This document shows positions 1 through 64,000 of a stretch of DNA of 64,000 nt, one piece after another. Source of the stretch: Enterococcus moraviensis ATCC BAA-383 (GTDB taxonomy: Bacteria > Bacillota > Bacilli > Lactobacillales > Enterococcaceae); assembly GCF_000407445.1 (NCBI RefSeq), contig NZ_ASWB01000002.1, forward strand, positions 682,001-746,000, read 5' to 3'. The translations under genes were made by a program, and so were the position numbers. The stretch's first letter is position 1. Each line of letters opens with the position of its first letter. Under the pieces are notes generated by a model. It worked only from the letters and a program-made list of their open reading frames with translations, made no database searches and was not told the DNA's origin.

Positions 1-2
1 TT

Positions 3-632
3 CCGTTAACGGGCTTAACTGCGTATCAAGCCTTACATGAAGAGCTGGAAGCAAAAGCAGGTCAAACAGTTTTTATCCCTGGAGGTTCAGGTAGCTTTGG
101 TCAAATGGCGATTCCGATTGCAAAAGCGATGGGACTAAAGGTGATTGTTTCAGGGAGCCCAGAAGCGAAAGAGAGAACCTTAGCAGCAGGTGTGGATCGT
201 TACATTAATTATAAAAAAGAGAACTATTGGGAAACACTTGAGCCGGTAGATTTTGTCATTGATACGTTAGGTCCGGATGAATTTGAACATGAATTGTCAG
301 TCATTAAGTCAGGTGGACGCTTATTGAGCTTGCGGACAAGTCCAAATAAGCAATTTGCAGTAGATAAAAAGCTGGCAAAGTGGAAACAGATTCTATTTGG
401 CTTAGCGGGCTCAAAATATGATAAAAAAGCGAAAGAAAAAGGAATTGACTATCGGTTTATATTTGTACGTGCCGATGGAAAACAGTTAAGTCAGATTACG
501 GATCTTGTTGAAAGAAATAATATTGTACCTGCAATTGACCCAACTGAATTTAAGCTAGAAGATATTAATAAGGCTTTAGCTCTGGTTGCATCAGGCCATC
601 CCAAAGGGAAAGTGCTGATTAAGCTTGATTGA
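3..632 (+). CDS. MDR-family NAD(P)-dependent oxidoreductase, 5' partial
   Basis: The reading frame is open from base 3, so the gene begins before the window; 209 residues are visible. The nucleotide-binding Rossmann motif GGSGSFG is at about residues 28-34, followed by an alternating beta/alpha domain and the C-terminal GHPKGKVLI strand typical of zinc-independent quinone oxidoreductase-like medium-chain dehydrogenases. No zinc-binding cysteines are visible in this part. Such enzymes reduce quinones or enones with NADPH; the substrate here cannot be told. A terminator follows at 702-743. Confidence 0.85.
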   Translation, partial: PLTGLTAYQALHEELEAKAGQTVFIPGGSGSFGQMAIPIAKAMGLKVIVSGSPEAKERTLAAGVDRYINYKKENYWETLEPVDFVIDTLGPDEFEHELSVIKSGGRLLSLRTSPNKQFAVDKKLAKWKQILFGLAGSKYDKKAKEKGIDYRFIFVRADGKQLSQITDLVERNNIVPAIDPTEFKLEDINKALALVASGHPKGKVLIKLD

Positions 633-701
633 ATATCTGTGAAAAAGTGATTTATCCAAATATAAAGTGCGACTGGAAAATGATTGGAACCAAATAAACT
701 A

Positions 702-743
702 AAAGCTAAGAACGCTGTTGTATAGGCATTCCTAGCTTTTTCT
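702..743 (+). terminator. Rho-independent terminator after the oxidoreductase
   Basis: The arm AAAGCTAAGAA (702-712) pairs with TTCCTAGCTTT (729-739) with one mismatch, and a T run follows. It closes the oxidoreductase transcript. Confidence 0.7.
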
Positions 744-839
744 AATGCTCGAAAATAAAAGTAGCACCAATACTAGCACCAATGGGTATTTTTAGAACAA
801 ATCTTTTTCTGTTTCAATAAATTGTGCGAATTTTTCGGC

Positions 840-935
840 GCTACATTAGGGATGGATATTGAAACTGATGTCTATTCATATATCGAAAAATTAGCTATTG
901 CGTTAAATGTTCATTCTTTTATTTCAGAATATTAG
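840..935 (+). pseudogene. Short C-terminal gene remnant
   Basis: About 31 codons, open from 840 to a TAG at 933-935, have coding-like composition (…DIETDVYSYIEKLAIAL…) but no ribosome binding site and no full domain. It reads like the tail of a larger protein whose front is lost. The family is not recognised. A strong stem-loop with a T run follows at 981-1029. Nothing else is seen between 744 and 1034. Confidence 0.25.
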
Positions 936-980
936 TTCTCTATGTATTCATATAATCATTAGATACCAGATATATCAACG

Positions 981-1029
981 AGCGCGAGTAACAGCATAAT
1001 TAATAGTGCATGTATTGCTCGCGCTTTTT
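981..1029 (+). terminator. Rho-independent terminator
   Basis: AGCGCGAG (981-988) pairs with CTCGCGCT (1018-1025), with five Ts at the end on the + strand. It lies just past the stop codon of the convergent small gene on the minus strand. Confidence 0.6.
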
Positions 1030-1034
1030 AGTAG

Positions 1035-1301
1035 TTAAATTTTTTTGGTTTGTATCATCTTACCCAAAACTTCCTCACTCTCCTTCAAAACCCCCTCAAA
1101 ATCCCCAGAAAAAACCTGATACAACTGCTGACAAGAATAATACCGCATCCGCATATCCTTCTTATTCCTCGTAATCTTGCCATCAAAAAACTCATCCAAA
1201 TAAACCAACGACTTCTGCCAAGACCGAAGCTTGATCAACTCACTCCGCACATCCAAAATATCCTGATAAGGTACCGCCTTCAAATTCTGTTCTTTACTCA
1301 T
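1035..1301 (-). CDS. Small hypothetical protein, 88 aa
   Basis: A soluble, charged, helical protein starting MSKEQNLKAV. An in-frame upstream ATG exists at 1337, but AGGAATGG lies well placed before the ATG at 1301, so the shorter start is chosen. No family is recognised. Codon use is rich in G-ending codons (AAG, GAG) and so in C on the + strand, unlike the AT-ending codons of nearly every other gene here, which hints at a different origin. It stands alone in an accessory region, and its role is unknown. Confidence 0.55.
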   Translation of the reverse strand: MSKEQNLKAVPYQDILDVRSELIKLRSWQKSLVYLDEFFDGKITRNKKDMRMRYYSCQQLYQVFSGDFEGVLKESEEVLGKMIQTKKI

Positions 1302-1518
1302 CACTACACATCCATTCCTATTTTTTTGAAAAACCAACAGGAAAATAAAAAACGATCAGACCTATCTGTGCCTCATCGTGTGCAATAGTTCGCCAAAGAA
1401 CACATGAAATCGCCAAAAAGATGAAAGAATCCAGCAAAGAGACTAGTAAAATCAATCAAAATTAAGTACAATAAAACATGCGAGTACTTCGGTACGCGCT
1501 ATCGGCAACTCGGATAAG

Positions 1519-1577
1519 CAGTCGTTGCTGTTTATTCGGGGCCTTGCAACATGATTCCAGTCAGGTTGTAAGGTGCC
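1519..1577. repeat. Diverged direct repeat, copy 1
   Basis: Begins with CAGTCGTTGCTGTTT and ends with GGTGCC 53 bases later. Copy 2 at 1807-1864 has the same two end motifs with almost the same spacing (52 bases) and a diverged middle. In this copy the middle forms a stem-loop that acts as a terminator (1542-1590). Confidence 0.5.
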
Positions 1578-1590
1578 GTTTTTTATTTTT
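1542..1590 (+). terminator. Terminator-like stem-loop within repeat copy 1
   Basis: CCTTGCAAC (1542-1550) pairs with GTTGTAAGG (1565-1573), including one G-U pair. A T-rich tract follows at 1579-1590. No + strand gene precedes it closely, so it may end a small RNA. Confidence 0.5.
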
Positions 1591-1612
1591 CTATTTTTTA
1601 ACTTGTACATCG

Positions 1613-1705
1613 TTACGTTTTATTATCACCACCATCAATAAAAATCAGACCTAGAATAGAAACAAAAAAGGCATTGGCGCAATGTCCAATACCTGAATAA
1701 GTCAA
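1613..1705 (-). CDS. Possible 30-aa hydrophobic peptide between the two repeats
   Basis: Reads from a TTG at 1705 (AAGG five bases upstream) to TAA at 1613. The peptide has a hydrophobic core (AFFVSILGLIFI) and a polar tail (DGGDNKT), the layout of small membrane toxins of type I toxin-antitoxin systems. Flanking direct repeats fit that layout. There is no homology evidence beyond general shape, and it could be chance. The rest of 1302-2189 holds no other gene. Confidence 0.22.
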   Translation of the reverse strand: MTYSGIGHCANAFFVSILGLIFIDGGDNKT

Positions 1706-1806
1706 TAGTACCTTAAAGAAACCTAGCAATCCTTTCTAGTGGTAGCTCAAAAAGAGACACGACAAAAAAGCTAGTGATTCATTTACTATTGGCATACTTG
1801 TGCGGA

Positions 1807-1864
1807 CAGTCGTTGCTGTTTTCAAGACCATTTCCGTTCGGTTCCAGCCAAACAAAAAGGTGCC
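1807..1864. repeat. Diverged direct repeat, copy 2
   Basis: Shares CAGTCGTTGCTGTTT at its left end and GGTGCC at its right end with copy 1 (1519-1577), in the same orientation. A second stem-loop with a T run follows at 1883-1924. Confidence 0.5.
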
Positions 1865-1882
1865 AAGGATTAAATTGTCATA

Positions 1883-1924
1883 AAGTTGAGTGATGTTCTG
1901 AATCAGGACTTACTCAGCTTTTTC
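1883..1924 (+). terminator. Rho-independent terminator
   Basis: AAGTTGAGT (1883-1891) pairs with ACTCAGCTT (1912-1920), one G-U pair, followed by Ts. There is no gene directly before it, so it fits the end of a non-coding transcript from the repeat region. Confidence 0.5.
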
Positions 1925-2189
1925 ATTTCCATTCTATACACTAAGTATAAATAAATCGACAGCGAGAATCAAGGCGAACAGAGAAAAAAGCGAACAAAAT
2001 TTCCATAATAAATAAATGGAGCTGAGTTGAAGTATTTTACTAATAAAAAAACTCTTTTAACTAAAACCTAGGAATAAACTATATTTTTCATTTAACCTAT
2101 ATTAATTTCTTTCAATATGTTATATGATTTAATTGGAATTGAATAATCTGACAAGATGTTAATATCTTTCGATAGGATGAGAATAAAAA

Positions 2190-5100
2190 ATGAAAAAAAT
2201 TATCGACTATTATAAAACGAGTTTAGAGCAAGCCTCTTTATCAGAAGTAAAACCAACAAAAAATAAGTCACTCCAGATTTCTTTTCAAGACTATCTTACA
2301 GGAGTTGTCAAAGATCTAAATGAAGAGACAATAGATCGCTTATTTGAAGAAAATGAGGAAGAGATTGACGTTTTTCTGTTTCCAATTCAATTGCAATCTG
2401 GATCGGGAAAATCTGAAAAGCGATTATATCCTTTAATTATCCCAGCAAGTCTAACCAAAAATGGTGAGTTGAAACATATAACCTATGGTGTTCCTTGGAT
2501 TCCAAGAATGCTGCTTGCACCAGTGGAGAATTCAAAATTATCTGTCATCGGAGAAAATGATGATTATCTTCAATTTATAGAAAGTCATTCTTTTCGGGAA
2601 CTATCTTGGAACGAATATACTCAATTGACAACTGAGTTATTTGAGTATGTATGTAAACAAAAGATAACTGATTTAACTGAAATCTCTTGGTTTAAGAAAG
2701 TGGATGAAGATATTTTAATATTTAAAGGAGCATCCAATGGCGGAGCTGCTCAACGAATTGTAAAACTATATGACTCGATAACAAAACACAATGGAGAGTT
2801 ACCATTATTAAACAATTTTTTAGGTAATAAGAATAGTTCAACAGATCCCAATTTACTATCAGAAACAAAGCAAATAGAAATGGACAAATTTCATTTAGGC
2901 CAAATGAAACCAACTTTCGGACTTTCTCTTAGCCAACGAGAAGTAGTTCGCCATATGAATACACTGGATAACGGGGAAATCATAGGAGTAACGGGTCCGC
3001 CTGGAACAGGAAAAACCACTTTAGTGCAAAGTATCATCGCTTCAAACTGGATTAAAGCCGCTATTGATCAAAAACAACCGCCAATTTGTGTTGTTTCCTC
3101 AACCAATAATCAAGCTGTAACGAATGTCATTGAAAGCTTTCAAATAGATAACAGCCAAGGAACTAGTTTTGATTTAAATCACTTTCCCGATTTTTCAGAA
3201 TTATATTCACTAAAGAAAAACTTCGATTTATTTGAAGACCGCTGGATTCCAGAGCTAGACAGTTATGGTCTGTATATTGTGAATAAAAAGAAATATTCTG
3301 AGGCATCTTTAGCAGCGATGAAAGCAAAAATTAGCAGTGATAATAGTGAATATTTAGAAAGAATGGAATCAATTGAGTTTTTAGAACAAGCAAAAGTGTA
3401 TTTTTTATCAAATTTTGAACAAACTTTTAATAAAAAAGACTGTACTATTAAACAAGCTAAAAAAGAAATTCATCGTTGGTTAATGATGCTATCTAGAGAC
3501 TTGCATGAGCTTATTGAATTTCACTCAAACGAAAAAAACTATAAAGCAATGATAGCAGAAATGAATAATCTGTTGAATGAGATTAACAATTCGATAGACG
3601 AAAATCAATTAAAAGTCACAATGTTAAAAACAACCTGTTTTGAGTGGGAAACATTTAATTCCAAAGCAAGTAATATTTTAGATATTATTCCACACCTAAA
3701 ACAAAAACGTGAACAAGAAAGAAAACAGAAATTCTGTCAACTCAATGAGCTTTCCTCAATTGAGGAGTTAGAAAGCTTATTAGAAAAAGAAAGACAAATA
3801 ACTCAAGCTTTATCAGCTAAAAAAGAGCAATTAGCAACGAGTTATAAAAATATAAAGAATGAAGAAAAGCGCTACCAACTACTCTTAAAAAGATATCATC
3901 TAGATCAAGCTCTAAGTTATGATTACCTCAATGAACACTTAGATAAAACGATTAGGTATTTATTATTTTTATTTGCAACGCATTATTGGGAAGCAGAGTG
4001 GCTCATTTCCATCGACGAAATGAACGAAAAAGAGCAACTACCTAATTCTGTTAAAACAATAAAAGAATATCAACAAAGATGGATCAGAAGTGCTATGTTG
4101 ACACCATGTATTGTTGGAACACTTTACCAAGTACCAGTATTTTTCTCTTATGAAAATAAGCCGATGTTTAATTTTATTGATTTATTAATTACGGATGAAT
4201 CAGGGCAAGTTAGTCCTGAAATAAGCACAGCTAGCCTGTCGCTTGCAAAAAAATATTTAGCAGTTGGTGATACAAAGCAAATTGAGCCCATTTGGAATAT
4301 GGCAACAGAAGTAGATAAAGGAAATATTCTTAAACTACTTACAACGAATCAAGACGAAATGTCGCTATTCATGAATACTGGACTATCAGCATCTTGCGGT
4401 AATTTGATGAAAGTTGCTCAGATTAGGAGTAAATTCCATAAATATTCTCATTTAAGCGGTGGTTTATTTCTGAGTGAACATCGCAGATGTCTGCCAGAAA
4501 TTATCACTTATTGTAATAATTTAGCCTACGATGGTAAATTAGAAGCAAAACGAAAAGAAGAAGAGAGTTATTATAAAGATAAACTACCACCTATGGGCTA
4601 TGGACATATTATCGGGAAAATGATGCGAAAAGATAATAGTATGGCAAATGTAATGGAAGCTAGAACGATAGTAAATTGGATCAATGATCAAAAAGATAGA
4701 TTATTGAAAATGTATAACAAGAAAACAATTGGAGAAGTTATCGCAGTAGTTACACCTTTTAAAGCGCAAAAAATTGTGATAAACAACGAATTAAAAAAAT
4801 TAGGTTTTAAAGAAAATGAGATTGTTGTCGGTACAGTACATGCATTGCAAGGTGCTGAAAAATCTGTAGTAATTTTTTCAACTGTTTATGATTTTTCTTA
4901 TAAAGGTACTTACTTTTTTGATAAAAGTGTTCACATGTTAAATGTTGCTGTATCTAGAGCTAAAGATAGTTTTTTAGTTTTTGGAGATACAAATATTTTT
5001 AGTTTAGATGGGAAATCACCTTCTGCGCAGCTGGCAAAAATTATTTTTGCGTCAGAACACAATGCCATTCATGGGTTAGAAAAATACAATAGAGTATCAG

Positions 5101-5576
5101 AGGGAAATGTCCAAAGAATAGAAGGTGTTCCAGATCATGATGACTATTTAAAAAAACTGATTAATCGAACAGAGAAATGTATTCATATTGTTTCACCATA
5201 TGTATCTTATTATACTTTAAAAAATTATTGTCCGGAATTATTGAATTTGATACAACAAAAAGTGATAGAAGGAAAAGAGATTTTTATCTATACTTCTCCT
5301 TCAATCAATCAAAGTAGGAAAGCAAGTTATGAAGATGGTAGAAAACTGTTAGAGCAGACAGGTGCCAAGTTGATTGATTTAAATCGTGTTCATAGCAAAA
5401 TGATTATTGTAGACAAGCTTGCTTTAGTAGACGGATCATTCAATTGGTTTTCAGCCAGTAGAGAAAAAGATTATGCATACTATAATTGGGATACTTCTAT
5501 CGTTTTTTATGGTAAAGACGCTAGTGAAATGATTGATAGTCGATTGGAATTATTGGAGGAAAGAGTAATGAAGTGA
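2190..5576 (+). CDS. SF1 helicase with C-terminal PLD nuclease (Mokosh type II MkoC-like)
   Basis: 1128 aa. Walker A GPPGTGKTT is at 269-277, motif II DES at 669-671, motif III GDTKQ at 693-697 and motif VI VAVSRAK at 919-925, all characteristic of COG1112/Upf1-like SF1 helicases. About 350 charged, coiled-coil-prone residues separate motifs I and II. The last 150 residues are a phospholipase-D-like domain with one HxKxxxxD motif (H1068, K1070, D1075) followed by GSFNW. The helicase-PLD fusion is the layout of the single-protein Mokosh type II defence system. It lies alone in an accessory region beside a toxin-antitoxin pair. An anti-phage role is inferred from architecture and context. RNA/DNA repair helicases are the alternative. 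Confidence 0.8.
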   Translation: MKKIIDYYKTSLEQASLSEVKPTKNKSLQISFQDYLTGVVKDLNEETIDRLFEENEEEIDVFLFPIQLQSGSGKSEKRLYPLIIPASLTKNGELKHITYGVPWIPRMLLAPVENSKLSVIGENDDYLQFIESHSFRELSWNEYTQLTTELFEYVCKQKITDLTEISWFKKVDEDILIFKGASNGGAAQRIVKLYDSITKHNGELPLLNNFLGNKNSSTDPNLLSETKQIEMDKFHLGQMKPTFGLSLSQREVVRHMNTLDNGEIIGVTGPPGTGKTTLVQSIIASNWIKAAIDQKQPPICVVSSTNNQAVTNVIESFQIDNSQGTSFDLNHFPDFSELYSLKKNFDLFEDRWIPELDSYGLYIVNKKKYSEASLAAMKAKISSDNSEYLERMESIEFLEQAKVYFLSNFEQTFNKKDCTIKQAKKEIHRWLMMLSRDLHELIEFHSNEKNYKAMIAEMNNLLNEINNSIDENQLKVTMLKTTCFEWETFNSKASNILDIIPHLKQKREQERKQKFCQLNELSSIEELESLLEKERQITQALSAKKEQLATSYKNIKNEEKRYQLLLKRYHLDQALSYDYLNEHLDKTIRYLLFLFATHYWEAEWLISIDEMNEKEQLPNSVKTIKEYQQRWIRSAMLTPCIVGTLYQVPVFFSYENKPMFNFIDLLITDESGQVSPEISTASLSLAKKYLAVGDTKQIEPIWNMATEVDKGNILKLLTTNQDEMSLFMNTGLSASCGNLMKVAQIRSKFHKYSHLSGGLFLSEHRRCLPEIITYCNNLAYDGKLEAKRKEEESYYKDKLPPMGYGHIIGKMMRKDNSMANVMEARTIVNWINDQKDRLLKMYNKKTIGEVIAVVTPFKAQKIVINNELKKLGFKENEIVVGTVHALQGAEKSVVIFSTVYDFSYKGTYFFDKSVHMLNVAVSRAKDSFLVFGDTNIFSLDGKSPSAQLAKIIFASEHNAIHGLEKYNRVSEGNVQRIEGVPDHDDYLKKLINRTEKCIHIVSPYVSYYTLKNYCPELLNLIQQKVIEGKEIFIYTSPSINQSRKASYEDGRKLLEQTGAKLIDLNRVHSKMIIVDKLALVDGSFNWFSASREKDYAYYNWDTSIVFYGKDASEMIDSRLELLEERVMK

Positions 5577-5577
5577 A

Positions 5578-5688
5578 ATTAATATATTATTTAAAGAACA
5601 ATTTCAATATTTATTGGAACTTAGGATAAAATTAAGTGAAGAATTACAAGGACTTGTTGAAGAAGCTGAAGGGTTGGCGGGAATATAA
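5578..5688 (+). pseudogene. Short coding-like remnant after the helicase gene
   Basis: An open stretch of about 36 codons, in a different frame from the helicase, reads an amphipathic segment (…YLLELRIKLSEELQGLVEEA…). It has no ATG, GTG or well-placed ribosome binding site. It may be the tail of a lost small gene or a peptide from a rare start. No family is recognised. Confidence 0.2.
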
Positions 5689-5791
5689 TATTCTTGATCC
5701 TAATATTATATGGTAAAAAGTAGAGTGACTAAAATAATAATAGAGTATAATTACACGGATGCAAGATTTATTATTAAAGAAATTTTAGTCG

Positions 5792-5829
5792 AAAACTAGG
5801 AACTCTTATATATGTGTTCCTAGTTTTTT
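5792..5829 (+). terminator. Rho-independent terminator
   Basis: AAAACTAGGAA (5792-5802) pairs with TTCCTAGTTTT (5817-5827), with more Ts after. It separates the helicase transcript from the toxin-antitoxin operon. Confidence 0.7.
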
Positions 5830-5841
5830 GTTGTTAACATG

Positions 5842-5869
5842 TTGCTAAAATGTTGTTAATTGGTATAAT
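5842..5869 (+). promoter_or_regulatory. Promoter of the toxin-antitoxin operon
   Basis: TTGCTA (-35, 5842-5847), 16-base spacer, TATAAT (-10, 5864-5869). TGTTGTTAA occurs on both sides of the -35 box, a likely operator repeat for RelB-type autoregulation, which is an inference. Confidence 0.5.
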
Positions 5870-5900
5870 ATAGAAAAAGAATCGAAAAGAGGGATAAAGA

Positions 5901-6166
5901 ATGCCGACAGTTAAAAAAAACCAATTCATATTTCAGTTGATGAAGATTTGAAAGAACAAGCAGAACAACTTTTTAATGAATTAGGCTTGAATATGACAAG
6001 TGCTATCAATGTATTTTTAAAACAAGCAGTGACAGAGCAAGCAATTCCTTTTGAAATTCGAAAAGCGAACAAAGATACCTTAGAAGCCTTAAACGATGTG
6101 AAAAGCAATAAGTTACACGGAGGATTTGCTTCTGTTAAGGATTTAATGGAGGATTTGAATGCTTGA
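5901..6166 (+). pseudogene. RelB/DinJ-family antitoxin with 5' frameshift in an A8 run
   Basis: From 5921 the frame reads PIHISVDEDLK…, a standard RelB/DinJ ribbon-helix-helix antitoxin, to 6166. The only ATG with a good context (5901, after GAGGG) reads MPTVKK and then runs off frame at an A8 run (5913-5920), stopping at 5949-5951. One more A, or two fewer, would restore a normal antitoxin. An in-frame TTG at 5948 would give a 72-aa product without the DNA-binding strand. The gene may be broken, rescued by slippage on the A run, or affected by a sequencing error. It overlaps the toxin start by 8 bases. Confidence 0.7.
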
Positions 6167-6431
6167 GATTTTTTATACATCAAGATTTAAAAAAGATTAT
6201 AAGAAAATTGTGAAACAAAGGAAACTGATTTCTGAATTTGAAAAAGTTGTTACATTACTTCAAAATCAAAAATCACTTCCTGAAAGATATAAAGATCATA
6301 AATTGACTGGAAATTATGTAGGGTTTCGAGAATGTCTTATTACGCCAGATTGGTTGTTAATTTATCAAATAGATCACAATCAACTTGTATTAGTTTTGAC
6401 AAGAACTGGATCTCATAGTGATCTATGTTAG
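6159..6431 (+). CDS. YafQ/RelE-family mRNA interferase toxin
   Basis: 90 aa. The compact RelE fold sequence ends in RTGSHSDLC, the YafQ-type C terminus whose histidine takes part in mRNA cleavage on the ribosome. Residues around YKDHKLTG and FRECLI match the family. The ATG at 6159 lies inside the 3' end of the antitoxin gene, so translation is probably coupled. The toxin looks intact although its antitoxin frame is disturbed at the 5' end. A terminator follows immediately. Confidence 0.85.
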   Translation: MLEIFYTSRFKKDYKKIVKQRKLISEFEKVVTLLQNQKSLPERYKDHKLTGNYVGFRECLITPDWLLIYQIDHNQLVLVLTRTGSHSDLC

Positions 6432-6445
6432 ATCGATGTAAAGCT

Positions 6446-6475
6446 AAAAGGATTTCTCATTGAGAAATCCTTTTT
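6446..6475 (+). terminator. Rho-independent terminator of the toxin-antitoxin operon
   Basis: AAAAGGATTTCTCA (6446-6459) and its exact complement (6461-6474) form a 14-bp stem around one base, and the right arm itself ends in Ts. Confidence 0.85.
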
Positions 6476-6576
6476 CAAATATTTTTTCTACATAAAGTAT
6501 AAAAGGTATGTACAAATAAATTTTTTTATTGTAATATATAATAAATGGTATTCATTTAGTTGTGGGAGGTGTTCGA

Positions 6577-8601
6577 TTGGTTGATTATTATCATAATATG
6601 CAAAATGTAGAAAATGATTGTGGATCTGCAGTTGTGAAAACTATTTTACAAAAATACAGGAACAATAATTGTTTTAACTATCTATTTTCAGATATTGAGT
6701 TAACTTCTGACGGCTATTCTATTTTTGATGTGGAGAGTGAACTAAAGAAATTCAATATCGAAGCGGAGTCATACTTCATAGAAAAAATAAACGAATTAAA
6801 AACGATTAAAAATGAATGTATTTTAGTAGTAGAGAACGAAGGCTTGAATCACTATATTGTTTGCCATGAAATCAAGAAAAATTCTGCAATCATTTCAGAT
6901 CCCAAATTACCTGATATTTGTGAACTATCATTAGAAGAATTGGAAAAGATATTCCTTGGTTATGTGATTTGTATTGAAAATGTAGGCGTTTTCGAATCTG
7001 AAAAAAATGAGAAGCAACAAAGCCTCTATCGGATTCTCCTTCAGAATATTCCTAAAAAAATGAGGGTAGAAGTTTGTTTTATCACAGGAATTCAATTAGT
7101 TATACCGTTAATATATTATTTCATTATCCAACAATTATTTAATAATAATTTCCACATGGATGGGTTTATGAATCTAATCTATTTACTCTTTTTTGTTTCA
7201 TTCTCAGTAACCTCCTATATGTTGATACAAAGGAACAATGAACTGCGTATAAAAATGGATAATATGACGCAACAGATCATGATTAATAGATATTTTGATG
7301 CTAATTTTGGGTTTGATCTACAAAATAACTATAACAATGCTATAGGTTATTTATGGAATCTTTTAGAAAGTACCAACGGTGTTTTGTCTAGGTTGTTTTT
7401 ATTCGTAGATAGTGCGTATGTTATTGTCTTGTTTACTGTATTAACTTTTGTTTCACTCCCCTTGTCCATTTTATTTTTGATTTTATTTGGTTCAACATTT
7501 GTGATTATGAACACAAAGATACGTCAATTAAGCAACAATGAAAAATATTACATTTCAAAATTTAATGCATTGACAAAAACGATTGAAGAATACATTCAAT
7601 CATCTAATGATATTATTCTATTTAATAATGAGACGCGTGCAAAAAAGAAATTAAATGATTTATTTGATGAATATGCAACAGCAAAATTAAACACTGGAAT
7701 GTTTGAAAGTAAGTTAGCAGGGATCTCAAAAACTATGGGTAGTTTGATGATTCTAGTTTTGTTAACGATTACGTATTTTATGATCATTGAGGAAAAAAAT
7801 ATTTATATGATCGCAGCCGGTTTTTATGTCTTTTTCATTATCGTTTCTAGTTTTGAAGAAATCATCAATAGCTGGTTGTATTACAAGCGTTCTGTAATAG
7901 GCACTGATTATATCAAAGAAATGACCAATTTAGTCATCGATGCTTCTATCACGTCTGCGAAGTCAGAAAAAGCGCAATTGCCTAAAATTCAAAAATTAGA
8001 ATACAAACATATCTATTTTGCCTACGAAAAAAATAGAGAGATTTTCAAAGATTTTTCTTTTACGTTGAATAAAGGTGAAATTACAGGTATTTTTGGTGAA
8101 AATGGTTCGGGAAAATCTACCTTAGCAGAAATTATTGCTGGTGTTAGAGATTTTGACCAAGGATCTTTGCTCATAAATGAGCAAATTAATCTGACGAGTG
8201 TTGAGCAGATTAATGTAAGCGAACAAGCAAGCGTTTATTCGCCTAATCAACATCTATACACAGGTAGCCTAGGGAATAATATTACTTTTAATACTGTATT
8301 CCACAATGAAAAAATTGAGGCAAAACGGTTCTTTGATAGTGCTCTGAGCGATAATCAGCTAGTTTTGTTTAATGGACAGAACCTTTCAATTGGCGAACGG
8401 CAAAAGCTCCTCTTAGAACGCTGTTTAAATAAGCAAGCGAATATTTACATTTTTGATGAACCAACTGGAAATTTAGATAGAGAGTCTAGGCGAATATTGT
8501 ACGATACATTGATTTCTTTAAAAGAAGAAAATAAAATCATTGTGCTCATTTCACATGATCCTAAACTTTTTGATATTTGTGATAAACAAATTAACTTATA
8601 G
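6577..8601 (+). CDS. Bacteriocin ABC exporter with C39 leader peptidase
   Basis: 674 aa from a TTG at 6577, chosen because GGGAGG (6564-6569) lies 7 bases before it; the upstream GTG at 6562 overlaps that site. N-terminal C39 cysteine peptidase with C15 (NDCGSA), H92 and D108, then a membrane domain of about six segments (residues 160-440), then an ATPase with GENGSGKST, a variant signature LSIGERQ and Walker B YIFDEP. Such proteins cut the leader of a double-glycine-type peptide and export it. The peptide is encoded at 9135, in the same cluster. First gene of the cluster; the next gene follows after 10 bases. Confidence 0.9.
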   Translation: MVDYYHNMQNVENDCGSAVVKTILQKYRNNNCFNYLFSDIELTSDGYSIFDVESELKKFNIEAESYFIEKINELKTIKNECILVVENEGLNHYIVCHEIKKNSAIISDPKLPDICELSLEELEKIFLGYVICIENVGVFESEKNEKQQSLYRILLQNIPKKMRVEVCFITGIQLVIPLIYYFIIQQLFNNNFHMDGFMNLIYLLFFVSFSVTSYMLIQRNNELRIKMDNMTQQIMINRYFDANFGFDLQNNYNNAIGYLWNLLESTNGVLSRLFLFVDSAYVIVLFTVLTFVSLPLSILFLILFGSTFVIMNTKIRQLSNNEKYYISKFNALTKTIEEYIQSSNDIILFNNETRAKKKLNDLFDEYATAKLNTGMFESKLAGISKTMGSLMILVLLTITYFMIIEEKNIYMIAAGFYVFFIIVSSFEEIINSWLYYKRSVIGTDYIKEMTNLVIDASITSAKSEKAQLPKIQKLEYKHIYFAYEKNREIFKDFSFTLNKGEITGIFGENGSGKSTLAEIIAGVRDFDQGSLLINEQINLTSVEQINVSEQASVYSPNQHLYTGSLGNNITFNTVFHNEKIEAKRFFDSALSDNQLVLFNGQNLSIGERQKLLLERCLNKQANIYIFDEPTGNLDRESRRILYDTLISLKEENKIIVLISHDPKLFDICDKQINL

Positions 8602-8611
8602 GAGAGACGCT

Positions 8612-9058
8612 ATGAAAAAAAAGACCGCTTTTTTATATCTTTCTGTTGTTATTATGTTTGTAGCAATGACTATTTGTCTGACAGACTTACTGCTTCCTCA
8701 TGAGCATGAAGCTAATTCTTCAGAAGTAGGGATGGCTTACTTTGATGAGCTGAGTTTTGAAAGTATTCAAAAGAAAAATGAAAATAAAGAAGTTTATTTT
8801 GCTTACTTTGGTTTTGATGATTGTTCTGGTTGCAAAGAATTTACACCTTTGTTAATTGCTGCAAGTAAAGATATTGACTATCCCAGAATATTCCATACTG
8901 ATACATCAATCAAAAGTAATAAAAAAGTAATTACTGAATTTGGAATAGAAGTGGTACCAACATTACTTTTATTTGAAGATGGGAAAATTAGTAAAAGATT
9001 CGTATTTTCTGGAGAATCTGAAAAAAAAATCAAAGATTTCCTGCTCAAAAATCAATAA
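8612..9058 (+). CDS. Membrane-anchored thioredoxin-like protein (bacteriocin disulfide formation)
   Basis: 148 aa. ATG at 8612 after GGAGAG; longer in-frame starts lie within the exporter gene. N-terminal membrane anchor (about residues 6-28), then a thioredoxin fold with the active-site motif CSGC (C71, C74) and the cis-proline region VVPTLLLFEDG. It would act outside the membrane as a thiol oxidase or isomerase. Neighbouring the four-cysteine precursor, it most likely sets that peptide's disulfide bonds, as thioredoxin-like partners do in pediocin and sublancin clusters. A relative is encoded at 12704. Confidence 0.8.
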   Translation: MKKKTAFLYLSVVIMFVAMTICLTDLLLPHEHEANSSEVGMAYFDELSFESIQKKNENKEVYFAYFGFDDCSGCKEFTPLLIAASKDIDYPRIFHTDTSIKSNKKVITEFGIEVVPTLLLFEDGKISKRFVFSGESEKKIKDFLLKNQ

Positions 9059-9134
9059 AAACTGTTATTCCACATGTTTAACATGTTTGAATAAAAAGAC
9101 TTTTTATGCAATAAAAAAATAGGAGGAATGTACA

Positions 9135-9284
9135 ATGAAAAAATTATCAATTGAAGAAAAGAAAGAAGTAGTAGCTGGTTTACGTTGTGGAACTTGCGGA
9201 TTAAACTGGAGTGGTTGTAACCAAAAAGGTGCTAAAATCATTCATAAATCTAAAAAAAATCATATATGTCAAGTAGCACCATAG
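9135..9284 (+). CDS. Four-cysteine bacteriocin-like precursor peptide, 49 aa
   Basis: AGGAGG lies 8 bases before the ATG. The leader (MKKLSIEEKKEVVAG, residues 1-15) matches the LSxEE…V-x-G pattern of C39-processed peptides, but ends in AG rather than GG, GA or GS. The expected 34-aa product has cysteines 18, 21, 28 and 45, a CxxC pair near its start, a basic middle and no tandem aromatic YGNGV box, so it is not pediocin-like. No glycosyltransferase or lanthipeptide synthetase is nearby. I know no named family for it. It is surrounded by export, thioredoxin and immunity-type genes. Confidence 0.75.
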   Translation: MKKLSIEEKKEVVAGLRCGTCGLNWSGCNQKGAKIIHKSKKNHICQVAP

Positions 9285-9382
9285 TCTAGGAATAAAGGTA
9301 TACTTATTTAAAATGCATAAAAAGTCCACAATTAAGAGTAATGAGATTTTAAACTTATTCAAATGTTATTATTCTTTAATTG

Positions 9383-9423
9383 AGCATAAATGTAAGATTA
9401 TTTAAGATTCTTACATTTGTGCT
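9383..9423 (+). terminator. Stem-loop between the precursor and immunity genes
   Basis: AGCATAAATGTAAGA (9383-9397) pairs along 15 bp, one G-U, with TCTTACATTTGTGCT (9409-9423). Only a weak T-rich tail follows, so it may be a partial terminator or RNA stabiliser making the peptide mRNA more abundant than downstream genes. Confidence 0.6.
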
Positions 9424-9446
9424 TATAATTCTTAAAGGAGCCAACA

Positions 9447-10682
9447 ATGAATATATCCCAAGTTAAAGTTTTGAATTTTTGGAGAGATAAGAAAAACATA
9501 GCTATTATCTGTATTTACATCGTAATGATTTTTTCTTTTTTCGTATATAACGATAAAAAAATCGAGCAAGAACACGAATTAGTAACACAAGAAATGGAGG
9601 AAAAACTATATATCGGTAACATCCATGCAGAAAAAACGATTATTGAAGAACAGTTTTCTGGTGATTCCGTAAATACGCTGGCTGCTTTTAGATTACGAAA
9701 TGATTATTTACAAAATTGGAGAGACCGTAAGATAGGAGACTTTCAGCTTATCGAGAAAAAAACGGCTTCAAATTATCTCACATATTTAGCTGCCTTACCA
9801 GTTGAAATAAAAGATACTTTAGATGAAGATGAATTCCCGCCAACTATCTATGCTGATAATAAGGTAAAACAAATCGAGCAATTAAATAAACAAAATCTTT
9901 TACTTGAATCTTCACGCTATGGGAATGATGGGAGTAGTTTTTTAACCTCAATTCTCTATTTTTTAACCTCTTTTTTAGGCATTTTTCTATTTCTATTTTT
10001 ATTTGGTGATTTCCTTTCATCTGATTATGAAAGACAAACTATCCGCTTGATGTTTACTACAATTACGGATAAACGCTCTTATCTTTTGCATAGTTTAAAC
10101 GTGACAATGATCCATGTCATAGTATTTTTTTGTGGAAGCATATTCTTTTCATTTGGATTGGCAACAATTGTTGGAGGAGTAGGACAGCTAAATTATCCAT
10201 TGATCTCACCAATGCATTCTAGTTTTTTTCTACCTGCTTCGAGCTACTGGCTGCAAGTTTCTTTTTTATTTATCTGTGTCTTATTGTTTGTTTTTTTATG
10301 TTATGGAGTTTTCACTTTGTTTATGAAACGTTCGTTGCTTTCCTTAATTTGTACTTGTTCCTTTTTATTTGCTATGAATAAACTCAGTCTTTTACCATAT
10401 TTTCGGCAATTAGCACCGTTTAATCCTTTTGTTTATTTAGAAGCCTCGAACATTTTTGTTGGGAAAGATTTTACGCCAGCATATTTTAGCACAGAAGCAT
10501 ATGTTAATGTAGAATACGAAATGGTTGTTGAAAATCTAAACTATTATTTAGGAAATAATGTAGCTACTGTACTTGAAAATCCGACAATAAATTTCACTAC
10601 AGGACTGATTGTACTGTTGATATCAAGTTTTCTCTTATTTATAGGTTTAAATCTATTACTCAAACGAAAAAGTATCATTTAA
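9447..10682 (+). CDS. ABC-2-type permease subunit (probable bacteriocin immunity)
   Basis: 411 aa, AAAGGAG before the ATG. One membrane segment near the N terminus (about 20-38), about 130 residues outside, then five or six membrane segments from residue 170 to the end: the usual ABC-2 permease layout. It starts a permease-ATPase-permease trio (9447-12683) directly after the bacteriocin peptide. Such trios commonly pump bacteriocins away from the producer. Immunity is inferred; a role in export is less likely because a dedicated exporter is present. Confidence 0.75.
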   Translation: MNISQVKVLNFWRDKKNIAIICIYIVMIFSFFVYNDKKIEQEHELVTQEMEEKLYIGNIHAEKTIIEEQFSGDSVNTLAAFRLRNDYLQNWRDRKIGDFQLIEKKTASNYLTYLAALPVEIKDTLDEDEFPPTIYADNKVKQIEQLNKQNLLLESSRYGNDGSSFLTSILYFLTSFLGIFLFLFLFGDFLSSDYERQTIRLMFTTITDKRSYLLHSLNVTMIHVIVFFCGSIFFSFGLATIVGGVGQLNYPLISPMHSSFFLPASSYWLQVSFLFICVLLFVFLCYGVFTLFMKRSLLSLICTCSFLFAMNKLSLLPYFRQLAPFNPFVYLEASNIFVGKDFTPAYFSTEAYVNVEYEMVVENLNYYLGNNVATVLENPTINFTTGLIVLLISSFLLFIGLNLLLKRKSII

Positions 10683-10705
10683 TAGTTTTATAGGAGGGAG
10701 AGCAT

Positions 10706-11572
10706 ATGATTCTTCAATTAATACAAGTGTCAAAATCATTTGGTGACCATCAAGTTTTAGATGATATTGATTTTGAATTAAAAGAACCGCAAATTATTGG
10801 CCTTGTTGCACCGAATGGATATGGAAAAACAACATTATTTAATATAATTTCAAATTTAGAAAAACCTGATCACGGTGAGATAATGATTTTTTCAGAAAAA
10901 AATACGAATGAAAAAATTTTTGAGCATCTAGCATATTTACAAGACAATCGTGTACTGTATGATAATTTAACAGCTAGAGAACATTTAGCGTTTGTCGCAG
11001 CTTGTCATAATGTTGAACAACAAGAAATAATAGAAATCTGTGATCGTCTAGGAATGAGTCACTATCTTGATAAACGAGTTAAAAAGTATTCTCTAGGTAT
11101 GAAGCAACATTTGTTATTGGCAATCGCATTAATCAGTCAACCTCAGTTACTATTGTTGGATGAGCCTTTAAATGGATTGGATCCAAGTAGTGTCAAGCTT
11201 TTTAGAGAAATTATGACGGAATTGTTTAATAAGGGAGTAAGCATAATTATTTCCTCGCATAATTTATATGAAATTGAAAAATTGACTAGTAATATTCTTT
11301 TTTTACATGACCAAAAATTAATTAGAAATACCGAAATAGATGTTCCTGTTGATTATTTTTATTTCCTAAGCGATATACGAAAAATAGAGACTGAATTAAC
11401 TAAAAACGGCTTTTTTTGGCAATCAAAAAATTCTGTGGAATTTCTTTTTACATTAAATGAATGTCAAAAAGAGAAACTTGAGGAAATTTGCCAGTCTAAC
11501 GATGTGCTTATTTATGATTGTATCCAGAAAATAAGTAAAACCGAAGCAGCTTATTTTAGTTTATTTACTTAA
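10706..11572 (+). CDS. ABC transporter ATPase (probable bacteriocin immunity)
   Basis: 288 aa after AGGAGGG. Walker A is APNGYGKTT (usually GPNGAGKTT), signature YSLGMKQ, Walker B LLLLDEP with D-loop NGLD, and H-loop SSHN. All catalytic residues are present. The last 75 residues are a variable C-terminal domain, as in BcrA/LanF-like ATPases. It pairs with the two flanking permeases. Confidence 0.85.
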   Translation: MILQLIQVSKSFGDHQVLDDIDFELKEPQIIGLVAPNGYGKTTLFNIISNLEKPDHGEIMIFSEKNTNEKIFEHLAYLQDNRVLYDNLTAREHLAFVAACHNVEQQEIIEICDRLGMSHYLDKRVKKYSLGMKQHLLLAIALISQPQLLLLDEPLNGLDPSSVKLFREIMTELFNKGVSIIISSHNLYEIEKLTSNILFLHDQKLIRNTEIDVPVDYFYFLSDIRKIETELTKNGFFWQSKNSVEFLFTLNECQKEKLEEICQSNDVLIYDCIQKISKTEAAYFSLFT

Positions 11573-11588
11573 TTAATGGAGATTGACG

Positions 11589-12683
11589 ATGAATAAAAAA
11601 CTATTTATTTTTGAGCTTAAAAAATTTTTAAAAGAAAAGAAGAATCTTTTTATTTTTTCCTTGATCGTGTTTTTTTTAGGAGCAACTTTTTTCCAAACCA
11701 TCATTCGGCAAAATGAATTAAGGAAAAAAGATATTCGACAGACCGTTTCATTTTACAATGTTGCGACACAGAATATTTTGACTTTATCGGATGGTCAAGG
11801 ACTTGGTAAGGAGGAAACAAAACAGCTTAATTTATTAAGTGACATTGCAGACAACTTAAACATAGTAGTTACGTTAAAAAAAAATAATCAGTATATAAAA
11901 AGTTATCCCTATCAAATCATTTTATTCAAACAGATGCTGTCTCTGGAAAAAGAACATGGTATTGCGTTATGGGAAAACAAGGCGATCATTACACAATTGA
12001 AACGACTCAAAATATTACAATCACAGAACATAGATGAGTCCTTTGATGAGAAAGGGACTACTGGCTTTTTATTTCTACTAACGTTCTTGAAAAATAGCTT
12101 TAGTTTTTTAGGAATGGGTGTAATTATCTTGCTGTTTATGGATTTATGGAGTGGTGAAAAAAATAGTGGAATAAGTTTATTGTATACCTTACCTATCAAA
12201 AGAAAGGCGATTGAATACTCAAAATTGTATCTAGCAATCAGTATAAGTTGCGTCATACTACTTACTTCGAGTATCATTGCTTTTTTAGTGGGTACAATCT
12301 ATTCTGGAATGGGAAGTGCTGATTTTCCTATCGTTGTTGTTTCCAATAATCAGTATCTAGTTATTCCTTTAAAAGTGTATTTGACTAAAGGAATTTTCTT
12401 GGGTATTTTAGGAATAATTGTATTTATATGCTGTATAAAATTGGCAGATACACTTTTTTCACAGCCGTCAATTATTTTAAGTGTGCTATTGCTTTTATTA
12501 GGTATTTCATTTGGCATCGCTCAAATAATCCCAGATAATTATTTCCCATTAAATCTTATTGAGAGTTGGCATTACTTTTCATTTCATGGCAAATTTACCA
12601 AATTTATCGTAGCCATCATTATACAACTGACTACTATTGTTTGTTTACTAAAACTATCAGATACATTAAAAAAAAGAACCTAA
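11589..12683 (+). CDS. ABC-2-type permease subunit, second of the pair
   Basis: 364 aa; the ATG at 11589 sits 6 bases after GGAGA, preferred to a TTG at 11583. Layout matches the other permease: N-terminal membrane segment (about 18-36), about 120 external residues, then five or six segments including one ending at the conserved WSGEKNSG loop. Similar shape with low sequence identity to the 9447 product suggests the two form a heterodimer around the ATPase. Confidence 0.75.
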   Translation: MNKKLFIFELKKFLKEKKNLFIFSLIVFFLGATFFQTIIRQNELRKKDIRQTVSFYNVATQNILTLSDGQGLGKEETKQLNLLSDIADNLNIVVTLKKNNQYIKSYPYQIILFKQMLSLEKEHGIALWENKAIITQLKRLKILQSQNIDESFDEKGTTGFLFLLTFLKNSFSFLGMGVIILLFMDLWSGEKNSGISLLYTLPIKRKAIEYSKLYLAISISCVILLTSSIIAFLVGTIYSGMGSADFPIVVVSNNQYLVIPLKVYLTKGIFLGILGIIVFICCIKLADTLFSQPSIILSVLLLLLGISFGIAQIIPDNYFPLNLIESWHYFSFHGKFTKFIVAIIIQLTTIVCLLKLSDTLKKRT

Positions 12684-12703
12684 TATTATGAAGGAGATAA
12701 AGA

Positions 12704-13207
12704 ATGAAAAAGTGGTTGTATCTAAGTGTAATATGTATCACATCGATGTCAGTATTTATTTTAGGTAATATATATAATACGAACAATCAAAAAACAATGG
12801 ATAAAAAAATCGCTAAACTAAAAAAAGAAAAAAAGACAGCGTACCCTGAGATTTATGATTATTTAGACAGCATTACTGTGGATAATTTTCAGAGTTACTC
12901 AAATGAAAATGAGTTGGTTGTTTATATTGGTCGCCCGACCTGCAGTGACTGCAATTTGTTTGAACCTAGACTAATTGATTTAATAGTGGAGGAAAAGTTA
13001 GAAGCAAAAGTGAAGTATTTAAATGTTGCAAAGTTGAGAAAAGATGAAAAGGAATGGGATAATTTCAAACAGTTGTATAATGTCAATTATACACCAACAA
13101 TCGCTAAGTTTGTTGAGGGGGAATTGGTTTCTAAAATTGAGTGGACACCTGAAAAAGGGATTTCAATAGACAAAGTAGAAACATGGATCAATCAGAATGT
13201 ATCTTAA
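12704..13207 (+). CDS. Second membrane-anchored thioredoxin-like protein
   Basis: 167 aa after AAGGAGAT. N-terminal signal anchor (about residues 4-22), a charged linker, then a thioredoxin fold with CSDC (C80, C83) and a YTPTIAKF cis-proline loop. Last gene of the bacteriocin cluster. Two thioredoxin-like proteins in one cluster suggest an oxidase plus isomerase pair, as with two-disulfide peptides. The two proteins are related only distantly. Confidence 0.75.
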   Translation: MKKWLYLSVICITSMSVFILGNIYNTNNQKTMDKKIAKLKKEKKTAYPEIYDYLDSITVDNFQSYSNENELVVYIGRPTCSDCNLFEPRLIDLIVEEKLEAKVKYLNVAKLRKDEKEWDNFKQLYNVNYTPTIAKFVEGELVSKIEWTPEKGISIDKVETWINQNVS

Positions 13208-13223
13208 TGAAGATGAAAAATAT

Positions 13224-13256
13224 AAATCAGAGTCAATTGTGATTCTGATTTTTTTT
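13224..13256 (+). terminator. Terminator of the bacteriocin cluster
   Basis: AAATCAGA (13224-13231) pairs with TCTGATTT (13244-13251), followed by a run of Ts. In the 360 bases to the next gene I see only one more weak stem-loop (about 13400-13425) and no gene. Confidence 0.75.
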
Positions 13257-13617
13257 GTTTAAAAGATGTATGGGTGCTGATACGTAAGAATTTATGTAAG
13301 GCAGATCTCATCTTCTCAGCTTTTTCTTAGCCGCTAAAACAATTACAAAGTAGCATTTTTAATTGATACTGACGAATCTAACAAAGAGGTATTCTGATTT
13401 AGAAATCATTGGACATTTGATTTCTCTATTTTGTTAAAAAAACTTGTAAAAATAGATAGATTGAAAAGAATTTGCTTTGTTCAATAAGCCATAATACAAT
13501 TTAAATGAGTACCATCTATCCACTTAGTTGCAGAGGACAAAGTAACTTTTATTAAGGAATAAGTTGTGTTCTAAAAAGAGGAGTTGCTAATTAAAAACTA
13601 GGGAGAGGGACAAAAAA

Positions 13618-15297
13618 ATGACACAAAATGACCATAAAAATACGTTATTCATTGAGAAAAAAGCGGATACTGACATTCGATTACCTTTGGAACTTTCTAA
13701 ACGTTTTGATCTTTACCCAGAAAATAAACGACGTTCAGTGAATAAAATAGTGTTTAAAAATGAGTACTTCCAATTAACCTATAACATGAAAGCAAATTCG
13801 TTAAACATATCCTCTAGAGGCGATCTTGTTTATTCAGCCATTCCATATGATACAGCTAGAAACTACATACAACGCGCGGCTATCCAATATTTACTTTATC
13901 CAGAAGCAGCACGTCAGTACATAGAGTCTCATAAATTAAATTTAGAAACCTATCTGAAGCTAAGTATTTTCCAAGTAACGAACAAAAAGATGGATGAGAG
14001 TGCTCCTCAAGTGATTGAGGCGTATAATACCATATTCGAAAATCCTTTATTCGAGATTCAAATTTTAGGACGATTATTGCAACATGATGAAACAGGTGCT
14101 CTTTCAGCTAATCTTGCAGGGAAATTTTTATTTAGTGAAAATCAAAAAACAGGAATCGCAGGCTATATTTCAGAATACCTGAAGTTTGTCATTCAACTGA
14201 CTCAAGCATTACCTATAATAACTGACGGAAACAGTGTTCAACTATTGAAACCAGCTAATCAAGAAAGGGTTGTTTCAGATAGATATTTAACCTTAGAAAC
14301 AGATATGAAACCTGCATTAGCTTTACTTCCCCAAGATATTAAACAAACAATAGAAGAATCAATTGTTGCAAATAAACACGTTGCACAGACCAATAATAAG
14401 GTACTTTTACGATCAGAATTTGGTAAAGAACTATCAGAAGTTCGGAAAAACTATGTTGCTCATAGCGTGGATCCTAGAGAACTAGAACATTATTTTGAAA
14501 ATGTTCTTCCAATAGAAAATAAAAACTTAATAAATGTTGTTTCTGATATTCATACTACTGACAGAGAACTTGCTTTTACGAATGATCATTTTAATATTTT
14601 GGTTGGTGATATTTCGGATGCTTCTGTTCTCAATGAAGACATTAAGGGACTGTATGTTATTGGCAATCATGATTTAGCAGATGTATTACCAAAAAATCAG
14701 AATATGGAAAATGAGGAATGGGAAAAATGGCACCCATTTTTCAAAAATAAGTGGTTCCAAGATATTATGCAAAATCCAGATGAGACTTGGCCAAAATTAC
14801 CTACAGGAGGTCATATCTATTATGAAAGTGTAACAGTCGAAATTCAAAAACGATTTCCGAAAATGAATGTGTTAAATAATAGTAGTGTTCTTCATAACGG
14901 CATTCGTTATATTGGACTGACGATTCCAGTTGTATTAGTGAGGCGAAAAAAGACACAACAAAAATTTATCTTCAAAGCATTAACACAGCTACTAAACAAT
15001 GAATACGATAGACCAACTGTAATTGTTTCACATGCGCCATTGTTCAATGAACTAAGTATGCTTTCATCGGATAGCACAGCTTATAATAAAGAATATCATT
15101 GCTCAGAACCGAAAATTGAAAAGCTATTTGAAGAGTACAATATAATTGGTGCTATTCATGGTCATCATCATATACCAGCATCTTCGGGACGGTACAGGAT
15201 GGTGAAGTTTGCAGGGAAAGAACTTTTTGTTGTTTGTTCGATTTATTCTAAAATGAATACAGGATTTGAACTGACAAATTTACTAAACAGTGAATAA
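13618..15297 (+). CDS. Metallophosphoesterase with unknown N-terminal domain
   Basis: 559 aa. The C-terminal half carries the calcineurin-like phosphoesterase motifs in order: SDIH (D310, H312), GDISD, GNHD, VSHAP and GHHH, giving a full two-metal site. The first 300 residues are helical and belong to no family I recognise. There is no signal peptide, so it acts in the cytoplasm. It stands alone between the bacteriocin cluster and doxX. The substrate is unknown: phosphoesters, nucleotides and cyclic dinucleotides are all possible. AGGGAG gives the start. Confidence 0.8.
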   Translation: MTQNDHKNTLFIEKKADTDIRLPLELSKRFDLYPENKRRSVNKIVFKNEYFQLTYNMKANSLNISSRGDLVYSAIPYDTARNYIQRAAIQYLLYPEAARQYIESHKLNLETYLKLSIFQVTNKKMDESAPQVIEAYNTIFENPLFEIQILGRLLQHDETGALSANLAGKFLFSENQKTGIAGYISEYLKFVIQLTQALPIITDGNSVQLLKPANQERVVSDRYLTLETDMKPALALLPQDIKQTIEESIVANKHVAQTNNKVLLRSEFGKELSEVRKNYVAHSVDPRELEHYFENVLPIENKNLINVVSDIHTTDRELAFTNDHFNILVGDISDASVLNEDIKGLYVIGNHDLADVLPKNQNMENEEWEKWHPFFKNKWFQDIMQNPDETWPKLPTGGHIYYESVTVEIQKRFPKMNVLNNSSVLHNGIRYIGLTIPVVLVRRKKTQQKFIFKALTQLLNNEYDRPTVIVSHAPLFNELSMLSSDSTAYNKEYHCSEPKIEKLFEEYNIIGAIHGHHHIPASSGRYRMVKFAGKELFVVCSIYSKMNTGFELTNLLNSE

Positions 15298-15310
15298 TAG
15301 AGGATAAGAT

Positions 15311-15353
15311 AGTTGACATTGATTACGATGAGATAGACATGTCAACTTTTTCT
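15311..15353 (+). terminator. Rho-independent terminator
   Basis: AGTTGACAT (15311-15319) pairs with ATGTCAACT (15339-15347), followed by a T-rich tract. Confidence 0.8.
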
Positions 15354-15443
15354 TTTTGAATGATTTATTCAGTGTTGGTTAGAAGACTAGGTGATGATCA
15401 AAGTAAAAAAAGTCTATCCATTCAAGAAAAATTCACTTACTTA

Positions 15444-15472
15444 TTGTAAGTTAACTTGTTGCATGATATAAT
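15444..15472 (+). promoter_or_regulatory. Promoter of the DoxX gene
   Basis: TTGTAA (15444-15449), 17-base spacer, TATAAT (15467-15472), upstream of an AAAGGAGG site. Confidence 0.6.
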
Positions 15473-15502
15473 AAACCATCAATTAAAGGAGGTTACAAAT
15501 TA

Positions 15503-15886
15503 ATGCAGCTAAAAAATGCAACAAGCACTAGTATTTTATTAATCAGAATAATGTTAGGTGCTACAATGCTCTTACATGGAATTGCTAAATTTTCAGATAT
15601 GAACGGTACAACAGAATTCTTCGTTGGGTTAGGACTACCAGCGTTTATGCCCGTAATTATTGCATTGATTGAAGTAATAGGTGGTATTTTTATGATTATC
15701 GGTTTATTAGTTCCTTTAGTTTCGTTAGGCTTTGTTGCGATACTAGGTTCAGCTATTTTTATGTTGAAATCTGGAACTGGTTTCGTTGGTGGGTTTGAAT
15801 TAGAATTATTACTAATCGTTATGGCGATTGCATGTGGCTATTCTCATTTTAATAAAAAAATTATCCAATTTATACCTCCAGCTTAG
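15503..15886 (+). CDS. DoxX family membrane protein
   Basis: 127 aa with four membrane segments. The N-terminal region RIMLGATMLLHGIAKF and the GxxxPxxM…IEVIGG segment are typical of DoxX/YphA-type proteins. Members have been tied to redox or thiol stress complexes in other bacteria, but the function here is unknown. Single-gene transcript with its own promoter and terminator. Confidence 0.85.
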   Translation: MQLKNATSTSILLIRIMLGATMLLHGIAKFSDMNGTTEFFVGLGLPAFMPVIIALIEVIGGIFMIIGLLVPLVSLGFVAILGSAIFMLKSGTGFVGGFELELLLIVMAIACGYSHFNKKIIQFIPPA

Positions 15887-15926
15887 TTTTAAAAAGTTGA
15901 CTATGAAATAAAGGGATAATAAAAAT

Positions 15927-15973
15927 AAACAACAAATGTAGTGACCTAAAAGGTAGACGTTTGTTGTTTTTTT
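15927..15973 (+). terminator. Terminator of the DoxX gene
   Basis: AAACAACAAA (15927-15936) pairs with TTTGTTGTTT (15960-15969), and Ts continue after the arm. Confidence 0.8.
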
Positions 15974-16020
15974 CTTATGCGAGTTAAGCAATTAAAAAAA
16001 TGAAAATACAACTTTTTTTG

Positions 16021-16052
16021 TGGTTGCGTTTTCAAAAAATCTGTGCTAACAT
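16021..16052 (+). promoter_or_regulatory. Promoter and cre site of the beta-glucoside operon
   Basis: -35 TTGCGT (16024-16029), 17-base spacer, -10 TAACAT (16047-16052). Overlapping the -35, the reverse strand of 16021-16034 reads TGAAAACGCAACCA, which fits the CcpA cre consensus. This implies repression of the operon by preferred sugars. Confidence 0.65.
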
Positions 16053-16069
16053 AAAGACAATTAATAACA

Positions 16070-16100
16070 GGCATGTGACTGGTAATGCAGGCAGGACCTA
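16070..16100 (+). promoter_or_regulatory. RAT (ribonucleic antiterminator) site for LicT
   Basis: Matches the LicT/BglG RNA target at conserved positions (TGTGACTGGTAATGCAGG, then CAGGACC). It overlaps the left arm of the following terminator, so bound LicT would keep transcription going when beta-glucosides are present. The LicT-type gene lies at the end of this operon. Confidence 0.85.
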
Positions 16101-16173
16101 AATAAAGCATTTTTCAACTGATAGAGTTTGATTCTGTTGAGTGTTTTATTTAGTTTCTGTCTGTTTTTTTGCG
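16097..16173 (+). terminator. Leader terminator controlled by LicT
   Basis: CCTAAATAAA at 16097-16106 pairs with TTTATTTAG at 16145-16153, and a run of Ts follows at 16164-16170. Mutually exclusive with the RAT hairpin just upstream. Confidence 0.75.
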
Positions 16174-16219
16174 TAGAATTTGGCCAATTTGCGTAACTAA
16201 TTATAAAGGAGAATAAGTG

Positions 16220-18058
16220 ATGAACTACAAAGAAACTGCTGTGTCGATCTTAAAATGGATTGGCGGAAAAGAAAATGTCTCTCATCTTGAACATTGCTCA
16301 ACACGTTTACGTTTTACCTTAAAGGATGATTCTCTTGTTGATGTTGAAAAACTCGAAAAAGTCGAGGGAGTGATCGGTGTACGTCAAAATGTTCAATGTC
16401 AAGTGATTATCGGGAATGATGTTGTAGAAGTTTATGATGAAATGAAGTCTCTTCTTGGAGAATTGTCAGCAAGTGATAGCCAAAAGGGAAAACAAAAAAT
16501 AGGAGCTGTCATACTTGATTTTATTATTTCTATTTTTCAACCCTTAGTTCCTGCCATCGCAGGTGGCGGTGTTCTGAAATCATTATTATTACTTGCGTCT
16601 GTAACGGGATTGATGAGTGATCAAAGCCAAACATATCAGATTCTTAATTTGATAGGCGGGGCGCCATTATATTTTCTCCCTATTTTAGTCGCAATGACAA
16701 CAGCAAATAAATTGAAAGTGAATCAATTGGTAGCTGTCTCGGCAGTAGGTGCTTTGATTTTGCCAGATATGTCTACGATGTTAGCTGAAGGTGCCAATTT
16801 ACTAGGCTTTGGTGTAACGAATATTGCGTATGCATCACAAGTTTTTCCAGCAATTTTAACAGTGTTGTTTTATGCGCAAATTGAAAAAGTATTTACAAAA
16901 TATTCACCAAAACCGATTCGAATATTCTTTGTTCCAATGATGAGTTTATTGATTACAGTTCCAATCGCATTACTCATTTTAGGACCATTAGGATACAATG
17001 TAGGGACTGTTTTTTCAACAGTGATTATTTGGTTGTATACTCATTTCGGCTGGGTAGCGACAGGGGTATTGGCAGCCGTTTTACCATTCATGGTTGTGAC
17101 AGGCATGCACAAGGCGATGATTCCCTATGCTGTCTCTTCAATGAGCGAAATTGGTGCTGAATTACTCTATTTGCCAGCATCTTTGGCACATAATATTGCT
17201 GAATCAGGGGCTTGTTTTGCCGTGAGTATCAAGACGAAGGATCAAAAATTACGTTCCACTGCAGTATCGGCTGGAATATCAGCGTTGTTTGGTATTACGG
17301 AACCTGCATTGTATGGTGTAACGATCTTAAATAAACGCGTATTGTATAGTGTGATGTTTGCCAGTTTAGTTGGTGGTGGTTTTGCTGGAATCATGGCAAT
17401 CAAAGGATTTGCGTTAGTTGGTCCGGGATTGGCAAGTATTACATTGTTTGTAGACAAAGCAAATCCAATGAATTTAATTTGGGCGTTTGTTACGTTGGGA
17501 ATTTCATTTGTCGTTGGATTCTTATCGGTATTGTTTAGTTATAAGGATGAGGTGGCTCTAGAAAAAGCTGATGGGATGGAAATCGTGTCTGAAGCAGATA
17601 CGGAACAGCTAATTAGCCCTGTTTCTGGCAAGGTAATTTCTTTATCGGAAGTGAAAGATGATGTTTTTTCGAGTGGTTTGATCGGAGAGGGACTTGCGAT
17701 TATTCCAGAAGATAATTGTTTAGTCGCACCAGAATCAGGTGAGATCACAATGGTATTTGAAACAAAACATGCATTAGGCTTAAAAACGAATAATGGAGCA
17801 GAAATTCTATTTCATATTGGTTTAAACACAGTGCAGTTAAGCGGTGATGGTTTCGAAACGTTTGTCAATGTTGGGGATAAGGTAGTCAAAGGACAGAAGT
17901 TAATTACATTTGATTTAGATAAAATCAAGGATGCTGGACTTGATCCGACGATCGTGTGTGTGGTAACGAACAAAGAAGCTTATCATGTACAACCATCGCA
18001 TCATTTAGAAAGGGTGACAAATCAGACAGATGTATTGTCTATTGCCCCAATTAGGTAG
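16220..18058 (+). CDS. PTS beta-glucoside transporter, EIIBCA
   Basis: 612 aa; ATG at 16220 chosen over an adjacent GTG. Order: EIIB (phospho-cysteine C26 in LEHCSTRLRF), EIIC membrane domain (about 105-450, with GITEPALYG), EIIA (phospho-histidine H532 in FHIGLNTVQL). Takes up and phosphorylates beta-glucosides such as arbutin, salicin or cellobiose. Forms an operon with the GH1 enzyme and antiterminator downstream and is controlled by RAT and cre sites upstream. Confidence 0.93.
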   Translation: MNYKETAVSILKWIGGKENVSHLEHCSTRLRFTLKDDSLVDVEKLEKVEGVIGVRQNVQCQVIIGNDVVEVYDEMKSLLGELSASDSQKGKQKIGAVILDFIISIFQPLVPAIAGGGVLKSLLLLASVTGLMSDQSQTYQILNLIGGAPLYFLPILVAMTTANKLKVNQLVAVSAVGALILPDMSTMLAEGANLLGFGVTNIAYASQVFPAILTVLFYAQIEKVFTKYSPKPIRIFFVPMMSLLITVPIALLILGPLGYNVGTVFSTVIIWLYTHFGWVATGVLAAVLPFMVVTGMHKAMIPYAVSSMSEIGAELLYLPASLAHNIAESGACFAVSIKTKDQKLRSTAVSAGISALFGITEPALYGVTILNKRVLYSVMFASLVGGGFAGIMAIKGFALVGPGLASITLFVDKANPMNLIWAFVTLGISFVVGFLSVLFSYKDEVALEKADGMEIVSEADTEQLISPVSGKVISLSEVKDDVFSSGLIGEGLAIIPEDNCLVAPESGEITMVFETKHALGLKTNNGAEILFHIGLNTVQLSGDGFETFVNVGDKVVKGQKLITFDLDKIKDAGLDPTIVCVVTNKEAYHVQPSHHLERVTNQTDVLSIAPIR

Positions 18059-18109
18059 ATAAACAGCGATTTAGTCGAAGCTAAATGAGTGCTTTCAACT
18101 CAAAATTAG

Positions 18110-19585
<1,476 letters not shown>

Positions 19586-19605
19586 GAAGCAAGGAGTTGA
19601 TCTTG

Positions 19606-20457
19606 ATGATTGTGGTGAAAAAAGTATTGAATTCAAGTGTTGTCCTTGTTGAAAAAGAAGGGCAAGAGATGATTACGTTGGGTAAAGGGATTGGATATGA
19701 CAAGAAAATCGGTGACATTATTTCTGATTCTTCTGTTGATAAGATTTTTTTACCGATAGAAGCGAAAAAGTCTTCTCAATTTGCTGAGCTAGTGGCTGAA
19801 ATTCCAATGGAATTTTTTGAAATAACGAAAGAAATTGTCACAATTGCAGAGGAAGAACTGTCTTATAAATTGAATACTAGCATCTATTTAACGCTGTCAG
19901 ATCACTTGCATTTTGCTGTTGAACGGAGTGAAAAAGGATTAAACATTTCAAATCGTTTATATTGGGAGATCAAGAATTATTATCCAAAAGAATTTCATAT
20001 CGGTGAGGTTGCGCTGGAACAAATGAAGACAAAACATCAAATTGAACTGCCAAATGAAGAGGCATCTAATATTGCTTTTCACTTAATCAATGCGCAATCA
20101 GGTAATCTGGAAGATCAAGATGGCTTAAAAAAGGCCAAATTAGTTGGAACAATCGTTAATATGGTAAGATATTCGCTAGGACAAGAAATCGATACAAATT
20201 CAGTTCATTATTCACGTTTTATTACCCATGTTCGCTTTTTTGTGGATCGTTTTTTTACCAACGCACTTCTTCAAGAAAAAGAAGATGAATTGTATCGCCA
20301 AATGTGGTCGCTCTATCCGGTTGCAATGGAGAGTGCAACCAAAGTAAAAAACTATATTGATCAAACCTACCATACACAAATACCAGAAAATGAAATTGTC
20401 TATTTAGGGGTTCATATCAATCGGTTGATGAATCATTCAGCAATCGACACGAATTGA
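19606..20457 (+). CDS. licT: BglG/LicT family transcription antiterminator
   Basis: 283 aa; ATG at 19606 has AAGGAG 9 bases before it, and longer readings upstream lie inside the GH1 gene. RNA-binding CAT domain (residues 1-55, starting MIVVKKVLNSSVVLV), then two PTS regulation domains (about 65-170 and 175-280) with conserved histidines in DHLHFAVER, HVRFFVDRF and LGVHINRL. It binds the RAT site at 16070 when the substrate is present. Unusually placed last in the operon. Confidence 0.9.
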   Translation: MIVVKKVLNSSVVLVEKEGQEMITLGKGIGYDKKIGDIISDSSVDKIFLPIEAKKSSQFAELVAEIPMEFFEITKEIVTIAEEELSYKLNTSIYLTLSDHLHFAVERSEKGLNISNRLYWEIKNYYPKEFHIGEVALEQMKTKHQIELPNEEASNIAFHLINAQSGNLEDQDGLKKAKLVGTIVNMVRYSLGQEIDTNSVHYSRFITHVRFFVDRFFTNALLQEKEDELYRQMWSLYPVAMESATKVKNYIDQTYHTQIPENEIVYLGVHINRLMNHSAIDTN

Positions 20458-20558
20458 TGTTATTTTAAAAGTAAATTATAAATACTAAAAAAATAAAAAA
20501 AGTTTTAGAAAAGAGTGTCTATTTTCAAAGAAACTGTTTTATGATAGCTATTTATTAA

Positions 20559-20611
20559 GATTTGAAGAGCGGAACAAAACTGTTTTTTAGTTTTGTTCCG
20601 CTCTTCAAATC
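20559..20611. repeat. Perfect 23-bp inverted repeat with 7-base loop
   Basis: The arms 20559-20581 and 20589-20611 are exact complements (starting GATTTGAAGAGCGG), around a loop of one G and six Ts. There is no T run after the right arm on the + strand, so it is not a textbook terminator. It follows the licT stop by 100 bases and probably ends the transcript or blocks exonucleases. Confidence 0.8.
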
Positions 20612-20793
20612 TGTTAACCCAATAGTCTTGTGTTATGAATGAAATCAGGAAAATATAAAACAAGAATAGTCGTAGCATTATATAGCGGATGTTATTTTAT
20701 AAAAAAATAAAACAAAGATAAGTTGGAAATTCACTTGACAATTGTGCAGATATTCTCAATAATATAAGTGGCTGCGAGTAATGGAGATGTCTA

Positions 20794-21651
20794 ATGAATA
20801 ATACGAAACTATCGAAAAAGACGAATCAAATGTACTCTATTGGTGAAGTTGCGAAAGTATGTAATGTTTCCCGCAAAACGTTACGTTTTTATGAGCAATT
20901 GGGATTATTGAAACCGGATCATGTATGTTTGGAAAATGGCTATCGGTATTATACGGAAGAAACAATGAACAGCATTCCAGTAATTAAATACTATAAACAA
21001 ATGGGCTTTAAATTACAGGAAATGAAAGGGGTTCAACACTCTGGGGACTACTTTTACCATGAAACGATGTTTTTGACGAAGCTTGAAGAACTAAAGATTG
21101 AAGAGCAAAGAATTTATGATAGTTTTACGGCTGTTTCCGATTGGCTAGGTTTGATCAGAGAAGGAACTCTAGCTAGCGAAAATAGAATACAAAGTGTAAA
21201 TGTCAAATATTTTGAGCAAGAAAGCTATGTATTTTTAGAGCAAAAATTTAGTCAAAACTATATGGATGCAGTAATCAATATTCCTTGGGTAAATTATTTA
21301 GAAGAACAGAATTGCACAATTACGGGGCCAGTTATTTTACGTTTTGAGGATTGTGGTGAAGATGATTTTCATTGTTCAAAAATGATGATCATGCAAAAGC
21401 CGATCAGCGCACAAAATACGAATATGCCAAAGCGGACGATTGGCGGACAAATGTTTCTATCTAGCTATCATATCGGTGACCTGGCCAACATTGGTCAACA
21501 GTACAAGAAAATGAAAGCGTGGGCAAAAGAGAACCATTACCAATGTAAAAATGAAGTTTTTCAACGGTACGTCATTGATTATTGGTCAACAATGAATGTT
21601 GATAATTTTGTTGTTGAACTATTGATACCAACTGAAAAGATTCAGCATTGA
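20794..21651 (+). CDS. MerR family regulator, probable activator of the choline operon
   Basis: 285 aa. N-terminal winged helix-turn-helix (about 14-85; YSIGEVAKVCNVSRKTLRFYEQLGLL, NGYRYYTEE), a coiled-coil dimer helix, then a 150-residue GyrI-like effector domain. It is the last gene before the microcompartment operon, and that operon's promoter has the 20-base spacer MerR proteins act on. The ligand is unknown; choline or a pathway amine is a reasonable guess. No metal-binding cysteine pair is seen. Confidence 0.8.
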   Translation: MNNTKLSKKTNQMYSIGEVAKVCNVSRKTLRFYEQLGLLKPDHVCLENGYRYYTEETMNSIPVIKYYKQMGFKLQEMKGVQHSGDYFYHETMFLTKLEELKIEEQRIYDSFTAVSDWLGLIREGTLASENRIQSVNVKYFEQESYVFLEQKFSQNYMDAVINIPWVNYLEEQNCTITGPVILRFEDCGEDDFHCSKMMIMQKPISAQNTNMPKRTIGGQMFLSSYHIGDLANIGQQYKKMKAWAKENHYQCKNEVFQRYVIDYWSTMNVDNFVVELLIPTEKIQH

Positions 21652-21660
21652 ATGAGATAG

Positions 21661-21695
21661 GAGTAATAATCTAGTCAGATTGTTACTTCTTTTTC
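21661..21695 (+). terminator. Terminator after the MerR gene
   Basis: GTAATAATCT pairs with AGATTGTTAC (one G-U), followed by CTTCTTTTTC. A second terminator follows close behind at 21711. Confidence 0.65.
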
Positions 21696-21710
21696 TATGT
21701 AAACTCCTTC

Positions 21711-21740
21711 AAAGCTTCCCCTATAGGGGAAGCTTTTTTT
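21711..21740 (+). terminator. Strong Rho-independent terminator
   Basis: AAAGCTTCCCC (21711-21721) pairs perfectly with GGGGAAGCTTT (21726-21736) around TATA, with a T run. Between here and the promoter at 22076 I see no gene. Confidence 0.85.
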
Positions 21741-22075
21741 ATGTTATTAAACGCCAGTTAATATATTGTTTTATATAGCTTATGTTAATAGATGACGTTA
21801 TTATTGGCAAAATGATGCAGTCAATAGAGACAAAAAATAAACAACTGGAGAATTGCAAGTACTTCTTTATGTGAATAATTGATCATGACGTGTACTACTT
21901 GAAAAATGGTATTAAAAGAAAGAATTAGAATGAGAATAATTATCAAGCTGAATTAGAGATAAAATATAGTGCAGTTTTAAGCGTTGATTCTCAATTAGAC
22001 AGTCCAATTAAGAATTAGTATTGTATTAGTACAGATGATTCTGTGTTATATACACAAAAAAAAATAAAAAATAGA

Positions 22076-22107
22076 TTGACTACGCCCTTAGGGTCATCCA
22101 ATATGAT
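22076..22107 (+). promoter_or_regulatory. MerR-type promoter of the cut microcompartment operon
   Basis: -35 TTGACT (22076-22081) and -10 TATGAT (22102-22107) are separated by 20 bases, longer than normal, with a CCCT-T-AGGG dyad in the spacer (22085-22093). Over-long spacers with a central dyad are the mark of promoters that MerR proteins activate by twisting DNA. The neighbouring MerR gene is the obvious regulator. Confidence 0.65.
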
Positions 22108-22160
22108 GATTTTGTCAAAAAGAAAGCGTTTTTTAAATTAGAAGTGAGAGGAAGAAAAAC

Positions 22161-22436
22161 ATGAAACATGATGCATTGGGAATGGTAGAAACAAGAGGAA
22201 TGATCGGATCGATCGAAGCAGCAGATGCGATGGTAAAAGCGGCAAATGTTTCACTAATTGGAAAAGAGTTTGTTGGTGGCGGTATTGTGACTGTAATGGT
22301 TAGAGGAGATGTTGGTGCAGTTAAAGCAGCAACAGACGCAGGTGCAGCGGCGGCAGAACGTGTCGGCGAACTATTGTCAGTCCATGTTATTCCACGACCA
22401 CATAGTGAAGTTGAAACAATTCTACCAAATAGATAA
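22161..22436 (+). CDS. BMC-H microcompartment shell protein, first copy
   Basis: 91 aa, one BMC domain ([10 protein letters not shown] … [22 protein letters not shown]). It forms hexamer tiles of the polyhedral shell. It is almost identical to the product at 36934, differing at only six positions before the tail. First gene of the cut operon, so it is likely made in large amounts. Confidence 0.93.
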
Positions 22437-22465
22437 TTAAAAATAACGAGTAAGGGGAACGAAAC

Positions 22466-23470
22466 ATGGAAACTGGAAAAAATATTTCTTGTGTGAGTGC
22501 GGACGTTAAGATGGAAGACGCTAAAAAGGGATTCCGAGTAAAAGGGATCAGTAATGGTATTATTTCAGGGATCACATATGGTATTTATTCGACACTCGTT
22601 GTTGTTGCGAGTGGTTATGACCCATTAATAAGTGCAGCAGGATTTCTAGCAGCACCATTTGTCTGCTCTGGCTTGAATGATTTGTTTGCCGGGATATTTC
22701 TGTTGTTTTATAACGCAAAACAAGGCAGATTAAAAGAATTAACGAGAACCCTTCATACGAAGCCTGGTAAATTATTAGTGATTGGTTTTCTTTTAGGTGG
22801 ACCAATTGCAAATGGTGCTTATCTAGTTGGTTTAGCCATGGCTGGAGCATATGCGATTCCTATTTCCGCTACATGTAGTTTGTTTGGTGCTTTATTTTCT
22901 TGGATATTTCTAAAGCAAAAACCAACTGCACGTATTGTATTGGGAATGGTCGTTGTCGTAGCAGGAGCTATCACGATCAACTTAGTGAAACCAGAAGGAG
23001 CGCCTAATTTTACACTAGGAATTATCTGCGCTCTTATTGCAGCGATTGCTTGGGGCTTAGAAGGAGTCTTTTCAAGTTTCGGTGGTGCGATGATCGATAC
23101 AGATGTTGCCGTTAATTTACGTCAATTGATCTCAGGTCTTGTTGTGTTGATCTTCATTGTGCCAGCTGTCGGTGCCTTTAATTTACTATTTGGTACTTTA
23201 GCTGCGGTAACGCCAGTCTTATGGTTAGTTTTATCAGGATTAAGTGCTGCTGTGTCATTTTTATCATGGTACAAAGCCAATGCAATGGTGGGTACAGCAA
23301 TCGGCATGTCATTGAATGTAACGTATGCATTTTGGGGTGTACTGTTTAGTGTTATTTTCCTAGGACAGGCATTAACGCCAACGATGGTGATTGGTTCAAT
23401 TATTATTGTGATCGGTGCAATTTTAGTAACAATGAATCCGTTAGATTTATTTAAAAAGGGGGAAGGATAA
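22466..23470 (+). CDS. EamA/DMT superfamily transporter
   Basis: 334 aa with about ten membrane segments as two repeated EamA halves. A 30-residue soluble N terminus precedes the first segment. No BCCT or ABC choline importer is seen in the locus, so this may take in choline or release trimethylamine; other glycyl-radical loci carry small multidrug-resistance (EmrE-like) transporters of the same superfamily. Substrate is inferred only from position. Confidence 0.85.
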   Translation: METGKNISCVSADVKMEDAKKGFRVKGISNGIISGITYGIYSTLVVVASGYDPLISAAGFLAAPFVCSGLNDLFAGIFLLFYNAKQGRLKELTRTLHTKPGKLLVIGFLLGGPIANGAYLVGLAMAGAYAIPISATCSLFGALFSWIFLKQKPTARIVLGMVVVVAGAITINLVKPEGAPNFTLGIICALIAAIAWGLEGVFSSFGGAMIDTDVAVNLRQLISGLVVLIFIVPAVGAFNLLFGTLAAVTPVLWLVLSGLSAAVSFLSWYKANAMVGTAIGMSLNVTYAFWGVLFSVIFLGQALTPTMVIGSIIIVIGAILVTMNPLDLFKKGEG

Positions 23471-23471
23471 T

Positions 23472-23756
23472 ATGCTTTTGCCTAGTAGAACAGCTGTTTT
23501 AAATCAAATGTATGATCAAAAAGAGACAGATGTTGTTCAAATCATGGAGAAATTAGAGCCACAGTATGGGTCAGAAAAACAGTTTAACGAGAAATTGTAT
23601 TTAGAACATATGATGGCACTTGAGGCCAATGGATTAGTGGAATTGACGACCTATGATTTAGATGACAATGACAAATTAGTTATTTACTACAAAATTACAA
23701 GTGATGGTATTGCAACCGTCGATAAATATATTGATAAAAAATATCGTTTAGTGTAA
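23472..23756 (+). CDS. Small winged-helix-like protein of the cut operon
   Basis: 94 aa, starting 2 bases after the transporter stop. The predicted helices plus a C-terminal beta-wing (NGLVELTTYDLDDNDKLVIYYKITSDGIATVD) resemble a minimal PadR/winged-helix domain. No enzyme motif is visible. It could be a local regulator or a partner of the transporter. The family assignment is tentative. Confidence 0.6.
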   Translation: MLLPSRTAVLNQMYDQKETDVVQIMEKLEPQYGSEKQFNEKLYLEHMMALEANGLVELTTYDLDDNDKLVIYYKITSDGIATVDKYIDKKYRLV

Positions 23757-23768
23757 GGGGGAAACGCT

Positions 23769-24065
23769 TTGAGGTATCGTGGCGAAGAAGCTTTAGGATT
23801 AGTAGAAACAATTGGACTTGTTCCAGCATTAAAAGCTGCGGATGAAATGTTAAAGGCTGCCAATGTCGAACTGATTTCTTACGAAAATATAGGCTCTACT
23901 TTAGTAACAGTCATGATCAAAGGGGATATTGCGGCGGTTGAAGCGTCAGTTGCAGCAGGCGCTAAAGCAGCAGAGGAAATCGGTAATTTGACAGCACATA
24001 ATGTGATGCCACGACCAATTTCTTATGTGGGTGATATTGTCTCGGTTCATGATATTGATGGTTAG
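23769..24065 (+). CDS. BMC-H shell protein
   Basis: 98 aa from a TTG start, preceded by a GGGGG ribosome site in the previous stop region. BMC domain: EALGLVETIGLVPALKAADE … KGDIAAVEASVAAGAKAAEEIG, with a short tail. A hexamer tile distinct from the 22161 and 36934 pair. Confidence 0.9.
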   Translation: MRYRGEEALGLVETIGLVPALKAADEMLKAANVELISYENIGSTLVTVMIKGDIAAVEASVAAGAKAAEEIGNLTAHNVMPRPISYVGDIVSVHDIDG

Positions 24066-24082
24066 TATAAGGAGGAAGAGAA

Positions 24083-24406
24083 GTGAAGACGTATGAAGCA
24101 ATAGGCGCAATTGAGACTTTTGGCTTAGTCTTTGTTCTGGAGGCTTGTGATGCAATGTGCAAGGCTGCGAATGTTGAGTTGGTCGGGTATGAGAATGTTG
24201 CCTCAGGATATATTTCTGTCATCGTACAAGGAGACGTTGCGGCATGTCAGTCCGCTGTTGAAGCGGGCATTTCAGCTGTGGAGAAATTAGGTGCAAAAGT
24301 CTACAGCTCAGTTGTAATCGCAAGTCCTCATGGGGATTTAAATAAAATGATCGATCGTTATCAATTAAGTAATCTTTTACCTGTTGAGGAGGGAGATGCA
24401 GTATAG
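24083..24406 (+). CDS. BMC-H shell protein with C-terminal tail
   Basis: 107 aa from a GTG start behind AAGGAGG. BMC domain with unusual cysteines (LEACDAMCKAANVEL and VAACQSAVEAG) and a 20-residue tail after the domain. The stop is directly followed by the ATG of the next gene, so translation is coupled. Confidence 0.9.
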   Translation: MKTYEAIGAIETFGLVFVLEACDAMCKAANVELVGYENVASGYISVIVQGDVAACQSAVEAGISAVEKLGAKVYSSVVIASPHGDLNKMIDRYQLSNLLPVEEGDAV

Positions 24407-25843
24407 ATGCAATATGTAGATGAAGATCTATTATCAATTCAAGAGGCACGTATTTTAGTTGAAACGGCACGAGATGCCCAACATTTATTGAAAGAATATG
24501 AGCAAAAGAATCTTGATAAAATTGTCAATCAGCTCTTTAAAGAGATTGAGCCTGAAATTAGTCGATTTTTGGCAAGTGAAATAGAAGAAACAAATATGGG
24601 AAAGTACAACGATAAACAACAATTGATTGTTGAATTAATGAAAGCGTTATCCGAAGAGCTGGATCAGCAGGTTTGTGTTGGAAATAGTGTAGAAGATTCA
24701 GCGGGGAATATTCTACAAGTCGGGGTTCCATTAGGCGTGATCCCAGTTTTATTACCAGCCGAAAACGCGACCTTAAATACTCTTTATAGTTTAACGATCG
24801 GAATAAAATCAGGAAATGCAATGGTACTTATTCCACATGGGAAGTCTCAAAAAACAACACAGCTCGTTTTTCAAAAAGTCAAAGAGATTTGTGAACGAAA
24901 TGGGTTACCAAAAGGATGTCTAGCATGCATCCGTTCTGTCACAGAAAATGGAGTAAAGGAAATAGTAACGAGTCCGCATAGTTCAATGATTTTAGCTATT
25001 GGTAATCAAAATTATATCAACGCAGCCAATTACCAACAGCCAGTCATTTATGGCGGATCTGGTGCCACACCTGTTTTTATTGAACGTTCAGCAGAGGTTA
25101 AAAAAGCTGTGAAGGCAATCGTGGATAGTCGTTCGTATGATTGTGGTTTACTTCCAGCTGCAGAACAGTACCTAATTGTTGAAGACGTCATCGCTTCTGA
25201 AGTTAGAACATTGTTGCAGGAATACGGGGCACATTTTTTATCAAAAGAAGAAGAAGAAAACTTACTAGCACTTTTGCAGCCTAAAAATAACCAAATCAAT
25301 CCAACTTGTGTAGGGAAAGATGCCAAATGGCTGGCCAAAGAGGCAAATATATGTGTTACTTCAACAACTAAAGTGCTCGTTTCAGAACAGGCTTATATGC
25401 ACGACGAAGACCCATTTGCCAATGAAATGAAGTGTCCGGTATTAGCCTTTTATTTAGAACCTGATTGGATGCATGCTTGCGAAAAATCGATTCGGTTATT
25501 AAAGGAAAAAAATAATGGGCATACGTTAGCGATCCATTCTCATAATAAGTCAGTATTGAGAGAATTTGCCTTAAAGAAACCTGTTGGACGGATGATAGTG
25601 AATGCTCCAGCGACTAGAGCAAGTATAGGATTGGAATCGACTTTACCTGTATCCGTTATTCTGGGTGGTTTTACAGCGGGGAAAGGGATCAGTGCCAAAA
25701 ATATTACGGCTAAAGATTTAACGTATATTCGAGAAATCAGCTATCCACTCGATGGAATTATTGAAGATAGAACAAATGAACCAGACGTAAACATAGAAAC
25801 AGCCGCTTTAGAAAAAATCTTACAAAAAATAATGGAAAAATAA
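24407..25843 (+). CDS. Aldehyde dehydrogenase-like protein lacking the catalytic cysteine
   Basis: 478 aa, aligned throughout with the acylating aldehyde dehydrogenase at 34728 of the same operon. Where that enzyme has FDNGTICASEQ with catalytic C251, this protein reads YDCGLLPAAEQ: the cysteine is proline (P250). C246 lies four residues earlier and does not align with it. The fold and nucleotide-site segments look intact. It is thus probably a non-catalytic partner, scaffold or allosteric subunit, or uses C246. It sits directly before cutC. Confidence 0.8.
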   Translation: MQYVDEDLLSIQEARILVETARDAQHLLKEYEQKNLDKIVNQLFKEIEPEISRFLASEIEETNMGKYNDKQQLIVELMKALSEELDQQVCVGNSVEDSAGNILQVGVPLGVIPVLLPAENATLNTLYSLTIGIKSGNAMVLIPHGKSQKTTQLVFQKVKEICERNGLPKGCLACIRSVTENGVKEIVTSPHSSMILAIGNQNYINAANYQQPVIYGGSGATPVFIERSAEVKKAVKAIVDSRSYDCGLLPAAEQYLIVEDVIASEVRTLLQEYGAHFLSKEEEENLLALLQPKNNQINPTCVGKDAKWLAKEANICVTSTTKVLVSEQAYMHDEDPFANEMKCPVLAFYLEPDWMHACEKSIRLLKEKNNGHTLAIHSHNKSVLREFALKKPVGRMIVNAPATRASIGLESTLPVSVILGGFTAGKGISAKNITAKDLTYIREISYPLDGIIEDRTNEPDVNIETAALEKILQKIMEK

Positions 25844-25867
25844 ATTGTTGTAAAGTGAGGGAATAAA

Positions 25868-28408
25868 ATGGACATTAAAGAATTTTCGGCAAAATTAGCT
25901 GAAGCGACAAAAGAGTTAAGTTCAGAAGAACGCACAGCCTTGATGAAGATGTTTGCAACCGTTGCAGAGGATACAACAAGTACTAACTCAACGAGTGGCG
26001 GGTTTGCAGCAGACAATGATTCTACCATTCCAAATGGGATCACCACTCGTTTAGATGCGTTAAAGAAAAATTACCTAACGCAAAAACCTACGATCACAAC
26101 ACATCGTGCGAGAGTGATCACTGAATTTGCAAAAGAAAATCCAGGAATGCCTAAAAATGTTTTACGTGCAAAATCATTTAAACGATGTTGCGAAACAGCA
26201 CCACTAGTTATTCAAGAGAATGAATTGATCGTAGGAGCACCGAACGGAGCGCCACGTGCGGGTGCATTCTCCCCTGATATCGCTTGGCGCTGGATGGAAG
26301 AGGAAATCGAAACCATTTCAAGTCGTCCCCAAGATCCATTCTATATTTCAGATGAAGATAAAAAAATCATGCGTGAAGAACTGTTTCCGTTTTGGAAAGG
26401 GAGATCGATCGATGAATATTGTGAAGATCAATTCCGTGAAGCAGGTGTTTGGGAATTATCAGGAGAGTCTTTTGTTTCAGACTGTTCGTATCATCAGCTA
26501 AATGGTGGTGGCGACTCCAATCCAGGGTACGATGTCATTTTGATGAAAAAAGGGATGCTGGATATTCAAAAAGAAGCCAAAGAACATTTAGAAAAACTGA
26601 ACTATGAAAATCCTGATGATATTCAAAAAATCTACTTTTATAAATCATTAATCGATACTACTGAGGGTGTGATGATTTACGCACGTCGGATGTCTGAATA
26701 TGCTGCTCAATTAGCCCAAAAAGAAACAAATCCAAAACGAAAAGCAGAATTACAAAAAATCTCTGAAATAAATGCAAAAGTACCAGCAAATAAACCAGAA
26801 ACATTCTGGGAAGCAATCCAAGCAGTATGGACGATTGAGTCATTGCTTGTGGTGGAAGAAAACCAAACAGGCATGTCAATTGGACGGGTGGATCAATACA
26901 TGTATCCATTTTTCAAAAATGATTTAGAAAAAGGGAAAATGAATGAATTTGAAGCCTTTGAATTAGCAGGTTGTATGCTGATCAAAATGTCTGAAATGAT
27001 GTGGATCACAAGTGAAGGTGGTTCTAAATTCTTTGCTGGTTACCAACCATTCGTAAATATGTGTGTGGGTGGTGTGACTCGTGAAGGGCATGATGCTACT
27101 AACGAATTAACGTATCTATTGATGGATGCAGTTCGACATGTAAAAGTTTATCAACCATCATTAGCTTGTCGTATCCATAATCGCTCACCACGTGAATACT
27201 TGAAAAAAATAGTAGACGTTGTACGGGCGGGAATTGGTTTCCCTGCTTGTCACTTTGATGATACGCATATCAAAATGATGTTGGCAAAAGGCGTATCGAT
27301 CGAGGATGCTCGTGATTATTGTTTAATGGGGTGTGTTGAGCCGCAAAAATCAGGTCGTTTATATCAATGGACGTCAACTGCCTATACACAATGGCCAATC
27401 TGTATTGAACTAGCTTTAAATCGTGGTGTTCCTTTATGGTATGGCAAAGAAGTTTGTCCAGATTTAGGTGATATTTCTCAATATCAGACCTATGAACAAT
27501 TTGAAGAAGCCGTTAAAGAGCAGATCAAATATGTTACGAAATGGTCATCGGTTGCAACAGTCATTACACAAAGAGTGCATCGTGACTTAGCACCGAAACC
27601 ATTAATGTCCTTGATGTATGAAGGCTGTATGGAAAGTGGTAAAGATGTTGCAGAAGGCGGGGCGATGTATAATTTTGGACCAGGAGTTGTTTGGTCTGGT
27701 TTAGCTACGTATGCAGACTCAATGGCAGCAATCAAAAAACTCGTTTTCGATGAAAAAAAATACACATTAGAAGAATTAAATCGTGCGTTAAAAGCTGATT
27801 TTGTTGGCTATGACCAAATTCGTACAGATTGCCTGAACGCACCAAAATACGGTAATGACGATGACTACGCTGATTTAATTGCAGCAGAGTTGATCCACTT
27901 TACAGAAGCAGAACACCGTCAATACAAAACATTATATTCAGAACTATGTCATGGAACATTATCGATTTCAAATAATACACCACTTGGTCAAATGACAGGT
28001 GCTTCGGCAAATGGACGAAAAGCGTGGATTCCATTATCGGATGGTATTAGCCCGTCACAAGGTGCTGACTTTAAAGGCCCAACTGCTATTGTGAAATCTA
28101 TTTCCAAAATGGCAAATGATACGATGAATATGGGAATGGTGCATAACTTTAAGATCATGTCAGGCTTATTGGATACACCTGAAGGCGAAGAAAGTTTGAT
28201 TACGCTATTAAAAACAGCAAGTATTTTGGGAAATGGCGAAATGCAATTTAACTATTTAGATAATGAAACATTGTTAGAAGCGCAAAGACACCCTGAGCAG
28301 TACCGTGATTTAATCGTTAGAGTAGCAGGCTATAGTGCCTTTTTCGTTGAATTATGTCAGGATGTTCAAGATGAAATCATCAGCCGAACAATGTTAACGA
28401 AGTTTTAA
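25868..28408 (+). CDS. cutC: Choline trimethylamine-lyase, glycyl radical enzyme
   Basis: 846 aa, the length of the Desulfovibrio CutC and without the long N-terminal extension of the Klebsiella form. Choline-binding D216, thiyl-radical C489 and base E491 (in GCVEPQKSG) and radical G821 (in RVAGYSAF) all occur at the same numbers as in the characterised enzyme. It splits choline into trimethylamine and acetaldehyde without oxygen. Residues 1-50 are helical plus a Ser/Thr-rich linker, probably for packing into the shell. Activated by CutD, encoded next. Confidence 0.96.
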
Positions 28409-28425
28409 GAGCAGGAGATGGAAAA

Positions 28426-29376
28426 ATGACGACTCAAAACACAACGACAATCGAACGGCAAGCGATGATCTTTAATGTACAAAAATATAGTCTATACGAT
28501 GGTCCAGGTATTCGTACAATCGTATTTTTCAAGGGCTGTCCACTGCGTTGTCAATGGTGTGCAAATCCAGAAGGGCTTGAGCGCAAATTTGAAGTAATGT
28601 ATAAAGAGAGCGTCTGTAGTGATTGTCGTGCGTGTGTGGAAGTCTGTCCGATGGGAATTCATTATATGGACGAGAATGATCAGCATCAAGTACGCCGCGA
28701 CATTGCCTGTAATGGCTGTCGCGCGTGCGTGGACGTTTGCCCAATGGCCGCTCTAAATATTACGGGTGAGATCAAGACGATTTCTGAATTGATGGAAGTG
28801 ATTCATGAAGATGATGCGTTTTATGAACAGTCTGGTGGCGGCGTTACGCTTAGTGGTGGTGAATGTACAGCGCAACCAGAAGCAGCCTTAGCTTTATTAC
28901 AGGCTTGTCGGGCGGATGGGATCAATACCGCGATTGAAACCTGTGGTCATTCCAGAATGGATCGATTAATGAAAATAGCCGAATATGTCAACTTGTTTTT
29001 GTTTGATTTAAAACATATGAATTCTGTTCGCCATAATGAATTAACAGGTATTAGTAACGAAAAAATTCTAAAAAACCTAAAAGAGGTTTTAGAAACCGGA
29101 CATCAAGTTCAAATCCGGATGCCAATGTTGAAAATGATTAATGATAGCCGTGAAGAGATTCAACAGATTATTGATTTTTTACTTCCATATAAAGACTATC
29201 CAAACTTTTTAGGAATTGATTTACTTCCTTATCATAAACTAGGGGTGAATAAATACGGGCAGTTAGGCATGGAATATCCAGTAGCTGGTGATCCTTCATT
29301 ATCTGAGGAAGAGTTAGATCGGATTGAAGGTTGGATCAAAGAATATGCGTTCCCTGTTCGAGTTGTTCGTCATTAG
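28426..29376 (+). CDS. cutD: CutC-activating radical SAM enzyme
   Basis: 316 aa. Radical-SAM cluster motif CxxxCxxC in KGCPLRCQWCANPEG, then two ferredoxin-like clusters (CSDCRACVEVCP and CNGCRACVDVCP), followed by the SGGECTAQPE SAM-binding segment of glycyl radical enzyme activases. It puts the radical on G821 of CutC. The gene lies 17 bases after cutC. Confidence 0.95.
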   Translation: MTTQNTTTIERQAMIFNVQKYSLYDGPGIRTIVFFKGCPLRCQWCANPEGLERKFEVMYKESVCSDCRACVEVCPMGIHYMDENDQHQVRRDIACNGCRACVDVCPMAALNITGEIKTISELMEVIHEDDAFYEQSGGGVTLSGGECTAQPEAALALLQACRADGINTAIETCGHSRMDRLMKIAEYVNLFLFDLKHMNSVRHNELTGISNEKILKNLKEVLETGHQVQIRMPMLKMINDSREEIQQIIDFLLPYKDYPNFLGIDLLPYHKLGVNKYGQLGMEYPVAGDPSLSEEELDRIEGWIKEYAFPVRVVRH

Positions 29377-29388
29377 AAAGGATGTGTC

Positions 29389-29739
29389 ATGAAAATGGAA
29401 GAAGACGCTCCAAGACGAGTTATTGAAGAATCTGTTCCCGGCAAACAAGTGACACTAGCACATGTTATTGCATCACCAATTCCAGAGGTTTATGAATCAT
29501 TAGGGATCGAAGCGCAAGGAGCAATCGGGATTTTAACGATTTCGCCTGTGGAAGCAGCAATTATTGCCGCTGATGTTGCTGGGAAAAGTGCTGGTGTTGA
29601 CGTTGGATTTTTAGATCGATTTACGGGATCTGTTTTGCTTAGTGGAGATGTTCAAAGTGTGGAAGTCGCATTAAAAGCCGTTGTCACAATTTTAAAAGAA
29701 AAGTTGAATTATGACATTGTTCCAGTGAGTAAAACATGA
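29389..29739 (+). CDS. EutS/PduU-type permuted BMC shell protein
   Basis: 116 aa. Starts with the RVIEES-PGKQVTLAHVIASP segment found in EutS/PduU, whose BMC domain is circularly permuted and whose N terminus forms a beta-barrel cap over the pore; the rest (GAIGILTISPVEAAIIAADVAGK … SGDVQSVEVAL) is a BMC domain. Its last bases overlap the next start (ATGA). Confidence 0.9.
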   Translation: MKMEEDAPRRVIEESVPGKQVTLAHVIASPIPEVYESLGIEAQGAIGILTISPVEAAIIAADVAGKSAGVDVGFLDRFTGSVLLSGDVQSVEVALKAVVTILKEKLNYDIVPVSKT

Positions 29740-30167
29740 AAAAACGGATTCTAATTGTTGGGCCTAATCAAAAACACAATATTCTGATTGCTGAAGCAAT
29801 TGAACATACCAATCGACCGATTCGAAAAGTCGCGAATATCTCTTATACGGATGAAACAATTATTGTTCCAAGTGCGTATCTTGAAAGTCCATGGATGCAC
29901 AAACACATTATTTCATTACAACAAAACGCAAGCAAAGTGCTCTTTTTAGTACCAATTCCAAGTAGCAAAAAGACATATCCTCCGAACTTTGCACATGTGC
30001 TTCGAGTTCCTGTGATAGGTGTAGCAATTTATGAAACAAAAGAAAACAGAATAGCGCAACAACAAATGGCAAAAAAGATACTAGAAGAAATTGGCTGTAC
30101 AACACAGCAGGTTTTTCTCGATTTAGATAATGAAGAAATAAGGGTGTTTGCTGAAAAAATTAGGTGA
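29736..30167 (+). CDS. EutP/PduV-like protein with lost P-loop
   Basis: 143 aa. It follows EutP/PduV through the middle and end (PSAYLESPWMHKHIISLQ, FAHVLRVPVIGVAIYET), but where those small GTPases have GxxxxGKT the sequence is GPNQKHNI, with no lysine or Ser/Thr for phosphate. The guanine-specificity NKxD is also absent. It is thus unlikely to bind GTP and may act only as a structural or trafficking factor. Confidence 0.7.
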   Translation: MKKRILIVGPNQKHNILIAEAIEHTNRPIRKVANISYTDETIIVPSAYLESPWMHKHIISLQQNASKVLFLVPIPSSKKTYPPNFAHVLRVPVIGVAIYETKENRIAQQQMAKKILEEIGCTTQQVFLDLDNEEIRVFAEKIR

Positions 30168-30181
30168 AAGGAGGAATTTAA

Positions 30182-31324
30182 ATGTTGAAACAGTTTAAAA
30201 TGGGAACAAAAATTATTACAGGAGCAAACGCATTGTCGACTATCCAGTCTCTCTCTCTTAAAAGAGTTTTGATCATCTGTGATCCATTTATGGTCAAAAA
30301 TGGAACTGCTAGACAAGTCGAACAGTTAGTCCATGATAGCGACAGTTGCTGTAGTATTTTTTCAGAGATTATCCCTGATCCAACAATTGATGTTGTGACA
30401 AATGGACTGCTAGCAGCCATTGATTTTACTCCTGACGGAATCATTGCGTTAGGTGGCGGTTCTGCAATGGATGCGGCTAAAGTCATTCGTCATATGTATA
30501 CGACAGCTGAAAAAAATAGATCGATTCAACTTATCTGTATCCCAACAACAAGTGGTACAGGCAGTGAAGTAACGTCGTTTGCCGTAATTTCTGACCCGAA
30601 AAACGAAAGTAAATATGCTTTAGTGGATGAGCAGATGGTTCCAGATTTAGCCATTTTGGATCCTGTATTAACGGTTAGTGTACCTAAAAATGTGACAGCC
30701 GATACTGGTTTTGATGTATTTACTCACTGTATGGAAGCTTTGGCGTCAACAAATGCAACTGATTTTACAGATGCACTTAGTGAAAAAGCCATGAAGATTA
30801 TTTGGAAAGACTTAGTTTCAGTCGTTCATGATGGCGAAAATATAACACTTCGAGAAGAAGTCCACAATGCTTCTTGTTTGGCTGGTATGGCTTTTAGTGA
30901 AGCTTCACTAGGAATTTGTCATAGTTTAGCACATGCGTTAGGTGGGAAATTTCATATACCGCATGGTAGAGCCAATGCACTGCTGTTACCGCATGTTATT
31001 CGCTATAACGCTGGTTTGGAACTAGAAAAGGAAATTCCAAGTTTAGCCACATATCAAAGCATTGCTACTAGTTTAGGATTTCAATCAGGAACGCCAAAAG
31101 CAACGGTTCATGCGATGATCAACGGAGTGAATCGTCAATTGAAACAATTAGAAATCTCGCCATTGATCACAGATCATGGAATAAAAGAAGAAGCATTTTT
31201 AGTAGCAATCCCAGAAATGGCAGCAAAAGCAATGGAAGATAAATGTACGGTCACAAATCCTAGAAAACCAAGTTTGGAAGAGTTAGAACAACTATATAAG
31301 AGGTTGTTAAGAGGTGGTTTTTAA
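30182..31324 (+). CDS. Iron-containing alcohol dehydrogenase (CutO/EutG-like)
   Basis: 380 aa after AAAGGAGG. NAD-binding GGGSAMDAAKVI, TTSGTGSE, and metal-binding region SLAHALGGKFHIPHGRANALLLPH of group III Fe-alcohol dehydrogenases. Reduces acetaldehyde to ethanol inside the compartment, regenerating NAD+ for the acylating aldehyde dehydrogenase. Confidence 0.92.
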   Translation: MLKQFKMGTKIITGANALSTIQSLSLKRVLIICDPFMVKNGTARQVEQLVHDSDSCCSIFSEIIPDPTIDVVTNGLLAAIDFTPDGIIALGGGSAMDAAKVIRHMYTTAEKNRSIQLICIPTTSGTGSEVTSFAVISDPKNESKYALVDEQMVPDLAILDPVLTVSVPKNVTADTGFDVFTHCMEALASTNATDFTDALSEKAMKIIWKDLVSVVHDGENITLREEVHNASCLAGMAFSEASLGICHSLAHALGGKFHIPHGRANALLLPHVIRYNAGLELEKEIPSLATYQSIATSLGFQSGTPKATVHAMINGVNRQLKQLEISPLITDHGIKEEAFLVAIPEMAAKAMEDKCTVTNPRKPSLEELEQLYKRLLRGGF

Positions 31325-31887
31325 TGCATTTTGTGACGGAAAACGAACTCAGAATGAATTTTCAAAAAAAAGCATTTAAGGAATTTTGTTTAAAAGATCA
31401 TGTACGGCTCACACCTGGAGCAAAGCAATTTCTTTTAGATAAAAAAATTCAAATACTGTCAGAAACAGAGTTGCAGGAGAAAACGAACGCAACGAAACAG
31501 GCACTTACTTCATTAGATGGTTACAAAGAAGTGTTATCAGCAGAACTGCTAGAAGCAGCGCTATTCGCTATGAAGCAGCAACTGAGCATCAGTCAAAAAA
31601 TCATCGATTTAGAAAAAATGCTGATGCACTCTTTAGGGAATGAACCAATGGATAATGAGACTCCTTTAAATGAAGTAGAAGAATTTCGATTAGAAACGGT
31701 CCATATTTTTAGTGAGCAAGGGGTATTGCTAATCAAGTTAAAGAAAATCTATGGCATCATACGTTTAATTCAAAGCGAGTATCCTCAGTATGGTCCCCTA
31801 CTAGTAAAGGCCAGTCGATCGATTCTTGAACTAAAGAAACAATTACTAGGAGAAACAGATGAAAAGACAATCAATGAAAGACTGTAA
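31324..31887 (+). CDS. EutT/EutQ N-terminus-like accessory protein
   Basis: 187 aa; its ATG overlaps the previous stop by one base. Residues 1-45 (FVTENELRMNF … RLTPGAKQFLLDKKI) resemble the N-terminal segment shared by EutT and EutQ. The helical remainder lacks the HCxxCC metal motif of EutT adenosyltransferases. Since CutC needs no B12, an inactive or repurposed EutT relative is plausible. Assignment tentative. It overlaps the next gene by 29 bases. Confidence 0.55.
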   Translation: MHFVTENELRMNFQKKAFKEFCLKDHVRLTPGAKQFLLDKKIQILSETELQEKTNATKQALTSLDGYKEVLSAELLEAALFAMKQQLSISQKIIDLEKMLMHSLGNEPMDNETPLNEVEEFRLETVHIFSEQGVLLIKLKKIYGIIRLIQSEYPQYGPLLVKASRSILELKKQLLGETDEKTINERL

Positions 31888-32698
31888 TGAATTTGTTGCA
31901 GCGTTCGAAAAAGTCATAAAAAAACCAAAAAGACAAGAGTCAAAAATCTACTATACGGGTATTGATTTAGGAACGGCTTGTGTTGTTTTAGCGGTGTTAG
32001 ATGAAAATCGTAAACCTGTAGCAGGTGCCTACCGATATGCAGATGTTGTTCGTGACGGTATGGTTGTTGATTATATTGGGGCAGTTGAACTGGTTCGAGA
32101 GCTAAAAGAAGAATTAGAACAAACATTAAAGACAGAGTTAGTTTATGCTGCGGCTTCTTTACCGCCTGGGACAGATGAATTAGATGGTGGCGCAATTAAA
32201 AATGTGGTACAAAGCGCAGGGTTTGAATTGACCAATCTACTGGATGAACCAACTGCTGCGAATCAATTATTGAATATAACAGATGGCGCAGTTGTCGATA
32301 TTGGCGGTGGAACGACTGGAATTTCTATTGTGGAAAATGGACATGTAGTCAAAGTTGCAGATGAAGCGACAGGCGGTACACATTTATCTTTAGTGATTGC
32401 CGGGGCGTATAAATTCCCATTTGAAGCAGCTGAAACCTATAAACGAAATGGAAAGAATCATGAGGAGCTTTTGCCTACTTTAAAACCAGTCATCGAGAAA
32501 ATTTCTTCGATCATCATTCAACAAACACAAGGATATAATGTTGAAGGGATTTATTTAGTAGGTGGCACCGCTTGTCTCAAAAATATTGAAACAATTATTG
32601 AAAAAGCGACAGGAATTCCAACGTACAAACCAACGAATCCAATGTTTGTGACGCCTTTAGGAATTGCCATAAGCTGTACCGATAAAGTCTTAACATAG
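31859..32698 (+). CDS. EutJ-like actin-fold (Hsp70-type) chaperone
   Basis: 279 aa starting within the previous gene behind AGGAG. Phosphate loops YTGIDLGTACVVLAVLDE and GAVVDIGGGTTGISIV, and adenosine motif GIYLVGGTACLKNIE, define the actin/Hsp70 ATPase fold of EutJ. It is believed to assist assembly or enzyme maturation in microcompartments. Confidence 0.9.
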   Translation: MKRQSMKDCNEFVAAFEKVIKKPKRQESKIYYTGIDLGTACVVLAVLDENRKPVAGAYRYADVVRDGMVVDYIGAVELVRELKEELEQTLKTELVYAAASLPPGTDELDGGAIKNVVQSAGFELTNLLDEPTAANQLLNITDGAVVDIGGGTTGISIVENGHVVKVADEATGGTHLSLVIAGAYKFPFEAAETYKRNGKNHEELLPTLKPVIEKISSIIIQQTQGYNVEGIYLVGGTACLKNIETIIEKATGIPTYKPTNPMFVTPLGIAISCTDKVLT

Positions 32699-33014
32699 CG
32701 AACTACACAAATTAATCCTTATGAAAATAGACAAATCGTCAGTGAAACAAAAAACGTTTCAATGCTAATTTCCTAATTTTTTACAGGATTAAGCGATTTG
32801 TTTTGCTTTGAAACACAGTGAACGAAAAGAACTGATGTTGAAAAGTACAAGGTGAAGCGAAGCGGAACGTTGTTACCATATCTAGCTACGCAGGCTAGCT
32901 TCTCGGAAAAAAGATAAAAACTAAATGAGGTAAAAAGCACCTCAGTTAGTTTTTCCTATTTTTCAGTCGAAGCTAAACGAGCCTGCTACGCTTTTATATT
33001 AAGGAGGAATCAAA
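32699..33014 (+). promoter_or_regulatory. Structured intra-operon gap with stem-loops and possible pseudoknot
   Basis: This is by far the longest gap in an otherwise tightly packed operon. TTAATCCT (near 32713) can pair with AGGATTAA (near 32787), while CAAATCG and CGATTTG, lying between and after them, can also pair, an interleaved pseudoknot-like order. A GAAAC/GTTTC hairpin lies between. A strong stem-loop at 32916-32954 follows. No open reading frame of note. It may be an attenuator, a processing site or a riboswitch. Confidence 0.45.
32916..32954 (+). terminator. Terminator-like stem-loop within the cut operon
   Basis: AAAAACTAAATGAGGT (32916-32931) pairs with ACCTCAGTTAGTTTTT (32939-32954) with one mismatch; the right arm supplies the T run. 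It would split the operon into enzyme-rich and shell-rich halves unless read through. Confidence 0.65.
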
Positions 33015-33308
33015 ATGGATTGTCGTATTATCAAGACGCCTGGCGAAGGAACATTGGCTATTTTAAACCGTCGAAGAGGATCTAAAGATAATCTAGGAAT
33101 TCCTGACGCCGTAGGATTAGTTCAAGGAAAATTAATCGAAATGGTTTGTGCAGCAGATATTGCTGAAAAGGCCGTTGGAGTCACTGTGGAAGATATACGA
33201 GGTAGTTGCCCACAAAATATGATTTTGTTAGCTATCTTTGGGGATACCGCTTCAGTTATTGCTGCAATGGAAGAGATTAAAAAAAAGGAAAATGATCGCT
33301 TATGGTAA
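33015..33308 (+). CDS. BMC shell protein with N-terminal extension (GrpU-like)
   Basis: 97 aa. A 27-residue extension (CRIIKTPGEGTLAIL…) precedes a BMC domain (DAVGLVQGKLIEMVCAADIAEK … FGDTASVIAAMEEI). The pore-loop position reads RGSCPQN. GrpU shell proteins of glycyl-radical compartments bind an iron-sulfur cluster through pore cysteines, so this cysteine could do the same (inference). Overlaps the next start by 7 bases. Confidence 0.75.
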   Translation: MDCRIIKTPGEGTLAILNRRRGSKDNLGIPDAVGLVQGKLIEMVCAADIAEKAVGVTVEDIRGSCPQNMILLAIFGDTASVIAAMEEIKKKENDRLW

Positions 33309-33565
33309 CCGCAAAATTGATGGATACAATCTGGGCGACACGAAAATCAGAAAGGTTAAATGGACTCAAATTAATGCTTGCAGAGATTTCTGGAGGGTCT
33401 AGAGATGGCGAACGAATGATTGTCTGTGATGTGATCGGTGCAGGCATAGGAGATCGAGTGATCATTACCACAGGATCAGCAGCCAGACGTATGTTAGAAG
33501 ATGATGCTATTCCTGTAGACGCTGCAGTAATCGGGATCATTGATGAAAGTTGTGAATCTGTCTAA
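33302..33565 (+). CDS. EutN/CcmL-type pentameric vertex protein
   Basis: 87 aa. MVTAKLMDTIWATRKSERLNG, SGGSRDGERMIVCDVIGAGIGDRVIITTGSAAR and DAAVIGIID are the EutN/CcmL beta-barrel signature. Pentamers close the twelve corners of the shell. It is the only such protein in the operon. Confidence 0.93.
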   Translation: MVTAKLMDTIWATRKSERLNGLKLMLAEISGGSRDGERMIVCDVIGAGIGDRVIITTGSAARRMLEDDAIPVDAAVIGIIDESCESV

Positions 33566-33580
33566 AGAAAGTGTGACAAA

Positions 33581-34189
33581 ATGAAAAAACTGATTTGTGC
33601 AAAAGATATTGAAATACTTCATAACAAAGGAAACCAAATGATTTTGATCGATAACCAAACGATCATCACACCTTCTGCCAAAGATTTAGCAGAAGACTAT
33701 CACATGACCTTTCAAGAAAAACTGTCCAAACGGCAAGATACTTTGTCTGATACACAGAAAATCACAAAAGAACAATTAGTGTCTTTGTTAAAAAATCTGT
33801 TGAGTGAAGCTGGGATGAGCGAGTTCGACGATTGTCCATTTGACTATCAAGAACATTCAAGTGGGGTAAAAATAATCCGGGGCTCTACGATAAAACTTTC
33901 ACCTGTCAATAATACAGATGATGGCGTTCATTATCAGGAAATTTTAACGTCAGAAGGAGGACATTTTAATCTTGGAATCTTAGAAATAGAAGCGAGTCAG
34001 CTCTATGAAAAAGAGACGGTTGAGACAATCAATTATGTGATAGAAGGTGATCTTCAGGTGACAATTGATGATACGATTTTTGATGTCAATAAAGGAGATA
34101 TCGTTTATGTCCCACAATATTCTGCTGTTAAATGGTCTACTTCAAACAAAGTAACGATTTTATCTGGAAAATTAAAAAGTGGGGTGTAG
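33581..34189 (+). CDS. EutQ-like cupin protein
   Basis: 202 aa. N-terminal segment LICAKDIEILHNKGNQ…TPSAKDLA shared with EutQ, then a C-terminal cupin barrel (about 100-200; FNLGILEIEAS, VEGDLQVTIDD, KGDIVYVPQYSAVKW). EutQ has been reported to have acetate kinase activity in Salmonella; whether this one does is unknown, but with PduL it could make ATP from acetyl phosphate. Confidence 0.85.
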   Translation: MKKLICAKDIEILHNKGNQMILIDNQTIITPSAKDLAEDYHMTFQEKLSKRQDTLSDTQKITKEQLVSLLKNLLSEAGMSEFDDCPFDYQEHSSGVKIIRGSTIKLSPVNNTDDGVHYQEILTSEGGHFNLGILEIEASQLYEKETVETINYVIEGDLQVTIDDTIFDVNKGDIVYVPQYSAVKWSTSNKVTILSGKLKSGV

Positions 34190-34192
34190 AAA

Positions 34193-34717
34193 ATGAATCA
34201 AGCAATCGGCATGATTGAAACGAAAGGATTATTGGCGTTGATCGAAGCCACAGATGCTATGTTGAAGTCTTCCGAAGTTCATTGTTTAGGTAAAAAGCAA
34301 GTTGGTGGTGGTCTAAATACGGTGCTGATCACAGGTGATGTCGCAGCAGTCGAAACAGCTATACAAGCTGCAATCGCTAGCGTTCAGCATTTAGGGGAAG
34401 GACTTTTAGCTGGTTCTCATGTCATTGCGCGTCCAGACGTTGATGCACGTTCTTTCGTGGAAGAAGTCACTAAAATAGAAGAGAGAAAAGCACCTGAATC
34501 GAAAGAAGAGCACATAGAAATAATAGAAGTAACAGAAATGATTGAACAAGAGCCTAAAGAGAAATTACTGGATGAATTGCAGCAAATGAAAGTAACTGAA
34601 CTTAGAAAATTAGCAAAAGAGCAGCCAACTTTTAGCATCCCACAAAAAAATATCCATCGTGCAAACAAAGAAAAATTGATCAAAGCGCTAATGGATAGTT
34701 TAATAATTAACGAATAG
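34193..34717 (+). CDS. BMC-H shell protein with SAP/Rho-N-like C-terminal domain
   Basis: 174 aa. Residues 1-90 are a BMC domain (AIGMIETKGLLALIEATDAM). After an acidic linker (95-125), residues 126-172 read LLDELQQMKVTELRKLAKEQ…NKEKLIKALM, the LxxLKVxELRxLAK pattern of SAP/Rho-N helix-extended-helix domains, which bind nucleic acid or partner proteins. EutK also joins a BMC domain to a nucleic-acid-binding-type tail, but with a different fold. The tail would face the lumen or the cell. Confidence 0.85.
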   Translation: MNQAIGMIETKGLLALIEATDAMLKSSEVHCLGKKQVGGGLNTVLITGDVAAVETAIQAAIASVQHLGEGLLAGSHVIARPDVDARSFVEEVTKIEERKAPESKEEHIEIIEVTEMIEQEPKEKLLDELQQMKVTELRKLAKEQPTFSIPQKNIHRANKEKLIKALMDSLIINE

Positions 34718-34727
34718 AGGAATACAA

Positions 34728-36230
34728 ATGGAAATGTTCGATAAAGATTTACGTTCTGTTCAAGAAGCCCGCGATTTGACACGTAAAGGGAAAGAAGCCG
34801 CAGATAAAATCGCAGCTTTTTCAGAAGAACAAATTGATCAAATTTTACAAAGTATGAAGACAGCGGCGAGTAAATATGCTGTTGGTTTGGCTGAACGAGC
34901 GGTCGAAGAAACAGGTTTTGGTAAAGTAATGGATAAAACATACAAAAACCATGCGGCATCACACTTACTATATGAAGAAATCAAAAACGAGAAAACAATT
35001 GGCATCATAGCAGAAAACCCTGAAAAAGGCACATTTGATGTGGCAGAACCAGTTGGCTTAGTTTTAGGGATCATTCCTTCCACTAATCCGACCTCAACGG
35101 TTATTTTTAAAGCGATGATCGCATTAAAATCAAGAAATGCCATTGTTTTGTCACCACATCCGACAGCGGTTGGGTGTACCAAAAAAGCGGCCGACTTATT
35201 AAACCGTGCTGCTGTAGCAGCAGGAGCACCAGATGACATCATTAGTTGCTTGTCTATTCCAACAATGGCTGGCACTAACGAATTACTCCATGCTAAAGAA
35301 GTGAGCCTGATCATCGCAACAGGTGGTCCTGGAATGGTGAAAGCCGCATATAGTTCAGGAAAACCAGCCTTAGGCGTAGGTGCGGGGAATTCACCAGCCT
35401 ATATCGAGCGAACAGCTGATGTAAAAAGTGCAGTAGCAAAAATCATAGCCTCTAAAACATTCGATAATGGGACTATTTGCGCATCTGAGCAATCGATTAT
35501 CTGCGAAGAAGTCAATAAAGACTCTGTCATTAGAGAGTTAAAAGCGCAAGGTGGCTATTTTATGTCAGAAGTAGAAACAGATAAAGTCTGTAAATTACTC
35601 TTCAAAAATGGCTATGCTATGAATGCAAAATTTGTGGGAAGAGCTGCAACAGTCATCGCTGAAGCGGCAGGAATTAGCGTTCCAGCAGAAACGAAAGTCT
35701 TGATTGGTCCACAAGGCGGTGTTGGACAAGGCTATCCTTTATCCTTTGAAAAACTTACAACAGTTTTAGCCTTTTATGTTGTTAATAATTGGGAAGAAGC
35801 CTGTGATCTAAGTATTCAATTATTGCAAAATGGGATTGGGCATACGATGAGTTTACACACCAATGACCGTGATATCGTACTAAAATTTGCCGCTAAACCT
35901 GCTTCACGAATTTTAGTCAACACAGGAGGTAGCCAAGGTGGAACAGGAATCAGTACAGGATTACCGATTTCGTTTACCTTAGGTTGTGGCACTTTTGGTG
36001 GTAGTTCAGTCTCAGAAAACGTTGGACCAAAACATCTATTAAACATCAAAAAAGTGGCATATGGATTAAAAGAAGTCACTACATTAGTACAAGACGATCC
36101 AACTTTTACTTACGGAAAAACAGAAGCAACTATAACGACATCATTGCCGACAGAGAACAAGACAATCAATGATACGGATGTAGAAAAATTAGCGAATGTC
36201 GTTCGCCAAGTCTTAGCAAGTATGAATTAA
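34728..36230 (+). CDS. CoA-acylating acetaldehyde dehydrogenase (CutF/EutE/PduP-like)
   Basis: 500 aa. Catalytic C251 in FDNGTICASEQ, with the GVGAGNSPAYIE and IPSTNPTSTVIFKAMIALKSRNA segments of acylating aldehyde dehydrogenases. Converts acetaldehyde, CoA and NAD+ to acetyl-CoA. The first 18 residues (DKDLRSVQEARDLTRKG) form an amphipathic helix of the kind that targets enzymes to shells. A cysteine-less relative is encoded at 24407. Confidence 0.94.
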   Translation: MEMFDKDLRSVQEARDLTRKGKEAADKIAAFSEEQIDQILQSMKTAASKYAVGLAERAVEETGFGKVMDKTYKNHAASHLLYEEIKNEKTIGIIAENPEKGTFDVAEPVGLVLGIIPSTNPTSTVIFKAMIALKSRNAIVLSPHPTAVGCTKKAADLLNRAAVAAGAPDDIISCLSIPTMAGTNELLHAKEVSLIIATGGPGMVKAAYSSGKPALGVGAGNSPAYIERTADVKSAVAKIIASKTFDNGTICASEQSIICEEVNKDSVIRELKAQGGYFMSEVETDKVCKLLFKNGYAMNAKFVGRAATVIAEAAGISVPAETKVLIGPQGGVGQGYPLSFEKLTTVLAFYVVNNWEEACDLSIQLLQNGIGHTMSLHTNDRDIVLKFAAKPASRILVNTGGSQGGTGISTGLPISFTLGCGTFGGSSVSENVGPKHLLNIKKVAYGLKEVTTLVQDDPTFTYGKTEATITTSLPTENKTINDTDVEKLANVVRQVLASMN

Positions 36231-36241
36231 CTGGAAAAGGA

Positions 36242-36913
36242 ATGATGAAGTTGGATAATTATGAAGAGTTACTGGGGAAATTGCTAGAGAAATTGGCTGA
36301 ACCAAACCAAACTCAAACAACAACAGTGTCGAAACCTCGACGAATTCCAGTAGGTATCTCAAATCGCCATATCCACTTATCTCAAAAAGAGGTGGAAAAA
36401 TTATTTGGTCACGATTATCAATTAACAAAATTGAAGGATCTGTCTCAACCAGGACAATTTGCCTGTAAAGAAACAGTGATGATTTGCGGACCAAAAGGTG
36501 CAATAGAAAAAGTACGCATTCTAGGTCCTGTGAGAAAACAAACTCAAGTAGAAATTTTACAAAGTGATTCTTTTAAACTAGGCGTCAAAGCTCCTTTGCG
36601 TTTGTCTGGCGATTTAACTGGATCAGGGAGCGTAACGCTGATTGGTCCTAAAGGATCTGCCGAAATCATTGAAGGCGTGATTGTCGCAAAACGTCATATT
36701 CATATGTTGCCAAACGAGGCAAGTCAATTTGGTGTACATGACGGTGAGTCTGTCACAATTGAATTACCAGGTGAACGAGGCGGCAGTTTAGCGAATGTTA
36801 TTATTCGAGCGGTCAAAAATTCGGGGTTAGAATGCCACATTGATACAGAAGAAGCAAATGCACTTGGGTTAACACCCAATACTGAAATTGTGATCAAAAA
36901 AAATAATATATAG
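36242..36913 (+). CDS. pduL: PduL-type phosphate acyltransferase
   Basis: 223 aa. The two zinc-binding HxH motifs are in VGISNRHIHLS and VAKRHIHMLP, each in a PduL repeat. Residues 2-20 (MKLDNYEELLGKLLEKLAE) form a short helix before a linker, an encapsulation-peptide pattern. Converts acetyl-CoA to acetyl phosphate and recycles CoA inside the compartment. Confidence 0.93.
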   Translation: MMKLDNYEELLGKLLEKLAEPNQTQTTTVSKPRRIPVGISNRHIHLSQKEVEKLFGHDYQLTKLKDLSQPGQFACKETVMICGPKGAIEKVRILGPVRKQTQVEILQSDSFKLGVKAPLRLSGDLTGSGSVTLIGPKGSAEIIEGVIVAKRHIHMLPNEASQFGVHDGESVTIELPGERGGSLANVIIRAVKNSGLECHIDTEEANALGLTPNTEIVIKKNNI

Positions 36914-36933
36914 AATCTTAGGAGGAAATTATA

Positions 36934-37218
36934 ATGAAATCAGATGCACTAGGAATGGTCGAAACAAAAGGATTAATCGGTTCAATTGAGGCGGCAGACG
37001 CAATGGTCAAAGCGGCTAACGTATCATTAGTAGGAAAAGAGTTAGTTGGTGGCGGAATCGTAACGGTTATGGTACGTGGAGATGTTGGTGCTGTAAAAGC
37101 AGCAACAGATGCAGGAGCTGCAGCGGCACAACGAGTGGGTGAACTATTATCTGTTCATGTCATCCCACGTCCACATTCAGAAGTTGAAACTATTTTACCG
37201 ATGACACAAGCACAATAA
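36934..37218 (+). CDS. BMC-H shell protein, second near-identical copy
   Basis: 94 aa after AGGAGG. Same protein as the one at 22161 except for six substitutions and the last residues (MTQAQ instead of NR). Last gene of the operon, closed by a terminator 10 bases later. Confidence 0.93.
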
Positions 37219-37227
37219 CGAAAATCT

Positions 37228-37272
37228 AAAAGAGGCGAAACACTGATAACCGTTATGTGTTTCGTCTTTTTT
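37228..37272 (+). terminator. Terminator of the cut operon
   Basis: GGCGAAACAC (37234-37243) pairs with GTGTTTCGTC (37257-37266), then a T run. The next gene starts only 24 bases further and may rely on read-through or a promoter inside this stretch. Confidence 0.75.
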
Positions 37273-37295
37273 ACTCAATAAACTGGAGGGACAAA

Positions 37296-38627
37296 ATGAG
37301 ACGAACAATTATTATTGGTTCAAACCATGCCGGGATCGCAGCTGCCAATACATTACTTGCGCATTATCCAGATCAAGAAGTCACGATGATCGAGCAAAAT
37401 TCAAACCTAAGCTATTTAGGTTGTGGAACAGCACTTTGGGTCGGCAGACAAATTGAATCATCAGATCAGCTCTTTTACGCTACTAAGGAAGAATTTGAAG
37501 CGAAAGGTGCAAGCATTTATTTAGAAACAGCAGTTGAAAGAATTGATTTTTACGCTAAAAAGGTCTTTTGTAAAGACAGTAACGGAACAACCTTTTATAA
37601 GGAATATGACAAGTTGATTTTAGCGACAGGTTCTATTCCAATAGCGCCCCAAATACCAGGCAATACCTTAGAAAACATTCATTTTTTAAAGAAATTTCAA
37701 GACGGACAAGCCGTGGATAAGTTAGTAGGATTGACTTCAATCAGAAAAGTAGCAGTTATCGGCGCGGGTTATATTGGGGGTGAAATCGCTGAAGCGATCA
37801 AGCGTCGTGGAAAGGATGTACTTCTGTTTGATGGTGCACCACGCTCACTGTCAAACTACTATGACCCAGAGTTTACAGATGAAATGGATCGTAATTTATC
37901 TGTAAACGGTATTGAACTACATTTTGATGAAATCGCCACTGCTTATAAAGGCTCAAACAAAGTGGAAAAAATCGTAACGAATAAAGGGGAATATGCAGTT
38001 GATTTAGTAATTAACGCGATAGGCTTCTTACCCAATAATAGCTTAGGGAAAAGCAACTTAGAATTATTTGAAAATGGTGCTTATCTTGTGGATGAAAATC
38101 AGCAAACTAGTGATCCTTCTGTTTATGCGGTAGGAGATTGCGCAACTCTTTACTCTAACGCATTAAGAAAAATGACATATATTGCATTGGCAACGAACGC
38201 TGTACGCTCTGGGATCGTCGCAGGTCATAATGTTGGTGGAACGCCACTGGCATCAAGCGGCGTACAAGGATCAAATGGGATCTCTATTTTTGGTTTAAAT
38301 ATGGTTTCAACAGGTCTGTCAGTAGAAGCAGCCAAAAAGCATCAGCTTGAGGTGTTATATACAGATTACACCGATTTGCAAAAACCAGCGTTTATGACGG
38401 AGAATCATTCGGTTGCAATTCGTATTGTTTATGAAAAAGAGACACGACGTATAGTCGGTGCACAAATGTCATCACGTGCAGATATTTCTATGGCGATCCA
38501 TCTATTTTCCCTTGCAATACAAAAAAATCTTACTATTGATGAACTAAAACTGCTCGATTTGTTCTTTTTACCCCATTTTAATCAACCATATAATTATATT
38601 ACGATGGCTGCCTTGAATGCTGAATAG
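37296..38627 (+). CDS. FAD-dependent NADH oxidase / CoA-disulfide reductase family
   Basis: 443 aa; ATG at 37296 has CTGGAGGG before it; an in-frame start 39 bases upstream overlaps the terminator. FAD-binding IIIGSNHAGIAAAN, redox cysteine C43 in LSYLGCGTALW, NAD-binding VIGAGYIGGE and FAD loop VYAVGDCA define the NADH oxidase/peroxidase group. It could recycle NAD+ with oxygen. Position suggests, but does not prove, a link with the anaerobic choline pathway. Confidence 0.88.
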   Translation: MRRTIIIGSNHAGIAAANTLLAHYPDQEVTMIEQNSNLSYLGCGTALWVGRQIESSDQLFYATKEEFEAKGASIYLETAVERIDFYAKKVFCKDSNGTTFYKEYDKLILATGSIPIAPQIPGNTLENIHFLKKFQDGQAVDKLVGLTSIRKVAVIGAGYIGGEIAEAIKRRGKDVLLFDGAPRSLSNYYDPEFTDEMDRNLSVNGIELHFDEIATAYKGSNKVEKIVTNKGEYAVDLVINAIGFLPNNSLGKSNLELFENGAYLVDENQQTSDPSVYAVGDCATLYSNALRKMTYIALATNAVRSGIVAGHNVGGTPLASSGVQGSNGISIFGLNMVSTGLSVEAAKKHQLEVLYTDYTDLQKPAFMTENHSVAIRIVYEKETRRIVGAQMSSRADISMAIHLFSLAIQKNLTIDELKLLDLFFLPHFNQPYNYITMAALNAE

Positions 38628-38692
38628 ATGGTGGTATTCGTATAATATAAAAATCTTCCAATCAGCAGAAAAAATAGAAAATCTAGTCGCGT

Positions 38693-38744
38693 TGTACTGA
38701 CCCCCAAAAGTTAGACCTGAAAATCTAACTTTTGGAGGTTTTTT
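38693..38744 (+). terminator. Terminator, possibly derived from an insertion sequence end
   Basis: CCAAAAGTTAGA (38704-38715) pairs perfectly with TCTAACTTTTGG (38724-38735), then AGG and a T run. The left side (TGTACTGACCCCC from 38693) looks like the tip of IS150-type elements, but no transposase or right end is present. Confidence 0.7.
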
Positions 38745-38840
38745 ATTTATCATTTCATCCAAAAATACAATAGAATAGAGAACACTTTTTTAACTTTTTT
38801 AAATAAAACCGTATTCATTTATTTTTTTGAATCAATCCTA

Positions 38841-38905
38841 TTGACATCAAAAGCTATTTGCGTTAATATCAAACAGCATTAGTTACTAATACTGTTAGCT
38901 ATTAA
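38841..38905 (+). promoter_or_regulatory. Promoter with twin MarR-type operators
   Basis: TTGACA (38841-38846), 17-base spacer, TAATAT (38864-38869). Just downstream are TTAGTTACTAA (38879-38889) and TTAGCTATTAA (38895-38905), each a near palindrome, 16 bases apart. They probably bind the MarR protein encoded next, giving self-repression of the efflux operon. Confidence 0.65.
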
Positions 38906-38942
38906 TGGTGGAAGTAATTATTTTGAAAAAAGGAGGAGTCAT

Positions 38943-39389
38943 ATGTCATACGCAGAAGAAGCCGAACAAGAGCTGATGCGACTAATGGTTCAAAATCGGC
39001 ATAGTGCTTTTAGTAGACTAGAAAAAAGCAATCAGGGTGAAAGTATCGTGATCAAATTTCTCGCGCGGTATGGTGAACCTACTAGTCCAAAACACCTAGC
39101 TGAATCACTGAACTTATCTAGCGCGCGTATTGCTGTAGTTTTAGGTAGTTTAGAAAAAAAAGGGCAAATCGAACGTAAGATGGATCCGGATGATCGCCGC
39201 CGTATCAATGTTACCTTGACCGATTGCGGAAAAAAAGCAGCAAAGCTACAAAAGAAAGAAATGCGTGATAAGATTGTGCAGATTTTTAAACTAATGGGAG
39301 AAACAGAGACGAAACAGTTCATCGAGCTGACTGCGAAATTCGTAGACTACTCCCAACAAATTTCCCAGAAAGAGGAAGGTGACCAATAG
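38943..39389 (+). CDS. MarR family transcriptional repressor
   Basis: 148 aa after AAGGAGG. Winged helix with recognition helix around LAESLNLSSARIAVVLGSLEKKG and wing MDPDDRRRINVTLTDCGKK, the MarR hallmark. Stop codon overlaps the GTG start of the ABC gene. Likely senses a toxic compound and releases the twin operators upstream. Confidence 0.9.
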   Translation: MSYAEEAEQELMRLMVQNRHSAFSRLEKSNQGESIVIKFLARYGEPTSPKHLAESLNLSSARIAVVLGSLEKKGQIERKMDPDDRRRINVTLTDCGKKAAKLQKKEMRDKIVQIFKLMGETETKQFIELTAKFVDYSQQISQKEEGDQ

Positions 39390-41770
39390 TGAAGATTTTC
39401 AAATATCTCGGCAAATACTGGTATGCGGTCATCGCAGTTCTTGTGCTTTTAGTTGTACAGGCAAATAGTGATTTAAGCTTACCAAAATTAACATCGGGTA
39501 TCGTCGATGTCGGTATTCAACAAGGAGGGCTTGAATATTCCACACCTGAAAAAATCAGGAAAACAACTCTTCAGGGAATCGAAATGTTCATGACAGATGA
39601 TGAGAAAAAAACAATTGAAGACAATTACAAACTGTCGACTGAAAAAATCGATGGAAAAGAAGTTGAAGTGTATAAACTAAACCTTCAAGAAGATATGACA
39701 GAAGCAAAATTAGCAGACATCTTTAATCTACCAATGATGATGCTGGCTTCATCTCAATCAAAAGACTCATCAAGCGCAGGTGAAGCAAAAGGAATCATCG
39801 AGGACTATAAAAAAATCGGTGAAGACGCTACTAAAGCAAAAAAACTTGGTGAAGAAGCCACAACTTTAGGGGAGCAAGCTAAAGAAGCTGGTACGGCGGC
39901 TGCTTCTGCGACAGATGCAGCAACAGCAATGGAACAAGGACAAGAAGCGCAAGAATTGGCTACCCAAGCGCAAGCCAAAGGTGCTGAAGCCAAACAGCTA
40001 GCTGATTCAATTAAAACAACGACAGATGCAATGCCAGCTAAAGTTGAATCTGCACGTAAGGAAACAAAAAAAAGCTTAGGTGATCTAGGTGAAGATTCAA
40101 TGAAAACGGTTGGTATTCAACTAACACTTGCTGAATATAAAGCATTAGATATGAATACGCAACAAATCCAAACAGATTATATGGTCAAAACAGGAACGAA
40201 AATGGTTCTTTTAACGCTTGTCTCAGCGGTTGCTGCGATAATTGTTGGATTGATTGCCTCTCTCGTGGCCGCATCTGTTGGTAGAAATTTGCGCGTTGGT
40301 CAATATGAAAAGACCTTGCAATTTTCAAATACTGAAATGGAAAAATTTTCTCCTGCCTCATTGATCACACGTAATACAAATGATATCCAACAAATGCAAA
40401 TGGGAATTGTGATGATCATGCGTATCGTTTTATACGCACCGATCTTAGGTATTGGTGGAATCTATAATGTTTACCAAACAGGAACAGGCATGGGCTGGAT
40501 CGTTGGAGTTGCAGTAGCTGCAGTTCTAGTTTTAGTATTGAGCTTGTTATTAACAACAATGCCTAAATTCAAGGCTTTACAAAATTTAGTGGATAGAGTG
40601 AACTTAGTTTCTCGTGAAATTATCACAGGTTTGCCTGTCATTCGTGCCTTTTCTCGTGAAAAATTTGAAGAAAAACGTTTTGACCGTGCCAACACAGATT
40701 TAATGAAAACTCAATTATTCGTTAACCGTGCAATGTCGATCATGATGCCAGTAATGATGCTATTAATGAATGGTATTTCCGTATTGATTGTTTGGGTCGG
40801 TGGACATAACATGAACAACGGTCAACTTCAAGTTGGGGATATGATGGCGTTTATCACGTATACGATGCAAATCGTTATGGCCTTTATGATGTTGTCTATG
40901 GTTTCGATCATTCTACCTCGTGCCAATGTTGCAGCTGGTCGTGTTGAAGAAGTCCTTGAAACAGAACCAACAATCAAAGATCCTGAACATCCTAAAGATG
41001 ATCATGACTTTAAAGGTGAAGTGAAATTTGAAGGCGTAGAATTCCGCTATGGTGATGCAGATGAAGATGTTTTACATCACATCAATTTTACGGCTAAACC
41101 AGGGCAAACAACGGCCTTGATTGGTTCAACTGGTTCAGGAAAATCAACAATCGTAAACTTGATTCCACGTTTATTTGATGTAACGGGTGGAAGAATCACG
41201 ATCGATGGAATTGATATACGCGAAATGAGTTTGCATAAATTACATGAAATTATTGGGTTTGTGCCACAAAAAGGAATTTTATTCTCAGGTGATATTGCGT
41301 CTAATATCAAATTTGGGGATGCTGCTATCACGGATGCTCAAATGAAAAAAGCGGCTGAAATTGCCCAAGCTGAAGAATTTATCGATTCTAACGAAAAAGG
41401 CTATGATCGTGAAATTTCTCAAGGCGGAACAAATGTTTCTGGTGGACAAAAACAACGTTTATCTATTGCTCGAGCTTTGGCGAAAAACCCTAAGATCTTA
41501 ATCTTTGATGACTCATTTTCAGCACTTGACAATAAAACAGATGTGGCTTTGCGTAAAGCATTATCTGAAAACATCAAAGGTGCGACACAAATCATTGTTG
41601 CTCAAAAAATCTCAACGATTCTTCACGCAGATAATATTATCGTTCTAAATGAAGGCCGTGTTGTCGATCATGGAACACACGACGAATTAATGAAAACATC
41701 CACTGTCTATCAAGAAATTGCCCAATCACAATTGAGCAATGCTGAATTAGGCATAGAAGAAGCTGAGTAG
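39389..41770 (+). CDS. ABC multidrug exporter subunit with large Ala-rich extracellular insert
   Basis: 793 aa from a GTG; normal half-transporters are near 580. Between the first membrane segment (about 10-28) and the second (from about 272) lie some 230 residues, including an Ala/Glu/Lys/Gln-rich coiled-coil stretch (about 150-215). ATPase: GSTGSGKST, signature VSGGQKQ, Walker B ILIFDDS with Asp where the catalytic Glu belongs, and Gln in place of the switch His (IIVAQKIST). This is the degenerate half of a heterodimer with the next gene's product. Confidence 0.88.
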   Translation: MKIFKYLGKYWYAVIAVLVLLVVQANSDLSLPKLTSGIVDVGIQQGGLEYSTPEKIRKTTLQGIEMFMTDDEKKTIEDNYKLSTEKIDGKEVEVYKLNLQEDMTEAKLADIFNLPMMMLASSQSKDSSSAGEAKGIIEDYKKIGEDATKAKKLGEEATTLGEQAKEAGTAAASATDAATAMEQGQEAQELATQAQAKGAEAKQLADSIKTTTDAMPAKVESARKETKKSLGDLGEDSMKTVGIQLTLAEYKALDMNTQQIQTDYMVKTGTKMVLLTLVSAVAAIIVGLIASLVAASVGRNLRVGQYEKTLQFSNTEMEKFSPASLITRNTNDIQQMQMGIVMIMRIVLYAPILGIGGIYNVYQTGTGMGWIVGVAVAAVLVLVLSLLLTTMPKFKALQNLVDRVNLVSREIITGLPVIRAFSREKFEEKRFDRANTDLMKTQLFVNRAMSIMMPVMMLLMNGISVLIVWVGGHNMNNGQLQVGDMMAFITYTMQIVMAFMMLSMVSIILPRANVAAGRVEEVLETEPTIKDPEHPKDDHDFKGEVKFEGVEFRYGDADEDVLHHINFTAKPGQTTALIGSTGSGKSTIVNLIPRLFDVTGGRITIDGIDIREMSLHKLHEIIGFVPQKGILFSGDIASNIKFGDAAITDAQMKKAAEIAQAEEFIDSNEKGYDREISQGGTNVSGGQKQRLSIARALAKNPKILIFDDSFSALDNKTDVALRKALSENIKGATQIIVAQKISTILHADNIIVLNEGRVVDHGTHDELMKTSTVYQEIAQSQLSNAELGIEEAE

Positions 41771-41786
41771 GGAGGAGCGAAGAATA

Positions 41787-43628
41787 ATGGCAGAACAAAC
41801 AAAAAATCGCCCTCGTGGCGGCCGCGGACCTGGACAAGGCGCTCCAGTAGAAAAAGCCAAAGACTTTAAAGGAACACTAAAAAAATTAATCTCCTATATT
41901 GGTGCTTATAAAATACCCGTTTTCTTTGTAATGATCTTTGCAATTGCTTCAACCGTATTTAATATCTGGGGTCCTAAAATTTTATCACAAGCGATCACAG
42001 AATTATTCAACGGCTTAATCAAAAAATACCAAGGAACCGGTGGCATTGATTTTGATAAAATCGGCGGTATTCTATTATTCATGCTAGGTTTATACCTAGT
42101 GGCATCTGCTTTTGGTATTATCCAAGGGTGGATCATGTCAACGATTTCGCAAAAAATCACATATCGCATGCGGAAAGAAATTTCAGAAAAAATCAATCGT
42201 ATGCCAATGAATTATTTTGAAAGTCGTACAACTGGTGAAGTACTTTCACGTATCACAAACGACGTAGATACACTAGGCCAATCATTAAATCAGTCAATTA
42301 CACAATTGATCACATCTGTCTTTACCATTATTGGGGTTATCGTTATGATGTTATCAATCTCTGTAAAAATGACAGGAATTGCAATTTTGATCGTACCGAT
42401 TTCAATGATCTTGATCCTAATCGTTGTAAAAAATTCACAAAAATACTTTAAGACACAACAAGAATATCTTGGTGTAATCAATGGTAAAGTGGAAGAAACA
42501 ATCGGTGGATACAATATTGTACGTTTATTCAATGATGAAGAAAACTCTCTTGAAGAATTTAAAACACAAAATGATGTCTTGTTTAAATCAGCTTGGAAAT
42601 CTCAGTTTCTATCTGGTTTGATGCAACCAATCATGAACTTTGTCGGAAACTTAGGCTATGTTGCAGTAGCAATTTTTGGTGGGATCTTAGCGTATAATGG
42701 TACGATCACTGTCGGAGATATTCAAGCATTTATCCAATATGTCCGCAACTTAACACAACCAATCGCGCAATTGGCTCAAGTATCAAATCTACTTCAATCA
42801 ATGGCTGCAGCAGCGGAACGTGTTTTTGAATTTCTTGAAGAAGATGAAGAAGCACAAACTGTACCAAATCCAGTTAAAATCGATAAAGCGAAAGGGATGG
42901 TCGATTTTGACCATGTTCGTTTCGGTTATACGCCAGATAAAATCATTATCAATGATTTCAGTTCACATGTTGATCCAGGTCAAACGGTAGCAATCGTTGG
43001 ACCAACTGGAGCTGGTAAAACGACGATGGTCAAATTATTGATGCGTTTTTACGATGTAACTTCTGGCGCCATTAAAATCGATGGGCACAATATCAAAGAC
43101 TTTAATCGTGCAGATTTACGAAAAAATATCGGGATGGTTCTACAAGATACGTGGTTATTTAAAGGAACTATCATGGAAAATCTTCGTTACGGCCGGTTAG
43201 ATGCAACAGATGAAGAAGTCTATGAAGCAGCAAAAGCTGCCCATGTTCATCACTTTATCCAAACATTACCTGGCGGATACAACATGGAATTAAATGAAGA
43301 ATCTTCAAATATTTCCCAAGGTCAAAAACAATTACTAACAATTGCTCGTGCAATTTTAGCAGACAAACCGATCTTGATCCTTGATGAAGCCACATCTTCT
43401 GTTGATACAAGAACAGAAGGCTTGATCCAAGGGGCAATGAACAACTTAATGGCTGGTCGTACGTCATTTGTTATCGCTCACCGTTTATCAACGATCAAAG
43501 ATGCAGATAAAATTCTTTATATGCAAGACGGTGATATCAAAGAACAAGGAACGCACGAAGAATTACTAGCACAAGGTGGTTATTATGCATCACTTTATAA
43601 CTCACAATTTGAAGAGTTAGACGAGTAA
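41787..43628 (+). CDS. ABC multidrug exporter, catalytic partner subunit
   Basis: 613 aa after GGGAGGAG. A basic Gly/Pro/Arg-rich N terminus, six membrane segments (35-330), ATPase GPTGAGKTT, Walker B ILILDEATSS with the catalytic Glu, H-loop VIAHRLST. Its signature motif is ISQGQKQ rather than LSGGQ. Each subunit therefore supplies what the other lacks, as in LmrCD/BmrCD-type exporters with one active site. Confidence 0.9.
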   Translation: MAEQTKNRPRGGRGPGQGAPVEKAKDFKGTLKKLISYIGAYKIPVFFVMIFAIASTVFNIWGPKILSQAITELFNGLIKKYQGTGGIDFDKIGGILLFMLGLYLVASAFGIIQGWIMSTISQKITYRMRKEISEKINRMPMNYFESRTTGEVLSRITNDVDTLGQSLNQSITQLITSVFTIIGVIVMMLSISVKMTGIAILIVPISMILILIVVKNSQKYFKTQQEYLGVINGKVEETIGGYNIVRLFNDEENSLEEFKTQNDVLFKSAWKSQFLSGLMQPIMNFVGNLGYVAVAIFGGILAYNGTITVGDIQAFIQYVRNLTQPIAQLAQVSNLLQSMAAAAERVFEFLEEDEEAQTVPNPVKIDKAKGMVDFDHVRFGYTPDKIIINDFSSHVDPGQTVAIVGPTGAGKTTMVKLLMRFYDVTSGAIKIDGHNIKDFNRADLRKNIGMVLQDTWLFKGTIMENLRYGRLDATDEEVYEAAKAAHVHHFIQTLPGGYNMELNEESSNISQGQKQLLTIARAILADKPILILDEATSSVDTRTEGLIQGAMNNLMAGRTSFVIAHRLSTIKDADKILYMQDGDIKEQGTHEELLAQGGYYASLYNSQFEELDE

Positions 43629-43640
43629 AAACGACTGAAA

Positions 43641-43683
43641 AAGAAGCACTTATCAAAATCATTTTGATAAGTGCTTCTTTTCT
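43641..43683 (+). terminator. Terminator of the efflux operon
   Basis: A perfect 19-bp stem (43641-43659 with 43661-43679) around a single base, ending in Ts. Confidence 0.9.
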
Positions 43684-43802
43684 TTACTCAAAAAATACGC
43701 TGTGAAGTTTGTTTGTTTTAAATTAAGAAAACATAAAGAGGCTTAAAATAGCTTGAAAAAAACAATTTTCAGCGTTATTATTTAAAAAAATAAATAGATA
43801 AA

Positions 43803-43970
43803 TAACCTTGTTAGGTGAGGCTCCTATACAAACATAGGCTATTGCGCAGAAACGTCGAAAGACGCCAATGTGTAAAACAGGAATTGTCGAATTAAGGCTT
43901 TTCATAAAATAGCTAAGAATAGTTCTTTACGTTGTATAGTGCTAAAACTCAGACGATGAGATTGATTAAA
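43803..43970 (+). ncRNA. M-box (ykoK) magnesium riboswitch
   Basis: Contains the conserved core in order: GTTAGGTGAGGCTCCTATAC, AGGCTATTGC, AAACGTCGAAAGACGCCAAT, AACAGG and TTAAGGCTTTT, with downstream AGCTAAGAA and the remaining helices. High Mg2+ folds this RNA and allows the terminator at 43971 to form. Usual targets are Mg2+ transporters; here the next gene is a PAP2-LytR fusion. Confidence 0.88.
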
Positions 43971-44006
43971 AGTCAAACGTCATAGGGAAACATGTTTGGC
44001 TTTTTT
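43971..44006 (+). terminator. Expression-platform terminator of the M-box
   Basis: AGTCAAAC (43971-43978) pairs with GTTTGGCT (43994-44001), one G-U, followed by TTTTT. The 225 bases from here to 44233 contain TTAGGAGTGTAA twice (about 44070 and 44125) and a GGTTTTTCT/AGAAAAACC hairpin, but no gene. Confidence 0.75.
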
Positions 44007-44232
44007 ATATTGGTAAATAGGCTGTCTATTTGCTGATTTTTTTAACGTCTAGGTACCTGCTTGTGTTTTTTAGGAGTGTAACTCGACGGAGAAATCCACC
44101 GCTGAATGTTTCACTTCTGATTGTTAGGAGTGTAAGTTCAAGCGGTTTTTCTTTGGAATCATTTGGATAGTTAGAAAAACCAGCATTGCGCTTACGCTCA
44201 TATTGAATATGAGAAATGAAGGGATTTATTAC

Positions 44233-45813
44233 ATGAATACGTTAAAAGAAAAAAAATTTACGCCAGCTTTAGTTAGTATCGTGCTGTTTTCAGTGCTCAC
44301 AGTTTTAGTTGTAAACCAGGTTTCGTGGTTTACTTATGTAGATTCGATGATTTATCAATTTGATTGGGAGGCAAATGCTGTTATAACCAGTATTGTAACT
44401 GTATTTGCTAAAACGGCGACGATCATTCCAACTTTTATCATTAGTTTGATCGTTTCAGTTATCTTATGGCGAAATAAACATAAGTTAGTAGCGATTTGGA
44501 TGAGTAGCAACATATTGGTTGTCAGCGCATTAGGCTATATACTCAAGATCACAGTTGCACGACCTCGCCCCGATGTCACTCAATTAGTTGAAAAGACTTC
44601 TTACAGTTTTCCAAGTGGTCATTCACTGTTGGCGATGTGTTTAGCTTGTTCAATTCTATTGAGTGTCCAAACGATCTATTCAAAGCAAAACAAAAAGGGT
44701 TTATTACTAAAAAAAATAGTGATTGCTTATGTTCTTTTGATTGGATTAAGTCGAATCTATTTAAGGGTTCATTTTCCAAGTGATGTTATGGCAGGTTTTC
44801 TATTGAGTTTTGCTTGGGTGAATCTTTCTTATGTTTGCCTGCAAAGAATATATCTAAATAGAACATTTCAAACAGCTCTTTCGAAAAAAAGATTTATACA
44901 AAAAACAATTTTAAGTGTGTTAACGCTGCTTCTATTAGTAGTTGCTAGTGCGTCAGTTTATGGTGCTACAGTTTTTAAAAATGTTCAAAAAACCGCAGAT
45001 AAAATCTATCAACCATTGAATCGTAAAACGAAATCAGTTGAGTTGACGAATAGTGAGCCAGTTAGTTTTTTACTTTTAGGGATTGCCAATGATTCAAAAC
45101 GTAAAACGGATCTTCGAGCAAATACGATAATGGTCGTAACGGTTAATAATCAGTTGAAGAAAACAACGATCACCAGTATCCCAAGAGATGCTTATGTTGA
45201 AATCATCGGAAAAGATGGGGTTTATGACAAGATCAATCATGCTCATTCATTTGGTGGTGATGAGATGATGATTGAAACAGTCGAACATTATTTAGAGATT
45301 CCCATCAATCATTATTTTGTGATTAATATGGACGGTTTGGCGGCATTAAGCGATGCTGTTGGCGGTGTAACGGTCAATAATGATTTTGAATTTGATGCTG
45401 AGGGGATTCACTATCCAAAAGGAGAACAACATCTAGGCGGCTGGGAAACACTTCAATATGCGAGAATGCGTTATGAAGATCCCCTGGGTGATTATGGTAG
45501 ACAAAAAAGACAACGTGAAGTTACAATTCAGCTTACCAAAGAATTGACCTCAATGAAAAGCGTCCTTCGCTACCAAGAATTACTGGATGTTATTGGAGAA
45601 AATGGTCAGACGGATATGACACTGGATCAAATGATGTTATTGATGAAAAATTATCAAAAGGCTTTGGAGAATATTGAAAGTTATCAAATGCAAGGCGAAG
45701 GGTTTACGGGTGATGGGTATACTGGTGAAGAAGGGATTTCATATCAAGGGATCTCCGAAGAAGAACGAGATAAGGTCATAACAGCACTAAAACAACAATT
45801 AAATTTAAACTAG
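44233..45813 (+). CDS. PAP2 phosphatase fused to a LytR-CpsA-Psr domain
   Basis: 526 aa; ATG at 44233 preferred (AAGGG upstream) over one 30 bases earlier. Residues 1-215: membrane PAP2 phosphatase with KITVARPRPD, PSGHS and RIYLRVHFPSDV motifs (lipid phosphate removal). After another membrane segment (235-255), residues 280-500 form an LCP domain (RANTIMVVTVN, SIPRDAYVEI, YARMRYEDPLGDYGRQKRQ) that attaches glycopolymers to peptidoglycan. The fusion could couple undecaprenyl-phosphate recycling to wall polymer transfer. The C-terminal tail is Gly/Glu-rich. Confidence 0.9.
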   Translation: MNTLKEKKFTPALVSIVLFSVLTVLVVNQVSWFTYVDSMIYQFDWEANAVITSIVTVFAKTATIIPTFIISLIVSVILWRNKHKLVAIWMSSNILVVSALGYILKITVARPRPDVTQLVEKTSYSFPSGHSLLAMCLACSILLSVQTIYSKQNKKGLLLKKIVIAYVLLIGLSRIYLRVHFPSDVMAGFLLSFAWVNLSYVCLQRIYLNRTFQTALSKKRFIQKTILSVLTLLLLVVASASVYGATVFKNVQKTADKIYQPLNRKTKSVELTNSEPVSFLLLGIANDSKRKTDLRANTIMVVTVNNQLKKTTITSIPRDAYVEIIGKDGVYDKINHAHSFGGDEMMIETVEHYLEIPINHYFVINMDGLAALSDAVGGVTVNNDFEFDAEGIHYPKGEQHLGGWETLQYARMRYEDPLGDYGRQKRQREVTIQLTKELTSMKSVLRYQELLDVIGENGQTDMTLDQMMLLMKNYQKALENIESYQMQGEGFTGDGYTGEEGISYQGISEEERDKVITALKQQLNLN

Positions 45814-45848
45814 TTCAGTTGTATCAATCCAATGATTTGAACTTCCAA

Positions 45849-45878
45849 TTGTCAGACCACTTTCTCTTTTGCTATAAT
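45849..45878 (+). promoter_or_regulatory. Promoter of the DAP dehydrogenase gene
   Basis: TTGTCA (45849-45854), 18-base spacer, TATAAT (45873-45878). Confidence 0.6.
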
Positions 45879-45907
45879 TTGAGTTATAGAAGTGGAGGAA
45901 TGTAAGT

Positions 45908-46879
45908 ATGATAAAAGTAGCAATCATCGGGTACGGGAACCTGGGTCGTGGCGTTGAACGTTCCCTAAAACAACAAAAAGATATGGAATTAGTAGGTGTT
46001 TATACAAGAAGAGCTCCTGAATCAGTTCAAACAGAAGGCGCTCAAGCGTTTACGATGGATCAGCTCGAAGATAAAAAAGGGGAGATAGACGTTTGTATTT
46101 TGTGCGGTGGTTCAGCAACTGATTTACCAACACAAACCCCTGAATGGACACATTTATTTAATACCATTGATAGTTTTGATACACATGCAAAAATTCCAGA
46201 GCATTTTGCTAAAGTGGATCATGTAGCAAAAGAAAATCAAACAACCTCAATTATCTCAACGGGATGGGATCCAGGTTTATTCAGTTTGAATCGGTTGTAT
46301 GCGCAAAGTATTTTGCCGGTGGGGCAGACGAATACATTTTGGGGCAAAGGTGTTAGTCAAGGTCATTCTGATGCCTTACGACGAATTGAAGGTGTAGTTG
46401 ATGCAGTTCAATATACTATTCCAAATAGTGAAGTCATTGAAAAACTTAAAGCAGGTGAAGAACTAGCGTTAGCAATTAGGGACAAACATTTTAGAGAGTG
46501 TTTTGTAGTTCTTGGTGAAGGGGTAGACGAAGAAGCAATTCGCAATGAAATTATTACGATGCCTAATTATTTTGCTGACTATGATACAGAAGTTCACTTT
46601 ATTTCTCAAAACGAACTGAATGAAAATCATAAAGCAATGCCTCATGGCGGAACCGTGATTCACACTGGAACAACACACGAAAAGACCAAACAAGTGATTG
46701 AATACAAGTTGCAATTAGAAAGTAATCCTGAATTTACTGCCAGTGTTTTAGTTGCTTATGCTAGAGCTTGCGTTCGGTTAGCAAAAGAAAAACATTTTGG
46801 AGCGTACACAGTTTTAGATATTGCCCCTAAATATTTATCTGATCGAACAGATGAAGAATTAAGAAAAGAATTACTATAA
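45908..46879 (+). CDS. ddh: meso-Diaminopimelate dehydrogenase
   Basis: 323 aa. N-terminal NADP motif GYGNLGRGVE, and substrate-side segments CILCGGSATDLPTQTPEW, STGWDPGLFSLNR, WGKGVSQGHSDALRRIEGV and HGGTVIHTGTTHE of Ddh. Forms meso-DAP directly from tetrahydrodipicolinate, ammonia and NADPH. Enterococcal walls carry lysine, so meso-DAP would serve mainly lysine synthesis. Confidence 0.92.
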   Translation: MIKVAIIGYGNLGRGVERSLKQQKDMELVGVYTRRAPESVQTEGAQAFTMDQLEDKKGEIDVCILCGGSATDLPTQTPEWTHLFNTIDSFDTHAKIPEHFAKVDHVAKENQTTSIISTGWDPGLFSLNRLYAQSILPVGQTNTFWGKGVSQGHSDALRRIEGVVDAVQYTIPNSEVIEKLKAGEELALAIRDKHFRECFVVLGEGVDEEAIRNEIITMPNYFADYDTEVHFISQNELNENHKAMPHGGTVIHTGTTHEKTKQVIEYKLQLESNPEFTASVLVAYARACVRLAKEKHFGAYTVLDIAPKYLSDRTDEELRKELL

Positions 46880-46890
46880 GATAAAACCAG

Positions 46891-46928
46891 AAAATAAGAG
46901 GGGCTTAAAAAGCACCCTCTTATTTTCT
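46891..46928. terminator. Bidirectional terminator
   Basis: AAAATAAGAGGG (46891-46902) pairs with CCCTCTTATTTT (46915-46926). It lies between convergent genes and has an A run before and a T run after, so it works in both directions. Confidence 0.85.
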
Positions 46929-46942
46929 TAGGTTAAATGAAA

Positions 46943-47377
46943 TCATTTATTGATTAACTCAGCTAAAATTCTACAAACACGTTCCAAATCTTCTTGTGTT
47001 CCTCTGAGTTCATAATCTGCTAAAAAAGGAAAATTAAATTTTTGTGCATACTGTTTTGCTGTTAAGCAATACTGATGATTAAAATTTTTATTGCCACTCC
47101 CAACCACACCTAAACAATAGCGATAGTTATCATGATGCTCCAAATAGTCCCGCATCGCTTCAGTAAGAATCTCTGTATCGCCATTATCCACACCATTTCC
47201 GCCATCTAAGTAAGTTGGAACAAAGGTAACAAAAGGAGTTGTTTCATCTTCAAAAGCTGAGTTCTCATGAATCTCTTTGATTTCGATTTTCATGTTATAT
47301 TTATCACAAGCATATGTTGCCAAACGTTGGACAAATGATCGCGTGTTGCCAGATATCGAAATATATAAAATTTTCAC
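46943..47377 (-). CDS. nrdI: NrdI-like flavodoxin
   Basis: 144 aa. FMN-binding SISGNTRSFVQRL, TPFVTFVPTYLDGGNGVD and GSGNKNFNHQYCLTAKQYA match NrdI, which supplies oxidant to the manganese ribonucleotide reductase NrdF. GTG at 47377 is chosen since AGGAGG lies 7 bases before it; the ATG two codons upstream is only one base from it. No nrdEF or nrdH nearby, so this is a stand-alone copy. Confidence 0.85.
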   Translation of the reverse strand: MKILYISISGNTRSFVQRLATYACDKYNMKIEIKEIHENSAFEDETTPFVTFVPTYLDGGNGVDNGDTEILTEAMRDYLEHHDNYRYCLGVVGSGNKNFNHQYCLTAKQYAQKFNFPFLADYELRGTQEDLERVCRILAELINK

Positions 47378-47459
47378 TTTCATACCTCCTAATTCATTCT
47401 GATACAATTCTACACCTTTTTCCAAAAAAATTGAATAGTGAAATGCTAGTCTTTATTAT

Positions 47460-47488
47460 TTGTCACTAGCTCATTCATCCCCTATAAT
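47460..47488 (+). promoter_or_regulatory. Promoter of the 47521 gene
   Basis: TTGTCA (47460-47465), 17-base spacer, TATAAT (47483-47488). Confidence 0.6.
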
Positions 47489-47520
47489 ACTTCTATACAT
47501 ATAAGAAAAGAGGAGTAAAA

Positions 47521-47982
47521 ATGGGATATAAAGTAGATTTTAAGAAGGTTTCAACAATTGGGTTGGAAACGTCTCCAGTTGCTGAGACATTGGCTGGATT
47601 ACGTGCAAATGAAGCGCGTTACTACTGGAATAAATACAAACACGAATTCATAACAGTCCCAGTTAGTGAAGAGCCAGAAACACTCGCTTGGATTGAAAAG
47701 ATTTTGGCTGAACGAGAGATGAAATTTCCATATAAAGCACTTGAAGTCTCAACGTTTGAAGTTGAGGGGATTAAGATGGCCTACGTTTTTTACGAAAATG
47801 GTTTAGTCGTTAATGTGATGTATACGCTTGAAGAAGGCGGAAAACGTGCAGTTGGGTTTAAATTATCGGATGGAATGGATATTCCAAAAGAGTTTGAAGG
47901 TAAATTCAAATTTGCTCGTCAAAAATCCAAGTTAGCTGGAACGATTCGTGGCTCGTTTTTTGTTATAAAAGGTGAATACTAG
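47521..47982 (+). CDS. Conserved-type hypothetical protein, 153 aa
   Basis: Soluble alpha/beta protein without signal peptide or membrane segment, starting after GAGGAG. The central part (AYVFYENGLVVNVMYTLEEGGKRAVGFKLSDG) looks like a small beta-sheet domain. No family recognised. Has its own promoter. The 325 bases after it hold a fragment of the intergenic repeat family (about 48045-48065) and then the TPP riboswitch. Confidence 0.7.
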   Translation: MGYKVDFKKVSTIGLETSPVAETLAGLRANEARYYWNKYKHEFITVPVSEEPETLAWIEKILAEREMKFPYKALEVSTFEVEGIKMAYVFYENGLVVNVMYTLEEGGKRAVGFKLSDGMDIPKEFEGKFKFARQKSKLAGTIRGSFFVIKGEY

Positions 47983-48307
47983 GTTATAGAGATAAAATAT
48001 ATTTTAAGTTAAACAAAGTAAGGCTGAATAGATGATACAGTTTCTGCTCCCACCGTTTATTTGGACACTTTGAATCATGGGGAGCTTATCTTGTAAGAAC
48101 TTAGCATCGCCAATAGTGGGGATGTATCAGCTAATGTACCGATTTTTTTAATACTCTTTTTATTTTATTCTATAAAGCGGACCAAATGCTATACTGTTCT
48201 TATCAGAAAAATATCTTTCTCGTAAGTAGATTCTTTACTTTTAGCAGATAGCATGTTAATCTTTTAGTGTTGTCATTGATTATGACACAATAAAAACTAA
48301 ATAGAAC

Positions 48308-48397
48308 CCATCACAAAGGGGAGCCATGGCTGAGAATGAGTAGCAACTCTAAACCCTTCGAACCTGTTCGTTAGTACGAGCGTAGGAATTGTGATGG
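48308..48397 (+). ncRNA. TPP (THI-box) riboswitch
   Basis: P1 arms CCATCACA (48308-48315) and TGTGATGG (48390-48397) enclose GGGGAGCC, GGCTGAGAAT, AACCCTTCGAACCTGTTCG and TACGAGCGTAGGAA, the thiamine pyrophosphate aptamer core. It controls thiT directly downstream. Confidence 0.93.
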
Positions 48398-48417
48398 AGT
48401 AAATAGAAACTTTTACT

Positions 48418-48450
48418 CCTCCTTTGTGAATTGGCTGTTCTACAAGGAGG
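48418..48450 (+). promoter_or_regulatory. Shine-Dalgarno-sequestering hairpin of thiT
   Basis: CCTCCTTTGT (48418-48427) can pair with ACAAGGAGG (48442-48450), the ribosome site of thiT. The left part also joins a competing stem GGAGTAAA/TTTACTCC just upstream, giving an on/off choice at translation level. Confidence 0.65.
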
Positions 48451-48458
48451 ATTTTTTT

Positions 48459-49064
48459 ATGCAAAGAAAAGTAGAATTACAAATTTGGATTGAAGGTACG
48501 ATTATTGCCGCAATCGCGATGGTCTTGTCCTTTATTCCGACGAATATTGGAAGTAGTTTTTCAATATCATTAGGCATGATCCCAATTACACTTTATGCTT
48601 TACGAAGAGGAACGAAGGCAGGATTTTTTTCGGCGTTTATTTGGGGATTGTTGCATTTTCCATTAGCCCAAGTCTATTATTTAATGCCAGCACAGGTCAT
48701 TATTGAGTATATTTTAGCGTTTGGATTTGCTGGTTTTGCAGGAGTGTACAGCGAAAAGTTACAACAAGCAATACGAGATAAAGAGTATGCAAAAAGTAGC
48801 CGAATAATTATGTATGCTTCATTTTTTGGCACACTTATGCGTTATTTTTGGCATTTCGTCGCGGGTGTCATGTTTTGGGGAAGTTTTGCTCTTTGGGGCA
48901 TGAATCCGTGGCTGTTTTCTTTTGTGATGAACGGATTAAGTGGTTTAGCGACAGCAATCACAACGACTATTGTATTGATGTTACTGCTAAAAATTGATCC
49001 TCAGCTGTTTATCCCAGTAAATAAGGCAAGAATCAACCAACGCAAAAAAGAACTTGAAAAATAA
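48459..49064 (+). CDS. thiT: Thiamine ECF transporter S component
   Basis: 201 aa; the ATG at 48459 follows AAGGAGG; an earlier in-frame ATG lies before the ribosome site. Six membrane segments, with the ThiT signature SISLGMIPITLYALRRG, GLLHFPLAQVYYL, EYILAFGFAGFAG and RYFWHFVAGVMFWG. Binds thiamine and works with shared ECF ATPases encoded elsewhere. Under TPP riboswitch control. Confidence 0.94.
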   Translation: MQRKVELQIWIEGTIIAAIAMVLSFIPTNIGSSFSISLGMIPITLYALRRGTKAGFFSAFIWGLLHFPLAQVYYLMPAQVIIEYILAFGFAGFAGVYSEKLQQAIRDKEYAKSSRIIMYASFFGTLMRYFWHFVAGVMFWGSFALWGMNPWLFSFVMNGLSGLATAITTTIVLMLLLKIDPQLFIPVNKARINQRKKELEK

Positions 49065-49129
49065 AGCAGTGCTTCATTGATTTTAAATTGATCTGAGGTT
49101 GGAACAGAAGTGTTTAACTCCGAGAAATA

Positions 49130-49329
49130 AATAAGAAGCCTTCAAATCGTAGTGCTTTAGTACTTAGAATTTGATGTGATCGAAGCGAAGCGTAGTAGTT
49201 GCTTCTGCCTCTACAGTTCTCGTTTCACTTCGATCCTCGAAGCATTGAGGACCATTTGCTCCCACCGTTTATACGGATGCCAGGTGTCTGGGATATAACT
49301 CGCAGAGTTATGTCCCAGACACCTTTTTT
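49130..49329 (+). repeat. Enterococcal-type intergenic repeat with long terminator, copy A
   Basis: Ends in a 19-bp stem-loop (49283-49323) of shape GGTGTCTGGGA…AACTCGCAGAGTT…TCCCAGACACC, then Ts. The preceding CTCCCACCGTTTAT and TTAGAA/TCGAAGCG-type segments recur at 51060-51197 and partly at 48045. Terminates thiT. Confidence 0.65.
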
Positions 49330-49355
49330 AGTTATAAAAATAAAGAGAAATTTAG

Positions 49356-49387
49356 TGAAACCTAAAGACAAAATTTTGACACTATTA
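49356..49387 (+). promoter_or_regulatory. Possible ECF-sigma promoter (TGAAACC element)
   Basis: TGAAACC at 49356-49362 resembles the -35 box read by extracytoplasmic-function sigma factors and lies before the sigma gene, as expected for self-activation. No clear CGTC -10 box. Confidence 0.35.
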
Positions 49388-49405
49388 GGGTGAGGAGGTG
49401 ATAAA

Positions 49406-49945
49406 ATGGGGAAGTTTAGTTACTCAGAGAATTTGTTGATTAAAAAAGCAATCAAAGGAGACCATAATGCACTAGGGAAAATACTAAGAAAAAACCATGC
49501 GTATATCTATAAAATGGCATACATTTATATTGGTAACAAAGATGATGCTCTAGACATCATGCAAGAAGCAACGATTCAATCAATGAAATCGATCCATACG
49601 TTGAAAGAACCAGATTATTTTTTGACTTGGTTTTGTACGATAATGGCCCGACAAGCAAGTAAAGTAATCAACCAAAAAATCAAAATTCGTGCATTGCAAA
49701 ACACCTCTGAGTTTGAAGAGCCAGCAGATTTATCCAAAAATACAAATCAAACAATCGACGTATTGGAAGCTGTGACATCTTTAGAAGATAAATACCGTTT
49801 AACGTTACAACTCTATTATTATCAAGATTTTTCAGTGAAAGAAATTAGTGAACTGTTGACGGTGCCAGAAGGAACAGTCAAAACGAATTTAAAACGTGGA
49901 CGTGACGCACTAAAAAGAGCATTAGGGGAGGATTACTATGTCTAA
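49406..49945 (+). CDS. ECF-type RNA polymerase sigma factor (SigV-like)
   Basis: 179 aa after GAGGAGGTGA. Region 2 (AYIYKMAYIYIGNKDDALDIMQEATIQSMKSI, FLTWFCTIM) and region 4 (YYQDFSVKEISELLTVPEGTVKTNLKRGR) are clear. In E. faecalis SigV answers lysozyme. Overlaps the next gene by 8 bases; that gene encodes its probable anti-sigma factor. Confidence 0.92.
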   Translation: MGKFSYSENLLIKKAIKGDHNALGKILRKNHAYIYKMAYIYIGNKDDALDIMQEATIQSMKSIHTLKEPDYFLTWFCTIMARQASKVINQKIKIRALQNTSEFEEPADLSKNTNQTIDVLEAVTSLEDKYRLTLQLYYYQDFSVKEISELLTVPEGTVKTNLKRGRDALKRALGEDYYV

Positions 49946-50864
49946 CAATGAAAAAAAGATCTTAGAGAACGCAATGAAAAAAATCGACGTGCCAGAAGAA
50001 GCGTTAACAGCATTAGAAACTGGATCACGGCAACGAAACACGTGGTTTCGTAAGTCACAATACAAATGGGGCGAAATCATTATTTCTAGTGTTGTTGTCG
50101 TATGTTTACTGTTTGTAGGAACGTTGGTTTGGCCAAAGGGTGAAGGGAAAAATAAGGTAAATATGTCAAATGCTTCCAGTGCAGCGTCGGGTTCTGCAGC
50201 AGGTCAAAACGAACAAACAACCACTAATTTACACTCAACGAAATATTGGAAAGTTCAAAATGAAGAAAAATATTTCAGTTTTAGTGAAGACAAAGTTCGT
50301 GTGATCATTCACTATTTTACGCAAGGGACGCCTAGATATACCTTTAAAGAGAATCAATTAGATTTGTTTTATGAAACAATTGACGATAACGATCAAACAA
50401 TCGAAGAAGTTCATTCTTATCAAGTGAAAAAAGAAGGAAACAACTTGGTTTTAGAGCCTACAACAGCGAGAGAAAAACGAGTGGTATTAGAACCGCACCA
50501 TGAAGAAATTTTCCCATACACAGAGGAAACTATCAAAAAACTAAAACCTGCCATAAATCCTAATTTAGCAGGTCAGTCTTCATGGACATCGATTATCAAA
50601 GGGAATAATGGTGAAAACAGTACAGTGATTTTTGATGGAACTCTTTGTAAAGAAAAAATAGATGGTGAAGAGAGATGGCTGACTGCAACCTACGAGGTAG
50701 AAGGGAATCACTTGTTGATTAACTATGGTTCATATACAGTAGGTAAAGATATGTATTGGGATGGAGAAAACATAGTTTTATGGCCAGTATCGACGACGCT
50801 TCCAGAATCAAATATAGAAGAATTTAAAGAAGAAAGCGTGACAATATTACAACCAACAAAATAA
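49938..50864 (+). CDS. Probable membrane anti-sigma factor
   Basis: 308 aa with a cytoplasmic N terminus of about 45 residues, one membrane segment (WGEIIISSVVVVCLLFVGTLVW), a Ser/Ala linker, and 220 external residues rich in beta strands. Coupled translation with the sigma gene argues for an anti-sigma role. The outer domain is not the DUF3298/DUF4163 lysozyme-binding domain of RsiV as far as I can see, so the signal may differ. Confidence 0.7.
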   Translation: MSNNEKKILENAMKKIDVPEEALTALETGSRQRNTWFRKSQYKWGEIIISSVVVVCLLFVGTLVWPKGEGKNKVNMSNASSAASGSAAGQNEQTTTNLHSTKYWKVQNEEKYFSFSEDKVRVIIHYFTQGTPRYTFKENQLDLFYETIDDNDQTIEEVHSYQVKKEGNNLVLEPTTAREKRVVLEPHHEEIFPYTEETIKKLKPAINPNLAGQSSWTSIIKGNNGENSTVIFDGTLCKEKIDGEERWLTATYEVEGNHLLINYGSYTVGKDMYWDGENIVLWPVSTTLPESNIEEFKEESVTILQPTK

Positions 50865-51059
50865 GCAAACAAGTTGAAACCTGTCTGCCAATTATTGACA
50901 CTTTTCTATGATAGGAAGGCTGTTGAATGTCCAGAATTGAATGAATTGATGACACCGAATTTGAAATGTTTACCAGAACATCTTCCAAAGGAATTTATTT
51001 GCAAACCGTTGAAAGGACTAAACGGAAGCAAAACAGGGCAGATAGAGGTGTTAAACTTA

Positions 51060-51202
51060 GTTTGTTTTAGAAGCATTCAATTCTTAGTGCCTTCTCACGT
51101 AGAAAGTGACATAATCGAAGTGTAACGCTGTAATTACAGCTTTTCCCGCCATTTATAGAGGCTGAGATAGGACTCGTAGAGTTCCTGTCTCAGCCTCTTT
51201 TT
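51060..51202 (+). repeat. Intergenic repeat with long terminator, copy B
   Basis: Contains TTCTTAGTGCC, CATAATCGAAGTG, TTTTCCCGCCATTTATAG and an 18-bp stem-loop (51158-51197): GAGGCTGAGA…GACTCGTAGAGTT…TCTCAGCCTC, then Ts. Same plan as copies at 49130 and 62112. Terminates the sigma operon. Confidence 0.65.
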
Positions 51203-51266
51203 GAAATGAAGTTAATTGAGAGGAATTGATTATCCGCGTAACACACTTAAAGCTGAATAGGATATT

Positions 51267-51665
51267 TTACATCTTCATCCAATTAGGTTCCAAAATATTT
51301 CCATCTGGATCTAACACTTCTAATCCAAACATGATGTCTTCTGGGATTCCCATGTCTACTTTGTAAAAATCGCCGCCATTTGCTTTAGCTGTTTCAGCAA
51401 ATTTTTTCACAGCATCAGCACTTTCCATACTGAACGCGATTAAAACACCACTTTCTGTCTCCGCATTTGCAATTTTTTTATCCTTGATAAATTGACTATA
51501 AAATGTATGATCTAACAACATGATCCAAAAATGATCATCCCAAACCATCGAACTAGTTTGTTCATTAGAAAATTCTTGATTCTTTTTAAACCCTAATTTT
51601 TCATAAAATTCTGTTGAGCGTGCTACGTCAGTGACTGGAAAATTTACAAAAACCATTGTTGCCAT
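51267..51665 (-). CDS. VOC family (glyoxalase-like) protein
   Basis: 132 aa; start at the MATMVFVNFPVTD methionine, which has AAGGTTGGA upstream, rather than 48 bases earlier. Two beta-alpha-beta-beta-beta modules with ARSTEFYEKLGFK and DPDGNILEPNW. Similar to the PhnB/YcjF-type VOC group; the reaction cannot be told. Confidence 0.82.
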   Translation of the reverse strand: MATMVFVNFPVTDVARSTEFYEKLGFKKNQEFSNEQTSSMVWDDHFWIMLLDHTFYSQFIKDKKIANAETESGVLIAFSMESADAVKKFAETAKANGGDFYKVDMGIPEDIMFGLEVLDPDGNILEPNWMKM

Positions 51666-51765
51666 AAAAATCCAACCTTCTCTCTTTTTTGTAGTTTGAT
51701 ACAGTGAAAGCATCTCATGTCAACAATTTTTTGTCAAAAATATCAGGCGCAAATAGGTGAAAAAA

Positions 51766-51795
51766 TTGACTGATTTGGTCCAACATAATTATAAT
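51766..51795 (+). promoter_or_regulatory. Promoter of the NagZ-like gene
   Basis: TTGACT (51766-51771), 18-base spacer, TATAAT (51790-51795), placing the transcript start near 51802, only about 10 bases before the first ATG (51813). Confidence 0.65.
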
Positions 51796-51842
51796 ATAGT
51801 GACACTGTTAAAATGAGAGCGGTGAAGCAAGGAGGAAATACC

Positions 51843-53045
51843 ATCAAAAATAAAACAATGATAATGAGCGCAGTGGCCATCTTGTTATTGATATTTGGAA
51901 TCAGTTTTAGTGTTATTTGGTTCGTAAATAAAAGTGATCATGCTGTATCAACAAAAGAGACACATGAGACAAACGCAAGAAGCATTTCAGCAGAAAACAA
52001 TTCTACCCAAAGTGAGGAAGACGTGACGGTGGAAAATCAAGAAAAAAGAATTCAAGAGCTACTTGATTCAATGAGTTTAGAAGAAAAAGTCGGGCAATTA
52101 TTTTTAGCTCGAGTACCGATTGAAGGGCAACAAGAGAGTATTCAAGCGAACCATTTAGGCGGTTATATATTATTTGGTCGTGACATTGAAGGTGAATCAC
52201 CAGCTAGCCTAAAGCAAAAAATTGCTTCGTACCAATCAGTGAGTAAGTTGCCACTGTTTATCGCTTCAGACGAAGAAGGCGGACTTGTGACACGTTTAAG
52301 TGGGGGAAATGGCTTGGTAGCTGAGCCGTTTAAATCACCTATGGAAATTTATCAACAGTCGGGTCTTAATGGAATACGTTCTGATATTCAGAAAAAATCA
52401 GAAATTCTACGTTCTTATGGAATTCAAGGTGGATTATTTCCAGATGCAGATGTTGCTACTGATCCAGAGGCCTTTATTTATGATCGAACGTTAGGCTTAG
52501 ATGCGAAAAAAACAAGTGAGTATATTAAAATCAGCGTAGAGGAATTAAAAAAACAAAAAATTGCCTCTACGTTAAAACATTTTCCTGGTTATGGCGATAA
52601 CCGTGATTCTCATGTAGAAATCGTTTACGACAATAGAAGTTTAGACACATTAAGACAAAATGATTTCTTACCGTTTAAAGCAGGTATTACTGCGGGTGCA
52701 GATAGTATCATGATTTCACATAATATAGTAACAAGTATTGATGATACCGTACCAGCGTCCATTTCTAAACCGGTACATGATGTATTGAGAAATGAATTAG
52801 GGTTTCAAGGGGTTATTATGACAGATGATATGGATATGGCTGGATTAGCTAATTTTATTTCGCAAGAAGAAGCGGGCTTAGAAGCCTTGATTGCGGGAAA
52901 CGATATGATTTTGTCATCATCTTTTCAAGAGCAAATCCCCTATGTTCTACAAGGAATTGAGCAAGGGGCATACTCCGAGGCAGAGTTAAATCAATCTGTC
53001 TATCGTGTATTAAAAATGAAAAGTGACTTAGGACTTTTACAATAA
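51843..53045 (+). CDS. GH3 beta-N-acetylhexosaminidase (NagZ-like), apparent ATC start
   Basis: 400 aa from an ATC at 51843, which lies 7 bases after GGAGG. The in-frame ATG at 51813 is ten bases from the expected transcript start with no ribosome site; the next ATG, 51858, is 22 bases from GGAGG. Membrane anchor (residues about 5-28), Ser/Glu-rich linker, then a GH3 barrel with SDEEGGLVTRL, KHFPGYGD and MTDDMDMAGL. It removes GlcNAc from cell-wall fragments outside the cell. An RpiR regulator of the MurR type is encoded convergently. Confidence 0.85.
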   Translation: MKNKTMIMSAVAILLLIFGISFSVIWFVNKSDHAVSTKETHETNARSISAENNSTQSEEDVTVENQEKRIQELLDSMSLEEKVGQLFLARVPIEGQQESIQANHLGGYILFGRDIEGESPASLKQKIASYQSVSKLPLFIASDEEGGLVTRLSGGNGLVAEPFKSPMEIYQQSGLNGIRSDIQKKSEILRSYGIQGGLFPDADVATDPEAFIYDRTLGLDAKKTSEYIKISVEELKKQKIASTLKHFPGYGDNRDSHVEIVYDNRSLDTLRQNDFLPFKAGITAGADSIMISHNIVTSIDDTVPASISKPVHDVLRNELGFQGVIMTDDMDMAGLANFISQEEAGLEALIAGNDMILSSSFQEQIPYVLQGIEQGAYSEAELNQSVYRVLKMKSDLGLLQ

Positions 53046-53053
53046 GATAAAAC

Positions 53054-53095
53054 AAAAATCGTTCAGACAAATAGTGACTGGACGATTTTTTTGTT
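53054..53095. terminator. Bidirectional-type terminator between convergent genes
   Basis: AAAAATCGTTC (53054-53064) pairs with GGACGATTTTT (53080-53090), one G-U, followed by Ts on the + strand and by Ts on the minus strand. Confidence 0.8.
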
Positions 53096-53107
53096 TTGTA
53101 TAGATCC

Positions 53108-53959
53108 TTAAACTAAATTAGGGTTCATTTTCTGATAATTTTCTAGCTTATACGCCAAGTTTCGTTCATAATCATGATTGAAAAAACTAAGATATAAACG
53201 ATCAAATAGGTACATTAACGACATTCTTGTTGAAAAAGAAGAAATTTTGTTATAATGGTTCTCCAAGGATGAAAAAAGTAAAATACCATCTACTTCCTCG
53301 TTTAAAAGTGGACTGTTTTTCGATGTGATCAATAGAATCTTGCTGTTGTTTTTCTTTAACGTTTGCAGGATTTTTTTAACACTGGAACCGCGTCCTTCGT
53401 AAGATACGACAATAGCTAAATGATCAGGTGTGCTGTTTGCGGCAGATAAATTTTGGATATAATCATCAATTGGGACATGAATTCTTTTTCCTATTTCCTG
53501 CATTTGAAATTGAAAATTTTGAGCAAAATATATGTTTGCAGAGGAAGCATAAACGTCTACAAACTTGGCATTTTCAAGTAGTACATTTGTAAACGCCATG
53601 ATTTCCACATTGTTTGCATCGATTGTGGATTGAACCGTTTGTTCATAGACTGTTTTTAGTTTTTTAGTCATAGCGTAATGATTATCTTCAGATGAGATGG
53701 GATAATCAATATCGATAATCTGGTCACTTGTATGCTCATTTAAATAATTTACCAGAGCAAATTTAAGGTCATTTAAGCCATCAAGATCAAGCTTATTTAT
53801 CAAACGGTAAATGGTTGAGATCGAAACAAATGAATGCTCGGCTAATTCTTTTGGAGAAAAATGGATGACTTTTTCTGGAAATTCGAGAATATATTCAACA
53901 AGTGCTTTTTCACTTGTAGTAAGTTTATCTAAGTTTTTTAATTTAAGGATCAAATTCAT
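53108..53959 (-). CDS. RpiR/MurR family transcriptional regulator
   Basis: 283 aa from the ATG 8 bases behind AAAGGTGG. N-terminal helix-turn-helix (SPKELAEHSFVSISTIYRLINKLDLDGLNDLKFAL) and C-terminal SIS sugar-phosphate-binding domain (DHLAIVVSYEGRGSSVKKILQTLKKNNSKILLIT). Probably senses an amino-sugar phosphate; its convergence with the NagZ-like gene fits control of wall-sugar recycling (inference). Confidence 0.88.
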   Translation of the reverse strand: MNLILKLKNLDKLTTSEKALVEYILEFPEKVIHFSPKELAEHSFVSISTIYRLINKLDLDGLNDLKFALVNYLNEHTSDQIIDIDYPISSEDNHYAMTKKLKTVYEQTVQSTIDANNVEIMAFTNVLLENAKFVDVYASSANIYFAQNFQFQMQEIGKRIHVPIDDYIQNLSAANSTPDHLAIVVSYEGRGSSVKKILQTLKKNNSKILLITSKNSPLLNEEVDGILLFSSLENHYNKISSFSTRMSLMYLFDRLYLSFFNHDYERNLAYKLENYQKMNPNLV

Positions 53960-54024
53960 CACATAAACCACCTTTCAGCTCAACTCGTATAAATGAATTA
54001 TAACTGATTATGATCGATGTGTGT

Positions 54025-54057
54025 GAAAAAAGATCAGGAAAATAATCCTGATCTTTT
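54025..54057 (-). terminator. Terminator of the VOC-HAD operon
   Basis: AAAAGATCAGGA and TCCTGATCTTTT (54046-54057) form a stem; on the minus strand a T run follows. Confidence 0.8.
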
Positions 54058-54060
54058 GAC

Positions 54061-54900
54061 TTATAGTAATTCAGCCAATGCTTTGGCAATACCATCTTCA
54101 TTATTGGATGATGTAATTTTATCTGCTGCTTTTTTTAGATCATCTACAGCATTTCCCATTGCTACACCCATCCCAGCATAGTTGATCAAGGACAGATCAT
54201 TATGACCATCGCCAAATGATATAATATGTTCTTCATGAATGCCAAGTGGTTTTAAGGTTTGTTCTAACGCGTTGGCTTTGTCGATTCCCTTATCAGTAAA
54301 CTCAAAATAAACAGGTGCAGAAAACATACCGCTGACTGATTGTTCAAATGGTGCAAGAATGGCTTGCCAATTTTCTTGTAAATAATCAGGTTGACCAGCT
54401 ACGAGAATTTTATGCAAAGGAAAATCAACAAAAGCCGCGAGATCTTCTTTTTCACATAATTGGAAGTTTCCACCACGTGACTCATACTTAATAATATTGA
54501 ACAACCCATCAGGATCTCCTAAATCCAACATCCCATCAAAGACGTCATTGACATACATATATTCGTCTTTTGCAATCATCGGTTTTACATCGAATTGTTT
54601 CAAATGTTCTAATATGTTTTTACTGCTTTCAATCGAAAGTGGTTGGCTGAATAATTCTTTTTGTGTAGAGACATCTAAGACATGAGCGCCGTTATAGGAA
54701 ACGATCATGCCATTGTATTTCGCCATCTCCAATTCCTCAACATATTTCAGCATGCCAGGTGTCGGTCTACCAGAAGCAAGAATAACTTTGATCCCATTTT
54801 TTTGAGCGTTGATCAGCGCTTCTTTTGTTAACGTCGTTAGTTTTTTTTCATCATTTAAAAGAGTGCCATCAATATCTAACACAATTGCTTTTACATCCAT
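54061..54900 (-). CDS. Cof-type HAD-IIB sugar phosphatase
   Basis: 279 aa from the second of two adjacent ATGs, 7 bases after GGAGG. HAD motifs: DIDGTLLNDE (nucleophile Asp), LASGRPTPGM, and GDGHNDLSLINYAGMGVAMGNA. A C2B cap domain lies between motifs II and III. Dephosphorylates sugar phosphates or cofactors; exact substrate unknown. Confidence 0.9.
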   Translation of the reverse strand: MDVKAIVLDIDGTLLNDEKKLTTLTKEALINAQKNGIKVILASGRPTPGMLKYVEELEMAKYNGMIVSYNGAHVLDVSTQKELFSQPLSIESSKNILEHLKQFDVKPMIAKDEYMYVNDVFDGMLDLGDPDGLFNIIKYESRGGNFQLCEKEDLAAFVDFPLHKILVAGQPDYLQENWQAILAPFEQSVSGMFSAPVYFEFTDKGIDKANALEQTLKPLGIHEEHIISFGDGHNDLSLINYAGMGVAMGNAVDDLKKAADKITSSNNEDGIAKALAELL

Positions 54901-54926
54901 CATAATTCCTCCATTTGTCATCAAAT

Positions 54927-55310
54927 TTAAACCGTTAACTCGATACGATTGCCCTCTGGATCTGCAATAACAGACTCATAATAACCATCACCTGTTGTTC
55001 GAAGTGGGTTTAATAATGTATAACCTTCCATCACTAAAATGTTGGTAAGCGTGTCAACATTGCTTTTATTGCCTAAAGAGATCGCCAAATGTGCAAAACC
55101 AAGACTCTCTTCTTTATGATTGCGCTCAGTGACGTCATCTCGTTGCATAAGTTCAAGTCTTGCCCCATCATTGAAAGTTAAAAAATAAGAATGGAAGCTT
55201 GTTTTTTTATTGTGGTAAAGCTCAGAGGCAGTTGCATTGAAATACGTTTCATAAAAGATCCGCATTTTTTCTAAGTCTGTTACCCATAAACCAATGTGTT
55301 CAATTTTCAT
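54927..55310 (-). CDS. VOC family (glyoxalase-like) protein
   Basis: 127 aa. MKIEHIGLWVTDLEKMRIFYETYF and the metal-site pattern (H5, E53 in LELM, H73 in FAHLAIS, E123 in NRIELTV) are of glyoxalase I type. Followed after 26 bases by the HAD phosphatase in the same direction, so they form an operon. Confidence 0.88.
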   Translation of the reverse strand: MKIEHIGLWVTDLEKMRIFYETYFNATASELYHNKKTSFHSYFLTFNDGARLELMQRDDVTERNHKEESLGFAHLAISLGNKSNVDTLTNILVMEGYTLLNPLRTTGDGYYESVIADPEGNRIELTV

Positions 55311-55557
55311 TGTATAATCTCCTTATCATTTGATTCCGTTCAGGTAGTCTCTATTTAGTCTTAGTATAGAGGAAAAACAGGTGACAAAGTGAGGAATCAT
55401 AGAGATTGACAGTCTTTTTTCAAAAATAATAAGAATCAATATGAAAAGCTGAAAATTTATATTCAATAAATAAAAGTAGTTGTATCGTAATTTTTCTGTC
55501 CATCAAGGTTGGACATGCATTTTGTCCATTATTTTTGAGAATTATAGACATGTGGAG

Positions 55558-55587
55558 TTGACAAAACTAAAAACAACATGATATATT
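55558..55587 (+). promoter_or_regulatory. Promoter of the ABC-F gene
   Basis: TTGACA (55558-55563), 18-base spacer, TATATT (55582-55587). It creates a leader of about 230 bases. The rest of 55311-55557 contains no gene. Confidence 0.65.
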
Positions 55588-55605
55588 GAATGAAATAAAA
55601 TCGAA

Positions 55606-55810
55606 GTGAGGGATCCGTGCGTTGAAAAATTAAGTCAATTTGTTGAAGCTGCATTCAGACTGTACCTTGAAGAATCATCAAGGGAGCAGTGTGCAGATTT
55701 TCAGGATTGGCATTGATTTTTCAGCGTATGGATCTTTTTGTGTACGCTCAAATGTATGACCGATTCTGAAAAGAACAGAAGGAATAAGAAAGATTCCTTC
55801 CGCTTTTCTT
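55606..55810 (+). promoter_or_regulatory. Attenuator-like leader of the ABC-F gene
   Basis: Near its start a two-codon reading frame, GTG CGT TGA (55617-55625), follows GAGGG; it overlaps a 36-codon GTG frame (55606-55716). Then AGCGTA/TACGCT forms a hairpin near 55730, and GAAGGAAT (55778-55785) with ATTCCTTC (55793-55800) a terminator-like stem with CTTTTCTT after it, 15 bases before the gene. Ribosome stalling on the short frame by drugs could prevent termination, as shown for other ABC-F genes. Confidence 0.5.
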
Positions 55811-55824
55811 AATGAGGTGAGACG

Positions 55825-57327
55825 ATGTCAAAAATTGAACTAAAAAATATAACCTTTGGCTATGATACTCAAGGAACGTTACTTTTTGATCAAGCAAATC
55901 TAAACTTTGATACACAGTGGAAACTAGGCTTGATTGGGAGAAATGGTCGTGGTAAAACCACACTGCTAAATATCTTACAAAATAAATTAGCCTATAACGG
56001 GCAAATTATCCATCAATTGGACTTTCTGTATTTTCCACAACCAATTGAAAACAAACAACAATTAACCTATTACGTGTTGCAAGAAATCAGTGAGTTTGAA
56101 CAATGGGAAATTGAGCGAGAACTGAATTTGTTGCAAGTCGATCCAGAGATTTTATGGCGTGATTTTGAGACACTTTCTGGTGGAGAACAGACGAAAGTCT
56201 TATTGGCACTGTTGTTTATCGATGAGTATCATTTTCCCTTGATCGATGAGCCAACCAATCACTTGGATATTGTAGGACGTAAACAAGTAGCTGAATATTT
56301 AAAAAAGAAACGCCAAGGTTTTATCGTAGTCAGCCACGATCGTAGTTTTGTAGATGAAGTGGTCGATCATGTTTTATCTATCGAGAAAAGCCAATTAGAG
56401 CTGTATCAAGGGAATTTTTCAGTTTATGAAGAGCAAAAGAAAATCAAAGATGAATTCGAATTGGCTCAAAATGAAAAGTTGAAAAAAGAAGTTAGCCGTT
56501 TGAAGAAAACAGCGGCAGAAAAGGCTGAATGGTCCCGCTCTAAAGAGCAAGATAAATATGGTAAAGCATCAGAAAAAGGCAGTGGCGCAATCTATGATAC
56601 TGGAGCGATTGGTGCACGAGCTGCCCGCACAATGAAGCGTGCAAAAACGATTGAGCATCGAATGGAGTCTCAACTATCTGAAAAAGAAGCACTGTTAAAA
56701 GATATCGAATATATCGATCCATTAACAATGAATTATCAGCCAGCCCATCACAAACGATTATTAGCAGTCGAAAATCTAGTATTGGGGTATGCAGGGCAAA
56801 CGTTGTTTCAGCCGATTTCTTTTGAAGTAAATCAGGGCCAACGAATTGCTTTAGCTGGACGAAATGGTTCTGGAAAATCATCGATCATCCGTTTTTTACT
56901 TGGCCAATTTGATGGGGAAAGTTCAGGAGATGTTATTCGACCAACCAACTTAAAAATAAGTTATGTTCGTCAAAATTATGAAGATAATCATGGAACCTTA
57001 CTTGAGTTCTCCGAAAAAAAAGGATTGGATCATCAAGCGTTTCTTAATAATTTGCATAAATTAGGGATGGAAAGAGAAGTCTTTCAAAACCGTATCGAAC
57101 AAATGAGTATGGGCCAACGAAAAAAAGTCGAATTAGCAAAATCTTTAGCACAACCAGCAGAATTATACATTTGGGATGAACCTCTAAATTATCTGGATGT
57201 GTTTAATCAAGAACAATTAAAAGCACTGATTTTATCAGTCAAACCAGCTATGCTTTTGGTTGAACATGACCAAGTTTTTTTAGAGGAAGTTGCGAGTAAA
57301 GTCATTACGTTAACTGAACATGAATAA
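55825..57327 (+). CDS. Lsa-type ABC-F ribosomal protection protein
   Basis: 500 aa, collinear with E. faecalis Lsa(A), with long identical runs by eye such as GLIGRNGRGKTTLL and YIWDEPLNYLDVFNQEQL. Two ATPase domains (GRNGRGKTT, LSGGEQTK, PLIDEPTNHLD; GRNGSGKSS, MSMGQRKKVE, WDEPLNYLD) joined by a charged linker with GSGAIYDTGAIGARAARTMKR. No membrane domain. This family displaces lincosamides, streptogramin A and pleuromutilins from the ribosome. Likely intrinsic to the species. Preceded by an attenuator-like leader. Confidence 0.93.
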   Translation: MSKIELKNITFGYDTQGTLLFDQANLNFDTQWKLGLIGRNGRGKTTLLNILQNKLAYNGQIIHQLDFLYFPQPIENKQQLTYYVLQEISEFEQWEIERELNLLQVDPEILWRDFETLSGGEQTKVLLALLFIDEYHFPLIDEPTNHLDIVGRKQVAEYLKKKRQGFIVVSHDRSFVDEVVDHVLSIEKSQLELYQGNFSVYEEQKKIKDEFELAQNEKLKKEVSRLKKTAAEKAEWSRSKEQDKYGKASEKGSGAIYDTGAIGARAARTMKRAKTIEHRMESQLSEKEALLKDIEYIDPLTMNYQPAHHKRLLAVENLVLGYAGQTLFQPISFEVNQGQRIALAGRNGSGKSSIIRFLLGQFDGESSGDVIRPTNLKISYVRQNYEDNHGTLLEFSEKKGLDHQAFLNNLHKLGMEREVFQNRIEQMSMGQRKKVELAKSLAQPAELYIWDEPLNYLDVFNQEQLKALILSVKPAMLLVEHDQVFLEEVASKVITLTEHE

Positions 57328-57332
57328 AATAG

Positions 57333-57379
57333 AAACTGTCAAATGGCGAATAAGAATACGTCACTTGGCAGTTTTTTTG
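57333..57379 (+). terminator. Terminator of the ABC-F gene
   Basis: An imperfect stem from AAACTGTCAA on the left and TTGGCAGTTT on the right, with a run of seven Ts. Confidence 0.75.
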
Positions 57380-57465
57380 TCATCATATTCTTTGACTAGA
57401 GTATAAATAAAGTGTATTCTATAAAAAAACATTCATCCGGTATGTTTTTCGAAAGGAGAATAAAA

Positions 57466-58116
57466 TTGACGAAACGATACGACACCGAAGCAACGGTTCA
57501 AGATATTTTAGATGCGGCAACTCGATTATTTGTAGAAAAAGGCTATGAAAAAACAACGATTCAAGATATTGTCAATGCGTTAGATGGATTATCTCGTGGG
57601 GCGATTTATCATCATTTTCGGTCTAAGGAGGCTATTATTGACGGAGTTGTTAGACGTTTGATTCCAGATACAGCTTATCTTAATGACATCAGCAATCGTA
57701 CAGACCTTAATGGATTAGAGAAGATGCAACATTTATTATTAGAAACACTATTCAATAAAGAAGTAGGGGCATCCTTTCAATTAGCCTATTCCCTATTTGA
57801 TAATCCTAAATTTTTTATGATGTATATCATGAACACTAACGAAGTTTTAGCACCACAAATCGAACGGTTTATCAACGAAGGAAACAACGATAAATCTTTA
57901 CAGATCGAATACCCAAAGCAAGTGTCAGAAATCATCGTTTTACTTTTAGGGACCTGGTTTATTGTGGCCCTTTTTCCAAATACGATCGAAACGTTTTGGG
58001 ATAAACTCTATGCAACAAAATATGTATTAGAGGGAATCAAACTTAATTTATTAAGTGATGAAATAATGGAAAAAATCATAAATGGAATAAAAGAGGCTGA
58101 AAATGAAAAAAAATAA
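57466..58116 (+). CDS. TetR family transcriptional regulator
   Basis: 216 aa from a TTG at 57466 behind AAAGGAG. N-terminal helix-turn-helix ATRLFVEKGYEKTTIQDIVNAL…RGAIYHHFRSKEAIIDGV. The helical C-terminal domain is unassigned. Overlaps the alpha/beta hydrolase gene by 14 bases, so it probably controls its own two-gene operon. Confidence 0.9.
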   Translation: MTKRYDTEATVQDILDAATRLFVEKGYEKTTIQDIVNALDGLSRGAIYHHFRSKEAIIDGVVRRLIPDTAYLNDISNRTDLNGLEKMQHLLLETLFNKEVGASFQLAYSLFDNPKFFMMYIMNTNEVLAPQIERFINEGNNDKSLQIEYPKQVSEIIVLLLGTWFIVALFPNTIETFWDKLYATKYVLEGIKLNLLSDEIMEKIINGIKEAENEKK

Positions 58117-59065
58117 AAAACGTGGATTTAAACGTGTGTTACATGTTCTTATGATTGTTTTGTTAGCATTTTTAGGCTTGATAACTGTGACTATGGCTGG
58201 TATTTATGGTGTAAATCAGGTTAGTTTACGAAAAGAAGCGAGCCAAATAAAAGAGTATGGTAAAAAAATCAAAGTATTTGACGGAACAATGAATGTACTC
58301 GATGAAGGCCAAGGCAAAGAAACGATTGTACTGCTTCCAGGATATGGAACAGCTAGTCCAGGATTAGATTTCAAACCATTAACAAATGAATTGACAAACG
58401 ATTATCGAGTCGTGACGATTGAACCTTTTGGGTATGGACTAAGTAGTCAAACGAAACGAGAGCGTAGTGCGAAGAATATGGTGGAAGAAATCCATGCAGT
58501 GTTGGAGAAGTTAGGCATCGATCGCTTTATTTTGATGGGGCATTCAATTGCAGGAATTTATGGATTGAATTACGTAGATACGTATCCTCAAACGGTTAAA
58601 GCTTTCGTTGGTATTGATACAAGTTTACCTGATCAACCTTGGACGGGTTTTGATGATACCTTACCTAATTTTATTCAAAAGTCTGGATTGATGCGTGTAC
58701 TTGTTAAATTAAGCCCAGAAAGTTTCAAAGTTGAAGGAATGGACGATGAGACGTACAATCAGCTGCGCATGCTTAACTTGAAAAACCTAAGTAATGACAC
58801 CGTGAGAAGAGAAGGCAAAGCGTTAGATAACACTTTTAAAGACGCAAAAAAACTATCTTTTCCGAGAAATCTTCCCGTGTTGTTATTTGTAGCAAAAGAA
58901 AATGATGCAACATTAGATAATTGGCTTGAACTTCATAAAGAGCAAGCAGCAAGTGTGACTAGAGGAGAGGTAATTGAGCTTCCCGGAACGCATTATCTGC
59001 ATCACAACCAATCAAAAACAATTGCAGAAGATGTAAAAAAATTTATGAGTGAAAATAATGACTAG
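58103..59065 (+). CDS. Membrane-anchored alpha/beta hydrolase
   Basis: 320 aa. One N-terminal membrane segment (about 12-35), then an alpha/beta-hydrolase fold with VLLPGYGTASP (oxyanion region), nucleophile Ser in GHSIAGIYG, and a C-terminal His in LPGTHYLHHNQS. It would act on the outer side of the membrane. Substrate unknown; often paired with TetR regulators. Confidence 0.85.
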   Translation: MKKNKKRGFKRVLHVLMIVLLAFLGLITVTMAGIYGVNQVSLRKEASQIKEYGKKIKVFDGTMNVLDEGQGKETIVLLPGYGTASPGLDFKPLTNELTNDYRVVTIEPFGYGLSSQTKRERSAKNMVEEIHAVLEKLGIDRFILMGHSIAGIYGLNYVDTYPQTVKAFVGIDTSLPDQPWTGFDDTLPNFIQKSGLMRVLVKLSPESFKVEGMDDETYNQLRMLNLKNLSNDTVRREGKALDNTFKDAKKLSFPRNLPVLLFVAKENDATLDNWLELHKEQAASVTRGEVIELPGTHYLHHNQSKTIAEDVKKFMSENND

Positions 59066-59075
59066 AGAAGAAAAG

Positions 59076-59120
59076 AAAGTACAAATCGTCGGTTCAAAAA
59101 CGTCGATTTGTACTTTTTTT
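59076..59120 (+). terminator. Rho-independent terminator
   Basis: AAAGTACAAATCG (59076-59088) pairs with CGATTTGTACTTT (59104-59116), and Ts continue. Confidence 0.9.
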
Positions 59121-59139
59121 ATTTATGAGGGAAAGCCAA

Positions 59140-59286
59140 ATGCTTCTACTATTGTCATTCTTAGTCATCTTTGCCATAATAATAATAGAAAACAAAAAGA
59201 GAATGGAATGTCTTTGGAGAAATGAGAAAGTGAGATGGGGTCATGAATTGTTGGGAAATGCTGGGGTTAGAGCCAACTTCAAATAA
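59140..59286 (+). CDS. Possible 48-aa small membrane protein
   Basis: ATG after GAGGGAAA; a strongly hydrophobic N-terminal segment (LLLLSFLVIFAIIIIE) then a basic tail KKRMECLWRNEKVRWGHELL. It overlaps the start of the J-like gene in another frame, so it could couple translation. There is no homology evidence. Confidence 0.35.
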   Translation: MLLLLSFLVIFAIIIIENKKRMECLWRNEKVRWGHELLGNAGVRANFK

Positions 59287-61336
59287 GAAGGAAATCAAAA
59301 AGGCTTATGCAGTAAAGTTAAAAAAGATCAATATCGACGAGGAACCTTTAGCTTTTCAAAAATTAAAAGAAGCGTATGATTCTGCTACTTTTCTATCTGG
59401 TACAATCATCGAAAGTAATCGTCCGAAAGAATCCAGCCTTGTCTTAGATAAAGTAGAACAAGAAAGGGACCAAGACGATTTACCAGATAAAATGAAGCAG
59501 GCACTAACAGAACAGGAAAAAGAGGCCCTAACAAAAAATCAAAATGAGCCTCAGGAGTCTTATTTTGAACACAAGCAAGAAATCGATAATAGGCCGATCG
59601 ATGTTCTGACTCGTTTTAATCAAGACTTGCAGAGCCTTTACGAAAGAATGGATTTTTTTTCAGCTATCGACAATTGGGCACCTTTATTTTCAAATGAGTT
59701 AGACTGGTCAATTGACGAACATAACAATATAAGTAAAGTGATGCAACATTTTTTACTAGTGAATTATCGTGTATTATCAAGAGAAGTTATTGATTATCTA
59801 GGAGGTTTATTTGATTTTGATTCAATGGCTAAAGATTATAACTCAGCCGAGTATTTCGCTTCTAAATGGTCTGACATTAAAAATGTACCACTATTTTCAT
59901 TTGATATGTATCAATCCCTACCAAAAGAAGAACGTGTTCCCTATTTTACTAGTCGATACGAATTAGCTGAAATAATAAATAAGGCAGTCTTGAATTCGGC
60001 TTTGTGGGAGGAACACTTAGCGCTATGTCAAAAAGAAACAATCAAAGATCGTGATGTAATCATTTTGCAGATGGCCTACCTTTTGCTACATGATTTTAGA
60101 CTCGAAAACAAGCAAACCATTAAATCGTTTCAGACATTATTGGGTGAAGCGCAATCGCTTAAAAATGATTTAAACACTGCCTTTTTTAGTAAATATTATG
60201 AGTGGGCTAAGCATAATGGCGCGGCTAATGATGTCCTTTATTACAATAAAAGTGAATTAATGATTCCTCAAACTGCCGTCGAGTTATTGAGGGGATACGT
60301 TTATTTCAAATTAAAGAAATACCCGCAAGTGAACGAATGTTGGGAGGGCATTTGGAAAAAGAATCCTTCTATGTTCAGACCAAATGAAGTAGCTGCCTTT
60401 CAAGTCGAAAAACCATTTAACGTTCCTCAAAAGAAACAAAAAAGTAGCTGGAACTATATGTGGTTCGTTTTTATTGTGATTATTGGACTTGTTAAATTAG
60501 GTAGCTCGTATTCTAGATTGAATGAACATTCTTCTTATACCACTACACCAGACTTTACAACTTTATTAAGCGGCGAGAATGATTCGCAGGATAATTATTT
60601 TTCAAATGAGCTGTCCGAATTAAAAGAGAGCGAGAATCTTTATGACCAATTTGTTTATTATTTTTACGTTGACCGAGAAGATGAAGAACGGGAAACTTTT
60701 ATAGAGACAAAATTAGTTGGTCATGCTAAAGAGATGGCTCAAAACATGTCATTAGAGAACTTACCAGAAGTCACAATCGACTCTAGATATGCTTTTCATT
60801 CGTCTCCAGATACTGTCTCAGAGTACGGGTATGTAACAGCACTGACTCTGTTAGAGGAAGACGAACCGTTTATCATTCTTCAAGAGGATAAAGACGACAA
60901 AATCTCTAATATCTATGGAGAGGGTTGGGAAGTATTACCGAAAGAGAAGTTTGACGCGCTATGGACGGATATTCAAGTACGTCCATTAATGTCTCAAAAG
61001 TTCTTTGTTGTTTATTATTTGTTGTCAGATGAACGTAAAGAAAACATAAAAGATAATCCTGAATATGTAACGGAAAATGTAAAAAAACTGCTTGAAAAGA
61101 ATAGTGATGAGCCGATTGCAAACGAGTTTGAAGCAGGCACTTGGCAAATCAGTCAAGATGAAGAAGATAAACTATACACGGTAGTAAATGATAAAGAGGG
61201 TGAACATCGATTTATTTTGTCTTATGATCGTTATGGTCGTTTAGAACATATTTATGGAGATAAATGGGAAAAGATCGAAGAAACAAGAAAACAAACGATC
61301 TATGATAATGCCGAAGAAAAAATCGGTATGTTTTAA
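59243..61336 (+). CDS. J-like domain membrane protein without the HPD motif
   Basis: 697 aa. Residues 1-50 (CWEMLGLEPTSNKKEIKKAYAVKLKKINIDEEPLAF) follow the DnaJ helices I-III, but the HPD tripeptide that stimulates Hsp70 reads NID. Residues 60-400 are helical, one membrane segment lies at about 407-425 (MWFVFIVIIGLVKLG), and 270 residues outside hold two repeated blocks of the type YVTALTLLEEDEPFIIL / LYTVVNDKEGEHRFIL. Role unknown. Confidence 0.75.
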   Translation: MNCWEMLGLEPTSNKKEIKKAYAVKLKKINIDEEPLAFQKLKEAYDSATFLSGTIIESNRPKESSLVLDKVEQERDQDDLPDKMKQALTEQEKEALTKNQNEPQESYFEHKQEIDNRPIDVLTRFNQDLQSLYERMDFFSAIDNWAPLFSNELDWSIDEHNNISKVMQHFLLVNYRVLSREVIDYLGGLFDFDSMAKDYNSAEYFASKWSDIKNVPLFSFDMYQSLPKEERVPYFTSRYELAEIINKAVLNSALWEEHLALCQKETIKDRDVIILQMAYLLLHDFRLENKQTIKSFQTLLGEAQSLKNDLNTAFFSKYYEWAKHNGAANDVLYYNKSELMIPQTAVELLRGYVYFKLKKYPQVNECWEGIWKKNPSMFRPNEVAAFQVEKPFNVPQKKQKSSWNYMWFVFIVIIGLVKLGSSYSRLNEHSSYTTTPDFTTLLSGENDSQDNYFSNELSELKESENLYDQFVYYFYVDREDEERETFIETKLVGHAKEMAQNMSLENLPEVTIDSRYAFHSSPDTVSEYGYVTALTLLEEDEPFIILQEDKDDKISNIYGEGWEVLPKEKFDALWTDIQVRPLMSQKFFVVYYLLSDERKENIKDNPEYVTENVKKLLEKNSDEPIANEFEAGTWQISQDEEDKLYTVVNDKEGEHRFILSYDRYGRLEHIYGDKWEKIEETRKQTIYDNAEEKIGMF

Positions 61337-61414
61337 GGGAATACGTTTGCGTTTAGCTTCTATCTTGATAATTGATGGGATTTTGCATTTGAATATATAA
61401 GGAGGTCAGTGAGA

Positions 61415-62059
61415 ATGAAGGTTTTAATCACAGGTTTTGATCCATTTGGGGGAGATTCAGTGAATCCCGCGTATGAGGCAGTAAAACAGCTTCCAAATGA
61501 AGTGGCTGGAGCACAAATCATTAAATTAGAAATACCAACTGTTTTTAGGGAGAGTGCTAGAATACTTGAAGCAGCAATGAAAGAGCATGCGCCAGACATT
61601 GTGATTTGTGTTGGACAAGCAGGCGGCCGCAGTGCCGTTTCATTTGAACGAGTAGCAATCAATTTAGCAGAAGCAAGAATACCAGATAATCAAGGCAATC
61701 AACCGATTGGAACAAAAGTGGAAGAAAATGGCGAGACGGCCTATTTTACTTCGTTACCGATTAAAGCAATGATGAAAAATGTTCAAGCACATAATTTGCC
61801 AGCCTATATTTCATATACAGCTGGAACCTTTGTTTGTAACGATATCATGTATCGACTCTTGTATATGATTGATAAAGAATTTGTAGGGATTAAAGGTGGT
61901 TTTGTGCATGTTCCATTTGTACCAGAACAAGTAATCAATCGACCTATAGGAACACCCTCAATGTCGCTTCAACACATTACAGAATCACTTATTTATGCAA
62001 TTGAAGCGGCAGTAAGAACCGAAGTAGATAGTGAAGTAAATGCAGGAACGACACATTAG
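61415..62059 (+). CDS. pcp: Pyrrolidone-carboxylate peptidase
   Basis: 214 aa; the ATG at 61415 lies 9 bases from GGAGG, better than the GTG two codons upstream. Catalytic triad E78 (SFERVAINL), C141 (GTFVCNDIMY) and H165 (GGFVHVPFVP). Removes N-terminal pyroglutamate from peptides in the cytoplasm. Confidence 0.95.
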   Translation: MKVLITGFDPFGGDSVNPAYEAVKQLPNEVAGAQIIKLEIPTVFRESARILEAAMKEHAPDIVICVGQAGGRSAVSFERVAINLAEARIPDNQGNQPIGTKVEENGETAYFTSLPIKAMMKNVQAHNLPAYISYTAGTFVCNDIMYRLLYMIDKEFVGIKGGFVHVPFVPEQVINRPIGTPSMSLQHITESLIYAIEAAVRTEVDSEVNAGTTH

Positions 62060-62111
62060 AATCAGTTCAATTTAAAGAGGAACAATAGTGTACCTAACGT
62101 GTGTATTTTTT

Positions 62112-62155
62112 GAGACTAGAATATAGCTCGTAGAGTTATATTCCAGCCTCTTTTG
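62112..62155 (+). terminator. Long terminator hairpin, copy C of the repeat family
   Basis: GAGACTAGAATATAGCTC pairs imperfectly with GAGTTATATTCCAGCCTC around GTA, then TTTTG. The CTCGTAGAGTT apex is shared with the hairpins at 49283 and 51158. Confidence 0.65.
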
Positions 62156-62197
62156 TTTTATTCAATGAATTGAAAAGAAGATAAGATTATATTTTAC

Positions 62198-62218
62198 TGA
62201 TAATGATTCTCATTATCA
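62198..62218 (+). promoter_or_regulatory. Fur box (iron regulation)
   Basis: TGATAATGA, a TTC centre, then TCATTATCA: a perfect 9-bp palindrome matching the Fur consensus over all positions. A TATACT -10-like element follows near 62230, so bound Fur would cover the promoter. It lies 44 bases before the next gene. Confidence 0.88.
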
Positions 62219-62261
62219 TGTCGTTGTGATATACTAACCCAATAAGGAAAGGAGCGCTTCA

Positions 62262-63419
62262 ATGAATGAAATTAAAATAAATGATAACATAATAGCATAT
62301 GATACTGTAGCGACAGAACGTTGCTCTGTTAAGATCAACGATCAATTATATATTGAAGATAAAGTATACCCACGTTATTTTATCGGTGAAACAACAATGA
62401 CATTTTTTGATTTTTATCGAGCGGATTGCCCAAATGTTCAAGAAACTGATTATCACTTATCAGAAACATTTCAACAAATCATCGGTAGATTTCCTCATAC
62501 AAACCAACAAAAAATCATGGTAAATGAGAACAAGTATAGTATGAAACACGTTCCTATTTACGTCACTGGAAAAGACTATATTGTAGCCCAAATCAAACAA
62601 GAAGCTTATCCTGAATTCAAAGAGAAATTTAAAAAAATTCAGTCTTTGGTACCTGTATTGGAAGAGGATACTGTATCGATTACGGGCTATAAAAGGAAAC
62701 GTCTATTTTTAGATGGTACATATGGTTCTAGAGTGTTACTTGAAGAAAAAATTGGGCAAAATGTCCATCCCATTCAGGATAAGCTAGAATATGTGAACGA
62801 ACTATATTCTTTTGCACATTATAGTTATGCAGCGATGGTTCAATTTCTACCGGAATATGAAATCAACACCTATGATCAGTTTCATGAAGCATATGGGAAA
62901 TTCGTCTATAGTTTTACTGTGACCAAAAATGGACAGACGATTCCGCTTCTTTGGCCGGATTATTTATACCACAAACCTGAAAATCATTTAGAATTTGGTC
63001 TTTTGGCGAATACGAAAGAACCTAGATATCAATTGTTTGATCATTGGGAAACCAATGAAATTGTTAAGATCGACATCTTGGCAGAAGGATTTGAAGATGT
63101 TCAGTTTGAAACACACTTAAAACAGCCAATGAGTTTTCCTCCTAAGCTATCAAAATCGGAGTATACTTTTGGGGAAGTCATTTGTTTGTCGCTTGATCCT
63201 AGACTAGTGAAAGAATTAGCGGAAGAAAAAGCTGACTTTGAATTATTCAAAACGAAAAAAACATCTGAAAATGGGTATTCATTAGCGTTTGAATTGGAAG
63301 ATGAACGATTATTGTTGCCAAGCGCACAATTTGAAAAACCAGGACGCTTTCAGTTGAGAATTACTAGTGAGTCATTTGGACAGCTATTATTTTTATTTAT
63401 GATTAAACAAGAAGGGTAA
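62262..63419 (+). CDS. Unknown protein of a Fur-controlled operon, 385 aa
   Basis: Starts after AAAGGAG. No signal peptide or membrane segment; a mixed alpha/beta protein with a beta-rich C-terminal third. Cysteine-poor and without enzyme motifs that I recognise. Its place behind a Fur box and 8 bases before an ECF S component suggests a role in iron or tetrapyrrole handling, for example releasing or processing the cargo. This is inference only. Confidence 0.7.
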   Translation: MNEIKINDNIIAYDTVATERCSVKINDQLYIEDKVYPRYFIGETTMTFFDFYRADCPNVQETDYHLSETFQQIIGRFPHTNQQKIMVNENKYSMKHVPIYVTGKDYIVAQIKQEAYPEFKEKFKKIQSLVPVLEEDTVSITGYKRKRLFLDGTYGSRVLLEEKIGQNVHPIQDKLEYVNELYSFAHYSYAAMVQFLPEYEINTYDQFHEAYGKFVYSFTVTKNGQTIPLLWPDYLYHKPENHLEFGLLANTKEPRYQLFDHWETNEIVKIDILAEGFEDVQFETHLKQPMSFPPKLSKSEYTFGEVICLSLDPRLVKELAEEKADFELFKTKKTSENGYSLAFELEDERLLLPSAQFEKPGRFQLRITSESFGQLLFLFMIKQEG

Positions 63420-63427
63420 TTATAAGC

Positions 63428-64000
63428 ATGAAAAAGTTAAAAATTCAAGATTTTATTTCAATTGGCATTTACACAGCTATTTATTTTTTAGTTGTTACGA
63501 TTGCTATGGTCTTATTACGCTTTACGATACCGGCTTTTAATTCAATATTAATTCCAAGTGCTACGGCACTTTTTGCGGGAATCGTTTATTTATTAGTTAT
63601 TCATCGTATTCCACGATTTGGTGCAATTACGATCATGGGAAGCGTAATGGGGTTGTTCTTTTTAGTATCAGGTCATTTTCCACTCTCGTTTTTACCTAAT
63701 ATCCTTTGTGCTATTTTAGCTGATTGGATTCAATATCGAACAAAATTATCGGAAAAATTACGGACAATGGTTAGTTATACAGTCTTTAGCTTTGGCTTGA
63801 TGGGTCCTGTATTGCCATTATGGTTTATGAAAAATGCGTATATTGATTCATTGATAGCACGTGGCAAAGATTCAGTTTATATTGATAAAGTTTTCGCCCC
63901 GATAACGACAACAACTTTTTATGTTTGTGTTGTAGCTGTGATCGTCTGTAGTATTGTAGGAATCATGATCGGACAAAAAGTGTATGAGAAACATTTTGAT
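63428..64000 (+). CDS. MptD-type ECF transporter S component, 3' partial
   Basis: 191 residues are visible, and the frame runs off the window. About six membrane segments, with the family-typical IYTAIYFLVVTIAMVLLRF start, FAGIVYLLVIHRIPRFGAITIMG and GHFPLSFLPNILCAILADWIQY. It belongs to the MptD/Trep_Strep group of substrate-binding subunits. Being behind a Fur box, iron-bearing cargo such as haem is a fair guess. The ATPase and T subunits would be expected just beyond the window. Confidence 0.85.
   Translation, partial: MKKLKIQDFISIGIYTAIYFLVVTIAMVLLRFTIPAFNSILIPSATALFAGIVYLLVIHRIPRFGAITIMGSVMGLFFLVSGHFPLSFLPNILCAILADWIQYRTKLSEKLRTMVSYTVFSFGLMGPVLPLWFMKNAYIDSLIARGKDSVYIDKVFAPITTTTFYVCVVAVIVCSIVGIMIGQKVYEKHFD

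Follow-up and report, generated by a model that had tools for sequence, protein, structure and literature searches.

Gene content and organization of the locus

Positions 6577-13207 of the window, that is, of the entire 64,000-nucleotide stretch of Enterococcus moraviensis DNA that was analyzed, encompass seven collinear genes, all on the forward strand and all in open frames, that encode, in this order, a C39 exporter, a thioredoxin-like protein (Trx1), a 49-aa precursor peptide, a predicted permease (PermA), an ATPase, a second permease (PermB) and a second thioredoxin-like protein (Trx2). All seven genes were found where the initial annotation had placed them, the cluster is compact and apparently complete, as it described, and the C39 exporter and the two thioredoxin-like proteins that it named are matched by the respective Pfam families. 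The exporter gene (6577-8601) starts with TTG after GGAGGT and encodes a C39 peptidase-ABC exporter (PCAT) with significant similarity to Peptidase_C39 (1.7e-21) and ABC_tran (7.5e-23); in an alignment with 20 other exporters, the catalytic Gln, Cys, His and Asp and the Walker motifs are intact. Ribosome-binding sites precede both the exporter and the precursor genes; the latter site, AGGAGG (9121-9126), was read from the sequence 8 nt before the ATG.

Trx1 (8612-9058, forward strand) matches the Pfam Thioredoxin family (3.1e-8, 34 bits, cut-off 23.5) and contains a CSGC motif and, by hydropathy, a single transmembrane-like segment that forms a predicted N-terminal membrane anchor. Trx2 (12704-13207, forward strand), with a CSDC motif, belongs to the thioredoxin-fold family DUF6568 (PF20207; 1.5e-8, 35.1 bits, cut-off 27.1) and also matches Thioredoxin_2 (8.1e-7, 29.8 bits, cut-off 27); it has a transmembrane-like segment, again a predicted N-terminal anchor, and its AlphaFold model (pLDDT 81) showed the thioredoxin fold in a comparison with the PDB. 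The similarity of both proteins to PedC_BrcD is weak (27 bits against a cut-off of 120).

The ATPase gene (10706-11572, forward strand; ABC_tran, 1.6e-27) is flanked by the two permease genes. Its top NCBIfam model is the lantibiotic protection ATPase TIGR03740 (1.5e-51), at 175 bits, below the cut-off of 310. PermB (11589-12683, forward strand) is an ABC-2-type permease by its match to ABC2_membrane_2 (3.2e-7, 30.3 bits, cut-off 27.2). PermA (9447-10682, forward strand), in which a long loop follows the first transmembrane segment, has no Pfam match above the cut-off and is a predicted ABC-2-type permease on the strength of its position and its hydropathy layout, which resembles that of PermB; its AlphaFold model (pLDDT 38) was not used.

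A 15-bp stem-loop (9383-9423, forward strand) lies between the precursor and PermA genes. The fold of positions 9285-9446 (-37 kcal/mol, z -4.42) was not equaled in stability by any of 200 shuffled sequences, and the stem-loop is not among the sites listed by the terminator scan; it is a possible attenuator or mRNA-stabilizing hairpin. Trx2, the last gene, is followed by a terminator-like stem with a T run (13224-13251, forward strand), one of 4 such sites in the region, where 2.1 +/- 1.7 are expected by shuffling. Regulators among the 18 open reading frames of the window that were scanned (positions 105-21651) comprise a MerR gene and a BglG-type antiterminator, located beyond PTS and glycosidase genes.

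The precursor peptide

The precursor gene (9135-9284, forward strand) encodes a leader, MKKLSIEEKKEVVAG (9135-9179), followed by a predicted 34-aa core, LRCGTCGLNWSGCNQKGAKIIHKSKKNHICQVAP (9180-9284 with the stop codon), which contains the four cysteines of the CxxC...C...C pattern previously noted in the 49-aa peptide. The cysteines are spaced 2-6-16, with a single CX6C; the core lacks acidic residues and has a net charge of +6 and a pI of 9.7. A leader matrix was built from the leaders of 26 relatives, chosen by a pattern written after inspection, with the window and E. rivorum excluded. The precursor scored 30.2 bits and ranked first among 1836 start candidates, the next-best of which reached 4.4 bits; the maximum over 30 Markov-1 random windows was 8.6 bits. 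The precursor gene is real, and the kinship of its leader is well above the chance level. The leader is short and ends in a pair of small residues, as in double-glycine-type substrates of C39 peptidases. The ending is indeed AG, as reported, but it is not the peculiarity it was taken for, given that AG endings are common in the wider family.

No family in Pfam, NCBIfam or PHROGs matches the precursor above the cut-off, and in Pfam there is none up to E 0.1; two NCBIfam matches at about E 0.01, to Fe-S proteins, lie far below the cut-off and were discarded, and a sequence search of the PDB produced only chance matches (best E 0.074). Single-sequence searches retrieved no homologs from plasmid, phage or genome-contig collections and, among the 22 genomes of the genus, detected the precursor in its own genome only. 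The open-licence PMC papers searched contained no description of the cluster, in line with the initial annotation's characterization of it as undescribed.

Relatives of the cluster

Judged by its exporter, the cluster does not stand alone: 16 of the 22 genus genomes, its own included, encode a related exporter (E 4.8e-78 or better), and weaker matches, with 23-24% identity, were detected at four loci (L020, L021, L023 and L024). The same seven gene types as in the window are present in E. rivorum (L033/L043) and in genome G195 (L117), where PermA homologs (24% and 29% identity, respectively) adjoin the same genes. In these two relatives, the precursor lies upstream of PermA and has a longer core, and in G195 it is on the opposite strand. 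The window, E. rivorum and G195 group together in the exporter tree (support 100/99) and in the ATPase tree (98/98), both of which carry long-branch warnings that include the window.

The three long precursors share the motif H-[IL]-C-x-[VS]-A-P. The similarity between the window and G195 cores was matched by 1 of 5000 shuffles and that between the E. rivorum and G195 cores by none of 5000, whereas the window and E. rivorum cores alone are not significantly similar (788/5000 shuffles; in a second run, 332/2000 for local and 620/2000 for end-to-end alignment). Only the last cysteine (C30) is aligned in all three; C13 is in register with a cysteine of the relative in the pairwise alignment only and is one column off in the three-way alignment. 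A profile of the three precursors retrieved matches in 8 of 395 genomes of the order at E 0.01, which are strong only for the three members themselves; the other five range from 5e-4 to 9e-3 and two of these contain internal stops. The match in G002 lies inside an array of two-cysteine peptides. Across the class, the profile matched 1 of 398 genomes, that of the window. The idea that the GNIYYV stretch of the relatives derives from a pediocin-like peptide was dropped because Pfam gave no match.

At 15 of the 18 relative loci that were fetched, two-cysteine peptides are encoded, often in tandem. Two-cysteine cores, among them KFCVVDAWGLKLFCWY and WVCVLWGAVCWG, account for 25 of the 31 distinct cores, and 19 of these 25 have CX10C spacing; the pattern used to collect the cores was written after examples had been seen and misses the long-leader two-cysteine peptides of L032 and a candidate in L038. 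Two thioredoxin-like genes are present at 16 of the 18 loci (in one, Trx2 is split into two open reading frames) and a further ABC ATPase at all 18. In L162 and L042, a related exporter, ABC genes and a two-cysteine precursor were identified, and a thioredoxin homolog was not found. The cassette is also carried by the Gardnerella phage vB_Gva_AB1 (MW387018), with a 12-aa core that is identical to an Enterococcus core in 8 of 12 positions. The two-cysteine motif WxCVxWGxxCWG is rare, with no occurrence in a sample of 229 genomes across the phylum.

The two nearest precursors, those of E. rivorum and G195, have three cysteines each; therefore, one thiol would be free, modified or in a dimer. Because of this, and because 25 of the 31 distinct cores have two cysteines, two disulfides are not a trait of the family, and the two-disulfide maturation suggested by the initial annotation does not extend to it. 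There is about an even chance that the window, with its four cysteines, is an outlier in a class of disulfide mini-bacteriocins that is mobile, crosses phyla and lacks glycosylation. Such a class would combine a C39 exporter, in most cases a thioredoxin pair facing outward, an ABC self-protection transporter and hypervariable, mostly CX10C cores of 12-48 aa; it would occur in tandem arrays in Enterococcus and be carried by a Gardnerella phage.

Trx2 has a wider distribution. On an E. faecalis plasmid, a DUF6568 gene has another thioredoxin gene, a family-2 glycosyltransferase gene and a gene for a C39 protein as neighbors; seven Paenibacillus loci encode a Trx2 homolog with no other cluster homolog within about 10 kb; and among nine DUF6568 regions outside the genus (L116-L124), a C39 exporter homolog adjoins only in L117 and L124. 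Trx2 is a poor marker of the cluster because the Paenibacillus loci and most of the other nine regions have no exporter homolog alongside.

Predicted function and alternative interpretations

It is fairly likely that the operon produces a single cationic peptide that is secreted after C39 processing, is closed by disulfides and functions as a bacteriocin; such an exported cysteine-rich peptide would probably be directed against competing bacteria. The exporter's C39 domain would recognize the leader (ending in EVVAG) and cut it to release the 34-residue core. Trx1 and Trx2, which are predicted to be anchored in the membrane and presumably face outward, could then oxidize or shuffle the core cysteines on emergence. 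The shared bridge might close a loop between C13 and C30, the CxxC that is specific to the window (C3, C6) might form a further, optional bridge, and the PermA-ATPase-PermB transporter may expel the peptide from the membrane and so protect the producer.

This reading is supported because the kinship of the leader is beyond chance, the C39 and ABC motifs are intact and the gene association recurs, and further because the precursors share a motif, the exporters and ATPases group together, the core is cationic and, of the NCBIfam models, one for lantibiotic protection matches the ATPase best. It is weakened because the window and E. rivorum cores are not significantly similar, the ATPase misses the lantibiotic-protection cut-off, L162 and L042 combine related genes and a two-cysteine precursor with no thioredoxin homolog, the nearest relatives have three cysteines with C13 out of three-way register, the trees carry the long-branch warning and PermA is assigned by topology and position.

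The peptide could instead be a cell-cell signal, imported or cleared by the ABC trio. C39 exporters also export signals, according to two reports (PMC7018657, PMC7595303), and related loci carry regulators: L025 has AgrB together with a GHKL kinase, and L029 has a ComR-like protein. However, neither a sensor kinase nor an Rgg or response regulator is encoded by the 18 scanned open reading frames of the window (105-21651), and in L025 a separate small gene beside AgrB, with no Pfam or NCBIfam match, looks by eye and position like the Agr signal, so we consider a signaling role unlikely. That the cluster is decayed or silent is quite improbable: the confinement of the precursor to 1 of the 22 genus genomes would fit such decay, but the seven open frames, the intact catalytic residues of the exporter and the ribosome-binding sites before the exporter and precursor argue against it. 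Still less probable is the idea that the thioredoxins keep reduced a thiol peptide with metal or redox activity; the CxxC of the core, the odd cysteine number in the relatives and a His separated by one residue from the last cysteine are compatible with such a role, but Pfam detects no gene for metal transport or metal sensing in the operon, and both thioredoxins are predicted to be anchored in the membrane, presumably outside, where oxidation would be their usual role.

If the bacteriocin reading is correct and these peptides kill, they would be, to our knowledge, among the smallest disulfide-closed ribosomal bacteriocins and cheap to synthesize, and the 25 distinct two-cysteine cores would offer a natural series for relating sequence to target range. 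In addition, the cassette would offer a thioredoxin pair uncoupled from glycosylation, so that what the pair does in disulfide formation could be tested by itself. Since a Gardnerella phage carries the cassette with an Enterococcus-like core, one may ask whether phages bring competition genes into the vaginal flora.

Comparison with known systems

Class IIa (pediocin-like) peptides carry a YGNGV box, and class IIa clusters with PedC/PedD combine a C39 exporter with a disulfide accessory protein. The window differs in the absence of the YGNGV box, the lack of a Pfam match of the precursor, the two accessory proteins and the ABC trio in place of a small immunity protein. No lanthionine synthetase was detected by Pfam among the 18 scanned open reading frames (105-21651); like the missing box, this bears out the earlier view that the peptide fits neither the pediocin-like nor the lanthipeptide pattern.

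In glycocins, two nested disulfides join paired CX6C helices. Glycocin clusters (sublancin, glycocin F, enterocin F4-9, thermoglycocin) resemble the window in the C39 exporter, one or two thioredoxin-like proteins and a cysteine-rich core, and two thiol proteins beside a C39 exporter (BdbA/B, GccC/D, ThgC/D) are ordinary in them, as described in PMC8620827 and PMC12457901. The initial likening of the cluster to sublancin-type clusters is retained for the exporter and the thiol pair, but the thiol pair is no oddity, and two dedicated thiol enzymes cannot be called unusual. The window differs from glycocins in the AG leader, the permease-ATPase-permease set, the lack of paired CX6C and the glycosyltransferase, of which, as originally claimed, there is none among the 18 scanned open reading frames (105-21651). 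The least probable alternative, a glycocin with the glycosyltransferase elsewhere in the genome, draws on the exporter-thioredoxin layout, the Trx2 family shared with the glycosyltransferase-bearing E. faecalis plasmid cluster and the one CX6C of the core, but the glycosyltransferase of that plasmid cluster, the single query type used, matched the genome of the window only in three partial places (about 90-100 residues, best 1.4e-6), in contrast to full-length matches in two other members of the genus (3.2e-82 and 1.6e-40), and had no homolog at E 1e-3 among the open reading frames of the relative loci L025-L061.

The phage vB_Gva_AB1 cassette and the two-cysteine Enterococcus loci (L025-L041 in part), no description of which was found among the open-licence PMC papers searched, share with the window the C39 exporter, the ABC ATPase, the thioredoxin pair and an AG or GG leader, and differ from it in their two-cysteine cores of 12-22 aa, which are often present in tandem copies.

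Organization and genomic location of the cluster

All seven genes called in the initial annotation were found where it had placed them, on the forward strand and with intact frames: the C39 exporter (6577-8601), the thioredoxin-like protein Trx1 (8612-9058), the peptide precursor (9135-9284), the predicted permease PermA (9447-10682), the ABC ATPase (10706-11572), the second permease PermB (11589-12683), and the thioredoxin-like protein Trx2 (12704-13207). Pfam supports all these assignments except the precursor and PermA; the latter is identified by hydropathy and by its homologues in two other clusters, where they adjoin the same set of genes. Both permeases have the same hydropathy layout, namely one N-terminal segment, a long loop and then several segments. 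With a strong hairpin (z -4.42) separating the precursor from PermA, the downstream genes may be expressed at a lower level than the precursor.

With a position matrix built from 27 leaders of relative loci, the window excluded, the precursor scored 31.7 bits and came first among 1836 start-codon candidates (20-120 aa); the runner-up scored 4.1. When the Enterococcus rivorum leader was removed as well (26 leaders), the precursor scored 30.2 bits and the next candidate 4.4, against a top score of 8.6 over 30 Markov-1 random windows; since the relatives' leaders, with the window left out, were chosen by a pattern drawn up after inspection, the matrix is not independent of leader shape.

In this genome of 3.59 Mb, the cluster is preceded by a gene for a helicase with a PLD-like domain (2190-5576, forward strand; 1128 aa), a full-length PADLOC match to MkoC of the Mokosh defence system (1047 bits). 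A RelB-family antitoxin and YafQ-family toxin pair (5948-6431, forward strand) lies between this defence gene and the exporter. The phosphoesterase gene downstream of the cluster is kept in 15 of the 22 genomes of the genus, including this one. Searched over 18 kb each at E 1e-10, eight of the 14 phosphoesterase regions from other genomes showed no match to any of seven queries (exporter, PermA, PermB, ATPase, Trx2, YafQ and the helicase upstream), except for single ABC domains in two of them. Because the distance from the upstream gene (1050-1388, 94% identical) to the phosphoesterase is about 3.9 kb in one genome, G019, compared with 12.2 kb in the window, the stretch 2190-13207 looks, on the basis of that genome, like variable cargo between kept genes.

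Related clusters in the family and the order

The exporter has 23 matches at E <= 1e-30 in 20 of the 105 genomes of the family, and is found at 4.8e-78 or better in 16 of the 22 genus genomes, its own included. Leaving out four weak matches, we fetched 18 of the 22 loci from other genomes (18-19 kb each, one of 7.7 kb). All 18 encode a further ABC ATPase, and 16 carry two thioredoxin-like genes (one with Trx2 as two ORFs); of the remaining two, one has Trx2 only and one neither gene. The leader pattern identified precursors in 17 loci, and the 18th contains a candidate. In the pattern-derived catalogue, 15 of the 18 loci encode cores with exactly two cysteines; in locus L032 the pattern caught just a cysteine-free precursor, and its two-cysteine precursors came from a separate analysis. 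Among 31 distinct cores, counting those of the window and genome G195, 25 have exactly two cysteines and a length of 12-22 aa, and 19 of these 25 show CX10C spacing. The other six have no cysteine (one core), one (two cores), three (two cores) or four (the window).

Many precursor genes are arranged in tandem. Arrays of 8-10 genes with graded cores occur in single loci, namely L025 (11106-12687, ten genes), L026, L027 and L031, whereas the 12-aa core WVCVLWGA[VI]CWG is repeated, identical within each locus, seven times in L028 (10535-11242), five times in L029 and seven times in L034. In L026 of E. crotali, the Trx2 gene is split into two ORFs (10452-10963), yet the peptide array is open. Regulators vary: L025 encodes AgrB (by Pfam) and a GHKL kinase, and L029 a ComR-like protein. 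A small gene downstream of the arrays of L025, L026, L027 and L031 appears AgrD-like by eye; that of L025, located after AgrB, is so assigned by position and eye alone, with no Pfam or NCBIfam match. Directly before the exporter, L025 (7419-7982) and L029 (7437-7982) encode a protein of about 185 aa with no Pfam match above the cut-off, a candidate extra immunity factor; homologues of the L025 protein adjoin the ABC set in L162-L164, three loci from another family of the order.

E. rivorum (L033) and G195 (L117), the latter from a different family of the order, carry all seven gene types of the window cluster; their precursors are encoded upstream of PermA, that of G195 on the opposite strand. 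The three exporters form one group (support 100/99), as do the three ATPases (98/98); long branches are flagged, the window among them in both trees, and joins of this sort may be false in the ATPase tree. The similarity between the window and G195 cores was reached by 1 of 5000 shuffles, and that between the E. rivorum and G195 cores by none of 5000; the window and E. rivorum cores alone are not similar beyond shuffling (788 of 5000). All three precursors share the ending H-[IL]-C-x-[VS]-A-P; six of the final seven residues are identical between the window and G195, a level attained in none of 200000 random draws in a post hoc test. The last cysteine is the only invariant cysteine column in the three-way alignment. 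A C-terminal loop closed by this cysteine is the likely common feature of the three precursors; a CxxC close to the N terminus occurs in the window precursor alone. Two disulfides, as initially proposed, would not be a trait of the whole group: the window precursor has four cysteines, its nearest kin three each.

Phages, plasmids and more distant genomes

Gardnerella phage vB_Gva_AB1 (MW387018) is the one record of the phage collection in which the exporter had a match at E <= 1e-30. In its cassette (L165, 3551-8624), an exporter is encoded with two thioredoxin-family genes and an ATPase whose annotation is lantibiotic transport; the cassette also includes an unannotated precursor, MKKLTLEESRSIRAG-WMCVVWGFICWG, whose 12-aa core, WMCVVWGFICWG, is identical to WVCVLWGAVCWG of L028/L029 at 8 of 12 positions. 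In the paper on this phage (PMC7996455), the exporter and both thioredoxin genes are grouped with replication functions and the ATPase with lysogeny; its main text does not contain the word "peptide". The core motif is present, with the same precursor, in two contigs of the viral collection: L167 has the exporter, the ATPase and both thioredoxins, and the 1.8-kb L166 has the ATPase preceded by merely the first 58 residues of an exporter that looks cut short.

A Weissella hellenica plasmid encodes a C39 exporter, one thioredoxin and a two-cysteine precursor. The two-cysteine profile also matches the three genomes represented by L162-L164. The core QICLYYWYGIGFLCWD accompanies an ABC set and a C39 exporter in L162 (precursor at 7585, reverse strand), and an ABC set and a partial exporter match in L163 (7210, forward strand); in L164, neither a precursor, by the pattern used, nor an exporter was found in the 15 kb searched. 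No thioredoxin homologue was found in the 15 kb searched for any of these loci, so thioredoxins are frequent but not obligatory in such clusters.

Predicted mechanism and comparison with known systems

The C39 Gln, Cys and His are kept in all 21 aligned exporters; the catalytic Asp of the window exporter is replaced by Asn in 10 of the 21. Given the intact motifs and what is known of the family, the leader would be recognized and cut by the C39 domain and the peptide then exported. Disulfides could be formed outside the membrane by the anchored thioredoxin-like proteins, and the ABC trio might expel the peptide from the producer's membrane. Trx2, a member of the DUF6568 family, is predicted to adopt a thioredoxin fold (pLDDT 81); one of the matches to its profile is a solved bacteriocin transport accessory protein (1zma, 2.3e-6).

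The peptides were not found described in open-licence PubMed Central papers, and to that extent the initial label "undescribed" holds; they may have been described earlier in subscription papers.

DUF6568 was detected in 39 of 395 order genomes, against 0 of 14 controls. Even so, it does not mark such clusters: in seven Paenibacillus loci it stands alone, and a C39 exporter adjoins it in only 2 of the 9 fetched regions outside the genus. Locus L124 (1861-8607) contains a cysteine-rich precursor, a glycosyltransferase-like ORF, a C39 exporter, a second ABC protein, a thioredoxin and a DUF6568 protein, and is glycocin-like, the glycosyltransferase being assigned by eye. On an E. faecalis plasmid, DUF6568 is found together with a thioredoxin and a C39 protein, and a family-2 glycosyltransferase is encoded there too. 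In genome G151 it adjoins a thioredoxin and a C39 exporter, along with an ORF resembling a glycosyltransferase by eye. From these two neighbourhoods, it follows that the thioredoxin pair is common to glycocin-type clusters and the window cluster; what differs is the glycosyltransferase.
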